The notes below the pieces were generated by a model, which saw only the letters and a list, made by a program, of their open reading frames with translations, was not told the DNA's origin and ran no database searches. 64,000 nt of DNA. It comes from Paraglaciecola sp. T6c. GTDB lineage: Bacteria > Pseudomonadota > Gammaproteobacteria > Enterobacterales > Alteromonadaceae. Positions 1-64,000 of the stretch are shown here, piece by piece; positions within the stretch are counted from its first letter, which is position 1, and each line of letters starts with the position of its first letter. Position numbers and translations under genes: made by a program. The stretch spans positions 4,278,001 through 4,342,000 of the forward strand of contig NC_008228.1 of the NCBI RefSeq assembly GCF_000014225.1, in the 5' to 3' direction.

Positions 1-505
1 GTTAACTCTGTACTCAATAAATCCAATAATCCAAATCCCAGACACAAAAAAGCCACATAAAGTCGGTTTGTGTATCTCTTTGTGTAGACAACAAAGAGAT
101 GGTACCAGTGGGCGGGCTTGACGGGACCGACCTTCGGCCGACACGCGTGCGTGGCGACTTCGTGAATTTCAGACACAAAAAAACCGACTTGAGGGTGAAG
201 CTCGTCTTCTTAGGAACGAAGTTCCGCCGAGTTGCACGACACCGCATGGATGCGGTGGCTGGGGGAATTTCATCAGGGATGTGTTAACTCTGTATCCAGT
301 ACATCCAATAAACCAAATCCCAGATACAAAAAAACCAACTAAAAAGTTGGTTTAAATGTTTGGTACCAGTGCGGGCTTGATGGGACCGACCTTCGGCCGA
401 CACGCGCGCGTGGCGACTTCGTGGATTTCAGACACAAAAAAACCGACTTGAAGTCGGTTTGTGTACTCTTTGTGTAGACAACAAAGAGATGGTACCAGTG
501 GGCGG
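1..505. repeat. Direct-repeat block containing tRNA-Leu 3' ends and terminators
   Basis: The stretch downstream of the tRNA-Leu gene is built from repeated modules. Bases 1-49 resemble 285-331. Bases 120-191 resemble 379-450 almost perfectly. Bases 69-114 resemble 461-505. The motif TGGTACCAGTG, which is the reversed 3' acceptor end of tRNA-Leu, recurs near 99-109, 360-370 and 490-500, but only the last copy continues into a full tRNA. Hairpins with A-runs (terminators read on the minus strand) occur at 327-353 and 435-460, with a decayed one near 46-69. Inference: tandem duplication of tRNA-Leu and its terminator followed by deletion, or footprints of element insertion at the tRNA 3' end. 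No protein-coding gene is convincing here. Confidence 0.75.
435..460 (-). terminator. Rho-independent terminator of tRNA-Leu
   Basis: The hairpin AACCGACTT/AAGTCGGTT is followed, reading the minus strand, by a run of seven T. It lies about 30 bases past the CCA end of the tRNA. A second copy of the same kind (AACCAACT/AGTTGG) lies at 327-353. Confidence 0.75.
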
Positions 506-575
506 ACTCGAACCGCCACGCTTATTCAGCAACGGATTTTGAATCCGTCATGTCTACCAATTCCATCACACTGGC
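490..575 (-). tRNA. tRNA-Leu (anticodon CAA)
   Basis: The minus strand folds as a class II tRNA. The acceptor stem begins GCCAGTG and pairs with CACTGGT. The D arm carries AATTGGTAGACA. The anticodon stem ACGGA/TCCGT encloses TTCAAAA, so the anticodon is CAA, which reads UUG codons. A variable arm follows, then the T arm with GGTTCGAGTCC and an encoded CCA. The first acceptor pair would be a G-T wobble, unlike the G-C pair of the E. coli homologue. The gene stands alone, with its own promoter at 617-644 and a terminator downstream. Confidence 0.95.
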
Positions 576-616
576 AAAGGTGCTTTCAGGTTGCGTGCAA
601 CCTTTAAGAGCGCCGC

Positions 617-644
617 ATTATAGCGATTTACCTGAAGCGCGCAA
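617..644 (-). promoter_or_regulatory. Promoter of tRNA-Leu
   Basis: Read on the minus strand, TTGCGC and TATAAT are separated by 16 bases. A GC-rich discriminator (GCGGCGC) follows the -10 box, as is usual for stringently controlled stable-RNA promoters. The -10 box is about 40 bases upstream of the mature tRNA 5' end. Confidence 0.65.
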
Positions 645-818
645 GTGATTTTTTGCCTTGCTGTTTTAATTGCTCAACTTATCATCAACTTTACCATTTT
701 TGCTATCGTCCCTACCCTAACCCTCATTAACTATGCGAAACTATGAGTAAGTAACTATTGCCTTAAAACGCTTACTTTTTTGTATGCTGAATTTCGCTTC
801 ACCTGAGAGAACGCCCTT

Positions 819-1325
819 TTGACTTCTGAGCATTATTACCGCGCTGGTTTTTTTCGTCGCTTAGCCGCGATTATTTACGATATTTTGGTCGCTGTTGCTG
901 TGGGTATGTGCGCCGCTATGGTGATGTTGGTGGCTATGTTGTTATTGGTTGAAAACAACGTGCTGGACAACCACGGCTACGAGCATTTCAGTGATTTGAT
1001 TCAGCATGCGCCTGTTTATCAATACGTATTACAAGGTTGGGTTGGCGCTTGGGTTATCGCGTTCTTTTTATGGTTTTGGCGCAACGGCGGCCAAACGATT
1101 GGTATGCGCGCTTGGCGTCTGCGTATCGTGAGCACGAATGAAAACCCGTTAACGTATCCCCGCGCATTTTTACGCATGGTGACGTCATTCTTAGGTTTGG
1201 GTACCTTGTTGGTATTACTCGACTATAAACATAAGCAATCGCTGCAAGATCGCATTGCGGGTACCGAAGTGATTTGCCTAACGAAAGAAGCCAACCACCA
1301 TCGCAGTTGGCGTCATCTGAACTAG
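819..1325 (+). CDS. RDD family membrane protein
   Basis: This 168-residue protein has the RDD-family layout. An Arg-rich start (GFFRRLAAIIYD) leads into a long hydrophobic segment at about 20-45. A second membrane segment (about 75-90) runs into the motif GGQTIGMRAWRLRIV, and a third hydrophobic segment near 130 is followed by LQDRIAGT. These match the conserved Arg and Asp positions that name the family. RDD proteins are small inner-membrane proteins of mostly unknown role; some are implicated in ion exchange. The start is TTG, with GAGAGA about 8 bases upstream; no ATG gives a full first helix. It is convergent with lptG. Confidence 0.8.
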   Translation: MTSEHYYRAGFFRRLAAIIYDILVAVAVGMCAAMVMLVAMLLLVENNVLDNHGYEHFSDLIQHAPVYQYVLQGWVGAWVIAFFLWFWRNGGQTIGMRAWRLRIVSTNENPLTYPRAFLRMVTSFLGLGTLLVLLDYKHKQSLQDRIAGTEVICLTKEANHHRSWRHLN

Positions 1326-1342
1326 CTGTTTAGTCATGACTG

Positions 1343-1364
1343 AAAGCGCCTCTAGCGGCGCAAA
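1343..1364. terminator. Possible shared terminator between convergent genes
   Basis: GCGCC at 1346-1350 pairs with GGCGC at 1357-1361 around TCTAGC. Short A and T runs flank the hairpin on either side. It lies between the RDD gene and lptG and overlaps the lptG stop codon. The stem is only five pairs, so the call is weak. Confidence 0.35.
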
Positions 1365-2413
1365 AGATGGATCGATATACCGGTAAATACCACACTTGGC
1401 AAAATAGCACCGATAAAAGGCGGTATGTGGTACACAGTACTTAATGAACCGAACACTTCATTACTGACGAAAAAGCCAAATCCCGTCAGCACCCCCATTA
1501 TCACTCGGGCCCCCATGGTCACACTGCGCAGTGGCCCAAAAATAAACGACAAGGCCATCAATAACATGACCCCAACCGAAATCGGTTGCAGCACTTTACG
1601 CCATAATGCCAAACGGTATCGCTCAGAGTTTTGGCTGTTGTTCTCTAAGTAATTCACATAATCAATCAACCCACGGATGGACAGTGCTTCAGGCTTCACT
1701 GTGACCACACCTAATTTATCTGGCGTTAATGACGAAGCCCATGCCCCGTCAGCCGCGTCTTGTACTTGAATGCGGTTATCGGAAAACTCAGTAGATTGAA
1801 CATGGCTCAACTCCCATGTTTTGTCTTGATACGTAGCGCTTTCTGCGGTGGTAATTTGGCGCAAATACAATTCGTTATCGAACTCGTAAATACTCACATC
1901 CCGCAGAGTATCTTTATCAACCACTTCGCCGATACTCACGAAGTTATCACCGTCTTTAGCCCACACTAATCTGTCAGATGAGAACAAACTACCGCCCGAT
2001 ATTGCTTGGGTGCGAATTTCTTTGGCTTTGGTCTCACTGACCGGGGCAACCCACTCGCCAATGACCATTACAAATAACACCATTAAAATGGCCGACTTCA
2101 TGGCGGATATAATAATGTTCCAGCGACTTTGCCCTGCCGATTGCATCACTACCAATTCACTGTTGCTGGCTAAAATACCCATGCCAATTAAGCCACCAAT
2201 CAAAGTAGCCATAGGGAAAAACTGCTCAAGCTCACGGGGTAAACTTAAGAATACGTAAACAGCGGCAACAGTCATATCGTAACTGCCTCTGCCAACGCTT
2301 TTCATCTGTTCGATGAATTTGATTAATGCGCTTAGGCCAACCAATACACCTAAGCTCATGGCTGTGGTGCTGAGTAGCGTACGAGCGATGTACCAGTCGA
2401 GGATTTTAATCAT
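1352..2413 (-). CDS. lptG: LPS export permease LptG
   Basis: LptG is one of the two inner-membrane permease subunits of LptB2FG, which extracts LPS from the inner membrane and passes it to LptC and LptA. The 353-residue length is normal. The N-terminus (MIKILDWYIARTLL) is typical. Membrane segments are visible at about 12-32, 60-80 and 100-120. A periplasmic beta-jellyroll spans roughly 130-260, and further membrane segments follow at about 275-350. The ATG overlaps the lptF stop by 4 bases, so the two are translationally coupled. LptB and LptC are not in this window. Confidence 0.95.
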   Translation of the reverse strand: MIKILDWYIARTLLSTTAMSLGVLVGLSALIKFIEQMKSVGRGSYDMTVAAVYVFLSLPRELEQFFPMATLIGGLIGMGILASNSELVVMQSAGQSRWNIIISAMKSAILMVLFVMVIGEWVAPVSETKAKEIRTQAISGGSLFSSDRLVWAKDGDNFVSIGEVVDKDTLRDVSIYEFDNELYLRQITTAESATYQDKTWELSHVQSTEFSDNRIQVQDAADGAWASSLTPDKLGVVTVKPEALSIRGLIDYVNYLENNSQNSERYRLALWRKVLQPISVGVMLLMALSFIFGPLRSVTMGARVIMGVLTGFGFFVSNEVFGSLSTVYHIPPFIGAILPSVVFTGISIHLLRR

Positions 2414-3516
2414 GCTTTGTTCCCCCGCAATCGTGCTCGTATTCGCACGCCCACTGGCCGCCCTTTAAAGATCAGCGTCATACCAATGATACCTATGACA
2501 GCGTGCACCCACCATAAACCGAGCATCGGCGGTATTTTGCCATCTTCGAGCACTTTACGCCCGGCAAGCAACAACAAAAAGTAACCAAGATACAACATGA
2601 GTGCTGGGAACATTTTACCAAAGCGCCCTTGTCGCGGGTCAGCAGCGCTTAAGGGCACAGCAATAATCACCAAGAAAAATAAGGATAATGGAATTGCAAA
2701 ACGCCACTGCAATTCGGCTATAGCATCGATGGATGAGTCTTCAAACAATTGCATGGTGGTGTATGCCGATAATTTGCGCCGTTTTTGCTCTGCTTCTTGC
2801 TCTGCAATTTGAATTTGATACTCACCAAATTCGACCACGCGGTAGTCCTTTTCACCGAGCGTACCTTCGTACTGAATACCATCGCCAAGCACTAGCGTTT
2901 CAGAGCCATCAGGCAGTTCACGCAAGCCGCCTTGTTTAGCGTAAACCAAGTGTACATTTTGGCTATCGGTGGTGGTGTCGTGTTGTGCCATAAACACACG
3001 TTTGAGCGGTTCACTGTCGTTACCGATTTCATGTACAAAAATCACTGCTTTTTCATTGGCGGTTTGTTGAAAACGCCCAGGAATTAATGTGGTTAAACCT
3101 GTATCTGCACCCGCTTGTTCTTCAAGTTGATATTCTCGCTCTACTGACAGGGGCGCTATCCATAATGTCATGGCTCCTGTTATCAAGGCCATGATCACAG
3201 CAAGCACTAGCATAACGCGTGTCACGTACCATTCACTGATACCGCACGCCCGCATCACAGTCATTTCGCTGTCTACGTACAAACGGCCATGAGCAAGCAT
3301 GATCCCCAAAAATAAGCTCAGAGGTAAAATAAGCGAGGCCAATACCGGCATACTCAAGGCTAAGAAACCCAGAACTAGGCTAGCAGGAATGTCACCGTTT
3401 GAGGCTTCAGAGAGCACCCTAACAAATTTATTGGTAATAAAAATGGCCATCAAAACCAGAAAAACGGCAGTTTGGGATTTGACGGTTTCTTTAACTAAAT
3501 AACGAAATATCAGCAC
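2410..3516 (-). CDS. lptF: LPS export permease LptF
   Basis: This is the partner permease of LptG in the LptB2FG LPS transporter. It has 368 residues and starts MLIFRYLVKETVKSQ, which is characteristic of LptF. Membrane segments are at about 12-32, 55-75 and 100-120. A periplasmic domain runs to about 270, and the C-terminal membrane bundle includes the conserved PLSAADPRQGRFGKMFPA stretch. It is the first gene of the lptFG operon and is divergent from pepA, the usual gammaproteobacterial arrangement. The 287-base divergent gap (3517-3803) should hold both promoters; no clear operator was seen in it. Confidence 0.95.
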   Translation of the reverse strand: MLIFRYLVKETVKSQTAVFLVLMAIFITNKFVRVLSEASNGDIPASLVLGFLALSMPVLASLILPLSLFLGIMLAHGRLYVDSEMTVMRACGISEWYVTRVMLVLAVIMALITGAMTLWIAPLSVEREYQLEEQAGADTGLTTLIPGRFQQTANEKAVIFVHEIGNDSEPLKRVFMAQHDTTTDSQNVHLVYAKQGGLRELPDGSETLVLGDGIQYEGTLGEKDYRVVEFGEYQIQIAEQEAEQKRRKLSAYTTMQLFEDSSIDAIAELQWRFAIPLSLFFLVIIAVPLSAADPRQGRFGKMFPALMLYLGYFLLLLAGRKVLEDGKIPPMLGLWWVHAVIGIIGMTLIFKGRPVGVRIRARLRGNKA

Positions 3517-3803
3517 GCAATATCCAACACAAAAGTGGTAATTTTAGTGGCAAGCTACAAAATTTTAAGTAAACTTAACGTTTTCACACGTTTCATTTGC
3601 AATGTGTGCCATTTTAAAGCGCTTGCCCGCACGTAATCTACAGATTATGTCTGGCTTGAGCTCTTCTTGCAATTGCAATGAAACGCTGTTTATAAAGATA
3701 ACGCCGTAGCGCTTTGCACAACATCACAATAACAAATTCAAAAAGCTCAGTGTTACAACCAGTATGTAATGACAGATTAACAGTTTCGTGACGAGGATGC
3801 CCC

Positions 3804-5309
3804 GTGGAATTTAGTGTAAAAAGTGGAAGCCCAGAAAAACAACGTAGTGCCTGTATCGTAGTCGGTGTATTTGAACCACGCCGCTTAACCTCAGTGGCCG
3901 AACAATTAGACGAAATCAGTGGTGGCTACCTTAGCAACCTATTGCGCCGTGGAGATCTGGAAGGCAAACCGGGCCAAATGTTATTGTTACACCATGTACC
4001 TAACGTACTGAGCGAGCGTGTATTGTTGGTCGGTTGTGGTAAAGAGCGCGAGTTAGACGAACGTCAATACAAGCAAATCATCTCTAAAACCATTAAAACC
4101 TTAAATGAAACGGGTTCAATGGAAGCCGTATGTTTCTTATCAGAGCTTCACGTTAAAGGCCGTGATACCTACTGGCGTGTACGCCAAGCGGTTGAAGCGA
4201 CGCAAGACTCTTTGTACACCTTCTTGCAGTTGAAAACCAAAAAAGGCGAGCCGCGCAGACCATTACGTAAAATGGTGTTTAATGTACCGACACGCCGCGA
4301 GCTAACAATTGGTGAGCGCGCAGTTGAACACGGTTTAGCCGTATCATTGGGTAGCAAGACCACCCGTGACGTAGCCAACATGCCACCCAACATCTGTAAC
4401 CCTATGTACCTTTTCGAGCAAGCCAAAGCCCTTGAAGCTGAGTATGAAAATTTGCACGTTGATTCAGTCAACGAAAAGCAAATGGATGCCCTAGGCATGC
4501 ACTCTTACCTTGCGGTAGGGCGTGGCTCAGTGAATGAATCCATTATGACCATCATGGAGCATAAAGGCGGCCCTGCTGATCAAGCCCCTATTGTGCTCGT
4601 CGGTAAAGGTTTGACCTTTGACTCAGGTGGTATTTCTATCAAGCCAGGCGAAGCCATGGACGAAATGAAATACGACATGGGCGGCGCAGCGGGTGTTTTA
4701 GGTGCCATGCATACCATCAGCGCACTTAACTTGCCGATAAACGTCGTAGGCATATTAGCTGGCTGTGAAAACATGCCTGATGCCAATGCGTATCGCCCTG
4801 GTGACATTTTAACCACCATGTCAGGTCAAACCGTTGAAGTGCTAAATACTGATGCCGAAGGCCGTTTGGTACTGTGCGATGCTTTAACTTATGTTGAACG
4901 CTTCGACCCAGAATTGGTTATTGATGTAGCCACCTTAACCGGTGCCTGCGTTATCGCTCTTGGTCACCACGCGACGGGTGTATTCAGTAATCATAATCCT
5001 CTTGCCCATGAGTTAGTAAATGCATCAGAGCAAAGTGGCGACAAAGCTTGGCGCATGCCGCTGTGGGATGAATACCAAGACCAACTTGAAAGCCCATTCG
5101 CTGATATGACCAACTTAGGCGGTCGCCCAGCGGGCTCAATTACCGCTGCTTGTTTCTTGTCGCGCTTCACGCGTAAGTACAACTGGGCGCACATGGACAT
5201 CGCAGGTACAGCTTGGGTTGGCGGTAAAGAAAAAGGCTCTACTGGTCGCCCTGTACCTATGCTATCTCAGTTCTTAATGAACCGAGCAGGCATTGAGTCA
5301 GAAGATTAG
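3804..5309 (+). CDS. pepA: Leucyl aminopeptidase PepA
   Basis: PepA is a cytosolic M17-family dinuclear metallopeptidase that removes N-terminal residues and helps turn over peptides. In E. coli it also binds DNA in Xer recombination and carAB control. The 501-residue protein aligns along its length with the E. coli enzyme. The expected ligands are visible: K268 and D273 in [11 protein letters not shown]291 in KYDMGG, D350 and E352 in the signature NTDAEGRL. K280 and R354 match the catalytic residues. The start is GTG, giving MEFSVKSG as in E. coli. It is followed after 26 bases by holC and then valS, a conserved operon. Confidence 0.97.
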
Positions 5310-5335
5310 TCAGCCAATAATAAACGGATAACCTG

Positions 5336-5806
5336 ATGTCAAAGGTCACGTTTTACCTGCTTGAGCAAGAAGCAGAAGCAACCAGCCAACAGCCAGCGCA
5401 CCTTGCGCTGGCTTGTCAATTGGCGGCCCAGTGTTTTAGCAATAAACAGCGCTGTGTGGTGATGTGCCAAAGTCAGGCACAAGCAGAACAATTCGATGAG
5501 CTGTTATGGCAACTGCCTAACGATCGTTTTGTGCCGCACAACCTCACTGGTGAAGGCCCACAAGCGGGTACGCCTGTTGAAATTTGCTGGCAACGCCCAA
5601 GCCAATTTAATAAGCCGGTACTGATTAATTTGGCTGACAACATGCCTGATTTTCATGGCAAATTCAGTCGAATTTATGATTTTGTACCCGCCGCGGATGC
5701 GCTAAAGCAGCAAGCTCGTGAGCGCTATAAGCATTATCGCGCCGCAGGCCACCAACTAGATACGTTACCCAGCACTGAGTTACTCAACTCACTCGCTGGT
5801 CATTAG
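5336..5806 (+). CDS. holC: DNA polymerase III chi subunit HolC
   Basis: Chi links the clamp-loader complex, through psi, to single-stranded DNA-binding protein at the replication fork. The 156-residue length is close to the usual 147-150. The protein begins [15 protein letters not shown]. Family features include the AxxLAxQ helix near 25, the [17 protein letters not shown] stretch near 65-80, and the AGTPVEICW strand. It lies between pepA and valS with gaps of 26 bases on each side. The call rests on sequence pattern plus this strongly conserved context. Confidence 0.92.
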
Positions 5807-5832
5807 TCATCGCAATAACGAGACCCAACACC

Positions 5833-8598
5833 ATGGATAAAACATTTAGCCCACAAAACATTGAACAGCAATGCTACCAAGCGTGGGAAGATAAAGGCTA
5901 TTTTAAAGCCAGCGGCGAAGGCCAACCTTACTGCATATTACTACCGCCCCCCAACGTGACTGGCAGCTTACACATGGGCCATGGTTTTCAACAAACCATC
6001 ATGGATACGCTAACTCGTTATCACCGTATGAAGGGTGACAATACCTTATGGCAATGCGGTACCGACCACGCGGGCATTGCCACGCAGATGGTGGTAGAAC
6101 GTCAGTTAAACGCCCAAGGTAAAACCCGTCACGACTTAGGTCGTGAAGCGTTCGTTGAAAAAATTTGGGACTGGAAGAAAGAATCTGGTGGCAACATAAC
6201 CCAACAGATGCGCCGTTTAGGTACGTCACCCGATTGGGATCGTGAAGTATTCACCATGGATGACGACTTATCGGAAGCCGTGAACGAAGTATTTGTTCGC
6301 TTGCACGAAGAAGGCCTGATTTACCGCGGCAAACGCTTAGTCAACTGGGATCCGGTATTGCACACTGCGGTATCAGATTTAGAAGTACTTAGCGAAGAAG
6401 AAAATGGCTTCATGTGGCATATGCGCTACCCATTAGCCGATGGCACAGGTGAGCTGATTGTCGCCACCACGCGCCCCGAAACCATGCTGGGTGACACAGC
6501 CGTTGCGGTTCACCCTGATGATGAGCGTTACCAAGGCTTTATCGGTAAGCAAATCAAGCTGCCGATTACAGGCCGTCTTATTCCGATCATCGCAGATGAC
6601 TACGTTGAGCAAGACTTCGGTACTGGCTGCGTAAAAATTACCCCTGCCCATGATTTCAACGATTACGACATGGGTAAACGTCATAACCTAGAGATGATAA
6701 ACATTCTCACCGATGACGCCAAAATTAACGATGTTGCCCCTGAGCAATACCGTGGCCTTGACCGCTTTGATGCACGTAAGCAAATCGTCGCTGATTTAGA
6801 CGCCGCAGGCGTATTGGTTAAGATTGAAGACCACAAATTAAAAGTGCCCCGAGGCGATCGCTCTGGCTCGGTTATCGAACCTTATTTAACCGATCAGTGG
6901 TATGTGGCAGTTCAAGAGCTAGCGAAACCCGCAATTGATGCCGTGAAAAGTGGCGAGATTAAATTCGTTCCTGAAAACTGGGACAAAACCTATTACCAGT
7001 GGATGAACAACATTCAAGACTGGTGTATTTCACGCCAACTTTGGTGGGGTCATCGCATACCTGCTTGGTATGACGAAAATGGCAAAATCTACGTTGGCCG
7101 CACAGAAGCTGAAGTACGCGAAAAGAACGGCCTTGATGCCAGCGTCACATTGCGCCAAGACGAAGACGTGTTAGATACGTGGTTCTCTTCTGCCCTATGG
7201 CCATTTGCTACTATGGGCTGGCCAAAGAAAACCCCAGAGCTTGATACTTTTGTACCTAGCGCCGTATTGGTTACCGGTTTCGATATTATTTTCTTCTGGG
7301 TAGCCAGAATGATCATGATGACCAAGAAATTCACTGGGCAAATTCCGTTTAAAGAAATTTATATCACCGGGCTTATCCGCGACGAGCAAGGCGATAAAAT
7401 GTCTAAATCGAAAGGCAATGTTATCGACCCTATCGATTTGATTGACGGTATCAGTATTGATGACTTAGTCGCCAAGCGCACCTCAGGCATGATGCAACCT
7501 AAACTAGCCGCTAAAATCGAAAAGAATACCCGCAAGAGCTACCCAGAAGGCTTTGCTGCTTATGGCACCGATGCATTGCGCTTTACGTTTGCTGCGATGG
7601 CGTCTACCAGTCGCGACATCAGCTTTGATGTGAAGCGAGTTGAAGGCTATCGCAACTTCTGTAACAAGTTATGGAACGCATCGCGTTTTGTGATGATGAA
7701 CGCTGAAGACCAAGACACTGGCGCAAATGGCGGCGACATGGAGCTTAGCCTAGCGGATAAGTGGATTTTGGCGCGCTTCCAGCAAACCTTGAAAGACTTT
7801 GAAGATGCCTTAACGGGTTATCGTTTCGATATTGCAGCGAACTTGGTGTACGAGTTCACTTGGAATCAATTCTGTGATTGGTACTTAGAGCTATCGAAGC
7901 CGGTACTTAACTCTGAAGTGAGCACTGACGCGCAAAAACGCGGTACCCGCCATACATTGGTCAATGTACTTGAAAGCATTTTGCGTTTAGCGCATCCGAT
8001 TATGCCGTTTATCACAGAAGAGATATGGCAGAGGTTGGCGCCGCTATGCGGCATTCAAGCCGACAGCATCATGACTCAGCCATTCCCAGCACAAAGCGAA
8101 GCGCTGCGCGACGAAGACACACTGGCTGAAATGGAGTGGATCAAAAGCGTGATTGTGGGCATTCGTAATATTCGCGGCGAAATGGATATCTCACCTAATA
8201 AACCGTTAAATGTGTTGCTTCGTAACGCCAGTGCTCAAGATTGGCAACGTTTGCAAAGCAGCCGTGAGTTTTTAGGGGCGCTAGCCAAACTTGAAAGCGT
8301 TGAATTGTTGCAGCCAGAAGAAGAAGCCCCTGCCAGTGCTACCGCGCTAGTAGGTGAGATGGAGATTCTTATTCCTATGGCTGGGCTAATAGATAAAGAC
8401 GCAGAACTGGCCCGGATTAACCGTGCGTTAGCAAAAATTGAAGCTGACTTTGGCCGTACTCAAGGTAAATTGAGCAACGAAAAATTCGTTAGCAATGCAC
8501 CACCAGCGGTCATTGATAAAGAAAAAGCCAAGCTTGATGACTTCACCATGCAAATGACGAAGTTGAAAGAGCAGAAACAAACCATTGAAAATTTGTAA
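5833..8598 (+). CDS. valS: Valyl-tRNA synthetase
   Basis: This class Ia synthetase charges tRNA-Val. The 921-residue length fits. The HIGH-type motif is HMGH at 47-50, inside [14 protein letters not shown]. An editing domain (CP1) includes [19 protein letters not shown] and removes mischarged threonine. The KMSKS motif is exact at 522-526. The anticodon-binding domain follows, and the C-terminal 70 residues form the Lys/Glu-rich coiled coil that grips the tRNA. It is the last gene of pepA-holC-valS, and a strong hairpin follows the stop. Confidence 0.98.
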
Positions 8599-8608
8599 GT
8601 AGTCCCTC

Positions 8609-8638
8609 CTGCGCAGGCCTACTTGCCTGCGCAGTTTA
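8609..8638 (+). terminator. Terminator after valS
   Basis: CTGCGCAGG (8609-8617) and CCTGCGCAG (8626-8634) form a perfect nine-pair stem with an eight-base loop, followed by TTTATT. It lies 10 bases past the valS stop. Confidence 0.75.
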
Positions 8639-8722
8639 TTGCCGTCGATATCTACACGAACAGTACACGTCATTTAACTCGCACACCTTGTAAAATCAGT
8701 GCAGAATGCATTTGTCGCCAAG

Positions 8723-8764
8723 TCTGGTGTGAAAAGTGTGGTGAGAAAAGTGCGGTGTGAAAAG
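8723..8764. repeat. Three tandem copies of a 14-bp unit
   Basis: The unit is close to TGTGGTGTGAAAAG, at 8723-8736, 8737-8750 and 8751-8764, with one or two changes per copy. It lies in the gap between valS and the nucleotidase-like gene. No function is evident. Confidence 0.7.
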
Positions 8765-8873
8765 CCTCTCGTAACAAGAATTGATTGAGAAAAGAGATTT
8801 ACGACAATAAACGAAAACAATTGGTATAAATTAGACTAATAGCTGACTATTGAATAACGTCAATATGTAATAC

Positions 8874-10439
8874 TTGCTTGATACATTTCAGCTAGTTACA
8901 CGCTCTTTTGATCTAGGGGACTGCAACATCAATCGGATACAATTTGTACTTTTGTGCATCAGCATGCTGACGTGTTTTTCTTATAAAGTCACCGCTGACG
9001 TGCCTAAAAGTGAGAATGTGACAATCATCTACGCATCTGACATGCCGGTTATAGGCTTAAAACATGTCGGAGGTTATCCTGAGCTCTCTAGCGCACTGCA
9101 ATTGTATCGCAATCAAAAAGATACCAGCACGTTTTTTTTATTCGGTGGCAACAGTCTGGCGCCTAGTCCGCTTTCATCCCTAGACCGCGGCACACATATC
9201 ATTGATATTCTTAATAGCCTAGAGCCCGACGTCATGTCTGTCACTAAGCGTGAATTTAGCTATTTTGAAGACGAATTGTCATTACGCTCCTACGAAGCGG
9301 CTTTTCCACTGATATCCAGTAATGTTTATGACAAACGCAGTAAAGCCAATGTAGACGGACTACTCGATTACGTCATAGTCGAGCAAAAAGGGGTAAAGCT
9401 CGGCGTTATTTCTGTGCTAGATGATAGCGCTATCACTGACTATTTATTAAAGCAGATTGTCATTCGCGACCCACAGCAAATCATTACTGAAACATCCAGA
9501 ACGTTGCGAGAAAAAGGCGCTGACATTGTCATCTTAATGTATTCCTACAGCTTTGCGTTTATAGATCAGCTATTGAACAAGCAGATTATCGACATATCAG
9601 TAACAACAACACCTGAGTCCACGATCATACCTGATGAAGTATTACCTCAACATCCTCACGCCGTTGTGTTGAATTACCTGAATCACTTAGCTGAAATAAA
9701 CTTAAATGTGCATACCGGCAAGAAACCTAAGCTCGACATAAGCTGGGTTAGCAAAAACCTATCGGAATTTTCCAAAGAGCCCATAGTTGCTGGGCAAGTA
9801 AAGGGCTATACATCTCGCTTAAACCGCCTACTCGATCAACCCATCGCTAACGTTACACAAGCTTTTCAAACCAAAAGAAGCAGTGTACGCACCGAAGAGA
9901 ATGCCTTTGCTAACGCCGTGGCTGATGCATTGAAATCATTCGCCAATGCCGATATGGCACTGCTTAACGGTGGCATCATTCGCGGAAATCGCTCATACAC
10001 CAAAGGGCAACAACTCACACGCCGTGAAATCGCTGAAGAATTACCCTTTCGCAGCAAATTGGCTGTATTAACAGTGACGGGTTTGCAGTTAAGAGCTGCG
10101 ATTGAAAATGGGTTAAGTGAGATTGAAAATGTTCGCGGCCGTTTTCCGCAGATTTCAGGTATTGAGGTTAAATACGATTCAAGTCAAAAAGCAGGGGAAC
10201 GGGTTGTGTCTATCACGCTCGATGGTAGAGCAATTGTGCCAACCCGAGCCTACAAATTAGCCACCACAGACTACATGGCACAGGGCGGGGATGGCTATCA
10301 AGTACTCAGTGCTTGCCCTCAGATTACGCTGGGATATATGGAGCCGCCAATGGTGGTTGACGTATTTATGGAAAGCATGAGAAATAGCAAAGAGTTAGGA
10401 CCAAATTTAGATGAGAGACTGGTAGATATTAATGAGTAA
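8874..10439 (+). CDS. Secreted 5'-nucleotidase-like protein, probably catalytically inactive
   Basis: The 521-residue protein follows the UshA/5'-nucleotidase plan, an N-terminal calcineurin-like domain plus a C-terminal substrate-binding domain. The C-terminal domain is well kept: NAVADALKSFANADMALLNGG near 340-362, EELPFRSKLAVLTVTG, and YKLATTDYMAQGGDGY near 458. The N-terminal metal motifs are lost. The DxHG position reads DMPV (D56), the GGD position reads GGN (91-93), and GNHEFD reads TKREFS (124-129). A signal peptide lies around residues 22-42 (FVLLCISMLTC, then VTADVP), so it should be periplasmic. The TTG start at 8874 is uncertain: it leaves a long N-terminal region, and GGGGAC near 8917 has no standard start after it. 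The stop overlaps the next gene by 8 bases. Confidence 0.75.
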   Translation: MLDTFQLVTRSFDLGDCNINRIQFVLLCISMLTCFSYKVTADVPKSENVTIIYASDMPVIGLKHVGGYPELSSALQLYRNQKDTSTFFLFGGNSLAPSPLSSLDRGTHIIDILNSLEPDVMSVTKREFSYFEDELSLRSYEAAFPLISSNVYDKRSKANVDGLLDYVIVEQKGVKLGVISVLDDSAITDYLLKQIVIRDPQQIITETSRTLREKGADIVILMYSYSFAFIDQLLNKQIIDISVTTTPESTIIPDEVLPQHPHAVVLNYLNHLAEINLNVHTGKKPKLDISWVSKNLSEFSKEPIVAGQVKGYTSRLNRLLDQPIANVTQAFQTKRSSVRTEENAFANAVADALKSFANADMALLNGGIIRGNRSYTKGQQLTRREIAEELPFRSKLAVLTVTGLQLRAAIENGLSEIENVRGRFPQISGIEVKYDSSQKAGERVVSITLDGRAIVPTRAYKLATTDYMAQGGDGYQVLSACPQITLGYMEPPMVVDVFMESMRNSKELGPNLDERLVDINE

Positions 10440-12117
10440 ACAACTCCCAGCTATCAGCAAACCCGGTAAAACGTTAAAGGCGCGTATACCTCTTAGCAGC
10501 GTATTTGCAATAGCGTTTGTTAGTGTGTTCGCCATTTTTATCAGTGTGACTATATTAGCCCATTCACGCCTGAGTGATTTTCGTGAAATCCTCGATAACC
10601 TTGCGAATAAATCGTTGCCCAACGTAGTATTTTCAGAGCAAATAAACAACCATATCACTGCCCTTTCAGCCATCAGTGATGGCTTGAGTTATGCCAATTC
10701 TGAGGCGGCACTGCGTATCGCTGAACGGCATGTTAATGACAAGATGGAGCAGATTCGAACTGTTGCTGAGCGTCACGGAGGCACCCAATACCTTGATTTT
10801 CACTTGAATGCGATTGAAAGCGAAATTCTAGAGTTAAAAACCATCGCGCTACACAGAATCAAGCTTGCCAAGCAACTTGCTGTGCAGCAAAAAGCCTTGT
10901 ATGCACTCAATAACAGAGTGGTTAAAATCACTACTGCCCCATCATTGTCGAAAAAGGATATTCAAGGTTTGCAAGATTGGCGTGCCTCATTGTATGAAGC
11001 TGTTGCCCTATCTAGTAATGCCGCCAACTTGACTCGGTTACAAGCTATCCGCCAATCGTCCTTTGCGGCTCAAACCATCACTGATACTTTGTATAAAAAC
11101 GCTAATGCGTTGCCTATTTCCTTGCGCCCGAGATTAATTAAGATCGTCGATGAATTCACCCATATCGCCCTTCGTGATCAAGGAATATTTCCGTTACAAA
11201 TTAACCTGTTGCGTATATCAGGCCGGGTGACCGGGCGCGGCAACTTTGTGCATAGTTTGATCACCGATTACGCACGTCTACTCAACTTTAAGTCTTATCA
11301 ATTGAGTGATTCCCTTATCACTCAAACAAGCAGAACCTCTACCCGAATCAAAGAACAAATAGACAATGTGGGGCTGTACGTCATTGGCGCACTCATTTTG
11401 CTGTTAGTCATTGTATTCTTTATTCAAAATCGCGTGGTTAGACGCTTAGTTCAGCTTAATATGGTGGTTCAAGACAGGGCCAACGGTTTTAGCAATACTA
11501 CGCATATCTCAGGCAATGATGAAATATCTGACATTGCCGATACCATCGACTATTTTGCCACGACCATCGAGCAGCAAAAGCTCGCCTTACAAGAACTATC
11601 ACTGTTAGATGGATTAACGGGTATCCCCAATCGCAGAGCGTTAGATGAACGATTAGAGCGTGAGTTAAGGCTAGCGAACCGAGAAAAATGGTCCCTGTCG
11701 TTACTGATGATTGATGTGGATTATTTCAAACTTTACAATGACAATTATGGTCATGCCGCAGGCGACACAGCTCTGGTAGCGATTGCGCAATTGCTGGAAA
11801 GATTCGCCCAACGCAGTGGTGACTTTGCCGCCAGATACGGCGGTGAAGAATTCGTATTTATTTTGCCTAATACAGATAAAGATGGTGCGATAAGAGTTGC
11901 CACGGCGCTATTAGAAGCCGTGCGTGATGCAAACCTTGAGCATAAATACAGTCCCAAAGAAGAACATTTGACCATCAGTATCGGCGTGTCAACCTGTCAA
12001 CCGCAAGATCCGAAAGACGCAGACTATGTTCAACGTTTAGCGGATCACGCACTTTATTCAGCCAAACAAAGTGGTCGCGACCGGATGGTGCATTATTCGG
12101 ATATTATCACCTCGTAG
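10432..12117 (+). CDS. Membrane diguanylate cyclase (periplasmic sensor-HAMP-GGDEF)
   Basis: This 561-residue protein should make cyclic di-GMP. A first membrane segment at about 20-43 is followed by a periplasmic region of some 270 residues, mostly helical and of no family I recognise. A second membrane segment near 312-334 leads to a HAMP-like linker (about 335-385). The GGDEF domain starts at DGLTGIPNRRAL. The active-site motif is GGEEF at 470-474, and RSGD at 461-464 is an intact inhibitory I-site. It overlaps the upstream nucleotidase-like gene by 8 bases, so the two are probably co-translated. Inference: the secreted protein may deliver a signal to the periplasmic sensor. Confidence 0.92.
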   Translation: MSKQLPAISKPGKTLKARIPLSSVFAIAFVSVFAIFISVTILAHSRLSDFREILDNLANKSLPNVVFSEQINNHITALSAISDGLSYANSEAALRIAERHVNDKMEQIRTVAERHGGTQYLDFHLNAIESEILELKTIALHRIKLAKQLAVQQKALYALNNRVVKITTAPSLSKKDIQGLQDWRASLYEAVALSSNAANLTRLQAIRQSSFAAQTITDTLYKNANALPISLRPRLIKIVDEFTHIALRDQGIFPLQINLLRISGRVTGRGNFVHSLITDYARLLNFKSYQLSDSLITQTSRTSTRIKEQIDNVGLYVIGALILLLVIVFFIQNRVVRRLVQLNMVVQDRANGFSNTTHISGNDEISDIADTIDYFATTIEQQKLALQELSLLDGLTGIPNRRALDERLERELRLANREKWSLSLLMIDVDYFKLYNDNYGHAAGDTALVAIAQLLERFAQRSGDFAARYGGEEFVFILPNTDKDGAIRVATALLEAVRDANLEHKYSPKEEHLTISIGVSTCQPQDPKDADYVQRLADHALYSAKQSGRDRMVHYSDIITS

Positions 12118-12125
12118 TATCGCGC

Positions 12126-12154
12126 AAAAAAAACGTCGCAAATCATGCGACGTT
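12126..12154 (-). terminator. Terminator of the DUF3016 gene
   Basis: AACGTCGCA (12132-12140) pairs with TGCGACGTT (12146-12154). On the minus strand the stem runs into eight T. It lies between convergent genes and may also serve the diguanylate cyclase on the plus strand, although the T-run on that side is poor. Confidence 0.8.
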
Positions 12155-12159
12155 ATAAA

Positions 12160-12699
12160 TTAGTGAGTATTCTTTTTTGCGACTTCCTGGGGAAATTGCT
12201 CATCGAACCACATTCGTATCATGTTTTTCTCATAACGTAAGTTCTCAGACGCAAAAAACGGATTGTGGCGATTTTGAAAAGACATGTCTTTTAAGTTTTG
12301 CTCACCTTGCTGAATTACAGCGCCATCGGCCCCAAGCAACTCAAAGCTAAACGCGATGCGCGGAATATCAATACTTTTAATCAGGCGCACATCGTTTGCC
12401 CCACTGCCCATACCCACAAACGAAGCGGGCCAAACCTGCCCTGCTAAATCTAAGTTCGTTACGTTCATCTTCAGGGTCTGGCCTTCAGGCAAGGTTTTAG
12501 CGAGCTCTGTAATATATTCGTCTAATTGTTTAAACGTGCGCTCTTTAAAGCGGGTACGCGACTCATTTGAAGGGCGCACATCTGTGTATTTCTCTGGGTC
12601 TTGCCACGTCACATCCACTTTGGCCTGGCTGTAGGCCTGCGCGGATAACATTAACGTAACGCCCGATAACAGGGCGACAGCTAGATTTTTCATATTCAT
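12160..12699 (-). CDS. DUF3016 family secreted protein
   Basis: The 179-residue protein has a clear signal peptide (MNMKNLAVALLSGVTLMLSAQAYSQA, cleavage near 23-26). The mature part starts VDVTWQDPEKYTDVRPSNES, the typical opening of DUF3016 proteins, common in Alteromonadales and Shewanella. A later block includes LDLAGQVWP, DIPRIAFSFEL and NLKDMSF. It is predicted to be periplasmic or surface-associated. The family's function is unknown. It appears monocistronic, with its own terminator. Confidence 0.8.
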   Translation of the reverse strand: MNMKNLAVALLSGVTLMLSAQAYSQAKVDVTWQDPEKYTDVRPSNESRTRFKERTFKQLDEYITELAKTLPEGQTLKMNVTNLDLAGQVWPASFVGMGSGANDVRLIKSIDIPRIAFSFELLGADGAVIQQGEQNLKDMSFQNRHNPFFASENLRYEKNMIRMWFDEQFPQEVAKKNTH

Positions 12700-13095
12700 T
12701 CACCTTTTTTTGTGCGAATTTAAGATGCGCTTGAGCCATATCGCATATCGCATTTGATCAAAGTCTACCGCAAACGCGCTGAATACGGCCTGAACACTAT
12801 CTCACACCTTTATTTAACACCTTTAAGCGACTCAATCCGGCTACTCATGAGAGCGCTCTCTCTAATCTAAGCCTTTCAAAGTAACATGCATTAACAATAA
12901 CATTAGGGCCAAAAGCGCTATTTCATCTTGGCTTATATTAAATAGACCGTATTGCGGCGAATAAATTCGCAGTACATCAGCCGCGTGCTATCAAAATATT
13001 TAGACTTCTGGCTATTGTCCCCATTGCTAGCTTCCAAAACAGATAGCACGACTTCAGCGACCAAATAGCGCTATTGCCTAACCACCGATCACGTA
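12700..13095. other. Intergenic stretch without a gene
   Basis: About 395 bases between two minus-strand genes. It should carry the promoter of the DUF3016 gene. No reading frame with a ribosome binding site, tRNA or strong hairpin was seen. Confidence 0.5.
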
Positions 13096-14466
13096 TTAGT
13101 GCAGTAGCACGATTTTATAGCCGCTGGGTGATAACGTTGATGCTTGAAGGCTAACAATGTAATTAACGTCTTGATCAATCTCCAGCATTTCACTTCGTGC
13201 GAGTAATAACGGGCTATTATTCTCGTCGTTATGCACCATCACAATCTCGTACTGACCACTTTTTATAGTTAAGCGCGCAGAGTGTTCAAAGGCTAAATTT
13301 TGGGTGCGATATTTCGCCGTATTAATGGTTTCATTTTGGCGTACAAAGAAGACATCAAGGTCATCATAATCTGGGTTCACATTCACCACTTGGATGTCGT
13401 GTTCGACACTTTGCGGCAAGTTACTTTCTTCAAACGTAAGTGTGACTAACTGTTGCTCCTCATCTTGGTATATCACGATCGCATTGCTTCTGCCTTGGCT
13501 CAGGCTTAGCAAACGATTTGAGAATGCAAGATTATTATCGTCACTGACCTGACCCGACAATTGATAATCACCAAAAGCGATGCCTCGAAAATCACTCAAA
13601 GCATTGGCAGCCACAGACACTTGTTGCTGATTATCCTGGCCACCCATTACATCTACGATCACGTCTTTTTCTTCAAGACTATTGTAAATGCGATATTGCG
13701 CAGCCTCATCTGTTGAGGTGTATTTATTTACGGAAGAAGAGTTGATGACTAAGTCCATTTCAATATTATTCTTTATCGCTCCAGAGCTGGCACGAATGAT
13801 CATTGTATATTCAGTGGCGTAACTAAATGCAATGGCTGAACTTTCAAACACAGGGGTATCTGCACCGGGCAGGGTTAAATACACCTGATATTCCCCCTGG
13901 CTAAACGAACTTGTGTCTTCGGTTTGCCATGAGTCAAATTGCTCAAGTTCGTCTGTTGACACGGTCGCCAACAAATGTGCATTCGCAAATGAGCTGCCAT
14001 TCTCACCTAAGTACACATCATAGTCTTGGTCGCTCGTCAGCACTGATGTAGCAAATAATCGAAAACGTTTATCCAGTTCTGTACGCTCAATTTCATAGGT
14101 ATTAAATATCGCCGTACTGTCTTTTGCGCTAAGCACCACCAGCATTTTATGACCCGTGCTCACTTTTACAGATAACTCTTCTAGGGTATGCGTAACACCA
14201 TCATTGTCTTTTTCAGTAAAGGTCAAATCAACGTCATTATCTTCAAGTGTGAGTACACTAGTCGCATCACCGTATACGGCAGAGCCGGCGCTACTGCTCT
14301 CATCAATACTGAGAAAAACAGAGCCACTTCCCCCAGAGCCGTTGTAAAACTGCAAGTAAGGCTTGTCATATTTTTTGCTGTCTTCTTTATCATCAGAGCC
14401 CCCACATGCGCCGAGTTGCCAAGTGAGAATGAAGATGAATAAACCGCGTAAACCAGTACCTAACAT
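13096..14466 (-). CDS. DUF4397-like lipoprotein
   Basis: The 456-residue protein begins with a lipoprotein signal: a hydrophobic run (LFIFILTWQ) ends in the lipobox LGAC with Cys at 21, followed by GGSDDKEDSKK. The mature part is beta-rich and repetitive. Segments such as YLQFYNGSGGSGSVFLSIDE, RLFATSVLTSDQDYDVYLG and VYLTLPGADTPVFES resemble repeated DUF4397-type Ig-like domains. It should be anchored in the outer membrane facing the periplasm or surface. The role is unknown. It is monocistronic and divergent from the MipA gene. Confidence 0.7.
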   Translation of the reverse strand: MLGTGLRGLFIFILTWQLGACGGSDDKEDSKKYDKPYLQFYNGSGGSGSVFLSIDESSSAGSAVYGDATSVLTLEDNDVDLTFTEKDNDGVTHTLEELSVKVSTGHKMLVVLSAKDSTAIFNTYEIERTELDKRFRLFATSVLTSDQDYDVYLGENGSSFANAHLLATVSTDELEQFDSWQTEDTSSFSQGEYQVYLTLPGADTPVFESSAIAFSYATEYTMIIRASSGAIKNNIEMDLVINSSSVNKYTSTDEAAQYRIYNSLEEKDVIVDVMGGQDNQQQVSVAANALSDFRGIAFGDYQLSGQVSDDNNLAFSNRLLSLSQGRSNAIVIYQDEEQQLVTLTFEESNLPQSVEHDIQVVNVNPDYDDLDVFFVRQNETINTAKYRTQNLAFEHSARLTIKSGQYEIVMVHNDENNSPLLLARSEMLEIDQDVNYIVSLQASTLSPSGYKIVLLH

Positions 14467-14716
14467 GGTGCATTTCCTTGATGTTATGAGCCAATGTCGC
14501 CCGTCTTATTTCGGGCCTATCGTGTTGGCTTAATATCCTAATCACACTGCGTGAGGTGTCTCGATCTTAATTGCGAGGATTTGTGAATAATTGTAACCCT
14601 GTGGTGAGCTTTACCCGCGGGTTTGCTAGGATGCATCAATAGAAAAGTTCGCAGTTTTTATGAACTTTTGATAATTATCTTATGATCAACGTTGTTTCGA
14701 AGTGTGGGTGTGGTAA

Positions 14717-15595
14717 ATGGGTACAAACAGTATAAAAAAGCTAGGCGCAAAGTGCATTTTGCTATGCTTTTTTACCCTCGCAAAATACGCGTACGCAGAC
14801 TGCAACTCGGCCCAATGCATCGAAACTGAGAAATGGCGAGTGGGAATAGCCCTCGGCGCTGGCGCAAAGACCAATCCACTCGTTGGCGGCGATGCTATTC
14901 CTCTGGTGCTCATCCCCGATATAGCCTACTACGGTGATAACGTTTATTTGGATAACGCCGAAGTCGGCTATCAATGGATACAAACCCCGACTTTTGCGCT
15001 AGACACCTTTTTCAGCGTTAACACCGAAAAAGCCTTTTTCACCTTTTGGCACCCAAGCAATGTACTTGGCGCTTCTGGTCATTTTTTGAGTAACGCTATT
15101 GGGCCAACAAATGCGTCACCTTTTGATGATCGCCAAGTCTCAGTCGACGAAGTAAAAAGTCGAAAATGGGCGATAGATGCAGGCGTACGCTGGCATAAAC
15201 GCAGCGCCCACTCCCAGTGGCGCATCGCGGTCAAAACAGATGCCTCAAACGTGCATCACGGGCATCAATTTGAAATTAGCTACCAACACCATTGGTCGCT
15301 AAACGAGTGGCAAGTTAGCTTAGCGCCAACTGTGATTTGGAAGAGCAGCAAATTAGTTGATTACTATTACGGTGTGGATCAGCAAGATAACGTGCTCCGT
15401 GATCTTTATTACGACGCTTCAGCGGGTTGGCAACCCAGCTTAGCGCTCAGCGCCAACAAGAAGATAAACCAACAATGGCAATGGCTTATCCGAACCAGTG
15501 TGACTTGGCTTCATTCTGGGATGACTAACAGCCCACTGGTAGATAAAAAATACACAAGTACGGTATTTATTGGTCTTGGGTACGTATTCAGATGA
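14717..15595 (+). CDS. MipA/OmpV family outer membrane protein
   Basis: The 292-residue protein has a signal peptide (cleavage near AYA/DCNS, residue 28). The family's beta-barrel pattern follows: GIALGAGAKTNPLVGGDAIPLVLIPDIAYYGDNVYLDNAEVGY, alternating strands, and the terminal aromatic residues YVFR. MipA was named for binding the murein hydrolase MltA, and OmpV proteins are related; the substrate or role here is unknown. It heads a cluster with a DUF3019 protein and a two-component system, all on the plus strand. The same four-gene order is known to me from related marine gammaproteobacteria. The kinase may respond to an envelope condition that also controls this protein. Confidence 0.85.
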   Translation: MGTNSIKKLGAKCILLCFFTLAKYAYADCNSAQCIETEKWRVGIALGAGAKTNPLVGGDAIPLVLIPDIAYYGDNVYLDNAEVGYQWIQTPTFALDTFFSVNTEKAFFTFWHPSNVLGASGHFLSNAIGPTNASPFDDRQVSVDEVKSRKWAIDAGVRWHKRSAHSQWRIAVKTDASNVHHGHQFEISYQHHWSLNEWQVSLAPTVIWKSSKLVDYYYGVDQQDNVLRDLYYDASAGWQPSLALSANKKINQQWQWLIRTSVTWLHSGMTNSPLVDKKYTSTVFIGLGYVFR

Positions 15596-15634
15596 CGCAG
15601 ATAGTTTCAACTCATTCGTTGGAGCACGCATAAT

Positions 15635-16015
15635 TTGAGAGTGCTGTTAGCCTGTTTAAGCATAGTTTTAGGGGACAAAGTACACGCTGTAGAGCATGAC
15701 GTTAACTGGCAAATTCAGCCGATAGTGTGCGTCACTCAGCGCGTTGGCACACAGTGCCAGTTTACGCTCTCAGTTCAGGTACAAAACGAACACCAGCAGG
15801 AATACTGTGTGTATGTGGTTAAACTGTCACCACAACGGCTATTTTGCTCCAGCGAAACGGTTGTGCAAAAAGACTTAACCCTGACCATAGACGACAACAC
15901 ACGTTTATTATTAAAAGACGCATTGGGTGGAACCCTTCTTCAACAACCGTTAGGGGTGAAGTCGACCCGGCGCAGTACCCGTTTTCGGGTCAACAATCCT
16001 TGGAGCCTTTTCTAA
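15635..16015 (+). CDS. DUF3019 family small secreted protein
   Basis: The 126-residue protein has a signal-like start (VLLACLSIVLGDKVHA), then VNWQIQPIVCVTQRVGTQCQ. Four cysteines fall at about 31, 40, 54 and 68, which could form two disulfides in the periplasm. DUF3019 genes commonly sit next to MipA/OmpV genes. The start is TTG with GGAG 10 bases upstream; a GTG two codons later is possible. The stop overlaps the response regulator start as TAATG, indicating coupled translation. Confidence 0.75.
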   Translation: MRVLLACLSIVLGDKVHAVEHDVNWQIQPIVCVTQRVGTQCQFTLSVQVQNEHQQEYCVYVVKLSPQRLFCSSETVVQKDLTLTIDDNTRLLLKDALGGTLLQQPLGVKSTRRSTRFRVNNPWSLF

Positions 16016-16713
16016 TGCCGCACATATTACTTGTTGAGGATGACGCGCGACTCAGCCAGCTTGTGAGTGAATACTTGAACCAACATGATTTCACCGTGAC
16101 CAGTTTAAGTGACGGCACGGGTTTGCTTGATGAGATTAAACAACATTCGCCAGATTTGGTTGTGCTTGACGTTATGCTACCGGGGGATAACGGCTTTACG
16201 TTGTGCAAAAAAATTCGCCCTGAATATCAAGGACCGCTGTTGTTTATGACGGCAAAAAATAGCGATTTTGATCATGTACTCGGCCTTGAGATTGGCGCAG
16301 ATGATTACGTTATGAAACCGGTCGAACCCCGGGTGCTGTTAGCGCGTATTCAAGCGCTGCTGAGACGAAGTAATACTATTAAAGCCCCAATTGAGAGAGC
16401 GACCCAACTGCGTTTTGGTCAGCTAACGCTTGATTATCTAGCACGCAAGGTGACCCTTAAAAACGAAGATGTGCCCCTAACCAGCCATGAATTCGATATG
16501 CTCTGGAAGTTAGCCGCAAATGCGTCCCAGCTAGTGGATCGCAATACGCTATACCGCGAGCTTATCGGCAGAGAATATGATGGTTTAGACCGCTCAGCGG
16601 ATGTGCGCATTTCGCGTCTGCGTAAAAAACTGCAGGATGACCCTCGTCATCCCTATCGTATTAAAACCATCTGGGGAAAAGGGTTTTATTTCGTCGCTGA
16701 CGCGTGGGAATAA
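16015..16713 (+). CDS. OmpR-family response regulator
   Basis: The 232-residue protein has an N-terminal receiver domain with the acidic pair EDD at 8-10, phospho-acceptor D52 in LVVLDVMLPG, and the conserved Lys in YVMKPVEPR. A winged-helix DNA-binding domain fills the C-terminal half (LTSHEFDMLWKLA, then RSADVRISRLRKKL and IKTIWGKGFYF). The closest named type by feel is RstA. The ATG at 16015 is preferred over an upstream in-frame start because it begins exactly at the receiver fold and overlaps the DUF3019 stop (TAATG). Its kinase follows after 9 bases. Confidence 0.93.
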   Translation: MPHILLVEDDARLSQLVSEYLNQHDFTVTSLSDGTGLLDEIKQHSPDLVVLDVMLPGDNGFTLCKKIRPEYQGPLLFMTAKNSDFDHVLGLEIGADDYVMKPVEPRVLLARIQALLRRSNTIKAPIERATQLRFGQLTLDYLARKVTLKNEDVPLTSHEFDMLWKLAANASQLVDRNTLYRELIGREYDGLDRSADVRISRLRKKLQDDPRHPYRIKTIWGKGFYFVADAWE

Positions 16714-16722
16714 TCTTTCAGT

Positions 16723-17976
16723 ATGGCTAGATTGTTTATCAGTTTGTACCTTTTTATTGTGTTAGCCATGATTGGCCTAAGTGCAGGGTTAGAACGCCTT
16801 TTCAGCCATCCCCCCCAAGGCCCAACAGGCCATGTTACGACGATAATGACCTTGTTGGACGCCGCCAAAAACAATCATGACAACTTACTTGCGTTGGCCC
16901 AAAGTACCGCTCTGCCCCACACAGTTGTGCCCTACAACAGTATTGGTTGGAGCGCACAAAGCGCGGCTCAGCTCAAAAATAATAAAAGCGTTTTATTGTA
17001 CGACGAGCAAATGGGTGAACAGCTGTATATCGCCCTTAATGAAAACGACTTGTTAGAGCTCAATATCACACGCCCGCAAACCAACAGCCAAACGCTCATG
17101 GTGTACAGCGGCATATTCTTCGTGTGTTTAGGGGCGTTAATCGCTCTTTGGCTATGGCCATTGTGGCGTGATTTAAGTGCCCTAAAACGCAGCGTGAGTC
17201 ATGTTCAAGACGATGGCAGCCTAGTGGATAACCACATTGCTAGCACATCACACATCGCCCCCATTGCCCAAGCGCTTAACAACATGAGCCTAAAGGTAAA
17301 GAGTTTGCTGCAATCGCAACGAGAGCTATCTGGGGCTGTGGCTCATGAGTTTCGCACGCCGCTAGCGCGTTTAAAATTCGCGCTTGAAGCACAACCCGCG
17401 AGCAATTCTGAAAAATGGAACGCCATGTCTCTGGATGTGGAAGAGCTGGAAAGACTCGTGCAAGAGATGCTTGATTACGCCGGTAGTGATGTGCTTATTC
17501 CTGAGCTTAACTTAGCTGAAATCCCGTTGAAGGAGCTTGTAGAGCAAGTGGTAGCCCATCTGCAAACCCTGCATTTGAAAGATCATCAGGTATGTATTTC
17601 TGGGGAGAACATACTGCTACTCGCAGATGATCATTTCGTACAAAGGGCGCTAGAAAACCTACTGGTGAATGCCAGTCGATATGCAAAGTCGCGCATCTCA
17701 ATCAATATCACCCAAGACCAAGACCATGTTTTGCTCAGCATAGAAGACGACGGACCTGGTATTCCAAAAGACGTCCAAGAAAAGATATTTGATGCATTTT
17801 ATCGCCCAGATGAAGCGCGCACGCGTGCGTCGGGCGGTGCGGGACTGGGCTTAGCCATTGTACGGCGTATTCAGCAGTGGCACCAAGGGGACTGCCAAGT
17901 ACACGATTCAGCGCTGGGCGGCGCTGCATTTGTATTGCGCTACCCCCGCCACGACCGCCAATCATCAACGCCCTAA
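16723..17976 (+). CDS. Sensor histidine kinase (RstB-like)
   Basis: The 417-residue inner-membrane kinase has a membrane segment at about 3-22 and a short periplasmic sensor of about 100 residues. A second membrane segment near 128-147 leads to a HAMP-like linker. The dimerisation/phosphoacceptor helix carries VAHEFRTPL with H208. The ATPase domain shows the N box (NLLVNASRYA), G1 box (DDGPGIP) and G2 box (GGAGLGLAI). It is the expected partner of the response regulator directly upstream. The short sensor and the link to MipA/DUF3019 suggest an envelope signal, but the ligand cannot be told. Confidence 0.93.
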   Translation: MARLFISLYLFIVLAMIGLSAGLERLFSHPPQGPTGHVTTIMTLLDAAKNNHDNLLALAQSTALPHTVVPYNSIGWSAQSAAQLKNNKSVLLYDEQMGEQLYIALNENDLLELNITRPQTNSQTLMVYSGIFFVCLGALIALWLWPLWRDLSALKRSVSHVQDDGSLVDNHIASTSHIAPIAQALNNMSLKVKSLLQSQRELSGAVAHEFRTPLARLKFALEAQPASNSEKWNAMSLDVEELERLVQEMLDYAGSDVLIPELNLAEIPLKELVEQVVAHLQTLHLKDHQVCISGENILLLADDHFVQRALENLLVNASRYAKSRISINITQDQDHVLLSIEDDGPGIPKDVQEKIFDAFYRPDEARTRASGGAGLGLAIVRRIQQWHQGDCQVHDSALGGAAFVLRYPRHDRQSSTP

Positions 17977-18015
17977 CACGACCTTACGTTTCTCTATTAT
18001 CAGCAGCACAACATC

Positions 18016-18029
18016 CTGATCTGTATCAA
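18016..18029 (+). promoter_or_regulatory. Possible FNR/Anr box upstream of ccoG
   Basis: CTGAT-CTGT-ATCAA differs from the FNR consensus TTGAT-N4-ATCAA at one position. It lies about 107 bases before the ccoG ATG in the intergenic gap. ccoG accompanies cbb3 oxidase, which is oxygen-controlled in many proteobacteria. The promoter itself was not pinned down. Confidence 0.45.
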
Positions 18030-18135
18030 CCTTTAACATAATCGATAACGCAAACTAGCGTAATGACAGCAAAAAAATGCTAATATGCGCCGCGATTATG
18101 TGCCTTAAGCATCTCGGTTCAGTCAAGGAGCAGCA

Positions 18136-19563
18136 ATGAGTGACCGCATTCCCGTAAAAGATATTTCCCCGGTTCAGGTGCATCGCCCTGACAAAAGCAA
18201 ACACAATGATCAGTACACACCTCGCAATCGAATCTATGTGAGAGCGGTTAAAGGTGCCCTAGAAAACTTCAGGCGCTTCTTTGGTTTAGTGTTTCTATCT
18301 ATTTTTGCCATTCTGCCGTGGTTGCAATTTGAAGGTAGCCAAGCCATTTTGCTTGATATCGGCGCTCAGCGTTTTCAAATATTTGGCTTAACCCTATGGC
18401 CACAAGACTTAACGCTGCTAGCCTGGATATTCATTGTTGCCGCATTCGCCTTGTTTTTCGTTACGACGTTTGCTGGTCGTGTATGGTGTGGTTTTATGTG
18501 CCCGCAAACCACATGGACCTTCATCTATATTTGGTTTGAAGAGAAAATTGAAGGCAGTCGTAACAAGCGCATCAAATTAGATGAGCGCAAAATGGACACA
18601 GACAAGTTTATCCGCAAAACCTTGAAACACATTGCTTGGGTGAGTGTTGCGCTGCTTACATCCCTCACTTTCGTTGGCTATTTTACGCCTATCGACGCCT
18701 TATTCGTCGACTTCTTTACTTTTTCCTCAAGTTTTTGGGCAACCGTATGTGTGCTATTTTTCGCAGTTTGTACCTATGGTAACGCCGCATACATGCGTGA
18801 AATCATGTGTACCCACATTTGCCCTTACGCACGTTTTCAAAGCGCCATGTTCGACAAAGACACCTTCACAGTGGCTTATGATGCACAGCGCGGGGAACAA
18901 CGCGGCCCACGTTCGCGCAAGGCCACTCGTGAGCAAAATGCTGCCAAAGGCTTAGGTGACTGTGTTGATTGTAACTTGTGTGTGCAAGTGTGCCCCACAG
19001 GTATCGATATCCGTAACGGTCTGCAATACGAGTGCATCAACTGTGGCGCCTGTGTTGACGCTTGTAACGGTGTAATGGACAAAATGAATTACCCGAAAGG
19101 GCTTATCAGTTTTACGTCTGAAACTCAGTTAGCGGGCGGTCAAACTAAAATATTTCGCCCGAAACTCATGGGTTATGCCGTTGTATTAGTCTTAATGAGT
19201 GCCCTGCTGGTCTTTGAACTGTTAAGCCGAGTACCATTGGAAGTCGACATTATTCGAGATCGTAACGCCCTTTATCGTGAAACCAACGACGGCCTAATAG
19301 AAAACGTATACACCCTTAAAATACTCAATAAATCACAGCATACTCAACATTTTAATATTGCAGTGAATGGTCTTGAAGGCCACAGATATATAGGGGAACA
19401 AAGTGTCACGGTAATGGGCGGTGAGGTATATAACCTGCCAATCAGTATTGCAATCGACCCGTACCAATTAGAAGATCCTGTGACGGCCTTTAGCTTTACC
19501 ATTCGTGCTCAAGAAGACGAGGACGCCGTTATCGAGCAAACCTCTAAGTTCTTGTATCGTTGA
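18136..19563 (+). CDS. ccoG: Cytochrome c oxidase accessory protein CcoG
   Basis: CcoG (FixG/RdxA) is a membrane ferredoxin-like protein that helps supply copper for cbb3-type cytochrome oxidase assembly. The 475-residue protein has membrane helices at about 48-68, 85-112, 165-185 and 200-215, and one near 340. Between them is a double 4Fe-4S domain: CVDCNLCVQVCPTGID and CINCGACVDAC. The conserved GRVWCGFMCPQTTW is present, and the C-terminal part is an Ig-like periplasmic domain (FTIRAQEDE near the end). GGAG lies 8 bases before the ATG. The ccoNOQP genes are not in this window. The stop overlaps the srkA start. Confidence 0.95.
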   Translation: MSDRIPVKDISPVQVHRPDKSKHNDQYTPRNRIYVRAVKGALENFRRFFGLVFLSIFAILPWLQFEGSQAILLDIGAQRFQIFGLTLWPQDLTLLAWIFIVAAFALFFVTTFAGRVWCGFMCPQTTWTFIYIWFEEKIEGSRNKRIKLDERKMDTDKFIRKTLKHIAWVSVALLTSLTFVGYFTPIDALFVDFFTFSSSFWATVCVLFFAVCTYGNAAYMREIMCTHICPYARFQSAMFDKDTFTVAYDAQRGEQRGPRSRKATREQNAAKGLGDCVDCNLCVQVCPTGIDIRNGLQYECINCGACVDACNGVMDKMNYPKGLISFTSETQLAGGQTKIFRPKLMGYAVVLVLMSALLVFELLSRVPLEVDIIRDRNALYRETNDGLIENVYTLKILNKSQHTQHFNIAVNGLEGHRYIGEQSVTVMGGEVYNLPISIAIDPYQLEDPVTAFSFTIRAQEDEDAVIEQTSKFLYR

Positions 19564-20528
19564 TGAGTACATTTAATTTTAGCGAGCTAACGCCAGACCT
19601 CATCTTAGATGCCATCGAATCTGAAGGCGTATTAGTGGAATCCGGTTTGCTCGCTCTCAACAGCTATGAAAATCGCGTTTATCAGTTTGTTGGCCAAGAT
19701 AGTAAGCGTTATGTGGCAAAGTTTTATCGGCCCCAGCGCTGGAGTGAAGCACAACTAAACGAAGAGCACAGCTTTTCGTTAGAACTCGCTGAACATGAAG
19801 TGCCTGTCGTCGCGCCCCTCGTGATCAACGGCAAGAGCCTACACTTATACCAAGACTATCATTTTGCACTTTTCCCCTCCGTCGGTGGGCGTCAGTTTGA
19901 AGTTGATAATTTGGATCAGCTTGAGTGGATGGGCCGTTTTATTGGGCGTATTCACCAAGTGGCTAAATCACGTTTATTCACCCACAGACCAACCATTAAT
20001 ATTGACGATTATTTGGTGAAGTCAGTGGCTGAGTTACAAAATAGTCAGCTTATTCCATCAAGCTTACACGAAGCGTTTTTCACTATTTTAGAGCAAGTGG
20101 TCGCGCTGACTAGTGAGCGTTACCACACAAGCGACATGATGCGTTTACATGGTGATTGTCATCCAGGTAATATCTTGTGGCGCGATGGACCTACCTTTGT
20201 GGATTTAGACGATTGCCGTAATGGCCCAGCCGTACAAGATTTGTGGATGATGCTATCAGGCGATCGTCAAGCTCAATCGCTTCAGTTAAGCACCATAGTC
20301 GAGGCCTACGATGAGTTTTGTGAGTTTAACCCCAGACAGTTAAGCCTAATTGAACCTCTACGTGCTATGCGTATGGTGCATTACATGGCGTGGTTGCATA
20401 GACGTTGGCAAGACCCTGCGTTTCCTCAGGCGTTTGCTTGGTTCGCTGAGCCTAAGTATTGGGAACAACAAATACTCGCGCTTAAAGAGCAGTTCTCCGC
20501 TTTGCAGGAAACTGAACTTCGTATTTAA
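19563..20528 (+). CDS. srkA: Stress response kinase SrkA (YihE)
   Basis: SrkA is a cytosolic Ser/Thr kinase of the aminoglycoside phosphotransferase-like fold; in E. coli it counteracts stress-induced cell death. The 321-residue protein has the family start (FSELTPDLILDAIES), the N-lobe Lys in YVAKFYRP, catalytic loop LHGDCHPGNILW and metal-binding FVDLDDCRNGP. I use the ATG at 19563, which overlaps the ccoG stop as TGATG; a TTG one codon earlier is possible. dsbA follows after about 130 bases, the same order as in E. coli. Confidence 0.93.
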   Translation: MSTFNFSELTPDLILDAIESEGVLVESGLLALNSYENRVYQFVGQDSKRYVAKFYRPQRWSEAQLNEEHSFSLELAEHEVPVVAPLVINGKSLHLYQDYHFALFPSVGGRQFEVDNLDQLEWMGRFIGRIHQVAKSRLFTHRPTINIDDYLVKSVAELQNSQLIPSSLHEAFFTILEQVVALTSERYHTSDMMRLHGDCHPGNILWRDGPTFVDLDDCRNGPAVQDLWMMLSGDRQAQSLQLSTIVEAYDEFCEFNPRQLSLIEPLRAMRMVHYMAWLHRRWQDPAFPQAFAWFAEPKYWEQQILALKEQFSALQETELRI

Positions 20529-20661
20529 GCTTATTCAGATTCTGTTAATCGCCAGCGCAATAAGATAAATTTCATATAACTGCTTACAAAGTGCAGTCGG
20601 CATTTTATGTTAGCTATGCTAATCTGCCCCGAGTTATTTTTACTAAAGAGATGAATTAACA

Positions 20662-21285
20662 ATGAAAAAAATCATACTTGCTTTTTTTATTGCGGTATTA
20701 GTGCCGCTTCAAGCATGCGCCCAAGAAACGTGGAAAGAAGGTGAGCATTACACCATCATCAACGAAACCGCCACTGACAAACCTGTCATCAATGAATTCT
20801 TCTCTTACTGGTGTCCACATTGTTTTCAGTTCGAACCCATCGCTAAAAAGATCCAAGAGAAAATGGGTGACGATGTAAAATTCGAAAAAGTACACGTGAA
20901 CTTCATGGGCTTTACCAGCGGTGAAACCCAAGACGATGCCAGTCGTGCCCTTATGGTTGCTCGCGCATTGAAGAAAGAAGATTCTCTAAGTACCGCTATT
21001 TTCCGTTACATTCATGTACAGAAATCACCTATCACCAACATCAAAGATTTAAAAAATATCTTTATGGTAAACGGTGTAGAAGAAGCGGATTTCGATAAGC
21101 TTGTGAGTAGCTTTGGCGTCAACAGCATGTTGAAAAAGAACAATAAGCTCGTTCAGGAATACCGCAGTCACCTGCGTGGGGTACCTAACTTCATCGTTAA
21201 CGGCAAATACCAAGCTAAGTTTACCCGTGATATGAACAACGACGACATTGTTAATTTGATTGTGTGGTTGTCGAAACAAAAATAA
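20662..21285 (+). CDS. dsbA: Thiol:disulfide interchange protein DsbA
   Basis: DsbA introduces disulfide bonds into proteins arriving in the periplasm and is reoxidised by DsbB. The 207-residue protein has a signal peptide and the thioredoxin-fold active site CPHC (51-54) in FFSYWCPHCFQF. The cis-Pro loop is RGVPNFIVNG near 172-181. The signal peptide ends LQACAQE; cleavage after ACA is likely, though LQAC loosely resembles a lipobox. It follows srkA and has its own gap and an A-rich ribosome binding region (AAAGAGATG). A strong terminator follows. Confidence 0.96.
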   Translation: MKKIILAFFIAVLVPLQACAQETWKEGEHYTIINETATDKPVINEFFSYWCPHCFQFEPIAKKIQEKMGDDVKFEKVHVNFMGFTSGETQDDASRALMVARALKKEDSLSTAIFRYIHVQKSPITNIKDLKNIFMVNGVEEADFDKLVSSFGVNSMLKKNNKLVQEYRSHLRGVPNFIVNGKYQAKFTRDMNNDDIVNLIVWLSKQK

Positions 21286-21320
21286 TTCTCACGACATAAT
21301 CTTGTCAGCGCATGCTGACT

Positions 21321-21362
21321 AAAAAGCCCCAAAAGCACTTGCTGTTTTAGGGGCTTTTTTTA
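21321..21362 (+). terminator. Terminator after dsbA
   Basis: AAAAAGCCCC (21321-21330) pairs with GGGGCTTTTT, the stem ending in a run of seven T. It lies about 35 bases past the dsbA stop. The preceding A-run means it could also work on the other strand. Confidence 0.85.
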
Positions 21363-21615
21363 TGGCCATTTATTAACGTGAATTCTCATTTCAAACCGGT
21401 AAATTAAAACACCTTACACATTGCTATGCTTGACGTTGAGCGGTATTTCCCTTTTAAAAAAGGGTGACAGAGAACCTCATTGTGTCAATATAATACTACT
21501 TGTGCGCTTTGAAATTCGCTGTGCGATATTCACTATGTATCGGTCAGTACTTTACAAACCCTGATTAGGTTAGGTTGAATTATTCATTCCACTGAAAGCC
21601 GAAGGTAAGCCATTT

Positions 21616-23070
21616 ATGCCTGAGTATGCGTCAGATAACGTTCTACCCTCTCGTTGGTATCGTGCTGTCGCGTTTGTCGCGTTATGGTTAATTGTTTGGC
21701 TGTTAGCACAATTGATGGAATACACCGCCCACGCAAGTGTGTGGTTTCCCGTGTCAGGCTTAACCTACGCAGCTCTATTAATTATCGGTATCAGGGCAAT
21801 TATACCGCTTATGCTGTGCGCAGTGATAGTGACCATACTGACTTGCATCCAGTATTCCCTCCCGCTAAATCCCCCCCAGATGATACAAGCGGGTCTTTTG
21901 TTCGGTTTGGCCCATATTTTACCTTACTGGTTGAGTGCATATCTATTTGCTTGGGTAGCCCGTCAAGACAAACTCAGTACACCTGGGCTGATTATCCTGT
22001 ATATCATTCACACCGGCGTAGGGTCACTTGTTACGACTATGTTGGTGATCTTCAGCTTGATTTACAGCAATATGATGACTGCGTCTGAAATAGGCCAAGC
22101 ATGGTTACCCTTTTGGATCGGTGATTATGTGGGTGTGTTGGTATTAGCGCCGCTTTTTGGTGCTTTACTTAGTCGATATTTCTCACATGAGCGCTTTGAT
22201 CTCGAACAATATCTAAGCCCGAATCAAACCACAACCAGCTCCGAGTACCCGCATAAAATTATCGTCGTCACCTTACTCGTCATACTAACCACTATACTCA
22301 ATCAGTACTCAGGTCAACAAGCGAGTGCCTTTGCTATTTTCCTGCTCGTGCTGCCGCATATGTGGATAGCATGCACGGAAAGCGCACTGTTCAACCTACT
22401 CAGCTTAACTTACAGCTGCATTATCATCGCGCTATTCGTCAACATTTTTGGATTAAATGAATTCGCCTTAATTTATCAATTTGCCATTGTGATCGTTGCT
22501 TCCAATGCCCTATTCGGTATTGCTGTCCCCGCATTGATGGCACACAACGAAAAACTGCAAGCTATCGTCACCACTGATGCACTGACCCAAGCTGCGTCGC
22601 GTCAACATTTTATGCAACAAGCTGAACGAGCAGTAAATCGCAGCCAAAATGACGAGGTGCCGTTGTCACTTATCATGTTTGACATGGATAACTTCAAAAA
22701 AGTAAATGACACCTTTGGCCATAGTGCTGGCGATAAGGCCTTGCAGAGGGTTTGCCGGGCGGCGCAACTGTCCCTGCGCCCCACAGACTTACTAGGGCGT
22801 TTCGGCGGCGATGAGTTCGTGGCGCTACTGCCAGATTCAACCATTAACGATGCTCAGCAAGTAGCACAGCGGATTTTGAGCAATGTTAACGCCGCCGAAG
22901 TCGCTCCTGGTCAGCCGATAGAATGTAGTTTTGGTGTGGCACAGCTTAAGCGTAATCAGAACTTCACAGAGCTATTTAACGTAGCCGATAGCGCGTTGTA
23001 TAAAGCCAAACAAAGAGGTCGAAATACAGTCGTTAATGAAGATGGAGTGGAACTTAAATCTGCCATTTGA
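21616..23070 (+). CDS. MASE1-type membrane diguanylate cyclase
   Basis: The 484-residue protein has an N-terminal MASE1 sensor of about eight membrane helices over residues 15-310, with the family stretch [15 protein letters not shown]. The GGDEF domain begins near [10 protein letters not shown] (about 328). The active-site motif is GGDEF at 397-401, and RPTD at 388-391 is an intact I-site, so it should make cyclic di-GMP with product inhibition. MASE1 ligands are unknown. It appears monocistronic and overlaps the end of convergent ung by 17 bases. Confidence 0.93.
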
Positions 23071-23722
23071 TAGGCGTACGTCCGCTGTCGAGCAAGATTT
23101 GATTGGTTTGAGCGAAATGCCCACATTCGAAAAAGCCACGATAAGCAGATAATGGGGATGGGTGCGCAGCGGTTAAAATATGGTGCTTTGAGGCATCAAT
23201 AAGCCCTGCCTTTTTCTGGGCATGACTGCCCCACAACAGAAATACCACGTCTTGAGCATGCTCATTGATAAGTGCAATCACTTTGTCGGTGAATCTCTCC
23301 CAGCCAATCTTGGCATGCGAATGGGCTTTACCTTGCTCAACGGTGAGCACTGTATTAAGCAAAAATACACCTTGCTCAGCCCAAGATTGCAAACAGCCAT
23401 GCTCAGGCACCACAAAATCAGGAAAATCGTGCTGCAGTGCTTTGTACATGTTTTTCAAAGAAGGGGGTGTTTTCACGCCTTTTTGTACTGAAAAGCTCAA
23501 ACCATGGGCCTGATTAGGCCCGTGGTAAGGGTCTTGCCCAAGAATAACCACTTTGATTTGATTAAACTCGGTGCAACTAAAGGCATTAAATACGTCTTTA
23601 GCGGCGGGATAAACCACTTTACCGTTCGCTCGTTCGCTAGCAATAAAGTTCATCATGTCGGTGAAGTAAGCTTGCTGCTTTTCTTCACCGAGTAGCGTGT
23701 GCCATGTTGCGGCTTGCGTCAT
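23054..23722 (-). CDS. ung: Uracil-DNA glycosylase
   Basis: Ung removes uracil from DNA and starts base-excision repair. The 222-residue protein has the family-1 signature [18 protein letters not shown] with catalytic D64, and the [12 protein letters not shown] loop that reads the minor groove. The length is normal. It lies tail-to-tail with the MASE1 cyclase (17-base overlap) and 30 bases after thrC, so it may partly be read through from the threonine operon. Confidence 0.97.
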
Positions 23723-23752
23723 TTACCCTGCCTTATAGCGTTATAAAACCGC

Positions 23753-25036
23753 TTAGCCTAGTAGGCTAAACAAGTGCTTTTTCAACACGTCATAATCGCT
23801 TGGTAAATCCACAGCAAAGCTTTCTTTGGTAGAACAGTCAACCAAAGGTTGAGGTAAACTAATCGGTTGCCCCAATACGTTTTCGACCGTTTCGCGGAAC
23901 TTAGCAGGGTGCGCCGTACCAAGGAATATCCCTGTATCGCCTTCATCCATATGGCGAAGCAGTGCTTTGTAAGCAATCGCCGCGTGAGGCTCTGTCACAT
24001 AGCCTAACTGGGCAAGTTGACGCATAGCCACTTGGGTATAGTCTTCGTCAACCATGTCACCTGACAGTATTTCACGTGACAAATAACCTTGCTCGATGAT
24101 GGCTTCAATACGCGGCCAGTTATTTGGTTGGCTAACATCCATCGCGTTAGACATAGTCGCCACGGTACTTTTAGGATCCCACTCACCGGTTTTCAAATAA
24201 CGCGGCACGGTATCATTCAAGTTAGTAGCAGCCACAAAGTGCTTAACAGGCAAGCCCATGGTTTTCGCAATCATGCCGGCGGTCAAGTTACCGAAGTTGC
24301 CACTAGGTACTGAGATAACCAAATCATCACGCTGCTCTTTGCTTAGCTGAGAAACGGCTTCAAAGTAGTAACAAACCTGCGCGACTAAACGGCTAATGTT
24401 AATGGAGTTAGCTGAGTTAAGGTGCAAACCTTCACGCACTTCAACATCATCAAACGCACTTTTTACCATTTGCTGACATGCATCAAAGTCATCTTCAATC
24501 GAGACAGTGTGAATGTTGTCACCTAAGGTGGTGAATAGCTTCTCTTGCAGTGGGCTAATTTTGCCTTTCGGGAATAAGATAACCACATTGATGTTATCTA
24601 AACCATGGAATGCATGAGCAACGGCAGCGCCAGTATCACCAGAGGTAGCAGTCAAAATGGTGATTTTTTCGCCAGCGGCAATTTCGGTTAAACATTGAGC
24701 CATAAAGCGGCCGCCGAAATCTTTAAACGCCAGTGTCGGACCGTGGAATAACTCAAGGCTGTAAATATTATCTGTTACTTTTGCCAATGGCGCGTCAAAT
24801 GCGAAAGCGCGCTCAACGATGCCCTGTAAACGATCTCTAGGGATTTCATCACCAATCAGCTGGCTTAAAATTTCAACCGAGCGTTCAACAAATGGCATAT
24901 CAAGAATGGCATCGATATCATCAAATTTTGGCAAACTAGTAGGGAAATATAACCCTTGGTTTTTGCCTAACCCTTTTTTAACCGCTTGTGCAAAGCTAAC
25001 TTTGTCCGAAGGGTCTTTTAAATTAACTAGTTCCAC
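23753..25036 (-). CDS. thrC: Threonine synthase
   Basis: ThrC converts O-phosphohomoserine to threonine with pyridoxal phosphate. The 427-residue length and sequence fit the E. coli type. The PLP lysine is K105 in LAFKDFGGRFM, and the phosphate-binding loop is SVPSGNFGNLTAG. It is the last gene of thrABC, 48 bases after thrB. Confidence 0.97.
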   Translation of the reverse strand: MELVNLKDPSDKVSFAQAVKKGLGKNQGLYFPTSLPKFDDIDAILDMPFVERSVEILSQLIGDEIPRDRLQGIVERAFAFDAPLAKVTDNIYSLELFHGPTLAFKDFGGRFMAQCLTEIAAGEKITILTATSGDTGAAVAHAFHGLDNINVVILFPKGKISPLQEKLFTTLGDNIHTVSIEDDFDACQQMVKSAFDDVEVREGLHLNSANSINISRLVAQVCYYFEAVSQLSKEQRDDLVISVPSGNFGNLTAGMIAKTMGLPVKHFVAATNLNDTVPRYLKTGEWDPKSTVATMSNAMDVSQPNNWPRIEAIIEQGYLSREILSGDMVDEDYTQVAMRQLAQLGYVTEPHAAIAYKALLRHMDEGDTGIFLGTAHPAKFRETVENVLGQPISLPQPLVDCSTKESFAVDLPSDYDVLKKHLFSLLG

Positions 25037-25084
25037 GTTTCTTACCTTATGTGCTTATTCAACTAAGCGTATTTTAATATTATG

Positions 25085-26080
25085 CTAGGCGCTGATGTCT
25101 TTTGCCACAGCACCTTGTTCATCAAGCTGACACACATGGCTAAAGCCGGTGTCATTTTGGATATAATTCTCTTGCAACCACGAACTGATGGTTTGCGCCT
25201 GTTCAAGGTTGTCGCACACGGCAAATACGGTCGGCCCAGATCCTGAAATACCAAACGCCATAGCGCCATTTTGCATCGCAAACTCACGTGACTCATCAAA
25301 GTGCGGCAATAAAGATTTGCGATAAGGTTCTGCGATAACATCCGTCATCATACTCACCGCGAGCTTCTCGTCTTGGCGATAAAGCGCATCCACAAAAACA
25401 GCCAACTGACGGCCAAATTTCAACGTATTTGGCATAGACACCTGCTTCGGCAAAATATCTCTTGCCGCTGCGGTTGATACCGTAATACCTGAATAACACG
25501 CCACCCAATACCAATGTTTGAACGTTGGCAATTGTAAGGCAAGCGTATCGGCTTGTTCTGCCATTAAGGTCAAGCCACCTAAGTAACAGGGTGCGACATT
25601 ATCATAATGTACACTGCCACTGATCTGACCTTCCAATTCGCCCATAATAAGCAGCAATTCATGTTGGTTAAATGGCACCTCGCCCAATAACTGGCCGTAA
25701 AATTCATTTAAACCATGCAGTGCGGCCACAACCGATGCCGCACTTGACCCTAAACCACTGCCAATAGGCAAATGTTTATGTAAGGTCATTTTGACTGGCG
25801 GCAGCTCGACGCCCTTTTCGCTCATCACTTTTACAAAGTGTTGATAGCAACGGGTCACTATGTTGGTGTCAGGATCCGCTGGTAATTTATGAGCAAAAGC
25901 ACCTTCTACCGCAAGGCTAAACTCGTCAGCCAATTCAAGGTCAACCTCATCCCCAAGCACTGTGCCGTCAACGGGCTTCAACGCAGCGCCTAGCAAATCA
26001 AAGCCTAAGCTAACATTACCTGTTGAAGCTGGGGCAAAAGCGCGCAGCGTTTTACCCATCATGTCATTTAATTCGCTCAT
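25085..26080 (-). CDS. thrB: Homoserine kinase
   Basis: ThrB is a GHMP-family kinase that phosphorylates homoserine. The ATP-binding motif PIGSGLGSSAASVVAAL is present, as are SGSGPTVFAVCD and the family opening FAPASTGNVSLGFDLLGAA. I start at 26080, where ATG overlaps the thrA stop as TAATG (331 residues). That leaves about 15 residues before the conserved domain, so an internal ATG nearer MGKTLRAFAPAS is also possible; an upstream ATG at 26098 inside thrA is less likely. Confidence 0.95.
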   Translation of the reverse strand: MSELNDMMGKTLRAFAPASTGNVSLGFDLLGAALKPVDGTVLGDEVDLELADEFSLAVEGAFAHKLPADPDTNIVTRCYQHFVKVMSEKGVELPPVKMTLHKHLPIGSGLGSSAASVVAALHGLNEFYGQLLGEVPFNQHELLLIMGELEGQISGSVHYDNVAPCYLGGLTLMAEQADTLALQLPTFKHWYWVACYSGITVSTAAARDILPKQVSMPNTLKFGRQLAVFVDALYRQDEKLAVSMMTDVIAEPYRKSLLPHFDESREFAMQNGAMAFGISGSGPTVFAVCDNLEQAQTISSWLQENYIQNDTGFSHVCQLDEQGAVAKDISA

Positions 26081-28542
26081 TACACGTCTTGCTTCCATGG
26101 CATGGTTCTAAGTACATCAGCAAAAACACCTGCAGCTGTTACCGCAGCGCCCGCCCCATAACCACGTATTACGTAAGGAATAGGCTGATAATAATTACTG
26201 TGGATCGCCAACGCATTTTCGCCTTCTTTGATCACAAACAGAGGGTGATCCTCACCCACCGCCTGTATCGAGACTACGCATTTACCTTTGCTGATAGAGC
26301 CTACGTAACGCAGTACTTTGCCTTCTTCTTTGGCCGCGTTAACTTTATCTGTGTACAGGGCATCTAGCTCAGGTAGCTTTGCCATGAACTCGTCGATGCT
26401 ACCGCTATCGTCAAAGTGCGATGGCAACACAGGCTCAATTTGAATGTCTTCAAGTTCAAGCTTTAAGTCAGCCTCGCGAGCCATAATTAATAGTTTACGG
26501 GCCACATCCGTGCCGCTTAAATCATCACGCGGGTCTGGCTCAGTAAAGCCGTTCTTTTTAGCAATTTCAGTGGCTTGAGAAAGCGTTAGACCTTCATCTA
26601 ACTTACCAAATACAAATGACAATGAACCTGACAAAATGCCTTCAAAGCGCTGAAGTTCATCCCCGGCGTAAATCAGTTTTTGCAAGTTATCGATTACCGG
26701 TAAGCCCGCGCCTACTGTGGTTTCATACAAGAACTGGCGATTAGTATTTTGCGCTGTTTCACGCAATTGCTGGTAATATGCGTAAGACGCAGTATTGGCT
26801 TTCTTGTTAGGCGTAACGACATGGAAGCCGCTATTCATTAACTCAACGTACAGCTCAGCAATCACTGTGCTGCTAGTGCAGTCAATCACCACCGGGTTTA
26901 CCAAGCTGTTGCGCATCACAAAGTTTTGCAAAGCATCAACAGAAAGCGACTGCTCGCTAGCATTTAGCTGGCTTGTCCAATCGGCGCTTAAGTCCACTCC
27001 GCCCGCTTCTAATAAAAGTTTGCGGCTGTTGGCGATACCGTAAATTTTCAAGCTTATGCCACGTTCAAGTAGCACCGCTTGCTGGCGAGCAATTTGCCCT
27101 AACAATTCTTTGCCGACCGTACCACAGCCCACTAAGAACACATCAATCGCGTGTAAATTTGAAAAGAAATTCTGGTGAACCACTTTCACTGCTTTTCTCG
27201 CTTTGCTGCTTTCAATTACCGTTGAAATTGAACGCTCAGACGAGCCCTGAGCAATCGCCACGTTGTTTACCCGCGCTTGTGCTAATGAGCTAAAGAACTT
27301 AGCCGCCAAGCCTTGTGAATGGCGCATACCGTCACCGACCAAGGTCACAATCGCTAAATCATGACGTACTTCAATCGGGTCGAGTAAGTTATTCGCTAAC
27401 TCTAATGCAAACGAGTCTTCTAACAAGTCTTGAGCACGGGTGGCATCTTTACTATGAATACAAAAACTGATGCTGTACTCAGAAGAAGATTGCGTAATAA
27501 GGCTGATCGAGATATTCGCATTCGACATCACTTCAAATACACGGCTGGCCATACCAACCATGCCTTTCATACCTGGGCCCGCCACATTAAACATGGTCAT
27601 GTCATCCAGATGCGAAATACCTTTAACGCTCGTCCACTTGGTGCTCTTTTCGTTGCTGATAAGCGTGCCAGGAGCCGCTGGGTTAAGCGTATTACGAATA
27701 AGGCAGGGAATGTGGTGCTGTGCAATCGGCCCGATGGTTTTCGGGTGAAGTACTTTCGCCCCGAAATAAGAAAGCTCCATGGCTTCTTGATAAGTCAGTT
27801 TATCGAGCAATACCGCACCATCAACCTGGTTAGGATCGGCATTATAAACGCCATCAACGTCTGTCCAAATTTCACAACATTCGGCATCGATACACGCAGC
27901 TAAAATAGCGGCTGAATAATCAGAGCCATTGCGCCCTAGCGTGACTTTCTCGCCTTCGGCATTTACGGCCACAAAGCCTGGCATAATAAGCACTACGTCG
28001 CCTGAGCTATCAACGTCACTAAAACGTGCTTTGCTCACGGCCACATCGGCGATGCTATCGAGGTAATCGCCTTCTGCTAAAATTAATTCAGCTGGGTCGA
28101 TAATTTGGTTTTTGGTGCCAAGGGTGGTCAGTATCTGACTGAAGATATTAACGCTCATGTACTCGCCAATGCTCAAAATCTTAGCGACCACAGATTCAGG
28201 CGCGCAGCGTAATAGCGCAAAACCTTCAAGGTGTTGATTCAACTCATTCAAAATGCGTTGAATGTAAGGGGCAAGTTCACTGTCATCGAATTCAGGTAGG
28301 GTATCTTTTAAATCATCTAAAATACCGAAAAGCACCATGTTCAGCTTAGCGAACAACTCGCCGTAATCTTTACCACTACCCGCTTCTTCACATAACAGAG
28401 ATAGCGCATTGGTTACGCCTTTAGGGGCTGATAACACAACAGCTGCGCCGTTGCTTGCGTGGGTATCCAAACAGATATCTTTAACCCGTAAATAACGCTC
28501 TGCATCAGCTAATGACGAACCGCCAAACTTCAACACCTTCAT
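26080..28542 (-). CDS. thrA: Bifunctional aspartokinase / homoserine dehydrogenase I
   Basis: ThrA catalyses the first and third steps from aspartate to homoserine. The 820-residue length is normal. The aspartokinase domain is at about 1-290 (start KVLKFGGSSLADAERY; GRNGSDYSAAILAA). A central pair of ACT domains (about 310-450) should bind threonine for feedback control. The dehydrogenase domain begins at FLVGCGTVGKELL (about 463), followed by VTPNKKANTASY and GSLSFVFGKLDEG. It is the first structural gene of thrABC, with a leader peptide and attenuator upstream. It supplies both the threonine and methionine branches unless another such enzyme exists elsewhere. Confidence 0.97.
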   Translation of the reverse strand: MKVLKFGGSSLADAERYLRVKDICLDTHASNGAAVVLSAPKGVTNALSLLCEEAGSGKDYGELFAKLNMVLFGILDDLKDTLPEFDDSELAPYIQRILNELNQHLEGFALLRCAPESVVAKILSIGEYMSVNIFSQILTTLGTKNQIIDPAELILAEGDYLDSIADVAVSKARFSDVDSSGDVVLIMPGFVAVNAEGEKVTLGRNGSDYSAAILAACIDAECCEIWTDVDGVYNADPNQVDGAVLLDKLTYQEAMELSYFGAKVLHPKTIGPIAQHHIPCLIRNTLNPAAPGTLISNEKSTKWTSVKGISHLDDMTMFNVAGPGMKGMVGMASRVFEVMSNANISISLITQSSSEYSISFCIHSKDATRAQDLLEDSFALELANNLLDPIEVRHDLAIVTLVGDGMRHSQGLAAKFFSSLAQARVNNVAIAQGSSERSISTVIESSKARKAVKVVHQNFFSNLHAIDVFLVGCGTVGKELLGQIARQQAVLLERGISLKIYGIANSRKLLLEAGGVDLSADWTSQLNASEQSLSVDALQNFVMRNSLVNPVVIDCTSSTVIAELYVELMNSGFHVVTPNKKANTASYAYYQQLRETAQNTNRQFLYETTVGAGLPVIDNLQKLIYAGDELQRFEGILSGSLSFVFGKLDEGLTLSQATEIAKKNGFTEPDPRDDLSGTDVARKLLIMAREADLKLELEDIQIEPVLPSHFDDSGSIDEFMAKLPELDALYTDKVNAAKEEGKVLRYVGSISKGKCVVSIQAVGEDHPLFVIKEGENALAIHSNYYQPIPYVIRGYGAGAAVTAAGVFADVLRTMPWKQDV

Positions 28543-28627
28543 TTATTTTGCTCCTCTGGTGGTTGTTTACGCAGGGCTTTCACCGCGTCGAAACAACCAT
28601 TAATTAACTTTTTGCTGCGCTAAATAA

Positions 28628-28656
28628 CAAAAAAGCCCGCTATATTTGCGGGCTTT
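28628..28656 (-). terminator. Attenuator terminator of the threonine operon
   Basis: AAAGCCCGC (28632-28640) and GCGGGCTTT (28648-28656) form a nine-pair stem with loop TATATTT. On the minus strand it ends in a T-rich run. It lies between the leader peptide stop and thrA, where transcription attenuators sit. Confidence 0.85.
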
Positions 28657-28685
28657 ATGTCTGTTTTATGTGCACAAGCCAGCGA

Positions 28686-28754
28686 TCACCTCAAAGAGGT
28701 AATAATCATAATCATGCCGATGGTGCTTGTTATTATTTTCGAATCTACGTTCAT
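28686..28754 (-). CDS. thrL: Threonine operon leader peptide (ThrL-type)
   Basis: A 22-codon frame on the minus strand starts with ATG at 28754 and ends with TGA at 28686. Its core reads KIITSTIGMIMIITS: six Ile, three Thr, and two Met besides the start, within 15 residues. Ile and Thr codon runs are the classical signal for attenuation of thrABC, so ribosome stalling here would prevent the terminator at 28628-28656 from forming. It resembles E. coli ThrL in position and composition but not in exact sequence, being richer in Ile and Met and poorer in Thr. The ribosome binding site is weak (GAG about 6 bases upstream). Confidence 0.85.
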   Translation of the reverse strand: MNVDSKIITSTIGMIMIITSLR

Positions 28755-28768
28755 GGAGCTCAATTTGC

Positions 28769-28804
28769 CGTATAGACGTCTATATGTCAACCGTCTAGAC
28801 GTCT
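28769..28804 (-). promoter_or_regulatory. thr operon promoter region with two MetJ-like boxes
   Basis: AGACGTCT, the exact 8-bp met box, occurs at 28774-28781 and again at 28797-28804. The second is preceded directly by AACCGTCT (28789-28796), a 6/8 match, giving a tandem pair as MetJ needs. A candidate promoter on the minus strand reads TAGACG (28792-28797) and TATACG (28769-28774) with a 17-base spacer, so the boxes would cover it. It lies 15-50 bases upstream of the leader peptide start. MetJ binding is inferred only. Confidence 0.65.
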
Positions 28805-29235
28805 TGTTTTGATATTTTTTATCCACAGATTAGATCTAAAGAAATAACGGAAGATTTAGTTGTTACTTAATAAAATCATACACTTAATGATTAATTGGGG
28901 CTAATAAGCGTGTGAAAGCGTGGATAATCGGTAAAATTCATAACCGCTTTATTTGTTACAGGCAGAAAAATAATAGCTTGAATGAGGTTCGCGCGTGTTT
29001 TTGTTGTTGCTTATTTAGCAAATAGTATCTTTAACACGGCTTATTTATATAGGCGTTGTTAACGGCTTATTACCTACTAAGTGTCACTTAATTGGAGTAT
29101 TTCCACTTCACGCGCGATAGCTATAACCTATAACTAGCGAGTTTTTTTAACTTTACCGTTTTCCTATGGCCACAGCGCTTGTAATAAACCACGCGCCCAT
29201 TCTTTCTATTTTTATGCTCTGAATAAAATCTAGCG
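28805..29235. other. Intergenic stretch without a gene
   Basis: About 430 AT-rich bases between the thr promoter region and the end of glgC. No reading frame with a credible start, tRNA or strong terminator was seen. Confidence 0.5.
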
Positions 29236-30621
29236 TTAAGACGCAGAGCGACGACCTGTTTCCTTCTCGGGCACTTCTGCAAGCGGTTGGTTCGTCTTTC
29301 CACCTGCGGTTAGCCATTCGTCACCGCACAATTTAAGTATGTGCTTGGGCATCACATCGGGTTGCTCCTTATCTATAAGGGTATCCAGCACTTTTTGCGT
29401 TACAAGCACAATCCCTTTTGGGGTGACGGTAAAACCTTGCTGTTGAGCTATGTCTTTGTCATTCAGTACAAACTCAGCCGGTATATTTACCCCCTTATCC
29501 ACAATCACGTTTTCTAATTTAGCGCCAAAGCCGACTGTGACGTCAGGCAGCAACACACATCTTTCTATTACAGCGCAAGGATCGATTTTGCAGTTAGTAG
29601 ACAATACCGATTGTGTAACACTGCAACTGTCTAGACGACAACCTGAGCCGATGAGTACTTGCTTAATGTCACACTTAGCCAAGTCAGAGCTGTTTGTGAT
29701 CTCCACTGGGGAATTTGCGAACGCACTGCCCCATATCGGCCAGGCAGGGTCGGTAAAATTAAGCATGTCGCGGTTATTGAGTAAATCTAAGTGGGCACGC
29801 CAATAGCTGTCTAAGGTACCGACGTCTCGCCAATAAGGTATTTGATCGCCGCTAGGATCGCGAAAACGATGAGCGAAAACGCGATGTTGCTGAATAATGC
29901 TAGGGATCACATTCTTGCCAAAGTCATGTGCAGAATCAGCGACTTTCGCGTCTTTTTCTAACAATGAATACAACACATCGGCATTTACAACATAATTACC
30001 CATCGACGCTAAGCAGTAATCTGGTGCATCAATTAACGCGTGAGGTGTATCAGGTTTCTCAGCAAATGCAGTAATGCGACCATCACGCGCAGCACTGAGT
30101 ACCCCGAGTTGTTTGGCAGCATTTTTAGTGGGCACTTCGATGCAAGACACCGTCATATCTGCGTTGTTATTCACATGGGTAGCTAACAGTTTACGGTAGT
30201 CCATTTGATAAACGTGATCACCCGAGAGGATCATCACATACTTAGGCGCTTTCCCCTTGATGTAGGCGATATTTTGAAAGCAAGCATCTGCAGTACCTTG
30301 ATACCAACTCTGGTCATTTTGCTGGGAAGCAGGCAGCACATCAAAACAACCGCCGACATTGCTGTTCAAGCGTCCCCAATGGTTCATCAAGTGACGTATT
30401 AAGCATTGCGATTTATATTGTGTCAGCACGGCAATTTGATTCAACCCTGAGTTCACACAATTAGACAGAGGAAAATCAATAATTCGACAATGACTGCCAA
30501 ACTCTAATACGGGTTTAGCGCGCATCTCCGTTAGCCCATCAAGGCGCGACCCCTGACCGCCAGCAAGCACTAATACCAAGGTGTCTTTTACTACCGTTTG
30601 CATATCTGCTTCCACATTCAT
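29236..30621 (-). CDS. glgC: Glucose-1-phosphate adenylyltransferase
   Basis: GlgC makes ADP-glucose for glycogen synthesis. The 461-residue protein has the nucleotide-binding start VLVLAGGQGSRLDGLTEMRAKP. FPLSNCVNSGLNQIAVLTQY, the GTADACFQN loop and SGDHVYQMDYRKLL follow, then a C-terminal left-handed beta-helix (about 310-400). The length is slightly above the usual 420-430 because of a C-terminal tail. The sequence is clearly of this family, though more divergent than typical enterobacterial GlgC. No other glycogen gene (glgA, glgB, glgP) is in the window. It is not obviously in an operon; the hsp20 gene is upstream on the same strand. Confidence 0.9.
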   Translation of the reverse strand: MNVEADMQTVVKDTLVLVLAGGQGSRLDGLTEMRAKPVLEFGSHCRIIDFPLSNCVNSGLNQIAVLTQYKSQCLIRHLMNHWGRLNSNVGGCFDVLPASQQNDQSWYQGTADACFQNIAYIKGKAPKYVMILSGDHVYQMDYRKLLATHVNNNADMTVSCIEVPTKNAAKQLGVLSAARDGRITAFAEKPDTPHALIDAPDYCLASMGNYVVNADVLYSLLEKDAKVADSAHDFGKNVIPSIIQQHRVFAHRFRDPSGDQIPYWRDVGTLDSYWRAHLDLLNNRDMLNFTDPAWPIWGSAFANSPVEITNSSDLAKCDIKQVLIGSGCRLDSCSVTQSVLSTNCKIDPCAVIERCVLLPDVTVGFGAKLENVIVDKGVNIPAEFVLNDKDIAQQQGFTVTPKGIVLVTQKVLDTLIDKEQPDVMPKHILKLCGDEWLTAGGKTNQPLAEVPEKETGRRSAS

Positions 30622-30708
30622 AACAAGCTCCGATAAAGGTCGTCCCTGACCAAGTGTTGTACTGTTCGTTAAGCGCTAACGCTTAGTAAATGACTCACTT
30701 AGCGAACC

Positions 30709-31209
30709 TTAACCAGAAATTTCGATTTTTCGTTGCAGCTCTTGAGCTTTTACCGATTTGGGTAAAGTCACCTTGAGCAAGCCTTTTTTGAACTCGGCTT
30801 TTATCGCATCTTGGTCAACGCTTACCGGTAAACTGAAACTGCGTTGAAAGCTACCGTAGCTACGCTCCATAATGTGAATATTGTCGTCCTTGTCAGCTTC
30901 ATTTTCGTATTTCTTCTGACCGCTCAAAGTCAAGATGCCGTCGGATAAATCTAAGGTAATGTCGTCATTATCAAGGCCGGGCAACTCGGCGGTTAAGGTA
31001 TACGCTTTTTTGTTCTCAGTGATATCAACCTTTGGATCCACAAAATCTAGTTTGCTTTCCCCCTTTGCTGGTGTCTCTCGTACGAACGGAAAATGCGAAC
31101 TGAAGTTTTGCACAAAATCATCCAAAAAATGTTGGCCAAACAAATGAGGAAACTGGCCGGAAGGTTTTTTGTCAGTAGAACGATTCGTTAAGTTGATATT
31201 ACTCATCAT
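30709..31209 (-). CDS. Small heat shock protein, Hsp20 family
   Basis: This holdase chaperone of about 166 residues has an alpha-crystallin domain at about 60-155. Landmarks are ELPGLDNDDITLDLSDGILTLSGQKK, the RSYGSFQRSFSLP strand, and the end motif FKKGLLKVTLPK. A C-terminal IxI motif (KIEIS) for oligomer contacts is present. The start is the ATG at 31209, with AGGAG 6 bases upstream; an earlier in-frame ATG at 31260 lacks such a site. No clear sigma-32 promoter was recognised upstream. glgC follows after 87 bases on the same strand. Confidence 0.93.
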   Translation of the reverse strand: MMSNINLTNRSTDKKPSGQFPHLFGQHFLDDFVQNFSSHFPFVRETPAKGESKLDFVDPKVDITENKKAYTLTAELPGLDNDDITLDLSDGILTLSGQKKYENEADKDDNIHIMERSYGSFQRSFSLPVSVDQDAIKAEFKKGLLKVTLPKSVKAQELQRKIEISG

Positions 31210-31402
31210 CAATCTCCTATCAAAAATTTGAATTGGGTTGACTGATAAGCTTGCTAGCACGACATCGCCTATCAGCTAATAAAATTAAACTCGATTTTAT
31301 TGATCCTCATCTTGATCCAGATCAACATTCATTGTTGTTTTATTGAGCGCTTGTAAATCATTATAAAAACACAGGATGAATGACCAGAGTGGAAGGATGA
31401 AA

Positions 31403-31450
31403 GGGATAAGGGGATAAGGGGATAAGTGGATAAGTGGATAAGTGGATAAG
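31403..31450. repeat. Six tandem copies of an 8-bp unit
   Basis: Three GGGATAAG units are followed by three TGGATAAG units, without interruption. The array lies in noncoding DNA upstream of the Hsp20 gene. Copy number at such arrays often varies among strains by slippage. Confidence 0.85.
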
Positions 31451-31942
31451 CAGCGAGCATAAATTGAGACCGCTTTTGATAAAACGTTATATCTTAGTAC
31501 TAGGCGTTGGGCTTTACATGGAAATAAATGTATAAGTAACACTGCTTCACCCAGAGCCAATATACCGAGTGCCGCCATCTAAAACCCTGACCTGCCCCCT
31601 GATATTTAAGTAATGTTTTAATGCAATATGTTTGCGAAACTTGTGTCAAATACCTTGAAAAATGAACTTGCGAACAGACTTGTTAAAGTGGCCATAGATA
31701 TAAACGCTAACTGACAATATCAACAATTTTTTCTCTCAAAGAGAGACTTAAGATGAAGTAAACGGTTTAATGTCATTTAAGAAGTCATTTGGTTTTACTA
31801 AATATCCCGCCGAAGTGGCAGAGCGGTTAAACCGCCGACATTTATGACTAAAAATCTTCAGTGATTTATCGACCATAGAATGACAATATATACAGGTCGT
31901 AAACAGTCATAAGCCAAAAGAGCGAAAAGCAAAGAGTACGTA
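31451..31942. other. Gap with a tRNA-like fragment at 31810-31860
   Basis: About 490 bases between the octamer array and the GAF kinase gene. At 31810-31860 the sequence GCCGAAGTGGCAGAGCGGTT recalls the 5' half of a class II tRNA (D-stem and G-rich D-loop), but it continues into sequence that does not form a full anticodon stem or T arm. I treat it as a decayed tRNA piece or coincidence. The rest shows no gene. Confidence 0.3.
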
Positions 31943-33136
31943 ATGAACGCGTTAATTGAAAAAGACATTCAGACTATCCAGTCTATAGAAGCTGTGCCGC
32001 ATATAATGAAGATGCTGTCAGATGCCACCGGATTGCGCTTCATTTGCATTGCACGGGTTACAGATGAGAAGTGGACGACCTGCGCGGTATTCGATCAAGT
32101 CAACTTCAACCTTCTTCCCGGTGACGAGCTTGATATATCTACCACCTTTTGCATTCAGGTAAAAAGGTCAACTCAGCCGATTGTTATTGAACATGCTCTA
32201 AAAGATGATCACTACAGCAAAAGCGAAATTCCAATCATGTATGGGTTTGAAAGCTACTTTTCGTTTCCCATTTACAATAAAGACGGTGATTTTTTCGGCA
32301 CGCTGTGCGGTTTAGATCCCCTACCGATAAAGTTGAAAACGGTTGAGATTCAACAACAAATTAAGTCATTCGCTGAGTTGATTTCTCGCCAGATTGAAGT
32401 TGACGAACAGCTCATCACTGCCCAATCCGAGTTATTCAACGAGAAAGCAGCGGCCAAACTTCAAGAGCAGTACATTGCCATTCTAGGGCACGACTTAAGA
32501 ACACCATTATCTGCTTTGACTATGGGGGTCAGTTTTTTAAAAGACCAAGTAACGGACGCCACCTCTCAAAAAATACTCGCACGCATGGACAGCAGCGCAA
32601 CAAGAATGAAACGCTTGATTAGCGATGTGATGGACCTAACCCGAGGTAAAATGGGTAACGGCATGCAGTTAAACGTTAAGACGGTGAACAACCTAGAAGA
32701 TATTCTTACCCATACCGTTGATGAGCTCTCTGGGCTGCACCCCCAGCGTGAAATACAGACTCACATTGATATCAAGGGCTCGGTTAATTGCGACCCTGAG
32801 CGAATCGCCCAGTTGCTATCTAACCTGTTAATCAACGCCATTGTGCATGGCGACCCGCAGCAAGCTATTGAGGTGACATCACAGATAGAGAGCGGACTAT
32901 TCTCACTGAGCGTGAGTAATGGCGGCGAGCCAATAAAACCAGAGGTGATTGATAAACTGTTTCAACCTTTTTGGCGCAATGAAAGCAACAAGCAAACCGG
33001 CGGCCTAGGTTTGGGTTTGTTTATTGCTTCCCAAATCACCTCTGCTCATGACGGTACATTATCCGTTTGCTCAGACGACAGCAGAACGACGTTCACGTTT
33101 CAGGCAACTATTGGCATGAATGCGATTGAAGGTTAG
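31943..33136 (+). CDS. Cytoplasmic GAF-domain sensor histidine kinase
   Basis: The 397-residue kinase has no membrane segment. A GAF domain covers about 10-155 (LRFICIARVTDEKWTTCAVFD, then FGTLCGLDP). A short coiled linker leads to the HisKA helix with phosphoacceptor H183 in ILGHDLRTPLSAL. The ATPase domain has NLLINAIVHG, a G1-like segment that is unusually plain (SNGGEPI), and GGLGLGLFIASQ. The ligand of the GAF domain is unknown. No response regulator gene is next to it, so it is an orphan here. It appears monocistronic. Confidence 0.9.
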   Translation: MNALIEKDIQTIQSIEAVPHIMKMLSDATGLRFICIARVTDEKWTTCAVFDQVNFNLLPGDELDISTTFCIQVKRSTQPIVIEHALKDDHYSKSEIPIMYGFESYFSFPIYNKDGDFFGTLCGLDPLPIKLKTVEIQQQIKSFAELISRQIEVDEQLITAQSELFNEKAAAKLQEQYIAILGHDLRTPLSALTMGVSFLKDQVTDATSQKILARMDSSATRMKRLISDVMDLTRGKMGNGMQLNVKTVNNLEDILTHTVDELSGLHPQREIQTHIDIKGSVNCDPERIAQLLSNLLINAIVHGDPQQAIEVTSQIESGLFSLSVSNGGEPIKPEVIDKLFQPFWRNESNKQTGGLGLGLFIASQITSAHDGTLSVCSDDSRTTFTFQATIGMNAIEG

Positions 33137-34078
33137 TGAATGATGATGTCTAGCGCGTCTATTGTTTTAACTACTTTTTATTAACTCGCCTGTTAAAACG
33201 ACTAAAAATCTTGAATAGGGCTGTCATCAGCCCTGCCCAATACGACTTGATAAAGGCATATCGTGCCGCCCCCATGTATTACGCTGGAATGCCATTTTGA
33301 CTCCCAAATAAAGCCAAGAGAAAACCAGCTCAAAGCATGAGAGAAAATTTAAGATAGGCCTAGCTAACGCTTTCAAAACAACACGGCGTCAGCAACACCA
33401 ATATAAAACTTGTCCAATCAACGTTATAAACACGAGCCTAAATGAAACACTGTAAACTCGATAGGTGACACTGCGCCCTACCCTATCTTTGAAACTAGCA
33501 GAGCGATAGCCAAAAAGGGATAACGTCGCTATTAAAATGCGCTTGAAGCTCCCCTAACGAACACATTTCATACCTACCTAAACCTAGACGCTTGCCTAAC
33601 AACTGACTTAGCGCGCCGCTTCCTTCTCAGCGTTCAATATTCTTGTCAAAACCCGCAACCGGCCTGATTTAAAGTACTTAAATTCTTGTTGTCGGAATAT
33701 CCACCTTGAAGTCGGTCCGAGCTATTACGAAATTTTAAATACGGATCTATTTATAAGTTTGTTGAAAGTGCGTTTCGTTGCAAAGGTGGTGAAAAAGAAT
33801 GTGTATAACAGGCCCTTTAGGTTAAGGGCTGTGATGGGGTAAGCAGTGATAGGGTCTGAGTACTTTTTGCGGCAACCGTCTCGCCTATTAAAAAGCATTC
33901 TGCCCCTTTTTACTAATAATCCTTTTAATTTAGAATGCAAATTGTACTGTATATTTATACATGATATAAACCCTAAGATAATTTAAAAACCAAATAACGG
34001 ATACACACGTGTTGTTTCATCATTTCTGACAGAATCGACCGCTTTTGTGTATTTGCTAAGAGAAAGTAATAATCTGCG
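33137..34078. other. Long gap at the accessory region with a dispersed repeat
   Basis: About 940 bases without a convincing gene. A hairpin AGGGCT/AGCCCT lies at 33217-33234 after the kinase gene. At 33617-33682 there is a diverged copy of the repeat found again at 39434-39500 and 40321-40386. A minus-strand frame at 33725-33940 has no ribosome binding site or family resemblance and is probably spurious. Confidence 0.5.
33617..33682 (+). repeat. Dispersed intergenic repeat, copy A (diverged)
   Basis: It shares with copies B and C the order CTTCCTTCTCAGCG, then TTCAATATTC, then AACCGGCCTGA. The terminal hairpin seen in the other copies is mutated here (GATTTAAAGTACTTAAATTC). Confidence 0.55.
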
Positions 34079-35320
34079 ATGCATGACAAACTGATTCAAA
34101 AACTCGAGATCCTCTCAGATGCAGCTAAGTACGATGCATCATGTGCAAGCGGTACGGCAGGTAAACGCAAGGCTGGGAAAACTGATAAAACGGGCATTGG
34201 TTCGCTTACTGGCGGTACAGGAATATGCCACAGTTTTACCCCTGATGGCCGCTGTGTCTCATTACTAAAGATACTAATGACGAACTACTGTATTTACGAT
34301 TGTCACTATTGTATCAATAGAGTATCAAGTAGTGTTCAACGTGCTCGTTTCACTGTGAAAGAAACGGTAGATTTGACACTGAATTTTTATAAGCGCAACT
34401 ATATCGAGGGCTTGTTTCTTAGCTCAGGTATCGTCGGTTCCCCTGACCTTACAATGGAAAGCATGGTGCGTATTGCAAAGTCGTTACGTATCGATCACGG
34501 GTTCAAGGGGTATATACACCTTAAAACAATTCCCAATGCCTCGCCTGAACTACAGGCTGAAGCGGGTTTATATGCCGACAGGCTTAGCATTAATGTAGAA
34601 ATGCCGACCCAGCCTTCATTAAATAAATACGCGCCAGAAAAAGACCTCGGCGCTATTCATAGCTCGATGAATACTCTGAAAGACAAAATAGCCGAGCATA
34701 AAGTAGATAAAACGCATACCGGCAAACGTCCACCTCGCTTTGCCCCTGGCGGACAGTCTACTCAAATGATCATAGGGGCCGATGGCTCAAACGATAAAGT
34801 CATTTTGGGAACAAGTGTTAAACTTTATAGCCAACAAAAGCTACGCCGCGTTTATTACTCTGCGTTCTCGCCAATACCTGATGCGTCTGAGGTTTTACCG
34901 CTCAAGCCAGCGCCTTTGATCCGCGAGCACCGTCTTTATCAGGCTGATTGGCTATTGCGTTTTTATGGCTTTAATCTTGATGAAATCTTGCACGATGACA
35001 TGCTTGATATGGACCATGATCCTAAACTCGCGTGGGCATTGCGCAATCGTCATGTATTCCCCATCGATTTGAATAAAGCCGACAAACTGATGTTGTTACG
35101 AGTACCTGGTCTTGGTGCGCGCACCGTACAAAAAATTGTAGCGATCCGCCGTTATACAAAGCTTAACTGGATGGATCTCACTAAAATGCGTTTGCCATTA
35201 CAAAAGCTAAAACCTTTTATTACTGTGAATGATTACTCACCTGCTATTCACTTACTCGATAGCAATAATTTTGAGCTGCAGTTCAAACAGCCAAAACAGT
35301 TTGAGCTCTTCGGCGCCTAA
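34079..35320 (+). CDS. Radical SAM protein, putative DNA modification/repair
   Basis: The 413-residue protein matches the radical SAM family found paired with DUF4130/uracil-DNA-glycosylase-like proteins (TIGR03916 type, from memory). The SAM cluster cysteines are C71, C75 and C78 in CIYDCHYCINR. Before them are the family stretches GTGICHSFTPDGRCVSLLKILMTN, and after them FLSSGIVGSPDLTMESM and IHLKTIPNAS. A helix-hairpin-helix segment near 338-360 (DLNKADKLMLLRVPGLGARTVQKI) suggests DNA contact. The reaction is unknown. It is followed after 16 bases by its usual partner. Confidence 0.9.
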   Translation: MHDKLIQKLEILSDAAKYDASCASGTAGKRKAGKTDKTGIGSLTGGTGICHSFTPDGRCVSLLKILMTNYCIYDCHYCINRVSSSVQRARFTVKETVDLTLNFYKRNYIEGLFLSSGIVGSPDLTMESMVRIAKSLRIDHGFKGYIHLKTIPNASPELQAEAGLYADRLSINVEMPTQPSLNKYAPEKDLGAIHSSMNTLKDKIAEHKVDKTHTGKRPPRFAPGGQSTQMIIGADGSNDKVILGTSVKLYSQQKLRRVYYSAFSPIPDASEVLPLKPAPLIREHRLYQADWLLRFYGFNLDEILHDDMLDMDHDPKLAWALRNRHVFPIDLNKADKLMLLRVPGLGARTVQKIVAIRRYTKLNWMDLTKMRLPLQKLKPFITVNDYSPAIHLLDSNNFELQFKQPKQFELFGA

Positions 35321-35336
35321 ACGACGTAGCCTCAAG

Positions 35337-36131
35337 ATGAAAAAAATTACCATCACTTCCGTGCCCGGATATAACGAGTGGCGCAAAGCATCAAGAGAAT
35401 GTTTAGCGCAAGCTATCTCCCCTGAAAACATTATTTGGCAAACTTCAGAGTCCATACAGGACGACTTGTTTGGCCATCCTGAAGAGGTTATTGCGGCCCC
35501 TAAAGGGCAAATGAAACACACCATTCCCAAGTCAATATTAATGCTTTTTAAATACGCGTTGTGTCATCGAGATGCTAGCCGCTTCGCACTGTGTTATCGG
35601 GTTTTATGGCGCGTTATTTTCGAGAACAAAAACCTTATTCAGCTAAAAACTGACGAAGATATAATGCAGCTTGTTACTTTAGCCAAAGCGGTAAAACGTG
35701 ATGCATACAAAATGAGTGCTTTTTTGAGGTTTAGAGAAGTTGCGCTTGACGGACAAGAGCACTTTATCGCTTGGTATGAACCCGAGCATTTCAGCTTAGA
35801 GGTTAAACTCGACTTCTTCCAAACTCGCTTTAAAAATATGCGCTGGTCGATACTGACGCCTTATAGGGCTGCCCATTGGGACACTGAAAAGCTAGTGTTA
35901 GAAGATAATCCCGACCCGAGTGTGTGTCCTGATGAAGACCGTATCGAAAAATATTGGCTCACTTATTACACTAATATATTTAATCCCGCCCGTATCAAAA
36001 AGAGCGCGATGCTAAGCTCAATGCCCAAAAAGTACTGGAAGAACATGCCTGAAACAGCACTGATTGACGATATGATTCGAAATTCAGATGCAAGAGCTCG
36101 CAAAATGATTATCGATGGGAATAAACGCTAA
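35337..36131 (+). CDS. DUF4130 protein, partner of the radical SAM protein
   Basis: The 264-residue protein is of the DUF4130 type (TIGR03915, 'probable DNA metabolism protein', from memory). It opens ITITSVPGYNEWRKASRECLAQAISPENIIW, with a central FALCYRVLWRVIFENK and the block KRDAYKMSAFLRFREV. A further block reads HFIAWYEPEH, then RFKNMRWSILTPYRAAHWD. In many bacteria this domain is fused to a C-terminal uracil-DNA-glycosylase-like domain; here the protein ends at MIIDGNKR with no such domain. The ATG at 35337 lies 16 bases after the previous stop. Its function is unknown and is inferred to involve DNA. Confidence 0.88.
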   Translation: MKKITITSVPGYNEWRKASRECLAQAISPENIIWQTSESIQDDLFGHPEEVIAAPKGQMKHTIPKSILMLFKYALCHRDASRFALCYRVLWRVIFENKNLIQLKTDEDIMQLVTLAKAVKRDAYKMSAFLRFREVALDGQEHFIAWYEPEHFSLEVKLDFFQTRFKNMRWSILTPYRAAHWDTEKLVLEDNPDPSVCPDEDRIEKYWLTYYTNIFNPARIKKSAMLSSMPKKYWKNMPETALIDDMIRNSDARARKMIIDGNKR

Positions 36132-36182
36132 TTTCGATGATTTTTAGTAGCTCAGAAATATTCATGTTACGTACTTCCAGTT

Positions 36183-36929
36183 TTATTCCTCAGCTTTTAT
36201 ATCTTCGTTAGTACTGCCATCTTTTTCTTTCTTGCTTTCAAAAAGTTCGTCTAAATTTAATTGGAAGCAATACCATAGACCTAAAGCACTAAGGAACACG
36301 AAAAACAGCGCCATTAAAGGTGAATAATAGAATACGGTATACTCTGTTAAGGAAAGTTTTCCCGCCACCTCCTTTAAATAAACCCTGCTATCTTCAGGAG
36401 CATCATAACCTTCATTTGATACAACGTAAAAATAACGTCCCTCCTGAGTATTCAATAAATCTAATATTTTTCCATCACTCATTTCAAGCCCTCCGAAGTG
36501 TTCATTAATCCTGAAACGCTCCCCAGCATCGGTTTCATATACCTGAAGTCTTAACAAGTACTCAGAAGTTTCCTCAGCAGCTATAATTAAAAAATATGTA
36601 CTTACAATAATGACGGACAAGTAATGTAGAGCAATGGGAGCAATAAGCAAAGGCAGTTTTTTACCTTTTGCCAATCGATAGAAAATTAAGAGAAGGATTG
36701 GAAATAAGATGGAGTTCGTAGCGTAACTAGTAACTGAATCCAAATCGAGCAGGTATAGCTGACTTCCGTCATTTTGTGGCAAGTTAGTTAATATTGAGCT
36801 TTCCGCAGGGTAAATAATCGCCCCTATAGCCCGGTCAAGCATATAAATTGCTAAAATCAAAAATGCGATCAGAAAACTTGAATTTTTAAGGTTTGAAAAA
36901 CTTCCCTTTAACTCTTTAATATTTAACAT
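36183..36929 (-). CDS. Four-helix inner membrane protein of unknown function
   Basis: I do not recognise this 248-residue protein. Hydrophobic segments are clear at about 18-42, 72-86, 93-117 and 200-222. A soluble loop of about 80 residues (120-200) lies between the third and fourth, and the C-terminal tail is acidic/lysine-rich (ESKKEKDGSTNEDIKAEE). The coding strand is AT-rich compared with neighbours in the core. It is separated by about 250 bases from the lipoprotein cluster upstream on the same strand. A remote link to that cluster is possible. Confidence 0.7.
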   Translation of the reverse strand: MLNIKELKGSFSNLKNSSFLIAFLILAIYMLDRAIGAIIYPAESSILTNLPQNDGSQLYLLDLDSVTSYATNSILFPILLLIFYRLAKGKKLPLLIAPIALHYLSVIIVSTYFLIIAAEETSEYLLRLQVYETDAGERFRINEHFGGLEMSDGKILDLLNTQEGRYFYVVSNEGYDAPEDSRVYLKEVAGKLSLTEYTVFYYSPLMALFFVFLSALGLWYCFQLNLDELFESKKEKDGSTNEDIKAEE

Positions 36930-37183
36930 ATTAACTTAATCCTTTTGCGAGAAAATTAGGCCATTAAACTTCCAAAACTGCAATATTGTAGTCGGCCAAA
37001 CTTTACATTTACAAAGTTTAAGGTTGAATTTTTGTTAATCAAATTAGCTATACCACTACAAACCAACGTTCTTTTCTCTTTTCTCCATCAAAATCTTAAT
37101 TCATTTTAATAAATACACTGTAATTCATCTAGTGATAGATCAGCGCAGTTTAGAAGAACGCTTATCCACTATAAATTAACAAT

Positions 37184-37357
37184 TTATGCGCTTTGTGCTA
37201 TCCACCTTCCTTTACTTCCATCCGCTTTCTCTTCAAATTCGATTTTCATCAAGTTCTCGGTGTTCCATCTTCCTTCAAGTAACTCAATCATTCGTTTATT
37301 TTTTTCAGTAGCAGTGTTAGTGGTTAATTCATTGTCTCTTAATTTCGTCAGATTCAT
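37184..37357 (-). CDS. 57-residue small protein coupled to a lipoprotein gene
   Basis: The ATG at 37357 is preceded at 7 bases by TGGAGG, and overlaps the upstream gene's TGA as ATGA. Both point to real, coupled translation. The product begins MNLTKLRDNELTTNTATEKN and includes RMIELLEGRWNTENLMKIEF. It is hydrophilic, highly charged and mostly helical by composition, with no signal peptide. Therefore it is predicted to be cytoplasmic, unlike the lipoproteins before it. No family is recognised. Confidence 0.7.
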   Translation of the reverse strand: MNLTKLRDNELTTNTATEKNKRMIELLEGRWNTENLMKIEFEEKADGSKGRWIAQSA

Positions 37358-38673
37358 GATGAGCCTCCATGAGAAAATTTACTAATTACATATTTAAATA
37401 ACACTTTTACATCTTTGTCTTGGGCTAATATTTGGTAATGCTTAGTATATTCTTGTTTAAGTTTACTAAGATTGTCTTCAACTACTTTTACATCAGCATC
37501 AGAAGGCACACGTGACCATATTTGACTCCCATCACTTTTCAAATAATTCACAGTAATTGGAGCAGGTGCTCCATTTGCATCTAAATTATTCTTTGCACTT
37601 TTCATCCTGACTAAAGCGCTTTGTGTGGTACCAATATTGCTATCTAAGTCAAAAACATAGCCGTAAAGAGAGTCAAAGTCGTTACTTTTAATACTAAGAT
37701 CTGACTGGCGAACGTCATTTGGGGAAACACTATCTTCATAACTGATAATATTTTTTACTTCAGAAACACTAGACATATTGTAAGTTTTTTTGTTGACCCT
37801 ACTAAGGAGATCTGATGCATATCGATCTTTATCAGCATATGCTTCAATTGTGCGTTTTAACGCAGGAAGTATCGTCAATGCTCCTGAAGTAAGACTAACA
37901 TTAGCCTCTGGGTCCAACCTATTAATCATTGCGATTCTAACTTCAGGGTGTGTCGCTAAATAACTAGCAGAATCACCTGTCGCAAAATATTGTAAGTATT
38001 TCCGCTTACTTTTATTACTTTCACTACTACCCGGTGGAACATTCAAATTGTCGTAAACAAAGTCCAACGTAGCCAATAAGGACGTTTGATCGACGTAGTG
38101 TTTATTTGATTCTTCAGAATGCGAAATAGGTAAAACCGCTAGTTCTTTTCTGTTAAAGCCAAGAGTGAAGCTATCTGGAACGGAAGCCGTCATTGCAGAC
38201 CAAGAGAGATTCAATCCGAGACTTGTTTTAGTTGCAAAAAAAACAGGCCTTATTTCATTAGTTTGTAGCGGGTTACTCTTGTCAGTTTTTGATTTATGAG
38301 GTGCTCTATTTAATTCCAGCTTGGATTTAAATGGTTCGCCTTCTGTAGCAGAATTATAAAGGCGAGCCATTGTTACAGCTGCATTACCTGTTGCAAATGT
38401 TGAACTTATATCACCAGAAAAAAGTCCATCACTTTCAGTCTTAAAACTAGCGAGTGCCGGGAGTGTTTTCCCACCTTCAAATTGCGGTGTGATTACCCCT
38501 TCATTTCTAGAAATATCTAGGGCTACTGTTGGTGGGGTACTAGTAACTTCAAGACCTACATTGCTTTTAGTATAAAAGGCTGTTGAGTCTATACCGACGC
38601 ATCCAGACAATACAAATATTGCGAAACTAGTTGTTAGTATTCCTTTCCTCGGATTCATTTTTGCAAACTCCAT
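37354..38673 (-). CDS. Lipoprotein of unknown function
   Basis: The 439-residue product starts MEFAKMNPRKGILTT, and its signal peptide ends in the lipobox LSGC (Cys at 25, or 20 if the ATG at 38658 is used). Serine at +2 is absent (VGID follows), so outer-membrane sorting is likely. The mature part begins with a beta-like stretch (VALDISRNEGVITPQFEGGKTLPALASF) and has a helical, charged C-terminal third (SALVRMKSAKNNL, LSKLKQEYTKHYQILAQDKD). No family was recognised. It overlaps the upstream lipoprotein gene by 32-47 bases and the downstream small gene by 4, so the three form a tight operon. Confidence 0.75.
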   Translation of the reverse strand: MEFAKMNPRKGILTTSFAIFVLSGCVGIDSTAFYTKSNVGLEVTSTPPTVALDISRNEGVITPQFEGGKTLPALASFKTESDGLFSGDISSTFATGNAAVTMARLYNSATEGEPFKSKLELNRAPHKSKTDKSNPLQTNEIRPVFFATKTSLGLNLSWSAMTASVPDSFTLGFNRKELAVLPISHSEESNKHYVDQTSLLATLDFVYDNLNVPPGSSESNKSKRKYLQYFATGDSASYLATHPEVRIAMINRLDPEANVSLTSGALTILPALKRTIEAYADKDRYASDLLSRVNKKTYNMSSVSEVKNIISYEDSVSPNDVRQSDLSIKSNDFDSLYGYVFDLDSNIGTTQSALVRMKSAKNNLDANGAPAPITVNYLKSDGSQIWSRVPSDADVKVVEDNLSKLKQEYTKHYQILAQDKDVKVLFKYVISKFSHGGSS

Positions 38674-39064
38674 TTAGCATAAAGGGATTAGAGTTATCGA
38701 CCTTCACGTCAATCAAACTTCCTGTTGGCCATTCGAAACACAACAATTGATCACCTGATATGTCCAACAAAGTATTTTCACTGTACCCTATCGTTAAATG
38801 ACTACCTTCACGCAAACTTCCCGCTGCAATACCATAAGAGTTAACTTGATGGAGTACTGCTTTACCTTCATTTTCTCTAGGAACACGCATTTTTACGTGA
38901 GTAAACCCAATTACATGAAGTGTCTGTGTGTCATTGTCAAAATGGGTAACCGAACAACCATTTACTAGAAAAAAGGCAAGAATAAAAAAGGGAATATAGA
39001 AAGATTGTTGCAAATTACGCAGGGTTAAATAGTGCATATAAACAATCCATATTTCAAACAACAA
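38627..39064 (-). CDS. Small lipoprotein of unknown function
   Basis: The 145-residue protein has a hydrophobic signal (YIPFFILAFFLVNGC) ending in a lipobox with Cys at 37. The long N-terminal extension suggests the real start may be the ATG at residue 10 (MHYLTLRN). The mature part has two further cysteines (LLCFEWP and NGVCKNESEE), perhaps one disulfide. No family was recognised. It is the first gene of the lipoprotein/micro-gene operon and overlaps the next gene. Confidence 0.65.
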   Translation of the reverse strand: MLFEIWIVYMHYLTLRNLQQSFYIPFFILAFFLVNGCSVTHFDNDTQTLHVIGFTHVKMRVPRENEGKAVLHQVNSYGIAAGSLREGSHLTIGYSENTLLDISGDQLLCFEWPTGSLIDVKVDNSNPFMLNGVCKNESEERNTNN

Positions 39065-39900
39065 CTTACCTGTTTAAAAAATGAACTACTAATTTAAAAA
39101 TGTCAAGCTTCATTAATTTGCTGGTAAAGCCAGAGTACCCGCTAACCAATCAGCAGGACAAAAAGAAATAGTCGAAGGTCTATTCTACAAAGAGTAGGAT
39201 TAGATTCTGCTCAATGGTTAATCTTAACTACTGAGTTCGAAAAACCTTTTGCTATGCATCAGGTGCTGAGCAAATGATGAATGCGTTCAAGCGCCACACC
39301 CATCATCAACGGCTGCGAGGAATGACGAAAGCAAAAGTTCTGTTAAAGCGTGCTTAAATCAACTCCCAACATTACATATCATGCATATATTGTAGCCTAG
39401 CCCCTTGCCTAAAGGCTGATCTTACATGCCGTTCCCTTCCTCAGCGATCAAGATTCCAATAAAAATCCTCAAACGGCCTGACCTTAAGAAGGTCAACTCC
39501 AATGATTTATCGCGGCCGTTGCAGGAGCCAATAAACGACAAAACACTCGTAGCTGCATTGAATAAAAATGGCCAAGTTCAACGTTAGAAACGGCTACCTG
39601 ACTTTATGGTTATGCGCCAAATACTTTCACAGGAGCAAAGAAAGTGAATCACATAAAGAGATTAACCGGTCATCAAGAGAATAGAGCCCTTTACTGCAGC
39701 AATATTTACAATATTACCCGTAAGATAGTTAGCGAATTTTTGCTCCAGCGATTGTTATGGCGCAAAAAAACGATCCTATTTTCGTTGCGATCAGCCTACA
39801 AGCTGTATTACGACCGCAACTCAAACAATAACGTAAGAAATTGACAAAGTAGGTCTATGGTTTGCAACAAATATTAACTCACAATCTGAAGGGGTACATT
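39065..39900. other. Long gap with decayed coding sequence and repeat copy B
   Basis: About 830 bases with no convincing intact gene. Near 39258-39356 a plus-strand frame reads GAEQMMNAFKRHTHHQRLRG and runs to a stop after KVLLKRA. With an out-of-frame neighbour just upstream (LTTEFEKPFAMHQ), it looks like a frameshifted C-terminal scrap of a gene, possibly a transposase, not identified. A 66-codon frame at 39644-39844 lacks family resemblance. Repeat copy B is at 39434-39500. Confidence 0.4.
39434..39500 (+). repeat. Dispersed intergenic repeat, copy B
   Basis: It shares about 65 bases with copy C at 40321-40386, including CGGCCTGACCTTAAGAAGGT and the following CAACTCC. The segment GACCTTAAGAAGGTC (39480-39494) is a hairpin with arms GACCTT/AAGGTC. 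Confidence 0.8.
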
Positions 39901-40146
39901 ATGAGCAACAAACAATTTATCACGAACGTAGGTATTGGACTTGCCGCCGCATCGGCAGGCATTCTAGCAAGAAAAACGCTACAAAAATCGTGGGAAAAGG
40001 TAACTAACGAACCCGCCCCGAAAGACAAGGGAAGTGAAAACACTGACCTTAAAGAGGCTGTAACGTGGGCAGTAGTGTCAGGCATTGGTGCTGGTCTTGC
40101 TAGAATGGCCGTTCAATATGTAATCGACAAACGCCAGTCAAAATAA
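39901..40146 (+). CDS. DUF4235-like small membrane protein
   Basis: The 81-residue protein has two glycine-rich hydrophobic segments, NVGIGLAAASAGILA (about 8-22) and AVVSGIGAGLARMAV (about 58-72). Between them is a charged linker with WEKVTNEPAPKDKG. The arrangement, including the W-K-x-T-xxxP linker, matches DUF4235 proteins. The start is the ATG at 39901, with AAGGGG about 8 bases upstream. Its function is unknown. Repeat copies B and C flank it. Confidence 0.75.
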   Translation: MSNKQFITNVGIGLAAASAGILARKTLQKSWEKVTNEPAPKDKGSENTDLKEAVTWAVVSGIGAGLARMAVQYVIDKRQSK

Positions 40147-40320
40147 CGCTTTAAAATTGATAGCGTTTAAAAATATCAGAAGGACGGTTTAGAGAAACCC
40201 GTGATAAAAATCGTCAATTTTCAGGGCTGAACCACTCTCGATTTGTGTCTTGTAAAAACACATTCCCTACATATCTTGTGGTTCAGCCTCTGGCCTAAAA
40301 ATTAACCCTAAACGCCCTTT

Positions 40321-40386
40321 CCTTCCTCAACGCTCAACATTCCAGTGAAAATCCTCGATCGGCCTGACCTTAAGAAGGTCAACTCC
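40321..40386 (+). repeat. Dispersed intergenic repeat, copy C
   Basis: It is closely similar to copy B, with the same hairpin GACCTTAAGAAGGTC at 40366-40380. The two copies bracket the DUF4235-like gene. The rest of the 40147-40552 gap holds no gene. Confidence 0.8.
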
Positions 40387-40552
40387 TCGTGTAGGAAGCT
40401 CCATCTTGCAGAAGGAGAAAATCAGTAGATAATTTTAGTGATGGGTGCTTGTATATTTTTATGAACAATAAGGTTAAGTTTAATATTCAAGCAAGAGAGA
40501 AAATAAATTAAAACTTAAGGAACAGCTTTAAACGCTGATAACAAGGAAGCCA

Positions 40553-42739
40553 ATGAAACTTAAATTAGCTTTAGAAAATTGCTATGGAATAAATCAGTTA
40601 AATAGAGAATTTGATTTCACAAAATCAGTAAGTAACGTTGGTGTTAATTCACTCTATGCGCCAAACGGCACGCTAAAAACATCACTTGCTAAAACCTTTA
40701 TCGATGTGATCAACGGAAAAGAAACCAAAGATTTGATCTTTCCTAAGCGTGTGACTAAAAGAAATATCACTATTGATAATGTGGCTATCACTCCTGAGCA
40801 AATCATGGTGATAGAGTCATACAATGAAAGTTATAGCTCTAAGCAAGTTTCAACACTGTTAGTAAACGATACGCTAAAGCAACAATACGATACAGCGTTA
40901 AAAGAAGTTGACCAAAAGCGCACAGCGCTAGTTAAAGCAATAGCGAAGCCAGCAGGTAAAAAAGGCGTTGCTATCAATGCTTTTCCTAAATTAATTTGTG
41001 AAACTTTTGGGAAGCCTGAAAAGACATTCTTAGAGTTACTAGCAGAGTTACAGCAAGAAACAGTGCCGGACTACAGTTACTATACCGCTTATAAGTTTGC
41101 AGACCTATTTAACGATAAGGTATTAGCGGTAATCGCTGAAGGTGACTTTGCCAAAGAGTTATCAGATTACGTTGATACTTACGATAAATTAATTGACCAA
41201 TCAACAGTGTTAACAAAAAGCTTCAATCATCAAAAAGCCGGTATAGTTTCCAAAAACCTTGGCGAGGCGGACTTTTTTAAGGCGAAACATAGTGTCAATA
41301 TATCAGTAGATGGTAAGCCTCAATTGGCTGAAGATTTAGAACAACTAAATGCAATATTACAAGCTGAACAAGAGAAAGTACTCAATAGCGATGACCTAAA
41401 ACAACAATTTGCAAAAATAGACGATAAGTTAAAAACAAAAGATACTGCTGCTTTTAGAGATTTTATTACTGAAAACCCAGCGTTGCTCGCTGACTATCAA
41501 GATATCCCTCAATTTAAAAAAACGGTTATTAAAAGCTACCTACAAGCGCATCAAAGTTTATGGGATGACTTAGTCACAACCTACCAAAATAACCAAGCTG
41601 TGGTTGAAGGTATTATTCAACAAGCTAAAGCCGAACAAACAACCTGGGCAGCTGTAGTTAATACGTTTAACGAACGTTTTACCGTGCCATTTAAACTAAG
41701 CGTAAACAATCAAGATGACGTTATTTTAAATAACCAGGCTCCAACAATTCAGTTTGAATTTAATGATGGACGTAGCGCTCCTGAAATAGTCAACCAAGAA
41801 AGCTTAATTGAAGCGCTTAGCCAAGGTGAAAAACGCGCATTATACATTCTGAATGTGCTATTTGAGGTCGAGGTTAAAAAGCAGCAAGCAATGCCAACGA
41901 TTATCGTCATTGACGATATTGCAGATTCATTCGATTATAAAAACAAATACGCTATTGTCGAATATTTACAAGACATTGCTGGAATAGATATCTTTCACTT
42001 ATTTTCACTGACTCACAATTTTGATTTTCACCGAATAATCAGTAGCAGAGTGGGCGTTAAACGCAAAAATAGATTAATGGCAACGCGTTGTGTTGATACA
42101 ACTGACATTTCCCAAGAAAGATATCAAAATGATGTTTTTGCCGCTTGGAAACAAGAGCTAACAGGTAATGTTGGATATTTATTAGCAAGTATTCCATTTG
42201 CACGAAATATAGCTGAATACTGCGGTCATCAGGCGCACTACACAAAGTTAACCTCTCTATTACACATAAAACTGGATACTACCGATATTAAGGTATCCGA
42301 TCTTGAAAATATCTATAAAGCCATCTTTGCAGACCAACAAGGCTTAGTATTACCAAATCAAGAAAATATATTAAAAGACATGATTTATGCTAAAAGCGAA
42401 GAGTTACTGCAAGGTAATACCGATGCTATAGAGTTAGAAAATAAGGTGATATTAGCCATCTCTATTCGCCTAAAAGCTGAAGAATTTATGATCAGCCAAA
42501 TAAACGATAGTGTTTTCGTTTTGGGTATCACCAAAGATCAAACTAGAAAGCTATTCAATAGGTATTGTGATTTATTTTCAAGCGAGTTAACAATTCAGGC
42601 GTTACTTGATCAGGTAAACCTAATGACGCCTGAGAATATTCATCTTAACTCATTCATGTACGAACCCATTTTAGATATGTCTGCTCATAGGCTTTACAAG
42701 CTGTATGCAGATATCAAACGATTATCAGATACCAAATAA
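40553..42739 (+). CDS. AAA_13-type ATPase, PrrC/RloC-like, candidate anti-phage protein
   Basis: The 728-residue ABC/SMC-like ATPase has a P-loop at 36-44 reading APNGTLKTS: the Lys (K42) is kept, but the usual last Gly is Leu. The ABC signature is LSQGEKRAL (422-430), and the Walker B reads IIVIDDIADSFD with D454/D455; a switch His lies in SLTHNFDFHR. A long, coil-rich middle (about 95-380) has no CxxC zinc hook, unlike RloC. After the ATPase core, RNIAE (551-555) and nearby histidines recall the RxxxE...H nuclease motif of PrrC. That match is loose. The gene is AT-rich, in an accessory region, with a truncated frame 10 bases downstream. Confidence 0.75.
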   Translation: MKLKLALENCYGINQLNREFDFTKSVSNVGVNSLYAPNGTLKTSLAKTFIDVINGKETKDLIFPKRVTKRNITIDNVAITPEQIMVIESYNESYSSKQVSTLLVNDTLKQQYDTALKEVDQKRTALVKAIAKPAGKKGVAINAFPKLICETFGKPEKTFLELLAELQQETVPDYSYYTAYKFADLFNDKVLAVIAEGDFAKELSDYVDTYDKLIDQSTVLTKSFNHQKAGIVSKNLGEADFFKAKHSVNISVDGKPQLAEDLEQLNAILQAEQEKVLNSDDLKQQFAKIDDKLKTKDTAAFRDFITENPALLADYQDIPQFKKTVIKSYLQAHQSLWDDLVTTYQNNQAVVEGIIQQAKAEQTTWAAVVNTFNERFTVPFKLSVNNQDDVILNNQAPTIQFEFNDGRSAPEIVNQESLIEALSQGEKRALYILNVLFEVEVKKQQAMPTIIVIDDIADSFDYKNKYAIVEYLQDIAGIDIFHLFSLTHNFDFHRIISSRVGVKRKNRLMATRCVDTTDISQERYQNDVFAAWKQELTGNVGYLLASIPFARNIAEYCGHQAHYTKLTSLLHIKLDTTDIKVSDLENIYKAIFADQQGLVLPNQENILKDMIYAKSEELLQGNTDAIELENKVILAISIRLKAEEFMISQINDSVFVLGITKDQTRKLFNRYCDLFSSELTIQALLDQVNLMTPENIHLNSFMYEPILDMSAHRLYKLYADIKRLSDTK

Positions 42740-42749
42740 AGCAATAAAC

Positions 42750-42890
42750 ATGAAAAAAATGGAACAGATAAGCAAGCAATCAGCTGAATCTAAAAGCCTT
42801 GCTATGATCGATGCCAACATTGACCTATCAAAACAGATATCCCCTGATGTATTCCCGAATTCAGATAATAAGTGCACCACTCATGGTTAA
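42750..42890 (+). pseudogene. Truncated reading frame after the AAA_13 ATPase
   Basis: An ATG 10 bases past the ATPase stop opens a 46-codon frame (MKKMEQISKQSAESKSLA, then MIDANIDLSKQISPDVFP). It reads like a normal charged N-terminus, but it runs straight into IS30-like sequence and stops. Inference: the 5' end of a gene co-transcribed with the ATPase, cut by a mobile element that has since decayed. Confidence 0.4.
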
Positions 42891-42989
42891 TTGGGGATAG
42901 ACGAACAACTGCCTGTTGGTGGTATTCTTAAGTCGCCAAACAAAAAGAGTATCACCATGAGTTACAAGCAGTTGATCGAAGCAGAATAA
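42885..42989 (+). mobile_element. IS30-family 5' remnant
   Basis: At 42957 an ATG begins MSYKQLIEAE and then hits TAA. This is the conserved start of IS30-family transposases, which continue with a helix-turn-helix. About 70 bases of leader precede it, and the rest of the element is missing. The remnant was likely left by insertion and deletion. Confidence 0.6.
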
Positions 42990-43000
42990 AAGAATAAAAG

Positions 43001-43029
43001 GGGTCAGAGTCATTTTAAAATACTGACCC
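43001..43029. repeat. Inverted repeat GGGTCAG...CTGACCC
   Basis: GGGTCAG (43001-43007) and CTGACCC (43023-43029) enclose a smaller palindrome ATTTTAAAAT. The flanking AAAAGGGGTCAGAGTCATTT is of a type I have seen repeatedly in gammaproteobacterial mobile DNA. It directly follows the IS30 remnant. Confidence 0.55.
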
Positions 43030-43297
43030 TAAACTTGTCATAAGAGCCTGTTTAACTCTTCTACGAAATCCTGAAAATCTTAACTTAAGAAAAAGAAACA
43101 CCTTCTTGTATGGCAAAGCCATGCTTTTGATGTACCGCGACTCCAATTTTCCAGATTTTAGATAGACTTGCCAGATGCTCTGACATGGACGTCAGGGCAA
43201 GGCGAACCGCTTTACATGGATGTTACCTTTCGCCGCTCTGGCATTGAAGTCTATTATAAATATGAATTGAAAATTGGCTGGAGCGCGGCTTCTTTTG

Positions 43298-43352
43298 CCT
43301 ACTTTTCTTAGCTGTAGAAGAAGAGTAGGTCTCCCAGCATGGATGCTGGGAG
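43298..43352. repeat. Two adjacent hairpins downstream of gcvP
   Basis: CCTACTTTTCTT (43298-43309) pairs imperfectly with AGAAGAAGAGTAGG (43316-43329). CTCCCAGCAT (43331-43340) pairs perfectly with ATGCTGGGAG (43343-43352). They lie 50-100 bases past the gcvP stop on its strand and may end the transcript, or they may be part of a palindromic repeat element spanning about 43180-43380. Confidence 0.6.
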
Positions 43353-43405
43353 AAAAAAGCCATGGATGGCGGTAAGCGAAGCGCATGCTTTTAAGCGTAG
43401 CGCCC

Positions 43406-46315
43406 CTACTCTTCTATATAACTCTCAATACTCGGGCAAGAACAAATCAAATTGCGATCCCCGAACACATCATCGATGCGGTTAACCGAAGGCCAGAATT
43501 TGTTTTTCGCTACGCTGGCGACCGGGTATGCCGCTGTGTGACGATCGTAACTGCGATCCCAGTTGGCGTCGCAAATATCATCTAGGGTGTGCGGTGCGTT
43601 GTATAATGGGTTGTCTGTTGCGCTCCACTCACCTGATTCTACTTTTGCCGCTTCTGCGCGAATGCATACCATGGCTTCGATGAAGCGGTCTAGCTCGACT
43701 TTGGCTTCTGATTCCGTTGGTTCGATCATCAGTGTACCCGCTACTGGGAAGCTCATGGTCGGTGCGTGGAAGCCGTAATCGTTTAAGCGCTTGGCGATGT
43801 CGACTTCGGTGACGCCTGATGCTTCTTTAATAGGGCGCAAGTCGATAATACATTCGTGTGCTACGCGGCCATTTCGCCCGCGATACAAGACGTTGTAGTG
43901 GCCGTCTAGCTTATTGGCGATGTAGTTAGCGTTTAAAATTGCTACTTCGGTAGCCTTTTTAAGCCCTGCACTGCCCATCATTTTGATGTACATGTAGCTG
44001 ATGGGCAAAATGGATGCACTGCCCCAAGGCGCTGCAGATACTGCGCCATTGCCGGCACTGGTGTTGCCTGTGTCGATCACTTTATGGTTTGGCAAAAACG
44101 GGGCTAAATGGGATTTAACACCGATTGGCCCCATACCTGGGCCGCCGCCACCGTGTGGAATGCAGAAGGTTTTGTGCAAGTTTAAGTGCGATACATCAGA
44201 GCCAATGTAGCCAGGTGAGGTAATGCCTACCTGTGCGTTCATGTTGGCACCGTCAAGATACACCTGACCACCAAATTCGTGCACTATGTCGCACATTTCT
44301 TTGATGGTTTCTTCGTACACACCATGGGTAGATGGGTAGGTGATCATGGCGCAAGACAGGTTGTCTGCCACTTCTGCGGCTTTCTTGCGTAAATCGGCTA
44401 AATCGACGTTGCCGTTTTTATCACAGTTCACCACCACCACTTTCAGGCTGACCATTTGCGCTGACGCTGGGTTAGTGCCGTGTGCAGAGCTTGGGATAAG
44501 GCAAATATTACGATGCCCTTCGTTGCGGCTTTCGTGGTAACGCTGAATAGCGATAAGACCAGCGTATTCGCCCTGTGCACCTGAGTTGGGCTGCATTGAA
44601 AGCGCATCGTAACCTGTGATATCTAGCAACCATTCGCTTAATTCGCTGAGCATTTGGCTGTAGCCTTGTGCTTGTTCGATAGGCGCGAACGGGTGCAATT
44701 TACCAAACTCAGGCCACGTCACTGGGATCATTTCAGCGGTGGCATTCAGTTTCATGGTGCACGAACCTAAGCTTATCATCGAGTGATTAAGCGCTAAATC
44801 TTTGTCTTCTAGTGATTTGATATAACGCAGCATTTCAGTTTCTGACTGGTAGCTGTTGAACACTTCGTGGGTCAAAATGTCGCTGGTGCGCACTAAATCA
44901 GTCGGAATGGACTGACTGCCTTTCGCCACAATTTGCTGATCAAGTTGGTTAATGTCTAAACCATGATCGTCGCCTAACAACACGTTGAACAGGTTTTGTA
45001 GGTCATCCCGGGTGGTGGTCTCATCAAGGCTGATACCCACAGCGCCGTCTAAATCGGTGCGTAAATTCATTTGCGCGGCATGAGCTGCAGCCACGATCGC
45101 GTCTTTTTTGTCGCCAACATTCACGGTAATGGTGTCGAACCACGTGCTATTGGCCAGACTCACGCCTTTGTCGGCATGTTGAGTAATACCAGCGGCAAGA
45201 ATGTCCGCAAAGCGGTGAATACGTGACGCAATGGTTTTTAAACCATCTGGGCCGTGGTACACAGCGTAGAACGATGCCATGTTGGCCAGTAACACCTGAG
45301 CAGTACAAATGTTTGAGTTGGCCTTTTCACGGCGGATATGTTGCTCACGCGTTTGCAGTGCCATCCGCAAGGCTGGGCGACCACGCGTGTCTTTTGACAC
45401 ACCAATAATACGCCCAGGTAAAGAGCGCTTGTAGGCATCTCGCGTGGCGAAAAACGCAGCGTGTGGCCCGCCGTAGCCCATAGGTACGCCAAAACGTTGA
45501 GCAGAGCCTAACACCACGTCTGCACCCATTTCACTTGGCGCTTTAAGTAGTACCAAGCTCATGATATCAGCCGATACCGCGACTATGCCTTTGTTTGCCT
45601 GAACTTGGGCGATGATGTCGGTTAAATCATTTACTGCCCCTGTGGTGCCTGGGTATTGTAACAAGGCACCGAATACATCATGGCTGGCTGCATCTGCCGC
45701 TTTGCCCACAACGACGTCAAAACCGAACATATCCGCACGGGTTTGAATCACATCAAAGGTTTGCGGGTGTACATCGTCGGCCACAAAGAACAGGTTTGAT
45801 TTTTTGTTTTTCGATACGCGTTTAGCAAGGCCCATGGCCTCAGCTGCAGCGGTAGCTTCATCTAGCAATGAAGCAGAGGCAAGCTCCATTCCAGTTAAAT
45901 CAATGGTCACTTGCTGAAAGTTAAGCAGCGCTTGCAAACGCCCTTGGGCGATTTCCGGCTGATAGGGCGTGTACGCTGTGTACCAACCTGGGTTTTCTAG
46001 CACGTTACGTAAAATAACGTTCGGGGTTAGGGTATCGCTGTAACCCATACCAATGTAAGAACGGTTTACTTGGTTCTTGCTGGCCACGGTTTTCAAATAG
46101 GCCAAGGCTTGTGCCTCAGTTTGGCTTTCACCCACGTTTAGGCTTTCTGGCAAACGAATACCTTCAGGTACGGTTTGCTGCATTAAATCGTTCAACGAGT
46201 CGGCACCAACACATTCCAACATGTCAGCCATTTCAGCTTCACTTGGGCCAATATGGCGGCGAATAAAATCTTGCGTTTGCTCTAACTGCGAAAGGGAAAA
46301 ATTAGCATGTGGCAT
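43406..46315 (-). CDS. gcvP: Glycine dehydrogenase (decarboxylating), P protein
   Basis: The P protein decarboxylates glycine with pyridoxal phosphate and passes the aminomethyl group to GcvH. The 969-residue single-chain form fits. The PLP lysine lies in [18 protein letters not shown], and FTRRHIG-like FIRRHIG is near the start. Other family blocks are YIGMGYSDT and [12 protein letters not shown]. It is the last gene of gcvT-gcvH-gcvP on the minus strand, 204 bases after gcvH with a hairpin in between. Confidence 0.98.
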
Positions 46316-46470
46316 AACTGGCTTACCGATTCCTTAAAACGTGAGTGGCCTAAATCAAAGCAAACAACTTTGATTTAAGTAATATATTTGGTGATACAAG
46401 GGGCAGTGTTAGCCTATGTTGCCGTTGGCAAGGCACTAACTCTGCTTAGAAACATGAAAAACAACCATCG

Positions 46471-46506
46471 TTAAAACAACAAAGAGCAACACTAGGTTGC
46501 TCTTTG
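46471..46506 (-). terminator. Hairpin between gcvH and gcvP
   Basis: CAAAGAGCAAC (46480-46490) pairs perfectly with GTTGCTCTTTG (46496-46506) around ACTAG. On the minus strand it is followed by TTGTTTTAAC. It lies 13 bases after the gcvH stop, so it should reduce read-through into gcvP or protect the gcvTH message. Confidence 0.7.
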
Positions 46507-46519
46507 TATTAACGAATAC

Positions 46520-46909
46520 TTATTCTTCTTCGATGCTGTTTTCGTAACCTTCAGCGTCAAGCAGGCCTTCAACTTCGTCTGCATCGTCTGCTTTGATGCG
46601 GAACAACCAACCGTCGCCGTATGGGTCAGAGTTAACTAGCTCTGGGCTGTCTTCTAGGTCTTCATTTACGCCAACAATTTCACCGCCAATTGGCGCGTAA
46701 ACGTCTGATGCCGCTTTCACTGATTCCGCAACCGCGATGTCGTCGCCCGCACTGACGGTCGCGCCAACGTCAGGTAATTCAACAAATACCATATCGCCCA
46801 AAAGCTCTTGGGCATGCTCGCTGATACCGACAGTAAACGTACCGTCGCCTTCAGGGCGAACCCATTCGTGAGTAGTGGCATAACGTAGATCTGAAGGGAT
46901 ATTGCTCAT
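46520..46909 (-). CDS. gcvH: Glycine cleavage system H protein
   Basis: GcvH carries the lipoyl arm that shuttles the aminomethyl group between the P, T and L proteins. The 129-residue length is standard. The lipoylated lysine is K65 in [15 protein letters not shown], and the family ending [14 protein letters not shown] is present. It lies between gcvT (72 bases upstream) and gcvP. Confidence 0.98.
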
Positions 46910-46981
46910 AGTTGTTCCTAAATATTGAAGTCGTTAGCTCAAGCTCGGCAGCAACAAAGTACTGCCGCACCAGTTGATTTC

Positions 46982-48061
46982 TTATAAAACGCTTTTGCCA
47001 TTTCGCACAAAGCTGGGTTTAACCACATTTACTGTAACCCACTTTTTGCGCATTTCCACCTGTGCGGTATCACCTACTGAAGCAGGTACACGCGCCATGG
47101 CAATACTGTGCCCTAATGTGGGTGAGAACGTACCTGAGGTGATAATGCCTTCGCCGCCTTCCACTTGTACGGCTTGGCCGTGACGAAGTACGCCTTTTTC
47201 AGTGAGCACTAAGCCCACTAGTTTGTCGGTACCGGCTGCTTTTTGTGCTTCTAAGGCTTTACGGCCGACAAAGTTACGCTCTGCTGGCTCCCATGTGATG
47301 GTCCAGCCCATGTTGGCTGCAAGGGGTGAAATGGTTTCATCCATATCTTGGCCATAAAGGTTCATGCCTGCTTCTAAGCGCAGGGTATCGCGCGCGCCTA
47401 AACCACAAGGAGCAACGCCTGCATCTAATAGCTTTTGCCAAAAGTCAGCGGCTTGCTCGTTAGGCACCATTATTTCGTAACCTGCTTCGCCTGTGTAACC
47501 TGTGGTCGCAATGAACAAATCTTCAGCTTGCACACCAAAAAACGGCTTCATGCCTGCTACGGCTTCATTTTGAGCTGATGAAAACAAGGTTGCGGCTTTC
47601 TCTTTGGCTTGGGGGCCTTGTACGGCGATCATGGCGAACTCTGGGCGTTCGGTAATAGTGACGTCAAAGCCTTCTGCTTGCGCGTTCAACCAATCCATGT
47701 CTTTTTGGCGCGTGGCTGAGTTAACGACTAAGCGGTAGTTGGTGGTTTCAAAGTGATACACAATCAGGTCATCTACCACGCCGCCTTCTTCGTTAAGCAT
47801 GCCGCTGTAAAGGGCCTTGCCACGCTCTTTCAATTTCGCTACGTCGTTAGCTAATAAGTGACGAAGGTAGTCTTGAGCTTGCTCGCCAACCACATCAACA
47901 ATGGTCATGTGAGATACGTCAAACATACCGGCAGTGCGGCGCACAGCGTGATGCTCTTCTATTTGTGAGCCGTAGTTGATCGGCATTTCCCAGCCGTGAA
48001 AATCAACCATCTTAGCGCCTGATTCCAAGTGCTTACTGTGCAAAACCGTTTTATTTGGCAT
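46982..48061 (-). CDS. gcvT: Glycine cleavage system T protein (aminomethyltransferase)
   Basis: GcvT transfers the methylene carbon to tetrahydrofolate and releases ammonia. The 359-residue protein has the folate-enzyme blocks [33 protein letters not shown], and [13 protein letters not shown] followed by [24 protein letters not shown]. It is the first gene of gcvTHP. The 141-base gap to the divergent LysR gene is too short for a normal glycine riboswitch, and none was recognised; it contains an inverted repeat. Confidence 0.98.
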
Positions 48062-48131
48062 GTGACTTATCTTTTTGATTAACGTGATTGCCAGTATAGG
48101 TAGCTGATTTGGTCACAACAAATTGAAAATA

Positions 48132-48147
48132 TTAATGCTTACATTAA
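48132..48147. promoter_or_regulatory. Inverted repeat between gcvT and the LysR gene
   Basis: TTAATG-CTTA-CATTAA is a perfect 6-4-6 inverted repeat in the divergent promoter region. It lies 71 bases from the gcvT start and 56 from the lysR-type start. LysR regulators usually bind such dyads near their own gene. Confidence 0.5.
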
Positions 48148-48202
48148 CATTCCTTATCTATACAATTAGTTTCATCAGGTTAGCTAATCTATGTGGTGAA
48201 TA

Positions 48203-49054
48203 ATGAAACAACTTTCGTTGGATAACTTACGCACTTTTGTGACCGTGATTGATTTAGGCGGTTACGCCAAAGCCGGTGAGTACCTTGGGCGCTCGCAACC
48301 CGCCATTAGTCTGCAAATAAAGCGTTTGGAATCACAGCTTAATAAACGCTTGTTCAGTAAAGCGGGGCAGCGCCACGAAGTGAATCATGACGGGCTGAAT
48401 TTGTACCATCAAGCGAAGAACATGTTGGCGATTAACGATGAAATATTCCGCCAATTTGAACCCGCATCGATTCGCGGACGACTGCGTTTGGGGATACCAA
48501 GCGAGTTTGCGACCACACTACTTCCCAGCATTGTGGGTGAATTCAGTAAATTATACCCAGATGTGTCGTTAGAGGTGACTTCAGCGTTAAGCAAGTCGTT
48601 ACTCAGTGAAAATCAGCGCCAAGACTTTGATTTGATCATGGCATTGTTGCCTCATAACCAAACGGTTGATGGCGAATTACTGCTGGATGATGACTTGGTG
48701 TGGGTTGGCAATCGAAACCAAAACTTTACCAATAACACCTTGAGTTTGGTGCTCGCGCCTGATGGCTGCATGTATCGAAGTCGCGTTATTCAAGCGCTAA
48801 AACAGCAAACTACTCAGTGGCGTATTACCTACACTAACGCAGATTTAGCCGGTATTACCGCTGCGATAAACCAAGGTTTGGGCATAACCGCACTGGCGCG
48901 AAGTAGTGTGCCGAAAGAGTTGAATATTATTCGCCATGAAATGCTACCCGACTTAGGCAAAATTCGTATTGCGCTGTTCAATCAAGCACAACGCTACTGG
49001 CAAGCAAGCGATAAATTGGCTGAGTTTATAAAGTCGCGTTTAGGCGAAATGTAA
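48203..49054 (+). CDS. LysR-family transcriptional regulator
   Basis: The 283-residue protein has the LysR helix-turn-helix at the N-terminus (LDNLRTFVTVIDLGGYAKAGE, then LGRSQPAISLQIKRLESQL), followed by a substrate-binding domain (RLRLGIPSEFATTLLPSIVGEF). The sequence around the DNA-binding domain resembles LrhA-type regulators more than GcvA, even though it is divergent from gcvTHP. Whether it controls the gcv operon is open; only position suggests it. Confidence 0.9.
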   Translation: MKQLSLDNLRTFVTVIDLGGYAKAGEYLGRSQPAISLQIKRLESQLNKRLFSKAGQRHEVNHDGLNLYHQAKNMLAINDEIFRQFEPASIRGRLRLGIPSEFATTLLPSIVGEFSKLYPDVSLEVTSALSKSLLSENQRQDFDLIMALLPHNQTVDGELLLDDDLVWVGNRNQNFTNNTLSLVLAPDGCMYRSRVIQALKQQTTQWRITYTNADLAGITAAINQGLGITALARSSVPKELNIIRHEMLPDLGKIRIALFNQAQRYWQASDKLAEFIKSRLGEM

Positions 49055-49345
49055 TCAGGGAAAATACTGTGGCTAGAAGCCAAGTTTGGGGTTAGGTCTA
49101 GGTTTAGGTTTAAAAGAAGTTAAATGCATGAACGAGCAACGAAGCGTATGGAGGTTATATTGGCAAAGAGCCTGACCTAGTAGCTGAAGAAAATGGAATT
49201 ATTGATGGCAAGTGCTCGTTAAATGGCAAATGCGCGTTAAAAAGAAGGCCTTGTGTAAAAGAGATTATCTAAAAAGGAGAGCTACCGAGCTTTAAGTCAG
49301 CCGGTTAAAACCAGAGGCGAAACGTTTAGGATGATATAAAAACGT

Positions 49346-49516
49346 TTACGCCCCAGAGCGCAATAAAAACATACCAACACAGGCGACTAATAACACGACT
49401 GAAAAAACCTCGCGGTTATATTTTCCGTGGTAATAAGCTTTACGGCGATCTTTTAATGCCTGATATACACCCGATTCGTCATGCTCTGACTTTCTATCGT
49501 ACATACCGTGCTTCAT
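49346..49516 (-). CDS. 56-residue single-pass membrane protein
   Basis: The frame starts MKHGMYDRKSEHDESGVYQA, has a basic stretch (LKDRRKAYYHGKYNRE) and ends in one membrane segment (VFSVVLLVACVGMFLLRSG). AGAGGA lies 8 bases before the ATG. The Lys/Arg cluster before the helix favours an N-in orientation. No family is recognised. It stands alone in a gap of about 700 bases between the LysR gene and the ATPase gene. An inverted repeat around AAACGTTT (49317-49327 and 49340-49351) overlaps its end and may terminate it. Confidence 0.6.
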   Translation of the reverse strand: MKHGMYDRKSEHDESGVYQALKDRRKAYYHGKYNREVFSVVLLVACVGMFLLRSGA

Positions 49517-49749
49517 TCTATTATCCTCTGCATTATCTGCTCATAATATATTTATCGGCGTTATGGTAAAAAAATAAACCGTCAAACCGAAAATATATCA
49601 ATCTATGTATATTGGATAATATAATACCCTTTTAGTTCAATTTCATCTTTTTTTACGAAATATTAACAACTTAACATGATGAATAGTTCTAAAACGGACT
49701 AAGCAATGGCTGTTTTAGCTGGCATTTACCGTACGAGACGGAGTTGCCA

Positions 49750-50823
49750 TTAATCGTCAGACTTTAAACGCACATAAGTTCTGTATTTCTTTTTTAGCAG
49801 TTTATCTATGTAACGGGTCAATTTGATCTTGTGACTAATGGCGTCATCTAATGCATCAGTTAATTCAGTGAGCATGGTCTTGTAATACGTCACATCTTTT
49901 AACACATCAGGTCTGGTTTCGCCTGAGGCGGATGTTGATGGTGCCGCAGCGGGCTGGCCATCACTTGGCGCCTGCTCTGGGGCTTGTTCTTCTGGCACCT
50001 TGTTCTCTGGTAGAAACATTTCATCGGCGACTTCTTTCACTACCGCTTCTACGGCATCTTCGTCAAACGTTTCGAGCTCTTCAAGGAATCCATACAGTAG
50101 GATGCGGTCCATCAGGGTATTAATTTTACGAGGCACCCCACGGGTGAACACAAATATTTTGCTGTAGGCATCGCTTGAGAATAACGTTTTGCCGCTATAG
50201 CCAGCGTGATGCAATCGATACTCTATATAGGCTTGGCACTCGTCTTCTGTTAACGGGGATAAATGACAAGAGGCCACAATACGCTGACGAAACTGTTCCA
50301 TATTCGGCGCGCGCAATATGGGTTGTAATTCTTCTTGGCCTAATAAGAAACTTTGCAGCAGCGGCTTACCGTTCTTTTGATAATTCGACAACATGCGTAA
50401 TTCTTCGATGGTTTCTAAGGGCAAGTTTTGCGCTTCGTCCACCAGCAATAAGGCGCGTTTTCCTTGTTGGTGCAACTGAGTAAGGAAGAGTTCTAAGTCC
50501 CCTAAAATGTCGGATTTAGTGCTGCCTTTTACGGGAATTTCGAACTTACTGGCGACCATTTTCACTAGTTCGTCAGGGGTCAATTTGGGCGTCACAATTT
50601 GCGCTGCCACGATGCCGGCCTCCATGGCATCCAGTAAGCTATTGGCAATAGTGGTTTTACCTGTGCCAATGTCGCCTGTGATAACGATAAACCCTTCAGC
50701 TTGTGACAAACCGTACTGTAGATATGACATAGCTCGCTTATGCCATTTACTAGCAAAAAAGAAGCTAGGGTCAGGCGTGAGCTGAAAAGGCTTTGAATTT
50801 AATCCGTAATAATTTTCGTACAT
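49750..50823 (-). CDS. XrtA/PEP-CTERM-type (ExeA-like) AAA ATPase
   Basis: The 357-residue ATPase is of the ExeA/GspA-like type found in exosortase/PEP-CTERM and exopolysaccharide loci. It opens YENYYGLNSKPFQLTPDPSF. Walker A is GDIGTGKTT (about 46-54), Walker B LLLVDEAQNL (about 128-137), and a sensor-like RFRQRI block follows (EQFRQRIVASCHLSPL). The C-terminal 60 residues are a low-complexity Pro/Ala/Glu stretch and a basic helix (KKKYRTYVRLK). I use the ATG at 50823 because the family starts there; eight more codons upstream are possible. No exosortase or polysaccharide gene is near it. Confidence 0.82.
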   Translation of the reverse strand: MYENYYGLNSKPFQLTPDPSFFFASKWHKRAMSYLQYGLSQAEGFIVITGDIGTGKTTIANSLLDAMEAGIVAAQIVTPKLTPDELVKMVASKFEIPVKGSTKSDILGDLELFLTQLHQQGKRALLLVDEAQNLPLETIEELRMLSNYQKNGKPLLQSFLLGQEELQPILRAPNMEQFRQRIVASCHLSPLTEDECQAYIEYRLHHAGYSGKTLFSSDAYSKIFVFTRGVPRKINTLMDRILLYGFLEELETFDEDAVEAVVKEVADEMFLPENKVPEEQAPEQAPSDGQPAAAPSTSASGETRPDVLKDVTYYKTMLTELTDALDDAISHKIKLTRYIDKLLKKKYRTYVRLKSDD

Positions 50824-50970
50824 AAAAGCGCTGGGTCCGTTGGGCAAATCGCACTAGCAAATATCATCTAAGCTTAAGCTATCAGGGTAAGACTTAGCAA
50901 CGCCTATACAGATAAAGGCTTAGAAAGTTATCTGCCTAGCATTAAAAAGGTGCCCGCCAATACAGTCAGC

Positions 50971-51052
50971 ACACGGTTATTAAACACGATTGAAAGCTAA
51001 ACACGGTTGTTAAACACGGTTGTTAAACACGGTTGCTAAACGCGGATGCTAC
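50971..51052. repeat. Tandem 13-bp repeat ACACGGTTGTTAA
   Basis: Copies are at 50971-50983, 51001-51013, 51014-51026 and 51027-51039, with degenerate units at 50984-51000 and 51040-51052. The array lies between the ATPase gene and the end of the hemolysin III gene and touches the latter's stop. Confidence 0.8.
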
Positions 51053-51699
51053 ACCACGTAATAATAAATTGAGAAAAAGTGGCAAATACACCCAGCCGTC
51101 ACAAACACATGCCATATCGGATGGGTATAACGAATTTTCTTCGCTACGTAAAATATCACCCCAATGCTATAACAAAGGCCGCCCGCAATCAGTAGCCAAA
51201 GGCCTTCAGTGGGCAGCGACATATACAAAGGATAAATAAAGAAGACTGCTAACCAGCCCATTAATAAATAGGTTGCGACTGATATTTTTGGGAAGCGCCC
51301 TGCGGCTAAACACTTAAAGCCAACACCAATAGCGGCTAAGGCCCATATGAGCGAGATACCAATAACCCCCACCCAGCCACCAACAGCAAGCAACATAAAA
51401 GGTGTATAGGTGCCTGCAATTAATAAGTAAATAGCACTGTGATCAATCACTTTTAACACGGACTTCGCTTTGGGGTTTGAAAATGCGTGATACAAAGTAG
51501 AAGAGAGAAACATCGCTATCATCGATGCTCCATAAATTATCGCAGCCACTTGCGCCAAGGTATCAGCGGCGCGAGATAATAAGAACACCAAGCCGACGAT
51601 AGACGCGATACATCCGATGCCATGGCTGAGCGCATTTAGCCACTCCTCCACTATTGTGTATGGCTTTAGATGGATTGTGGGTGGCACCTGTTGTTGCAT
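51049..51699 (-). CDS. Hemolysin III family (TrhA/YqfA, PAQR) membrane protein
   Basis: The 216-residue protein has seven membrane segments and the PAQR signature positions: EEWLNALSHGIG near 14-25, SSTLYHAF near 66-73, and WHVFVTAGCICHFFS near 196-210. The Ser/His/Asp-type residues of these motifs are thought to bind zinc. E. coli YqfA (TrhA) is linked to membrane energetics, and the hemolysin name is historical. It appears monocistronic. Confidence 0.9.
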   Translation of the reverse strand: MQQQVPPTIHLKPYTIVEEWLNALSHGIGCIASIVGLVFLLSRAADTLAQVAAIIYGASMIAMFLSSTLYHAFSNPKAKSVLKVIDHSAIYLLIAGTYTPFMLLAVGGWVGVIGISLIWALAAIGVGFKCLAAGRFPKISVATYLLMGWLAVFFIYPLYMSLPTEGLWLLIAGGLCYSIGVIFYVAKKIRYTHPIWHVFVTAGCICHFFSIYYYVV

Positions 51700-51782
51700 G
51701 CAAAAACCTCAAGCGTTAAATGACCAAACCATAGTAGTGTTTCAGCGAACACTTGTACACTGAAGAGTCTGTTAGGTGTCAT

Positions 51783-52649
51783 TTAGTTCAAATATCCTGG
51801 CGCGATGGCCAAATTATCGACTTTGTTTAGGGTAAAACGATTCTGTAACCACAACTGATATTCTGCGCCTTCAAGCACACCACGTTCAGTGCAATCAACG
51901 TTCCAGCGCCTAAGCAGATACCCGGCCATTGCGGCCCGCACATTGATCAACAGTTGGCTGTTTTCCATGCCGTAATCCATTTCAATCGCCGTGGCATATT
52001 TAACGTTCTTGGGGTGAGGCACAAGTTGCAGAGGAATGAGGCGCTGCCATTCTTGGTCAGCCAATGCCTGCTCGTCCTCTTTACCGGCTTCTTTTATCGT
52101 TACTTTACTGATACGGGTTAACACAAAGTCACGAAAACTTTGGCTTTTACGATCAAAGGCGCGTACATGCCAGCGCAGGCCATTATCGACAATAGAGTGT
52201 GGTACTAACTCTCTGGCACCTGAGCCACTTGAAAGTGAGGTATAAATCACACTGACTGCTTTTTTGTTCAAAATGGCTTGCACCAAACGCGCAACAATAA
52301 AGATATTGGGTACATTGAGGTTTGATGGCGACTCTACTGGGTAGTGCACATCCCCTATTCCATCAAACCCATCGGATATGTTGTTAGCCATTTTCACTAA
52401 CGTTCGCGTGGCGTCATGTTCAAATACCGGCTGAAACTGTTCGGTTTGCACATAGCGTTTTTCAATACTGTGATAGCGCATATTCTTGGGGGCAAGTTCT
52501 TTATAAATATTGAAATCGCGAGAGCCTGCGGACAAACCCACTTCGAATCGGCTTATAAGATCTTGGCGATATATCGCGCCTTTAAAAAGTAAACAAAAGT
52601 CGATGTAAGCAAGTCGTTGTTTTTGGGCAAAACCGAGTTGTTCTAGCAT
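51783..52649 (-). CDS. WYL-domain transcriptional regulator
   Basis: The 288-residue protein has an N-terminal DNA-binding region (RLAYIDFCLLFKGAIYRQDLISRFEV) and a WYL-type ligand domain at about 135-215 (KAVSVIYTSLSSGSGARELVPHSIVDNGLRWHVRAFDRKSQSFRDF). WYL proteins sense nucleic acid or small ligands and often control DNA-damage or phage-defence genes. No such gene is adjacent here; the neighbours are the hemolysin III gene and the RND operon. The target is unknown. Confidence 0.85.
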   Translation of the reverse strand: MLEQLGFAQKQRLAYIDFCLLFKGAIYRQDLISRFEVGLSAGSRDFNIYKELAPKNMRYHSIEKRYVQTEQFQPVFEHDATRTLVKMANNISDGFDGIGDVHYPVESPSNLNVPNIFIVARLVQAILNKKAVSVIYTSLSSGSGARELVPHSIVDNGLRWHVRAFDRKSQSFRDFVLTRISKVTIKEAGKEDEQALADQEWQRLIPLQLVPHPKNVKYATAIEMDYGMENSQLLINVRAAMAGYLLRRWNVDCTERGVLEGAEYQLWLQNRFTLNKVDNLAIAPGYLN

Positions 52650-52743
52650 ATGTCTTCAAACTGAATGTAGTGTGCCCACAATATGGTTTATTTTAAATCG
52701 GTTGTAAAGAAGCCGTAGAATTTAAGACCTAACAGAAAACAAG

Positions 52744-52777
52744 CCCCTTAGGCGCGCAGCTTGCTGCGACCTAGGGG
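52744..52777 (-). terminator. Terminator after the RND operon
   Basis: CCCCTTAGGCGCGCAGC pairs with GCTGCGACCTAGGGG, with one or two mismatches. On the minus strand it is followed by CTTGTTTTC. It lies 18 bases past the pump gene's stop. Confidence 0.7.
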
Positions 52778-52794
52778 TGTCCACTCGAATCGGA

Positions 52795-55700
52795 TTAGGA
52801 ATGTGCGGGGGTAGATGCTGATTCAGTATCGGGTTTGGCTCTAAGCCCTAGCAAGGTCAGTAGGTTAATGATGCCTCGCTTAGCGTCTATTTGAATCATC
52901 AGTAAACCAGGGATCAAGATAAGGGTAATAACAGTGGCAAACAAGATCCCGTAACCGAGCGACGCCGCGGCCGGAATCAAAAATTGCGCCTGCATGGATG
53001 TTTCCCCCAACAAAGGCACCAAACCGGCGTAGGTCGTCACCGAGGTAAGTAGCACGGCTCGTAAACGACTGGTGCAAGACGCTACAATTGCATCATGCAC
53101 GCTTAAGCCTTCTTCTTTAACCAATTCGTTAAAGCGCGAGACCAGCAGCAAGCTGTCGTTCACCACCACCCCACTTAAGGCAAGAATACCGTTTAGTGAC
53201 AATATGCTAATGGTTAAGTCATTCCACCAATGACCAAGTATCGCCCCGACAATACCAAAAGGGATCGCCACCATGATCAGCAAGGGTTGAATATACGATT
53301 TGAGCGGTATCGCCAAAAGCACATAAATGACCAACAATGCCGCAATGAACATAGTACTCATGGAACTGGTAGTTTCGCTTTGCTGCTCTGCTTCACCGGC
53401 AAAATACACGTTTAAGTTTGGGAATTGAGCGGTTAATTCCGGTACTAAATCACGGCGTAAGTTATCCACTAACACATTCGATGCGATGACATTCTTGTCC
53501 ACCTGGGCGCTTAAATAAATAGCCCGTAAACCGTCGATGCGGGTAATTTCGTCCTGCTGATATTCACTGCTTATGGTGGCGACATTCACTAAGGGCACAA
53601 CAGTGCCATCCGGTAAACGAATGCGCGACTGCATGATGTCGGCTGGAGTTTGACGAGCATTCTCTGGGTAACGCACCCTCACCTTCACTTCATCTTTATC
53701 ACGTTGGTAACGCTGTACTATCGCACCACCGAAGGCTTGCAATACCTGCTGAGACAAGCTGGCGGTGTCCATGCCTAGTGCTCGGCCTTGCGCATTCAGA
53801 GTGAACTTTAACTGTGGCTGACCGGGATTGAAATTGTCGTCAATGCCATTCACCCCTGGGGTGTTTTCAAGACGCTCTTTGAATAATGCACCTGCCGCCA
53901 TAACGGTCTCGTCATCCCACGCTTTGAGCTCAACCTTAAAGTTATCAACCATCTTACGGGTGGCTAGAATTTGCAGTTTTTTGCTGCCCTCCGGAGTGCC
54001 AGATAAACGCTGCCACTCTTTGGCGAACTCACTGGCGCTAAACGCGCCGCCACTGATCAATTCAACCGTTACACTACCACTGGTATCACCGCTGCTAACG
54101 ACCTGCAAACTCGTGATTTCGCTTTCTTGGCTATCAAGTTTAGCCATCAGGTTTTTCTCGGCTTGTAGCGCCGTTTGTTCAAGCATAAACAAACTAGTGT
54201 TGGTTTGACCAAACGCTGCATCATTTTGCATGACTAAATCGGCGCTGACTGTATCCCCAGGAATACTTGGAAAGAAGCCGACCTTAACAGCCCCTGTCAT
54301 GGGCATGCCAATCACCAAAATCAAAAAGGCCATAAACCCTGCCACCACGGCATAGCGAAAACGCAATGAATACTCGATGACCTTGCGATAAATATTGTCA
54401 CTAAACCAATTTAAACCGTAGTCAGCACCATGTTGCACTTTAGACCACAAACCACTGAGGCCCGCTTTTACTTGGCGCTGGGTATCAATGTGCGCTAAGT
54501 GCGAAGGCAAGATGAGTTTTGACTCGACCACTGAAAGCAGCAAACAGATCGTCACCACGGTGGCAAACTGAGCGTAAATTTGCCCTAACGGCCCTGATAC
54601 ATTCGATAACGTCATGAAGGCAGCTACAGTGGTGAGCACACCAAATATGGTCGGTACGGCTACTTTCATTGTGCCTAAAATGGTGTTGTTGAGACTGTCG
54701 CCATGTTGCCTGCGCGTGCTGTACACACTCTCACCAACCACAACAGCATCGTCGACCACTATGCCTAGTGCCATAATGAAGCCAAAGGTGGTCATTTCAT
54801 TAATGGTCAGCCCAGCGTAGGTGTCAGTCATAAAATACAAAGTGCCGAAAAATACAAACGGTAAGCCACCCGCCACCCAAAGTGCCACTCGTACGTTCAA
54901 AAATATGGCCAAAATAACGAATACCATCATGATGCCTGTAACCGCATTTTTGGTCAGCAACGACAGGCGCTCGGTGATCATGGTGCTTTTGTCGTACCAA
55001 CTAGTGAGTTCAACGTTTTGTGGCAATAACCCGCGCTCTTGCCAATTGTCGATCACGCTGTGCGCTTGCTCAACAATGGCGGTAATATCGCTGTTGTCGT
55101 CCATTAATATTTCAATGGCCACAGCGTTTTGTTGGTTGTATCGCCCTAGTGAGTTTGCGTCTTCAGCAAAGGTATCAGTCACCTTAGCGACATCACCCAT
55201 TTTTATTTGCGCACCGCTTGGTGTGGTTAACAATACAATATTGGCAAAGTCGCTTTGCCAATAAGCCTGATTAGCGGCTTTCAAGCGAATAATTTTGCTA
55301 CTGTCACGCAAGCTCGTTGACAACGGGCTTGAAGATTCTTGATTAATCACATCACTAATGTCGCTGATGGTTAGGCCATACGCCTGCAATTTCCCTTCGT
55401 CTATCTCCACTGACATCATGGGGTCTAGCACACCCTTTTGTTCAACATCGCTGATGCCGGACTGAGCGAGTAAATCCGCTTTAAGTAATTCCCCTAGGGT
55501 TTGTAAAGTATGACGGTCTGTATCGCCATATAACTGTATCGTTAAGGCGTGATCTTGGCGTCTGGATTTATCGATGACCGGCTGCTCTGCATCTGCAGGG
55601 AAGTTATTGATGGCATCCACTTGGTTTTTAACGTCTGTGAGTAATTCATCGAGCGAATAATCAGTTTTCTTCTCGATACTCACGTGGCTCCCGGTGGCGT

Positions 55701-56001
55701 CTGAGGTTGAGGTAATGCGCTTGATGCCAGGCACGGTTTCCAGCGCCTCTTCTATTTTTAGCGCTATGCCTTCTTCGGCCTGCAATGCATCACCGCTGTC
55801 GTACTTCACAGAGACTGATATTTTGTCTGGTTCAAGACTGGGAAAAGCCTCTTTGCGTAAAGTTGAAAGAGACATAACCCCCATCACAATCACACTGACC
55901 AGTAACAAGTTAGCCGCCACTGAGTTATTAGCAAACCAAGCGATAATGCCGTGCAACGGATTGTTATTACCCGATGATGAAGGCAATTGATGCTGACTCA
56001 T
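52795..56001 (-). CDS. RND efflux pump, inner membrane subunit
   Basis: The 1068-residue protein is a proton-driven RND transporter of the AcrB superfamily. It has twelve membrane segments in the usual 1+5+1+5 pattern and two large periplasmic loops. The TM4 proton-relay aspartates are D417/D418 in GIVVDDAVVVGE. It ends the operon outer membrane factor-adaptor-pump and overlaps the adaptor stop by 4 bases. The substrate cannot be told. The sequence is not close to AcrB itself; more like marine 'efflux RND permease' members without a named substrate. Confidence 0.93.
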   Translation of the reverse strand: MSQHQLPSSSGNNNPLHGIIAWFANNSVAANLLLVSVIVMGVMSLSTLRKEAFPSLEPDKISVSVKYDSGDALQAEEGIALKIEEALETVPGIKRITSTSDATGSHVSIEKKTDYSLDELLTDVKNQVDAINNFPADAEQPVIDKSRRQDHALTIQLYGDTDRHTLQTLGELLKADLLAQSGISDVEQKGVLDPMMSVEIDEGKLQAYGLTISDISDVINQESSSPLSTSLRDSSKIIRLKAANQAYWQSDFANIVLLTTPSGAQIKMGDVAKVTDTFAEDANSLGRYNQQNAVAIEILMDDNSDITAIVEQAHSVIDNWQERGLLPQNVELTSWYDKSTMITERLSLLTKNAVTGIMMVFVILAIFLNVRVALWVAGGLPFVFFGTLYFMTDTYAGLTINEMTTFGFIMALGIVVDDAVVVGESVYSTRRQHGDSLNNTILGTMKVAVPTIFGVLTTVAAFMTLSNVSGPLGQIYAQFATVVTICLLLSVVESKLILPSHLAHIDTQRQVKAGLSGLWSKVQHGADYGLNWFSDNIYRKVIEYSLRFRYAVVAGFMAFLILVIGMPMTGAVKVGFFPSIPGDTVSADLVMQNDAAFGQTNTSLFMLEQTALQAEKNLMAKLDSQESEITSLQVVSSGDTSGSVTVELISGGAFSASEFAKEWQRLSGTPEGSKKLQILATRKMVDNFKVELKAWDDETVMAAGALFKERLENTPGVNGIDDNFNPGQPQLKFTLNAQGRALGMDTASLSQQVLQAFGGAIVQRYQRDKDEVKVRVRYPENARQTPADIMQSRIRLPDGTVVPLVNVATISSEYQQDEITRIDGLRAIYLSAQVDKNVIASNVLVDNLRRDLVPELTAQFPNLNVYFAGEAEQQSETTSSMSTMFIAALLVIYVLLAIPLKSYIQPLLIMVAIPFGIVGAILGHWWNDLTISILSLNGILALSGVVVNDSLLLVSRFNELVKEEGLSVHDAIVASCTSRLRAVLLTSVTTYAGLVPLLGETSMQAQFLIPAAASLGYGILFATVITLILIPGLLMIQIDAKRGIINLLTLLGLRAKPDTESASTPAHS

Positions 56002-57239
56002 AACGTCTGCTCCTTGTTCATCGCTGAGGGCTTATCTACCACTAAAGGCTTCTCCGTCGCTGATTGCTTGCTTTCTGCCGCTAAAGGCTTCTCCGCCGCT
56101 GAAGGCTCAACCAAAGGCGTGACCTGCATGCCGGCTAGATAGCTTACCAACGGGCGAGTCACCACCTTGGCTTCGCTAACGCCATCAATAGGCTTGATGT
56201 AGACGTATTCACCCCGCTCGAAGACTTTATCAGCCATCACATTAACTAAAATATTTTGCTCATTTACAAACCAGACTTGTCCATTTTGAGAGACCGCAGA
56301 AGCAGGCAACTTCAACACGTTACTCAGTGTTTTACCTGTAATTTCAGCTGATAAAAACGTTCCAGGCAGCAAAGGAGTCGCCTGTTCAAAGGGCTTGTCT
56401 AAGGCCACGATCACGTTGCGCTGGCGGGAGTTAGCATCTAAATGCTGTTCGAAACGGGCAATATAGCCTGTCCAACGTGTGCCCGTGGTCACATCTTGCA
56501 AAAAGACAGGAGCAGCCAATTCACCCCCTAAATTTTGCCACTGGGCTAAAGATAAAGGCACGGCTATTTCTACTTTATCCGTGCTGTTAAGTGTGGCGAT
56601 AGTATCGCCAATATTTACGTAGCTGCCTAAATCGATATCTCGGCTTAAAATAACGCCGTCAAAGGCGGCTGATATATGCGTATTTCTTTCATCGCGCTGG
56701 GCGGTTTTTAGTGCAAACAAGGCGTTATCAGCATTGGCCTGAGCTGCCTCTAGTTGTAACGTGCGATATACCAAGGGTGAACTTGGCGCTTGGGTAACGC
56801 CTGAACGCTGCCATTCACGTTTGGCTTGTGTCCCTAAATCTTTTTCTTCCTGTAAAGCAAGTTCCGCCTCTGCCAGTGTGGCTTTCGCACTAGCCAGCGC
56901 TTGGGCGTATTGGGTGCTGTCAAGCGTAGCTAACACGGTGCCTTTTTCGACGATATTACCTGTGGCGAACTGTGAACTCATGTCAATCACTTCGCCTTGC
57001 ACCTGCGCTTTTAGCGTGAGTGCCCAGTGAGCTTGAGCTTCACCGTGGCCGGTGACATAGGCCTGATAATGACCGGGGGTGGCGAGCACCACGGATACGT
57101 TTGGTGCGCTAACCTTCGTCTCTGCTGGGCGCGGCGCATTAGCGCTCTCGGCCATTTTGTAGCCGTTATACATAATGGCTAAACCGATACACACGACTGC
57201 AACAACAGTGACAAGGATTGGGGTTGGCGAAACTTTCAT
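55998..57239 (-). CDS. RND efflux periplasmic adaptor (HlyD/AcrA type)
   Basis: The 413-residue membrane-fusion protein has an N-terminal membrane anchor at about 5-25 (TPILVTVVAVVCIGLAIMY), with no lipobox. A lipoyl/barrel-sandwich half-motif (LKAQVQGEVIDMSSQFATGNIVEKGTVLATLD) is followed by a coiled-coil hairpin (about 110-175). The second half-motif is FDGVILSRDIDLGSYVNIGDTIATL. The C-terminal 40 residues are a low-complexity Glu/Lys/Ser tail, unusual for the family. It overlaps both neighbours by 4 bases. Confidence 0.93.
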   Translation of the reverse strand: MKVSPTPILVTVVAVVCIGLAIMYNGYKMAESANAPRPAETKVSAPNVSVVLATPGHYQAYVTGHGEAQAHWALTLKAQVQGEVIDMSSQFATGNIVEKGTVLATLDSTQYAQALASAKATLAEAELALQEEKDLGTQAKREWQRSGVTQAPSSPLVYRTLQLEAAQANADNALFALKTAQRDERNTHISAAFDGVILSRDIDLGSYVNIGDTIATLNSTDKVEIAVPLSLAQWQNLGGELAAPVFLQDVTTGTRWTGYIARFEQHLDANSRQRNVIVALDKPFEQATPLLPGTFLSAEITGKTLSNVLKLPASAVSQNGQVWFVNEQNILVNVMADKVFERGEYVYIKPIDGVSEAKVVTRPLVSYLAGMQVTPLVEPSAAEKPLAAESKQSATEKPLVVDKPSAMNKEQTL

Positions 57240-58594
57240 GAAGATACTCCAAGGCCCAGTGCGAGGCCTAAATCAATGCGATTGGTTTGTAGGGTGTAAT
57301 TAAGTTGTGCTAGTTGAACTTGCAGGTCATACACAGTTTGTTGCACTGTGAGTAATTCTAAAATGTCGACTAAACCTTGCTGGTATTTGCTTTGATAGTT
57401 ACTGAAGCTGCGCTGGGCGCTTTGCAATGCACTGTTGATTTGCGCTTGCTGGGTCTTAAGGGATTGCTCTTGCCCTAAGGCATTTTCTACTTCGTTAACG
57501 GCCGTTAATAGTGTGTCTTGATAGTTCCAAAATGCCTGTTCGGCATTGAGTTTTGCGATATCAATTTGAGCACGAAGTGCGCCTCCTTGAAATAACGGGG
57601 CGCTTAAATTGCCCAATAACGTCCACAACGGACTCTTCAGTAAGGCTTCGCTGGGTGTATTGGCTAAATCGCTCAGTGATGCCGATAAAGTAATTGACGG
57701 TAATAGCGCTTTATAAGATACATCCACCAAATATCGCTTTGCTTCAATTTGATAAAACGCACTTTGTAGATCAGGACGACGAGACAAATCTTGTACGGGG
57801 AGGTTAGCCAAGGGTTGCAGCACATTAGGCATTGTTGATGAGACGAAGAGATCGTCCAACGTATCAACCCCCAATAGCACTTCAATAGCGCGTTTTGACT
57901 GAGCAATTTGTTCAACGTAATCAGCGATGGTTGCCCTCGTTGAAGCCGTGCTGGTGCGCGCCGTATCAAGCGCTTCTAAATCACCTAACCCAAGTTGATA
58001 ACGCTCGATTATGCTTTGCTCGTTGTTTTCTAGCATCACTAAGCGTTGCTGTTCAATATCGAGTAGGTCTTGGCGTAAAATGATGTTCAGATAAGTGCGT
58101 ATGACACTGGCCACCAGCGTATCGCGCGCACCTTGATAATCCGCTTGAGTACTTGCAATAGTCATGTCTTGAGCCGAAACGCTGTCAGCATTTTTTTGCC
58201 ATACGTCGGCTTCCCAGCTCACACCTAATGATGATGAATATTGCGTACCTTCTTCTTCGCTGCGCTGAGCGTTAACATCTGCATTCACATTAAACCATTG
58301 GTTCGCCGCCGTGACTTGACGTTGTGCATAAGCCAATTTCAAGGCCACCCGCATTTGGTTATAAGATGGGTTATTCGCCAATGCTTGGGCAATAATCGGC
58401 TTAAGTTCGTCAATGCTAACCAGATCTGTTAGATAAGTAACCTGCTGTGCATTTTGCTGAGTGTATTGCCACTGCTCGTGCTGTTTAAGCAGTTGCTCAG
58501 TATCTTTGGCTTTGTAGCTAGGTTGACTGCTGCACGCGGCCAACCCGCAGGTAACGGCGATTAATAGCATCGCCATAGGCTTGTAGAGGTACAT
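57236..58594 (-). CDS. Outer membrane efflux protein (TolC/NodT type)
   Basis: The 452-residue protein has a signal peptide ending in a lipobox (LAACSS, Cys near 21), typical of NodT-type outer membrane factors. The two long helical repeats of the TolC fold are visible, with the family block SRRPDLQSAFYQIEAKRYLVDVSYKALLPSI near 270-300. It is the first gene of the three-gene RND operon, and its stop overlaps the adaptor start. Confidence 0.92.
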   Translation of the reverse strand: MYLYKPMAMLLIAVTCGLAACSSQPSYKAKDTEQLLKQHEQWQYTQQNAQQVTYLTDLVSIDELKPIIAQALANNPSYNQMRVALKLAYAQRQVTAANQWFNVNADVNAQRSEEEGTQYSSSLGVSWEADVWQKNADSVSAQDMTIASTQADYQGARDTLVASVIRTYLNIILRQDLLDIEQQRLVMLENNEQSIIERYQLGLGDLEALDTARTSTASTRATIADYVEQIAQSKRAIEVLLGVDTLDDLFVSSTMPNVLQPLANLPVQDLSRRPDLQSAFYQIEAKRYLVDVSYKALLPSITLSASLSDLANTPSEALLKSPLWTLLGNLSAPLFQGGALRAQIDIAKLNAEQAFWNYQDTLLTAVNEVENALGQEQSLKTQQAQINSALQSAQRSFSNYQSKYQQGLVDILELLTVQQTVYDLQVQLAQLNYTLQTNRIDLGLALGLGVSS

Positions 58595-58716
58595 GATTTA
58601 ACCGTATTGACGTCATCGAATGCGCGAAGGGTAATCAGCCATGGGTTAAGGCGAGGTTAAATTCACAGCCATCGCGTGAGACTTTACGTTAACTTACATT
58701 GTCCTGCGTCTTGGAC

Positions 58717-58757
58717 TTTGGGATTTGGGATTTGGGATTTGGGATTTGGGATTTGGG
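58717..58757. repeat. Tandem heptamer TTTGGGA
   Basis: Five perfect TTTGGGA units and a partial sixth run from 58717. The array lies between the RND operon and the GIY-YIG gene. Confidence 0.9.
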
Positions 58758-58840
58758 CGACACGATTTGTTTTTTTGTTTTATGGTTGGCGTTTATATGT
58801 GAAACTTTACCGTTTTCATATTCAGGATGTCATACGCAAC

Positions 58841-59155
58841 GTGCAACCTTGGTTTCTGTACATCATTGAAAACAAATATCAGCATTATTACACTGGCATT
58901 TGTAAGGACTTGAGCAAGCGTTTTGCTCAGCATAATAGTAGCGGCCGGCTGTGCGCAAAAGCCTTGCGAGGTAAAGGCCCATTGAAGATGATTTACGCCG
59001 TTGAGTTAGTTGATCACTCTGATGCATTAAAAATGGAACTGTGGGTAAAAAAACTCACGAAAGCGAAAAAAGTACAGTTAGTCAGTGGTAAGCTGGTTAG
59101 CCCGTTTACGACTGACGCTGCGCCACTCGCGACCGTTGATAAGACTGAATGTTAG
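58841..59155 (+). CDS. GIY-YIG nuclease-fold protein (YhbQ-like)
   Basis: The protein of about 104 residues has the GIY-YIG core: FLYIIENKYQHYYTGICKDLSKRFAQHNSS, with the second Tyr, Arg and His in their usual places. The block KALRGKGPLKMIYAVEL and the helix ALKMELWVKKLTKAKK complete it. Small stand-alone members of this family (YhbQ type) are putative nucleases without a settled role. The start is uncertain: a GTG at 58841 fits the domain, while an open frame extends upstream through a GTG at 58799 and the heptamer array. Those upstream codons look like noncoding repeat translated by chance. Confidence 0.75.
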   Translation: MQPWFLYIIENKYQHYYTGICKDLSKRFAQHNSSGRLCAKALRGKGPLKMIYAVELVDHSDALKMELWVKKLTKAKKVQLVSGKLVSPFTTDAAPLATVDKTEC

Positions 59156-59213
59156 CGTTTATATTAGCCGAAAAGTAATGTCGTCATTACGGATCCCCAA
59201 ATAGGCCTTCTGT

Positions 59214-62114
59214 ATGCAAAACCTTCAACAAATGTCCCCTTTCCCTCAAGCACTGTTAGTGATAGGGGAGCGCCATTGGCAGGCGCTGTCAGAGCACGAT
59301 TTATTTGAGGCCCAATGGCAAGTGCATAAAGCGCAACTATGCCGAGTGTTCGGTTTGAGCGACTTCGTGGCGCGTCAATGTATTCAGCACCCGCGCTTCG
59401 TGGGGGAGCTACTTTCATTACTCGAAGACAATAACCAGCAACCGGATTACCCCGCTTTACTTGATGCTGCGTTAGAACACGTTACCACTGAAGATCAGCT
59501 ACATAAAACGTTGCGCTTGTTTCGCCATTTACATATGGCGCTTATCACATGGGCCGACGTGACCAACACCCAAACGATTGAAGAGTCACTCAAACGCGTG
59601 TCGGCATTATCTCAAGCGCTTATCGTACACGCCAGCTTATGGCTGAAAAATGACTTATCTAAACGCTTTGGTTTGCCCATGGGGAATTTGGGCGAACAAC
59701 CTATGTACATCATCGGCATGGGTAAACTCGGTGGCCGTGAACTTAACTTTTCATCAGACATCGATTTGATTTTCACCTATCCGGAACAAGGTATGACCCA
59801 AGGTGGGCGCAAGTCTATTGAGCACCAGCAGTTTTTTACTAAACTAGCGCAAAAACTGATCACAGCATTGCATCAAATCACCGTAGATGGCCAAGTGTAT
59901 CGGGTCGACATGCGCCTGCGTCCTTTTGGCGAAAGTGGCCCTCTGGTGATGCATTTTGCCGCTATGGAGGACTACTACCAAGAACAAGGTCGCGAGTGGG
60001 AACGCTACGCCATGGTGAAAGGCCGAATACTAAACCCTGACGCCACTTACTACCCAGAAATTGCCAACATACTGAGGCCGTTTATCTATCGCCGTTACTT
60101 GGATTACAGTGCGCTAGATTCGCTTCGCAAGATGAAAGCGATGATTAAAAAAGAAGTACGCAGACGTCAGCTTAGTAACAACATTAAGCTTGGCCAAGGC
60201 GGTATTCGTGAAGCCGAATTTGTTGTGCAAAGTTTGCAGCTTATTCGTGGCGGTCGTGAGCCTGCGCTGCAAGAACAAGGGTTGCTGCATAATCTGCAGG
60301 TCCTGATTGATATGGATATATTGCCTGAGGACGACGCCAGTGCATTGAAAAATAGCTATTTATGGCTGCGCAAGGTAGAGCACTGTTTACAGCAATTTGA
60401 CGACAAGCAAACCCAAGTCCTTCCCGACAACGATATCGATGAATTGCGCTTAATCACCATACTCGGGCTAAAAGATTATTCACACTTTACGCAGCAGCTA
60501 AGGGAACATACACACCTTATTCATGAACAATTCCTATTGTTAATTGGTGAAGATGCCGCGCCTGAACTTGTCAAAGACGATGACATCCTTTCCCCCCTAG
60601 AAGACTTATGGTTATTACCATTAGCACCTGAAGAGCAATTGGAAATACTCAGTGCATGGCTCTCCCCCGAGCAAGCTGAACTGTTTAATTCATCACTTGT
60701 GGCCTTTGGTAATAACTTAAGTGCGAGTCGCATTGGTCAGCGCGGCGAAAACATTTTAAACAAACTGATACCTCAGTTGTTGCTGATTATTTTGCAACAA
60801 GCACCAGACGCAGCAAGTCATAGCCTAAATCGTTGCTTACAGGTTTTTCGCGCTATTTATGGGCGCACAGCCTACTTAGATTTGCTGTTTGAAAACCAAG
60901 GGGCGTTAAAGCAATTGGTGAGCTTATGTTCTGCCAGCCCGTGGGTAACTGAGCAGATCAGCCGCTTTCCACTGCTTCTGGATGAATTGCTTAATCCTGC
61001 TCAATTGGTTAACCCGACGCAGCTGACCGAATATAACGCTGAACTTAGATTGGCCATGTTGCGCATTGATGAAACAGACCTTGAACAGCAAATGGAAGCC
61101 TTGCGCCAATTTAAACTGTGCCAGCAACTGAAAATTGCCGCCGCCGATATTACAGGGGCATTACCTGTGATGAAGGTGAGTGACCACCTTACCTACCTAG
61201 CCCAAAGTATTGTCAGGCAAGTGGTTAATTTGGCATGGCAACAAATGACCGAAAAATACGGTGAACCCGATTACGCAGACCTGCCCAACGAGCAACACGA
61301 TATGCTCAGTCGCGGCTTTGCTGTTATTGGTTACGGTAAGTTAGGGGGATATGAGCTGGGATATGGTTCTGATCTCGATCTGGTTTTTCTGCATAATTGC
61401 ACCAGCAGAGCGCCAACCAACGGCCCGAAAGCCATAGAATCTGGGTTGTTTTATCTTAAACTTGCACAACGGATCTTACACTTATTCAACACTAAGACCG
61501 CGTCGGGTCAGTTGTATGAAGTTGATATGCGATTGCGCCCCTCTGGTAATGCAGGATTGCTGGTTTGCCATATCGATGGGTTTAGCGAATACCAAACTCA
61601 AACAGCATGGACGTGGGAGCACCAAGCGCTTACTCGTGCTCGCTTTATTGTGGGCAGCCCTAGCCTTGCCCAAGAATTTTCGGTGGTGCGCCATCAAATA
61701 CTCGCCCAAAAACGTGACCTTGGACCACTGCGAGAGAGCGTTGCTAATATGCGTGAGAAAATGCGCAAGCATTTGGGCTCGTCAACTAAGTCAGGATTTG
61801 ATTTAAAGCAGGATTTCGGCGGGATCGCCGACATTGAATTTATCGTGCAATATTATGTGTTGGCTTATGCCTGTGAATTTCCTGGGCTGACCAAATGGCC
61901 AGACAACGTAAGAATTTTGCAACAACTGCAATCAAGTGGGTTATTAAGCGTTGAAGACACCCAGCTACTCAATGATGCCTATTTAACCTACCGTAATACT
62001 AATCACAGGTTAGTACTTCAACAAGCTGACCAAGCACCAGATGCCAGTGAGTTTAGTGATTTACGCGATGGTGTGAATCGAATTTGGCAGCAGGTATTTG
62101 TGAAACAAGCATAG
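59214..62114 (+). CDS. glnE: Glutamine synthetase adenylyltransferase/adenylyl-removing enzyme
   Basis: GlnE adds and removes AMP on glutamine synthetase in response to nitrogen status, together with PII. The 966-residue bifunctional length is normal. The two nucleotidyltransferase domains show GMGKLGGRELNFSSDIDLIF (about 173-192, adenylyl-removing half) and GYGKLGGYELGYGSDLDLVF (about 705-724, adenylylating half). The conserved VDMRLRPFGESGPLV and VDMRLRPSGNAGLLV follow each domain. It is convergent with the next minus-strand gene, 10 bases from its stop. Confidence 0.97.
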   Translation: MQNLQQMSPFPQALLVIGERHWQALSEHDLFEAQWQVHKAQLCRVFGLSDFVARQCIQHPRFVGELLSLLEDNNQQPDYPALLDAALEHVTTEDQLHKTLRLFRHLHMALITWADVTNTQTIEESLKRVSALSQALIVHASLWLKNDLSKRFGLPMGNLGEQPMYIIGMGKLGGRELNFSSDIDLIFTYPEQGMTQGGRKSIEHQQFFTKLAQKLITALHQITVDGQVYRVDMRLRPFGESGPLVMHFAAMEDYYQEQGREWERYAMVKGRILNPDATYYPEIANILRPFIYRRYLDYSALDSLRKMKAMIKKEVRRRQLSNNIKLGQGGIREAEFVVQSLQLIRGGREPALQEQGLLHNLQVLIDMDILPEDDASALKNSYLWLRKVEHCLQQFDDKQTQVLPDNDIDELRLITILGLKDYSHFTQQLREHTHLIHEQFLLLIGEDAAPELVKDDDILSPLEDLWLLPLAPEEQLEILSAWLSPEQAELFNSSLVAFGNNLSASRIGQRGENILNKLIPQLLLIILQQAPDAASHSLNRCLQVFRAIYGRTAYLDLLFENQGALKQLVSLCSASPWVTEQISRFPLLLDELLNPAQLVNPTQLTEYNAELRLAMLRIDETDLEQQMEALRQFKLCQQLKIAAADITGALPVMKVSDHLTYLAQSIVRQVVNLAWQQMTEKYGEPDYADLPNEQHDMLSRGFAVIGYGKLGGYELGYGSDLDLVFLHNCTSRAPTNGPKAIESGLFYLKLAQRILHLFNTKTASGQLYEVDMRLRPSGNAGLLVCHIDGFSEYQTQTAWTWEHQALTRARFIVGSPSLAQEFSVVRHQILAQKRDLGPLRESVANMREKMRKHLGSSTKSGFDLKQDFGGIADIEFIVQYYVLAYACEFPGLTKWPDNVRILQQLQSSGLLSVEDTQLLNDAYLTYRNTNHRLVLQQADQAPDASEFSDLRDGVNRIWQQVFVKQA

Positions 62115-62124
62115 TTTTGAGATA

Positions 62125-62760
62125 TTAACTTACGACTTTGCAGTTCTGTTGCAGATACTTGCTGTTGACGGCGGTAATCACCAAAGAGCGCTGCTTTGGG
62201 CACACATAGGTTTTGACGGTTCCGTCAAAATTGCTATCAATCGCCCGGCCGATTTCGTCTAGGCTACCTACAATTGAGTTATCAATTTGAAAGGGGTGTT
62301 TGATAATAAAATCCCGGTTAAGCTCCCAAATCACTTGCATCCCTTCAGATTGCGCATAAGTAATGATGCTGTCTCGCAGGGTACTGCCGGCTTTAAAAGA
62401 ACGGTGTTTGTATTCCCCAACCCAGTTAGCAGGTAATGGCTTTTGCAGGCTTTCCATTCTTTTCAGACGTTCAGCCAGGGGCGTATCGGATATATTCACC
62501 ACATTAACGAAATCGCCGATGTTTTCTTCTCTGGGGTGGCGAGACGACAAGCGGTACTCAGCGTAAAAATCAGTCATGTTTTGCGACACGGATTTAGGGC
62601 CTTCTCCCCCTTCAGGAATGGGCGCATTCACATTTATTTGTTGCAGCACAATCACAAACACAGCAATTAATATGAGCGCCAGCGCTAATAACGCGTGGCG
62701 CCACCATACAAATGACTGAGATTCACTGGGATTGTATTTCATGGATACCTTGTTACTCAC
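62125..62760 (-). CDS. TcpQ-domain membrane-anchored protein
   Basis: The 211-residue protein has a cytoplasmic N-terminus of about 18 residues and one membrane segment (HALLALALILIAVFVIVLQ). Its periplasmic part ends in a domain like that of TcpQ (toxin co-regulated pilus biosynthesis Q): FKAGSTLRDSIITYAQSEGMQVIWELNRDFIIKHPFQI, followed by SNFDGTVKTYVCPKQRSLVI. Two cysteines near the end (YVCP and QNCK) may form a disulfide. Such proteins occur in Alteromonadales away from pilus clusters; the role is unknown. The lpxL gene lies upstream on the same strand, 72 bases away. Confidence 0.75.
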   Translation of the reverse strand: MSNKVSMKYNPSESQSFVWWRHALLALALILIAVFVIVLQQINVNAPIPEGGEGPKSVSQNMTDFYAEYRLSSRHPREENIGDFVNVVNISDTPLAERLKRMESLQKPLPANWVGEYKHRSFKAGSTLRDSIITYAQSEGMQVIWELNRDFIIKHPFQIDNSIVGSLDEIGRAIDSNFDGTVKTYVCPKQRSLVITAVNSKYLQQNCKVVS

Positions 62761-62832
62761 ATTGCCTACTTATCAAAACTGCACTTGATTAAATGTACGC
62801 TAAAATTAAACCGCAACGCACCCAGCGGGATA

Positions 62833-63765
62833 TTAGTCATAAAGCGACGGGTCGCTCTTGTTGGGACGCGTCTTAAACCGTTTGTGCATCCACAAATATT
62901 GCTCGGGCGCTTCTAAAACGAGTGTTTCAACCATTTTATTCATTCGCGCTACATCTTCTTTATCGTCACCAGAGGGAAAATTCTCCAGCCCTGGGACCAC
63001 TTTAATTTTGTAACCGCTGGCCGTTTTAATCGGCGCAAGAAATACGGTCTCACAATTCGCTTCTTTTGCAAATAACAAAGAGCCGGTTGTGGTGGCGGTG
63101 TGTTCTACCGCAAAAAAGGGGGCAAATTCACATTTAGTGCGGCCGTAATCTTGGTCAGGTAGGTAAAAGCACACTTCCCCCTCGTTCAACGCTTGAATGA
63201 GCCCGCGTACATCTCGCTTGTGTATCATATATTTGTTTGAGCGGTTTCTGCCGTGGTATTGCATGTACTCCATTAGCGGGTTGTTGTGTCTGCGATAAAA
63301 AGCCACAGAGGGGTTTCGAAGCCCTGCCACACGCACTGCAAACTCTAAGTTCATATTATGGATCGCATACGCCAACACGCCTTTACCTTTAGCCAAGATA
63401 GCGTCGATATGTTCGTATCCCACAAACTCACTCATTTTTTCGATACGCCAAGTCGGCCACCACCACCCCATGCTGGCCTCAAGGATCGCCATGCCTGCGT
63501 TATCAAGATTGGCATCAAGTATTTTTTGACGTGCCGCCGGTGTGTAATCTGGAAAACACAATGCTAAATTTCGTTTAGCAATGTTTACGCGTTTCTTTGC
63601 AAATACCAACAACAGCTTTCCTAGCCCTTTGCCAACATAGGTTTGTAGACGATAGGGTAACCAAGATATTGCATACAATAAAACGATCCCCACCCAGGTT
63701 AGCCAAAACCGAGGATGAAAAAATGCAAGCGTAAACGTGGGGGCTTGAACGAAAGACGGACTCAA
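62833..63765 (-). CDS. Lipid A acyltransferase, LpxL/LpxM family
   Basis: The 310-residue membrane-bound acyltransferase adds a secondary acyl chain to lipid A. It has the N-terminal anchor (FWLTWVGIVLLYAISWLPYRL), the catalytic HX4E motif HNMNLE (H136, E141), the FYRRHNNPLMEY block and the typical ending YLWMHKRFKTRP. The choice between LpxL and LpxM is not safe from sequence alone. The family opening of FHPRFWLTW fits LpxL. It is the last complete gene before the window edge. Confidence 0.92.
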   Translation of the reverse strand: MSPSFVQAPTFTLAFFHPRFWLTWVGIVLLYAISWLPYRLQTYVGKGLGKLLLVFAKKRVNIAKRNLALCFPDYTPAARQKILDANLDNAGMAILEASMGWWWPTWRIEKMSEFVGYEHIDAILAKGKGVLAYAIHNMNLEFAVRVAGLRNPSVAFYRRHNNPLMEYMQYHGRNRSNKYMIHKRDVRGLIQALNEGEVCFYLPDQDYGRTKCEFAPFFAVEHTATTTGSLLFAKEANCETVFLAPIKTASGYKIKVVPGLENFPSGDDKEDVARMNKMVETLVLEAPEQYLWMHKRFKTRPNKSDPSLYD

Positions 63766-64000
63766 GGTCGGCTCCGGTGGATCAAAAGTGTCGGCTATTG
63801 TAATCGACTAAAGACTGATTGCTAGTGACCGTTTCGTGATTAAAATACTCCGTATAGTCCAAATTTCGTACACCAACGTTAAACAGCGCCTATTTAACTG
63901 GGTATATATTTTCATTTACTTTACTCTATATGTATTGAAATGGATTTTTTTTGGCGCTTGCCTGTACCGTTAAGAAATACGTCCAAGCTCGAACAAAACG
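63766..64000. other. Intergenic sequence at the window edge
   Basis: About 235 bases upstream of the acyltransferase gene. It should contain that gene's promoter. No start of a further gene could be supported. Confidence 0.4.

Follow-up and report, generated by a model that had tools for sequence, protein, structure and literature searches.

Genes for a radical SAM protein and a DUF4130 protein stand side by side in Paraglaciecola sp. T6c, and the question they raise is what such a pair does. We analyzed them within a 64,000-nucleotide window of the genome (5.19 Mb, single contig), whose proteins have their nearest named relatives in Alteromonas; coordinates are positions in that window unless a genome or locus is named. 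The original prediction had placed the pair at 34079–36131, and two adjacent plus-strand genes are found there, both above their family cut-offs:

34079–35320, + strand: radical SAM protein of family TIGR03916, 413 aa (profile match; AlphaFold2 model, pLDDT 84)
35337–36131, + strand: DUF4130/TIGR03915 protein, 264 aa, standalone, without a UdgX domain (profiles; AlphaFold2 model, pLDDT 88)

The first protein scores 544.6 bits against TIGR03916 (NCBIfam cut-off 343.5), a family that is presumably COG4277. The second scores 215.7 bits against TIGR03915 (cut-off 112.25) and 122 bits against PF13566 DUF4130 (Pfam cut-off 27), the mechanical ORF at 35229–36131 being the sequence scored. Its start is likely the ATG at 35337, 16 bases 3′ of the radical SAM stop codon, because the matching residue opens seven of the eight other Alteromonadaceae ORFs. 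A promoter and terminator scan returned sites no commoner than in shuffles. Among the loci examined the family spans four phyla (Pseudomonadota, Bacteroidota, Bacillota, and Fusobacteriota), and within the literature searched the pair is indeed, as had been claimed, without a proven reaction: No paper retrieved names TIGR03915 or TIGR03916, a single one names TIGR03914, and none combines "UdgX" with "radical SAM."

Regulation gives the first indication of function. Upstream of the pair lies a candidate control site:

33945–33964, + strand: LexA-type (SOS) operator TACTGTATATTTATACATGA, 115 bases 5′ of the start codon, two mismatches to TACTGTATATNNATACAGTA

In an alignment of the window with eight Alteromonadaceae relatives, no invariant stretch upstream is longer than CTGTATATnnATACA. 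Scanned with the pattern TACTGTATATNNATACAGTA at up to three mismatches, the genome shows 18 matches, spread over 12 places; the reversed control has 3. Four of the 12 places were matched to SOS genes or the pair: imuA (no mismatch), the window pair (two), a umuD-like gene (three; 109.6 bits, cut-off 110), and recA (three). The window box differs from the strict core CTGT-N8-ACAG at a single base; it is nearer the consensus than the recA and umuD-like boxes of the same genome, and we infer that LexA binds it.

Comparable boxes accompany the pair in other groups. A perfect CTGT-N8-ACAG core is found at seven other gammaproteobacterial loci (L029, L031, L035, L036, L037, L038, and L040) and at the betaproteobacterial locus L149. 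In Alphaproteobacteria, 70 of the 72 GTDB loci listed have GTTC-N7-GTTC, read in one orientation or its reverse, no more than 160 bases away, L051 and L074 being the exceptions. The starts of other ORFs have it in 24 of 1000 cases. For the loci, narrower filters give 40/40, or 61/62 with 10 loci lacking the anchor. Bacillota-type boxes, counted without a background control, are exact at L154 and L157 and one base off at L147, L151, L152, and the Bacteroidota locus L156. The tested boxes are absent, with at most six of eight core bases, from L053, L068, L081, L086, L106 (Xanthomonadaceae), L028, L032, L034, and L113, and are absent as well from L146, L148, L153, L155, and L158. In these box-less groups LexA may recognize different sequences, among which a single further pattern was tested.

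A second indication is a putative docking peptide at the end of the radical SAM protein, with a possible counterpart in its partner:

35297–35311, + strand: candidate beta-clamp-binding motif QFELF, residues 407–411 (C-terminal, low-confidence model tail)
35457–35471, + strand: second, weaker candidate clamp motif QDDLF, DUF4130 residues 41–45 (low-confidence loop)

The radical SAM protein ends in PKQFELFGA. Excerpts of two papers (PMC12309361, PMC4549789) give the beta-clamp motif as QL[S/D]LF or QxxLF and place it frequently at the C terminus of transposases and PolC; the window peptide satisfies the QxxLF form. Its pLDDT of 46–61 in the AlphaFold2 model matches the expectation for a flexible docking peptide. 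Among 57 aligned homologues, L410 is kept in 55 and F411 in 50, and Q407 in all 57 by alignment only, since the row of L113 has the glutamine without the motif; the rest of the tail is variable.

We recounted the motif in the last 16 residues of each locus's ORF best matching the window protein, covering the best 80 of at least 585 GTDB loci, 9 Alteromonadaceae loci, and 10 other gammaproteobacterial loci. The pentapeptide Q..[LMI][FWLY] is present in 69 of the 80 GTDB tails, and the count rises to 79 with hexapeptide forms such as QLSLAL (the miss is L113). All nine Alteromonadaceae tails and eight of the ten others carry the motif (misses L033 and L036), so that it is missing from 3 of 99 tails overall. 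Narrower ORF filters lost orthologues (65/77; 57/69 loose; 50/69 strict; 66/69 extended, a count that holds the window gene twice, as L001 and L030). Other ORFs at the same loci, which are mechanical and partly spurious, matched in 7 of 1010 cases in the scan giving the loose and strict counts and in 12 of 1010 in the extended scan, and 69 shuffled tails gave the pentapeptide 5.0 times on average. The orthologues share descent, so these tail counts are non-independent events. Farther afield, the motif is present at eight of the nine named non-proteobacterial loci fetched, plus L151, with distant forms that include QLILPF, QLILEF, QLSLF, QLKLF, QLSIF, and QLSFF, and QLSLGF in Acinetobacter; the tail of a distant Gemmatirosa protein (L150; 36% identity) is without it. 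Close relatives mostly keep the DUF4130 loop motif (37 of 49), but it is rare in the other rows (6 of 38) and is seen in 19 of 1010 other ORFs, which makes it the weaker of the two.

From these patterns the radical SAM protein would bind the beta clamp via its QFELF tail. The literature search found no paper joining "radical SAM" with "clamp-binding motif," and docking on the sliding clamp is, to our knowledge, undescribed for radical SAM enzymes. The motif is a cheap and specific handle for separating recruitment from catalysis.

Further features of the radical SAM protein lie upstream of this tail:

34142–34144, + strand: codon of C22, the first of three invariant cysteines preceding the triad (candidate auxiliary Fe-S ligand)
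34226–34255, + strand: codons C50 to C59 (C-x8-C), the remaining two extra invariant cysteines (alignment)
34289–34312, + strand: radical SAM motif CxxxCxxC, C71-x3-C75-x2-C78 (motif and alignment)
35063–35149, + strand: helix-hairpin-helix (HhH), residues 329–357 (sub-threshold match to PF12836 HHH_3)

The protein has exactly six cysteines, all invariant across the 57 aligned homologues, and the three outside the triad (C22/C50/C59) suggest a second Fe-S cluster. The HhH attributed to this protein was located, with a PF12836 score (23.3 bits) that falls below the Pfam cut-off of 27; among solved structures, chains of ComEA and RuvA also match the region weakly. Searched by sequence against solved structures, the radical SAM protein reached a best E value of 0.011 and DUF4130 one of 0.093. 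Among the 50 fold matches listed for the radical SAM model, the nearest are lipoyl synthase and HydE, and spore photoproduct lyase (SPL) is absent from them. Kinship with LipA by sequence was considered and dropped: A profile alignment against the genome's own LipA covers the CxxxCxxC stretch only.

The pair might alternatively modify DNA bases, for epigenetic or anti-restriction ends. Radical SAM chemistry is able to methylate or thiolate bases, the name of TIGR03916 includes "modification," and the lipoyl-synthase-like fold with N-terminal cysteines would suit such a reaction. LexA-type boxes in several groups and the clamp motif nevertheless fit damage handling better than constitutive modification, and by eye the neighbor clusters hold no recurrent partner for modification or restriction, queC/queF lying nearby at one locus, L146; we regard this reading as highly improbable.

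In the DUF4130 partner, across 16 sequences of several phyla, only R131, F132, R164, I172, R219, and P230 are invariant. Assignment as a DHH nuclease was rejected: The fold matches are coherent but weak, hhalign against the genome's RecJ gave nothing, and there are no conserved metal-binding DHH residues. A DGSFDG stretch in non-proteobacterial members, which we take to resemble DHH motif I, is not conserved. For DUF4130, handling of DNA or lesions is a likelier role than nuclease activity, since its invariant residues across phyla are arginine and hydrophobic or aromatic ones rather than a metal-binding set.

Elsewhere DUF4130 is often fused to a glycosylase domain, and the original prediction described the window protein as lacking it. 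NCBIfam and Pfam profiles find no UDG domain in the protein, so the absence stands; the wording implies a loss, yet the standalone form is common elsewhere. The ung gene noted at 23.1–23.7 kb (23054–23722) is an ordinary one and, as stated, of a different UDG family. The suggested search for the glycosylase elsewhere in the genome ended at the sole other UDG-superfamily protein found (G000:4857485–4857991, 169 aa), which scores 18 bits against UdgX (cut-off 190). We discarded it as a displaced partner because, besides being unlike UdgX, it belongs to the genus core (21 of 22 genomes) and so is far commoner in the genus than the pair.

The fused domain is UdgX (TIGR03914), above cut-off in all six fused proteins scanned (L028, L029, L033, L036, L039, and L149). 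Within the best 80 of at least 585 confirmed GTDB candidates, 68 loci bear a GEQPG mark, 11 are standalone, and one is without a DUF4130 ORF; counted by GEQPG, fusion therefore holds for 68 of the 79 loci having that ORF. A KRRIH-like loop is present in 67 of the 68, and we take GEQPG and KRRIH together to be marks of UdgX, an enzyme that makes a covalent complex at uracil sites. The 12 gammaproteobacterial loci (from 11 of 369 genomes) divide into five that are fused and seven that are standalone by frame length. Outside Proteobacteria, DUF4130 is standalone at all eight named loci where it adjoins the radical SAM gene (Bacteroidota, Bacillota, and Fusobacteriota) and at L151, the DUF4130 assignment resting on Pfam for L146, L147, and L151, on annotation for L146, L154, L156, and L157, and otherwise on alignment. 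UdgX exceeds its cut-off in none of 15 genomes with the standalone form and in all four with the fused form; the sub-threshold scores in standalone genomes are 57 bits in G549, 53 in G644, and at most 36 in G517, G565, and G141 (cut-off 190). A second DUF4130–UdgX protein at L039 (G646:C205; 457 aa) has a partial DUF4130 match and no radical SAM gene in the 3 kb fetched.

Since no fused form turned up at the non-proteobacterial loci examined, UdgX was probably a later addition in Proteobacteria, the pair being the core. The standalone form shows, in silico, a core function independent of UdgX, which leaves models resting on uracil excision alone incomplete.

The surroundings of the pair vary from genome to genome. 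The pair occurs in 4 of the 16 same-genus genomes listed (its own included), and the segment between shared flanks is variable, which bears out the accessory position ascribed to it; across Alteromonadaceae it is patchy, in 9 of 295 genomes. Genomes G141 and G212 have flanks in common with the window on both sides. In G117 the small protein adjoins the pair, and the histidine kinase lies about 10 kb away behind other genes; at L159 (G089:C57:153500–164500), other genes and no pair occupy the interval between the same histidine kinase and small protein. A stop codon interrupts one relative's copy of the flanking histidine kinase (L138:4337–5530). In the window, three ORFs without Pfam matches (36183–39064) separate the pair from the small protein at 39862, and in L136, L137, and L138 the interval bounded by the matching genes holds no homologue of them. 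Farther along, a TwoAYGGAY RNA motif (Rfam RF01731, 51.6 bits; 43125–43291, + strand) sits just past the 3′ end of gcvP (43406–46315, − strand).

Several candidate associations were set aside. No conserved operon partner emerged from the eight Alteromonadaceae regions, which keep just the two genes together while other neighbors vary by genus. A DASH cryptochrome beside L034 and, by eye, L032 is confined to one genus. An association with phages or plasmids was rejected: Of 158 plasmid records, 142 were typed non-mobilizable, and two of the 10 phage records are Acinetobacter "phage" MD-2021a contigs. One of the two, L148 (CAKLQH020000003.1), has glyS, glyQ, and further genes of chromosomal character and is probably a mislabeled bacterial contig. 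The record that holds L151 was submitted as a phage from human feces; there a Rad3/YoaA/DinG-like helicase ORF (7088–9469) comes after the pair.

An accessory position had also been taken to allow a role in defence, and an anti-phage system would account for the patchy distribution (9/295) within a variable segment. A PADLOC candidate, PDC-S46 (728 aa, ATPase-like, 873 bits; 40553–42739, + strand), lies 4.4 kb downstream of the pair, and the Spirosoma locus L156 has a RES/Xre toxin–antitoxin pair 3 kb away. Neither pair protein, however, matches any PADLOC family, the neighbor clusters common to at least four loci include none that is defence-like (judged by eye rather than by PADLOC), viral contigs yielded one confirmed match among 108 candidate stretches, and the operators at the pair are of the SOS type. 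The suggestion gained little from the analysis, and we give it hardly any credence.

A different reading comes from the neighbors at a few loci. At 5 of 81 loci the pair has an imuB-like gene as a neighbor, in Henriciella, three Bradyrhizobium, and one Hyphomicrobiales metagenome-assembled genome, with dnaE2-like genes at four of the five and imuA-like genes at four. One of each was scanned: DnaE2 scored 1459 bits, over its cut-off, ImuA 37 bits against 150, and ImuB gave a weak Pol IV match. The pair might accordingly be a mutagenesis factor serving the ImuA–ImuB–DnaE2 mutasome, altering template bases or easing translesion synthesis and being no repair enzyme itself. The five loci span two alphaproteobacterial lineages, the imuA box of the Paraglaciecola genome is perfect, and apparent SOS control and clamp docking are features in common with the mutasome; a 2013 figure legend (PMC3765255) labels DUF4130 a "predicted mutagenesis-related enzyme." But the other 76 loci have no such cluster, the annotated loci L146, L154, L156, and L157 name no imu- or dnaE2-like gene within 5 kb, and shared SOS control is not a physical link. 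We consider this role unlikely.

The reading we favor is that the pair is an SOS-induced DNA-repair operon docking on the sliding clamp, which we hold to be probable on the sequence patterns described. LexA would repress both genes from the box at 33945–33964, and DNA damage would lead to production of the radical SAM protein. Its QFELF tail would bring the protein to the beta sliding clamp, and with it to forks that have stalled or to newly replicated DNA, where the CxxxCxxC cluster and SAM would generate a 5′-deoxyadenosyl radical acting on a damaged nucleotide. HhH contacts, and probably a second Fe-S cluster on C22/C50/C59, would assist this step, with DUF4130 as the regular partner of the radical SAM protein. 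In many Proteobacteria an added UdgX domain would supply uracil or abasic-site capture. The DNA role foreseen in the original prediction is supported in silico by the LexA-type operators, the clamp motif, the HhH, UdgX fusion elsewhere, and imuB/dnaE2-like neighbors in some genomes; that DNA is the substrate is deduced from these features.

The reaction itself may be direct reversal of a base lesion, a tentative assignment with somewhat less than an even chance, made because of the analogy with spore photoproduct lyase. More doubtful is the fuller arrangement in which the clamp motifs of both subunits, the QFELF tail and the QDDLF loop, would fill two pockets of one clamp dimer, so that a two-cluster enzyme would reverse replication-blocking lesions at SOS-stalled forks, UdgX being added later for uracil and abasic sites. 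If true, it would amount to an SOS branch of direct radical repair alongside translesion synthesis.

Several known systems can be set beside the pair. Spore photoproduct lyase (SplB) is likewise a radical SAM enzyme acting on DNA lesions, but no SPL family is among the Pfam or NCBIfam matches of the window protein, and we know of no SPL with the six-cysteine pattern or a clamp tail of the TIGR03916 kind. Lipoyl synthase and HydE, the nearest folds, differ from the window protein in cysteine spacing. An excerpt of PMC3765255 ties DUF4130 to "SplB-like radical SAM photolyases" and to UDGs "which might modify thymines." SOS proteins that bind the clamp, ImuB among them, have SOS control and a clamp motif in common with the window pair (the ImuB motif is given as QLPLWG in an excerpt of PMC10421592), but ImuB is a polymerase relative, whereas the window protein is a radical SAM enzyme. 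Closest are the TIGR03916/TIGR03915 two-gene system of NCBIfam, which by curated profile has the same proteins as the pair, and the SOS-regulated COG1573–COG4277 "UDG base excision repair" operon: The excerpted text of PMC8565304 reports SOS control of the operon in Bacteroidetes, citing Verrucomicrobia and Alphaproteobacteria, centers its function on the glycosylase, and leaves a clamp motif unmentioned. The pair, in contrast, occurs without a glycosylase, and the window's DUF4130 is standalone; relative to that excerpt, an SOS-type operator on the standalone gammaproteobacterial form is new.
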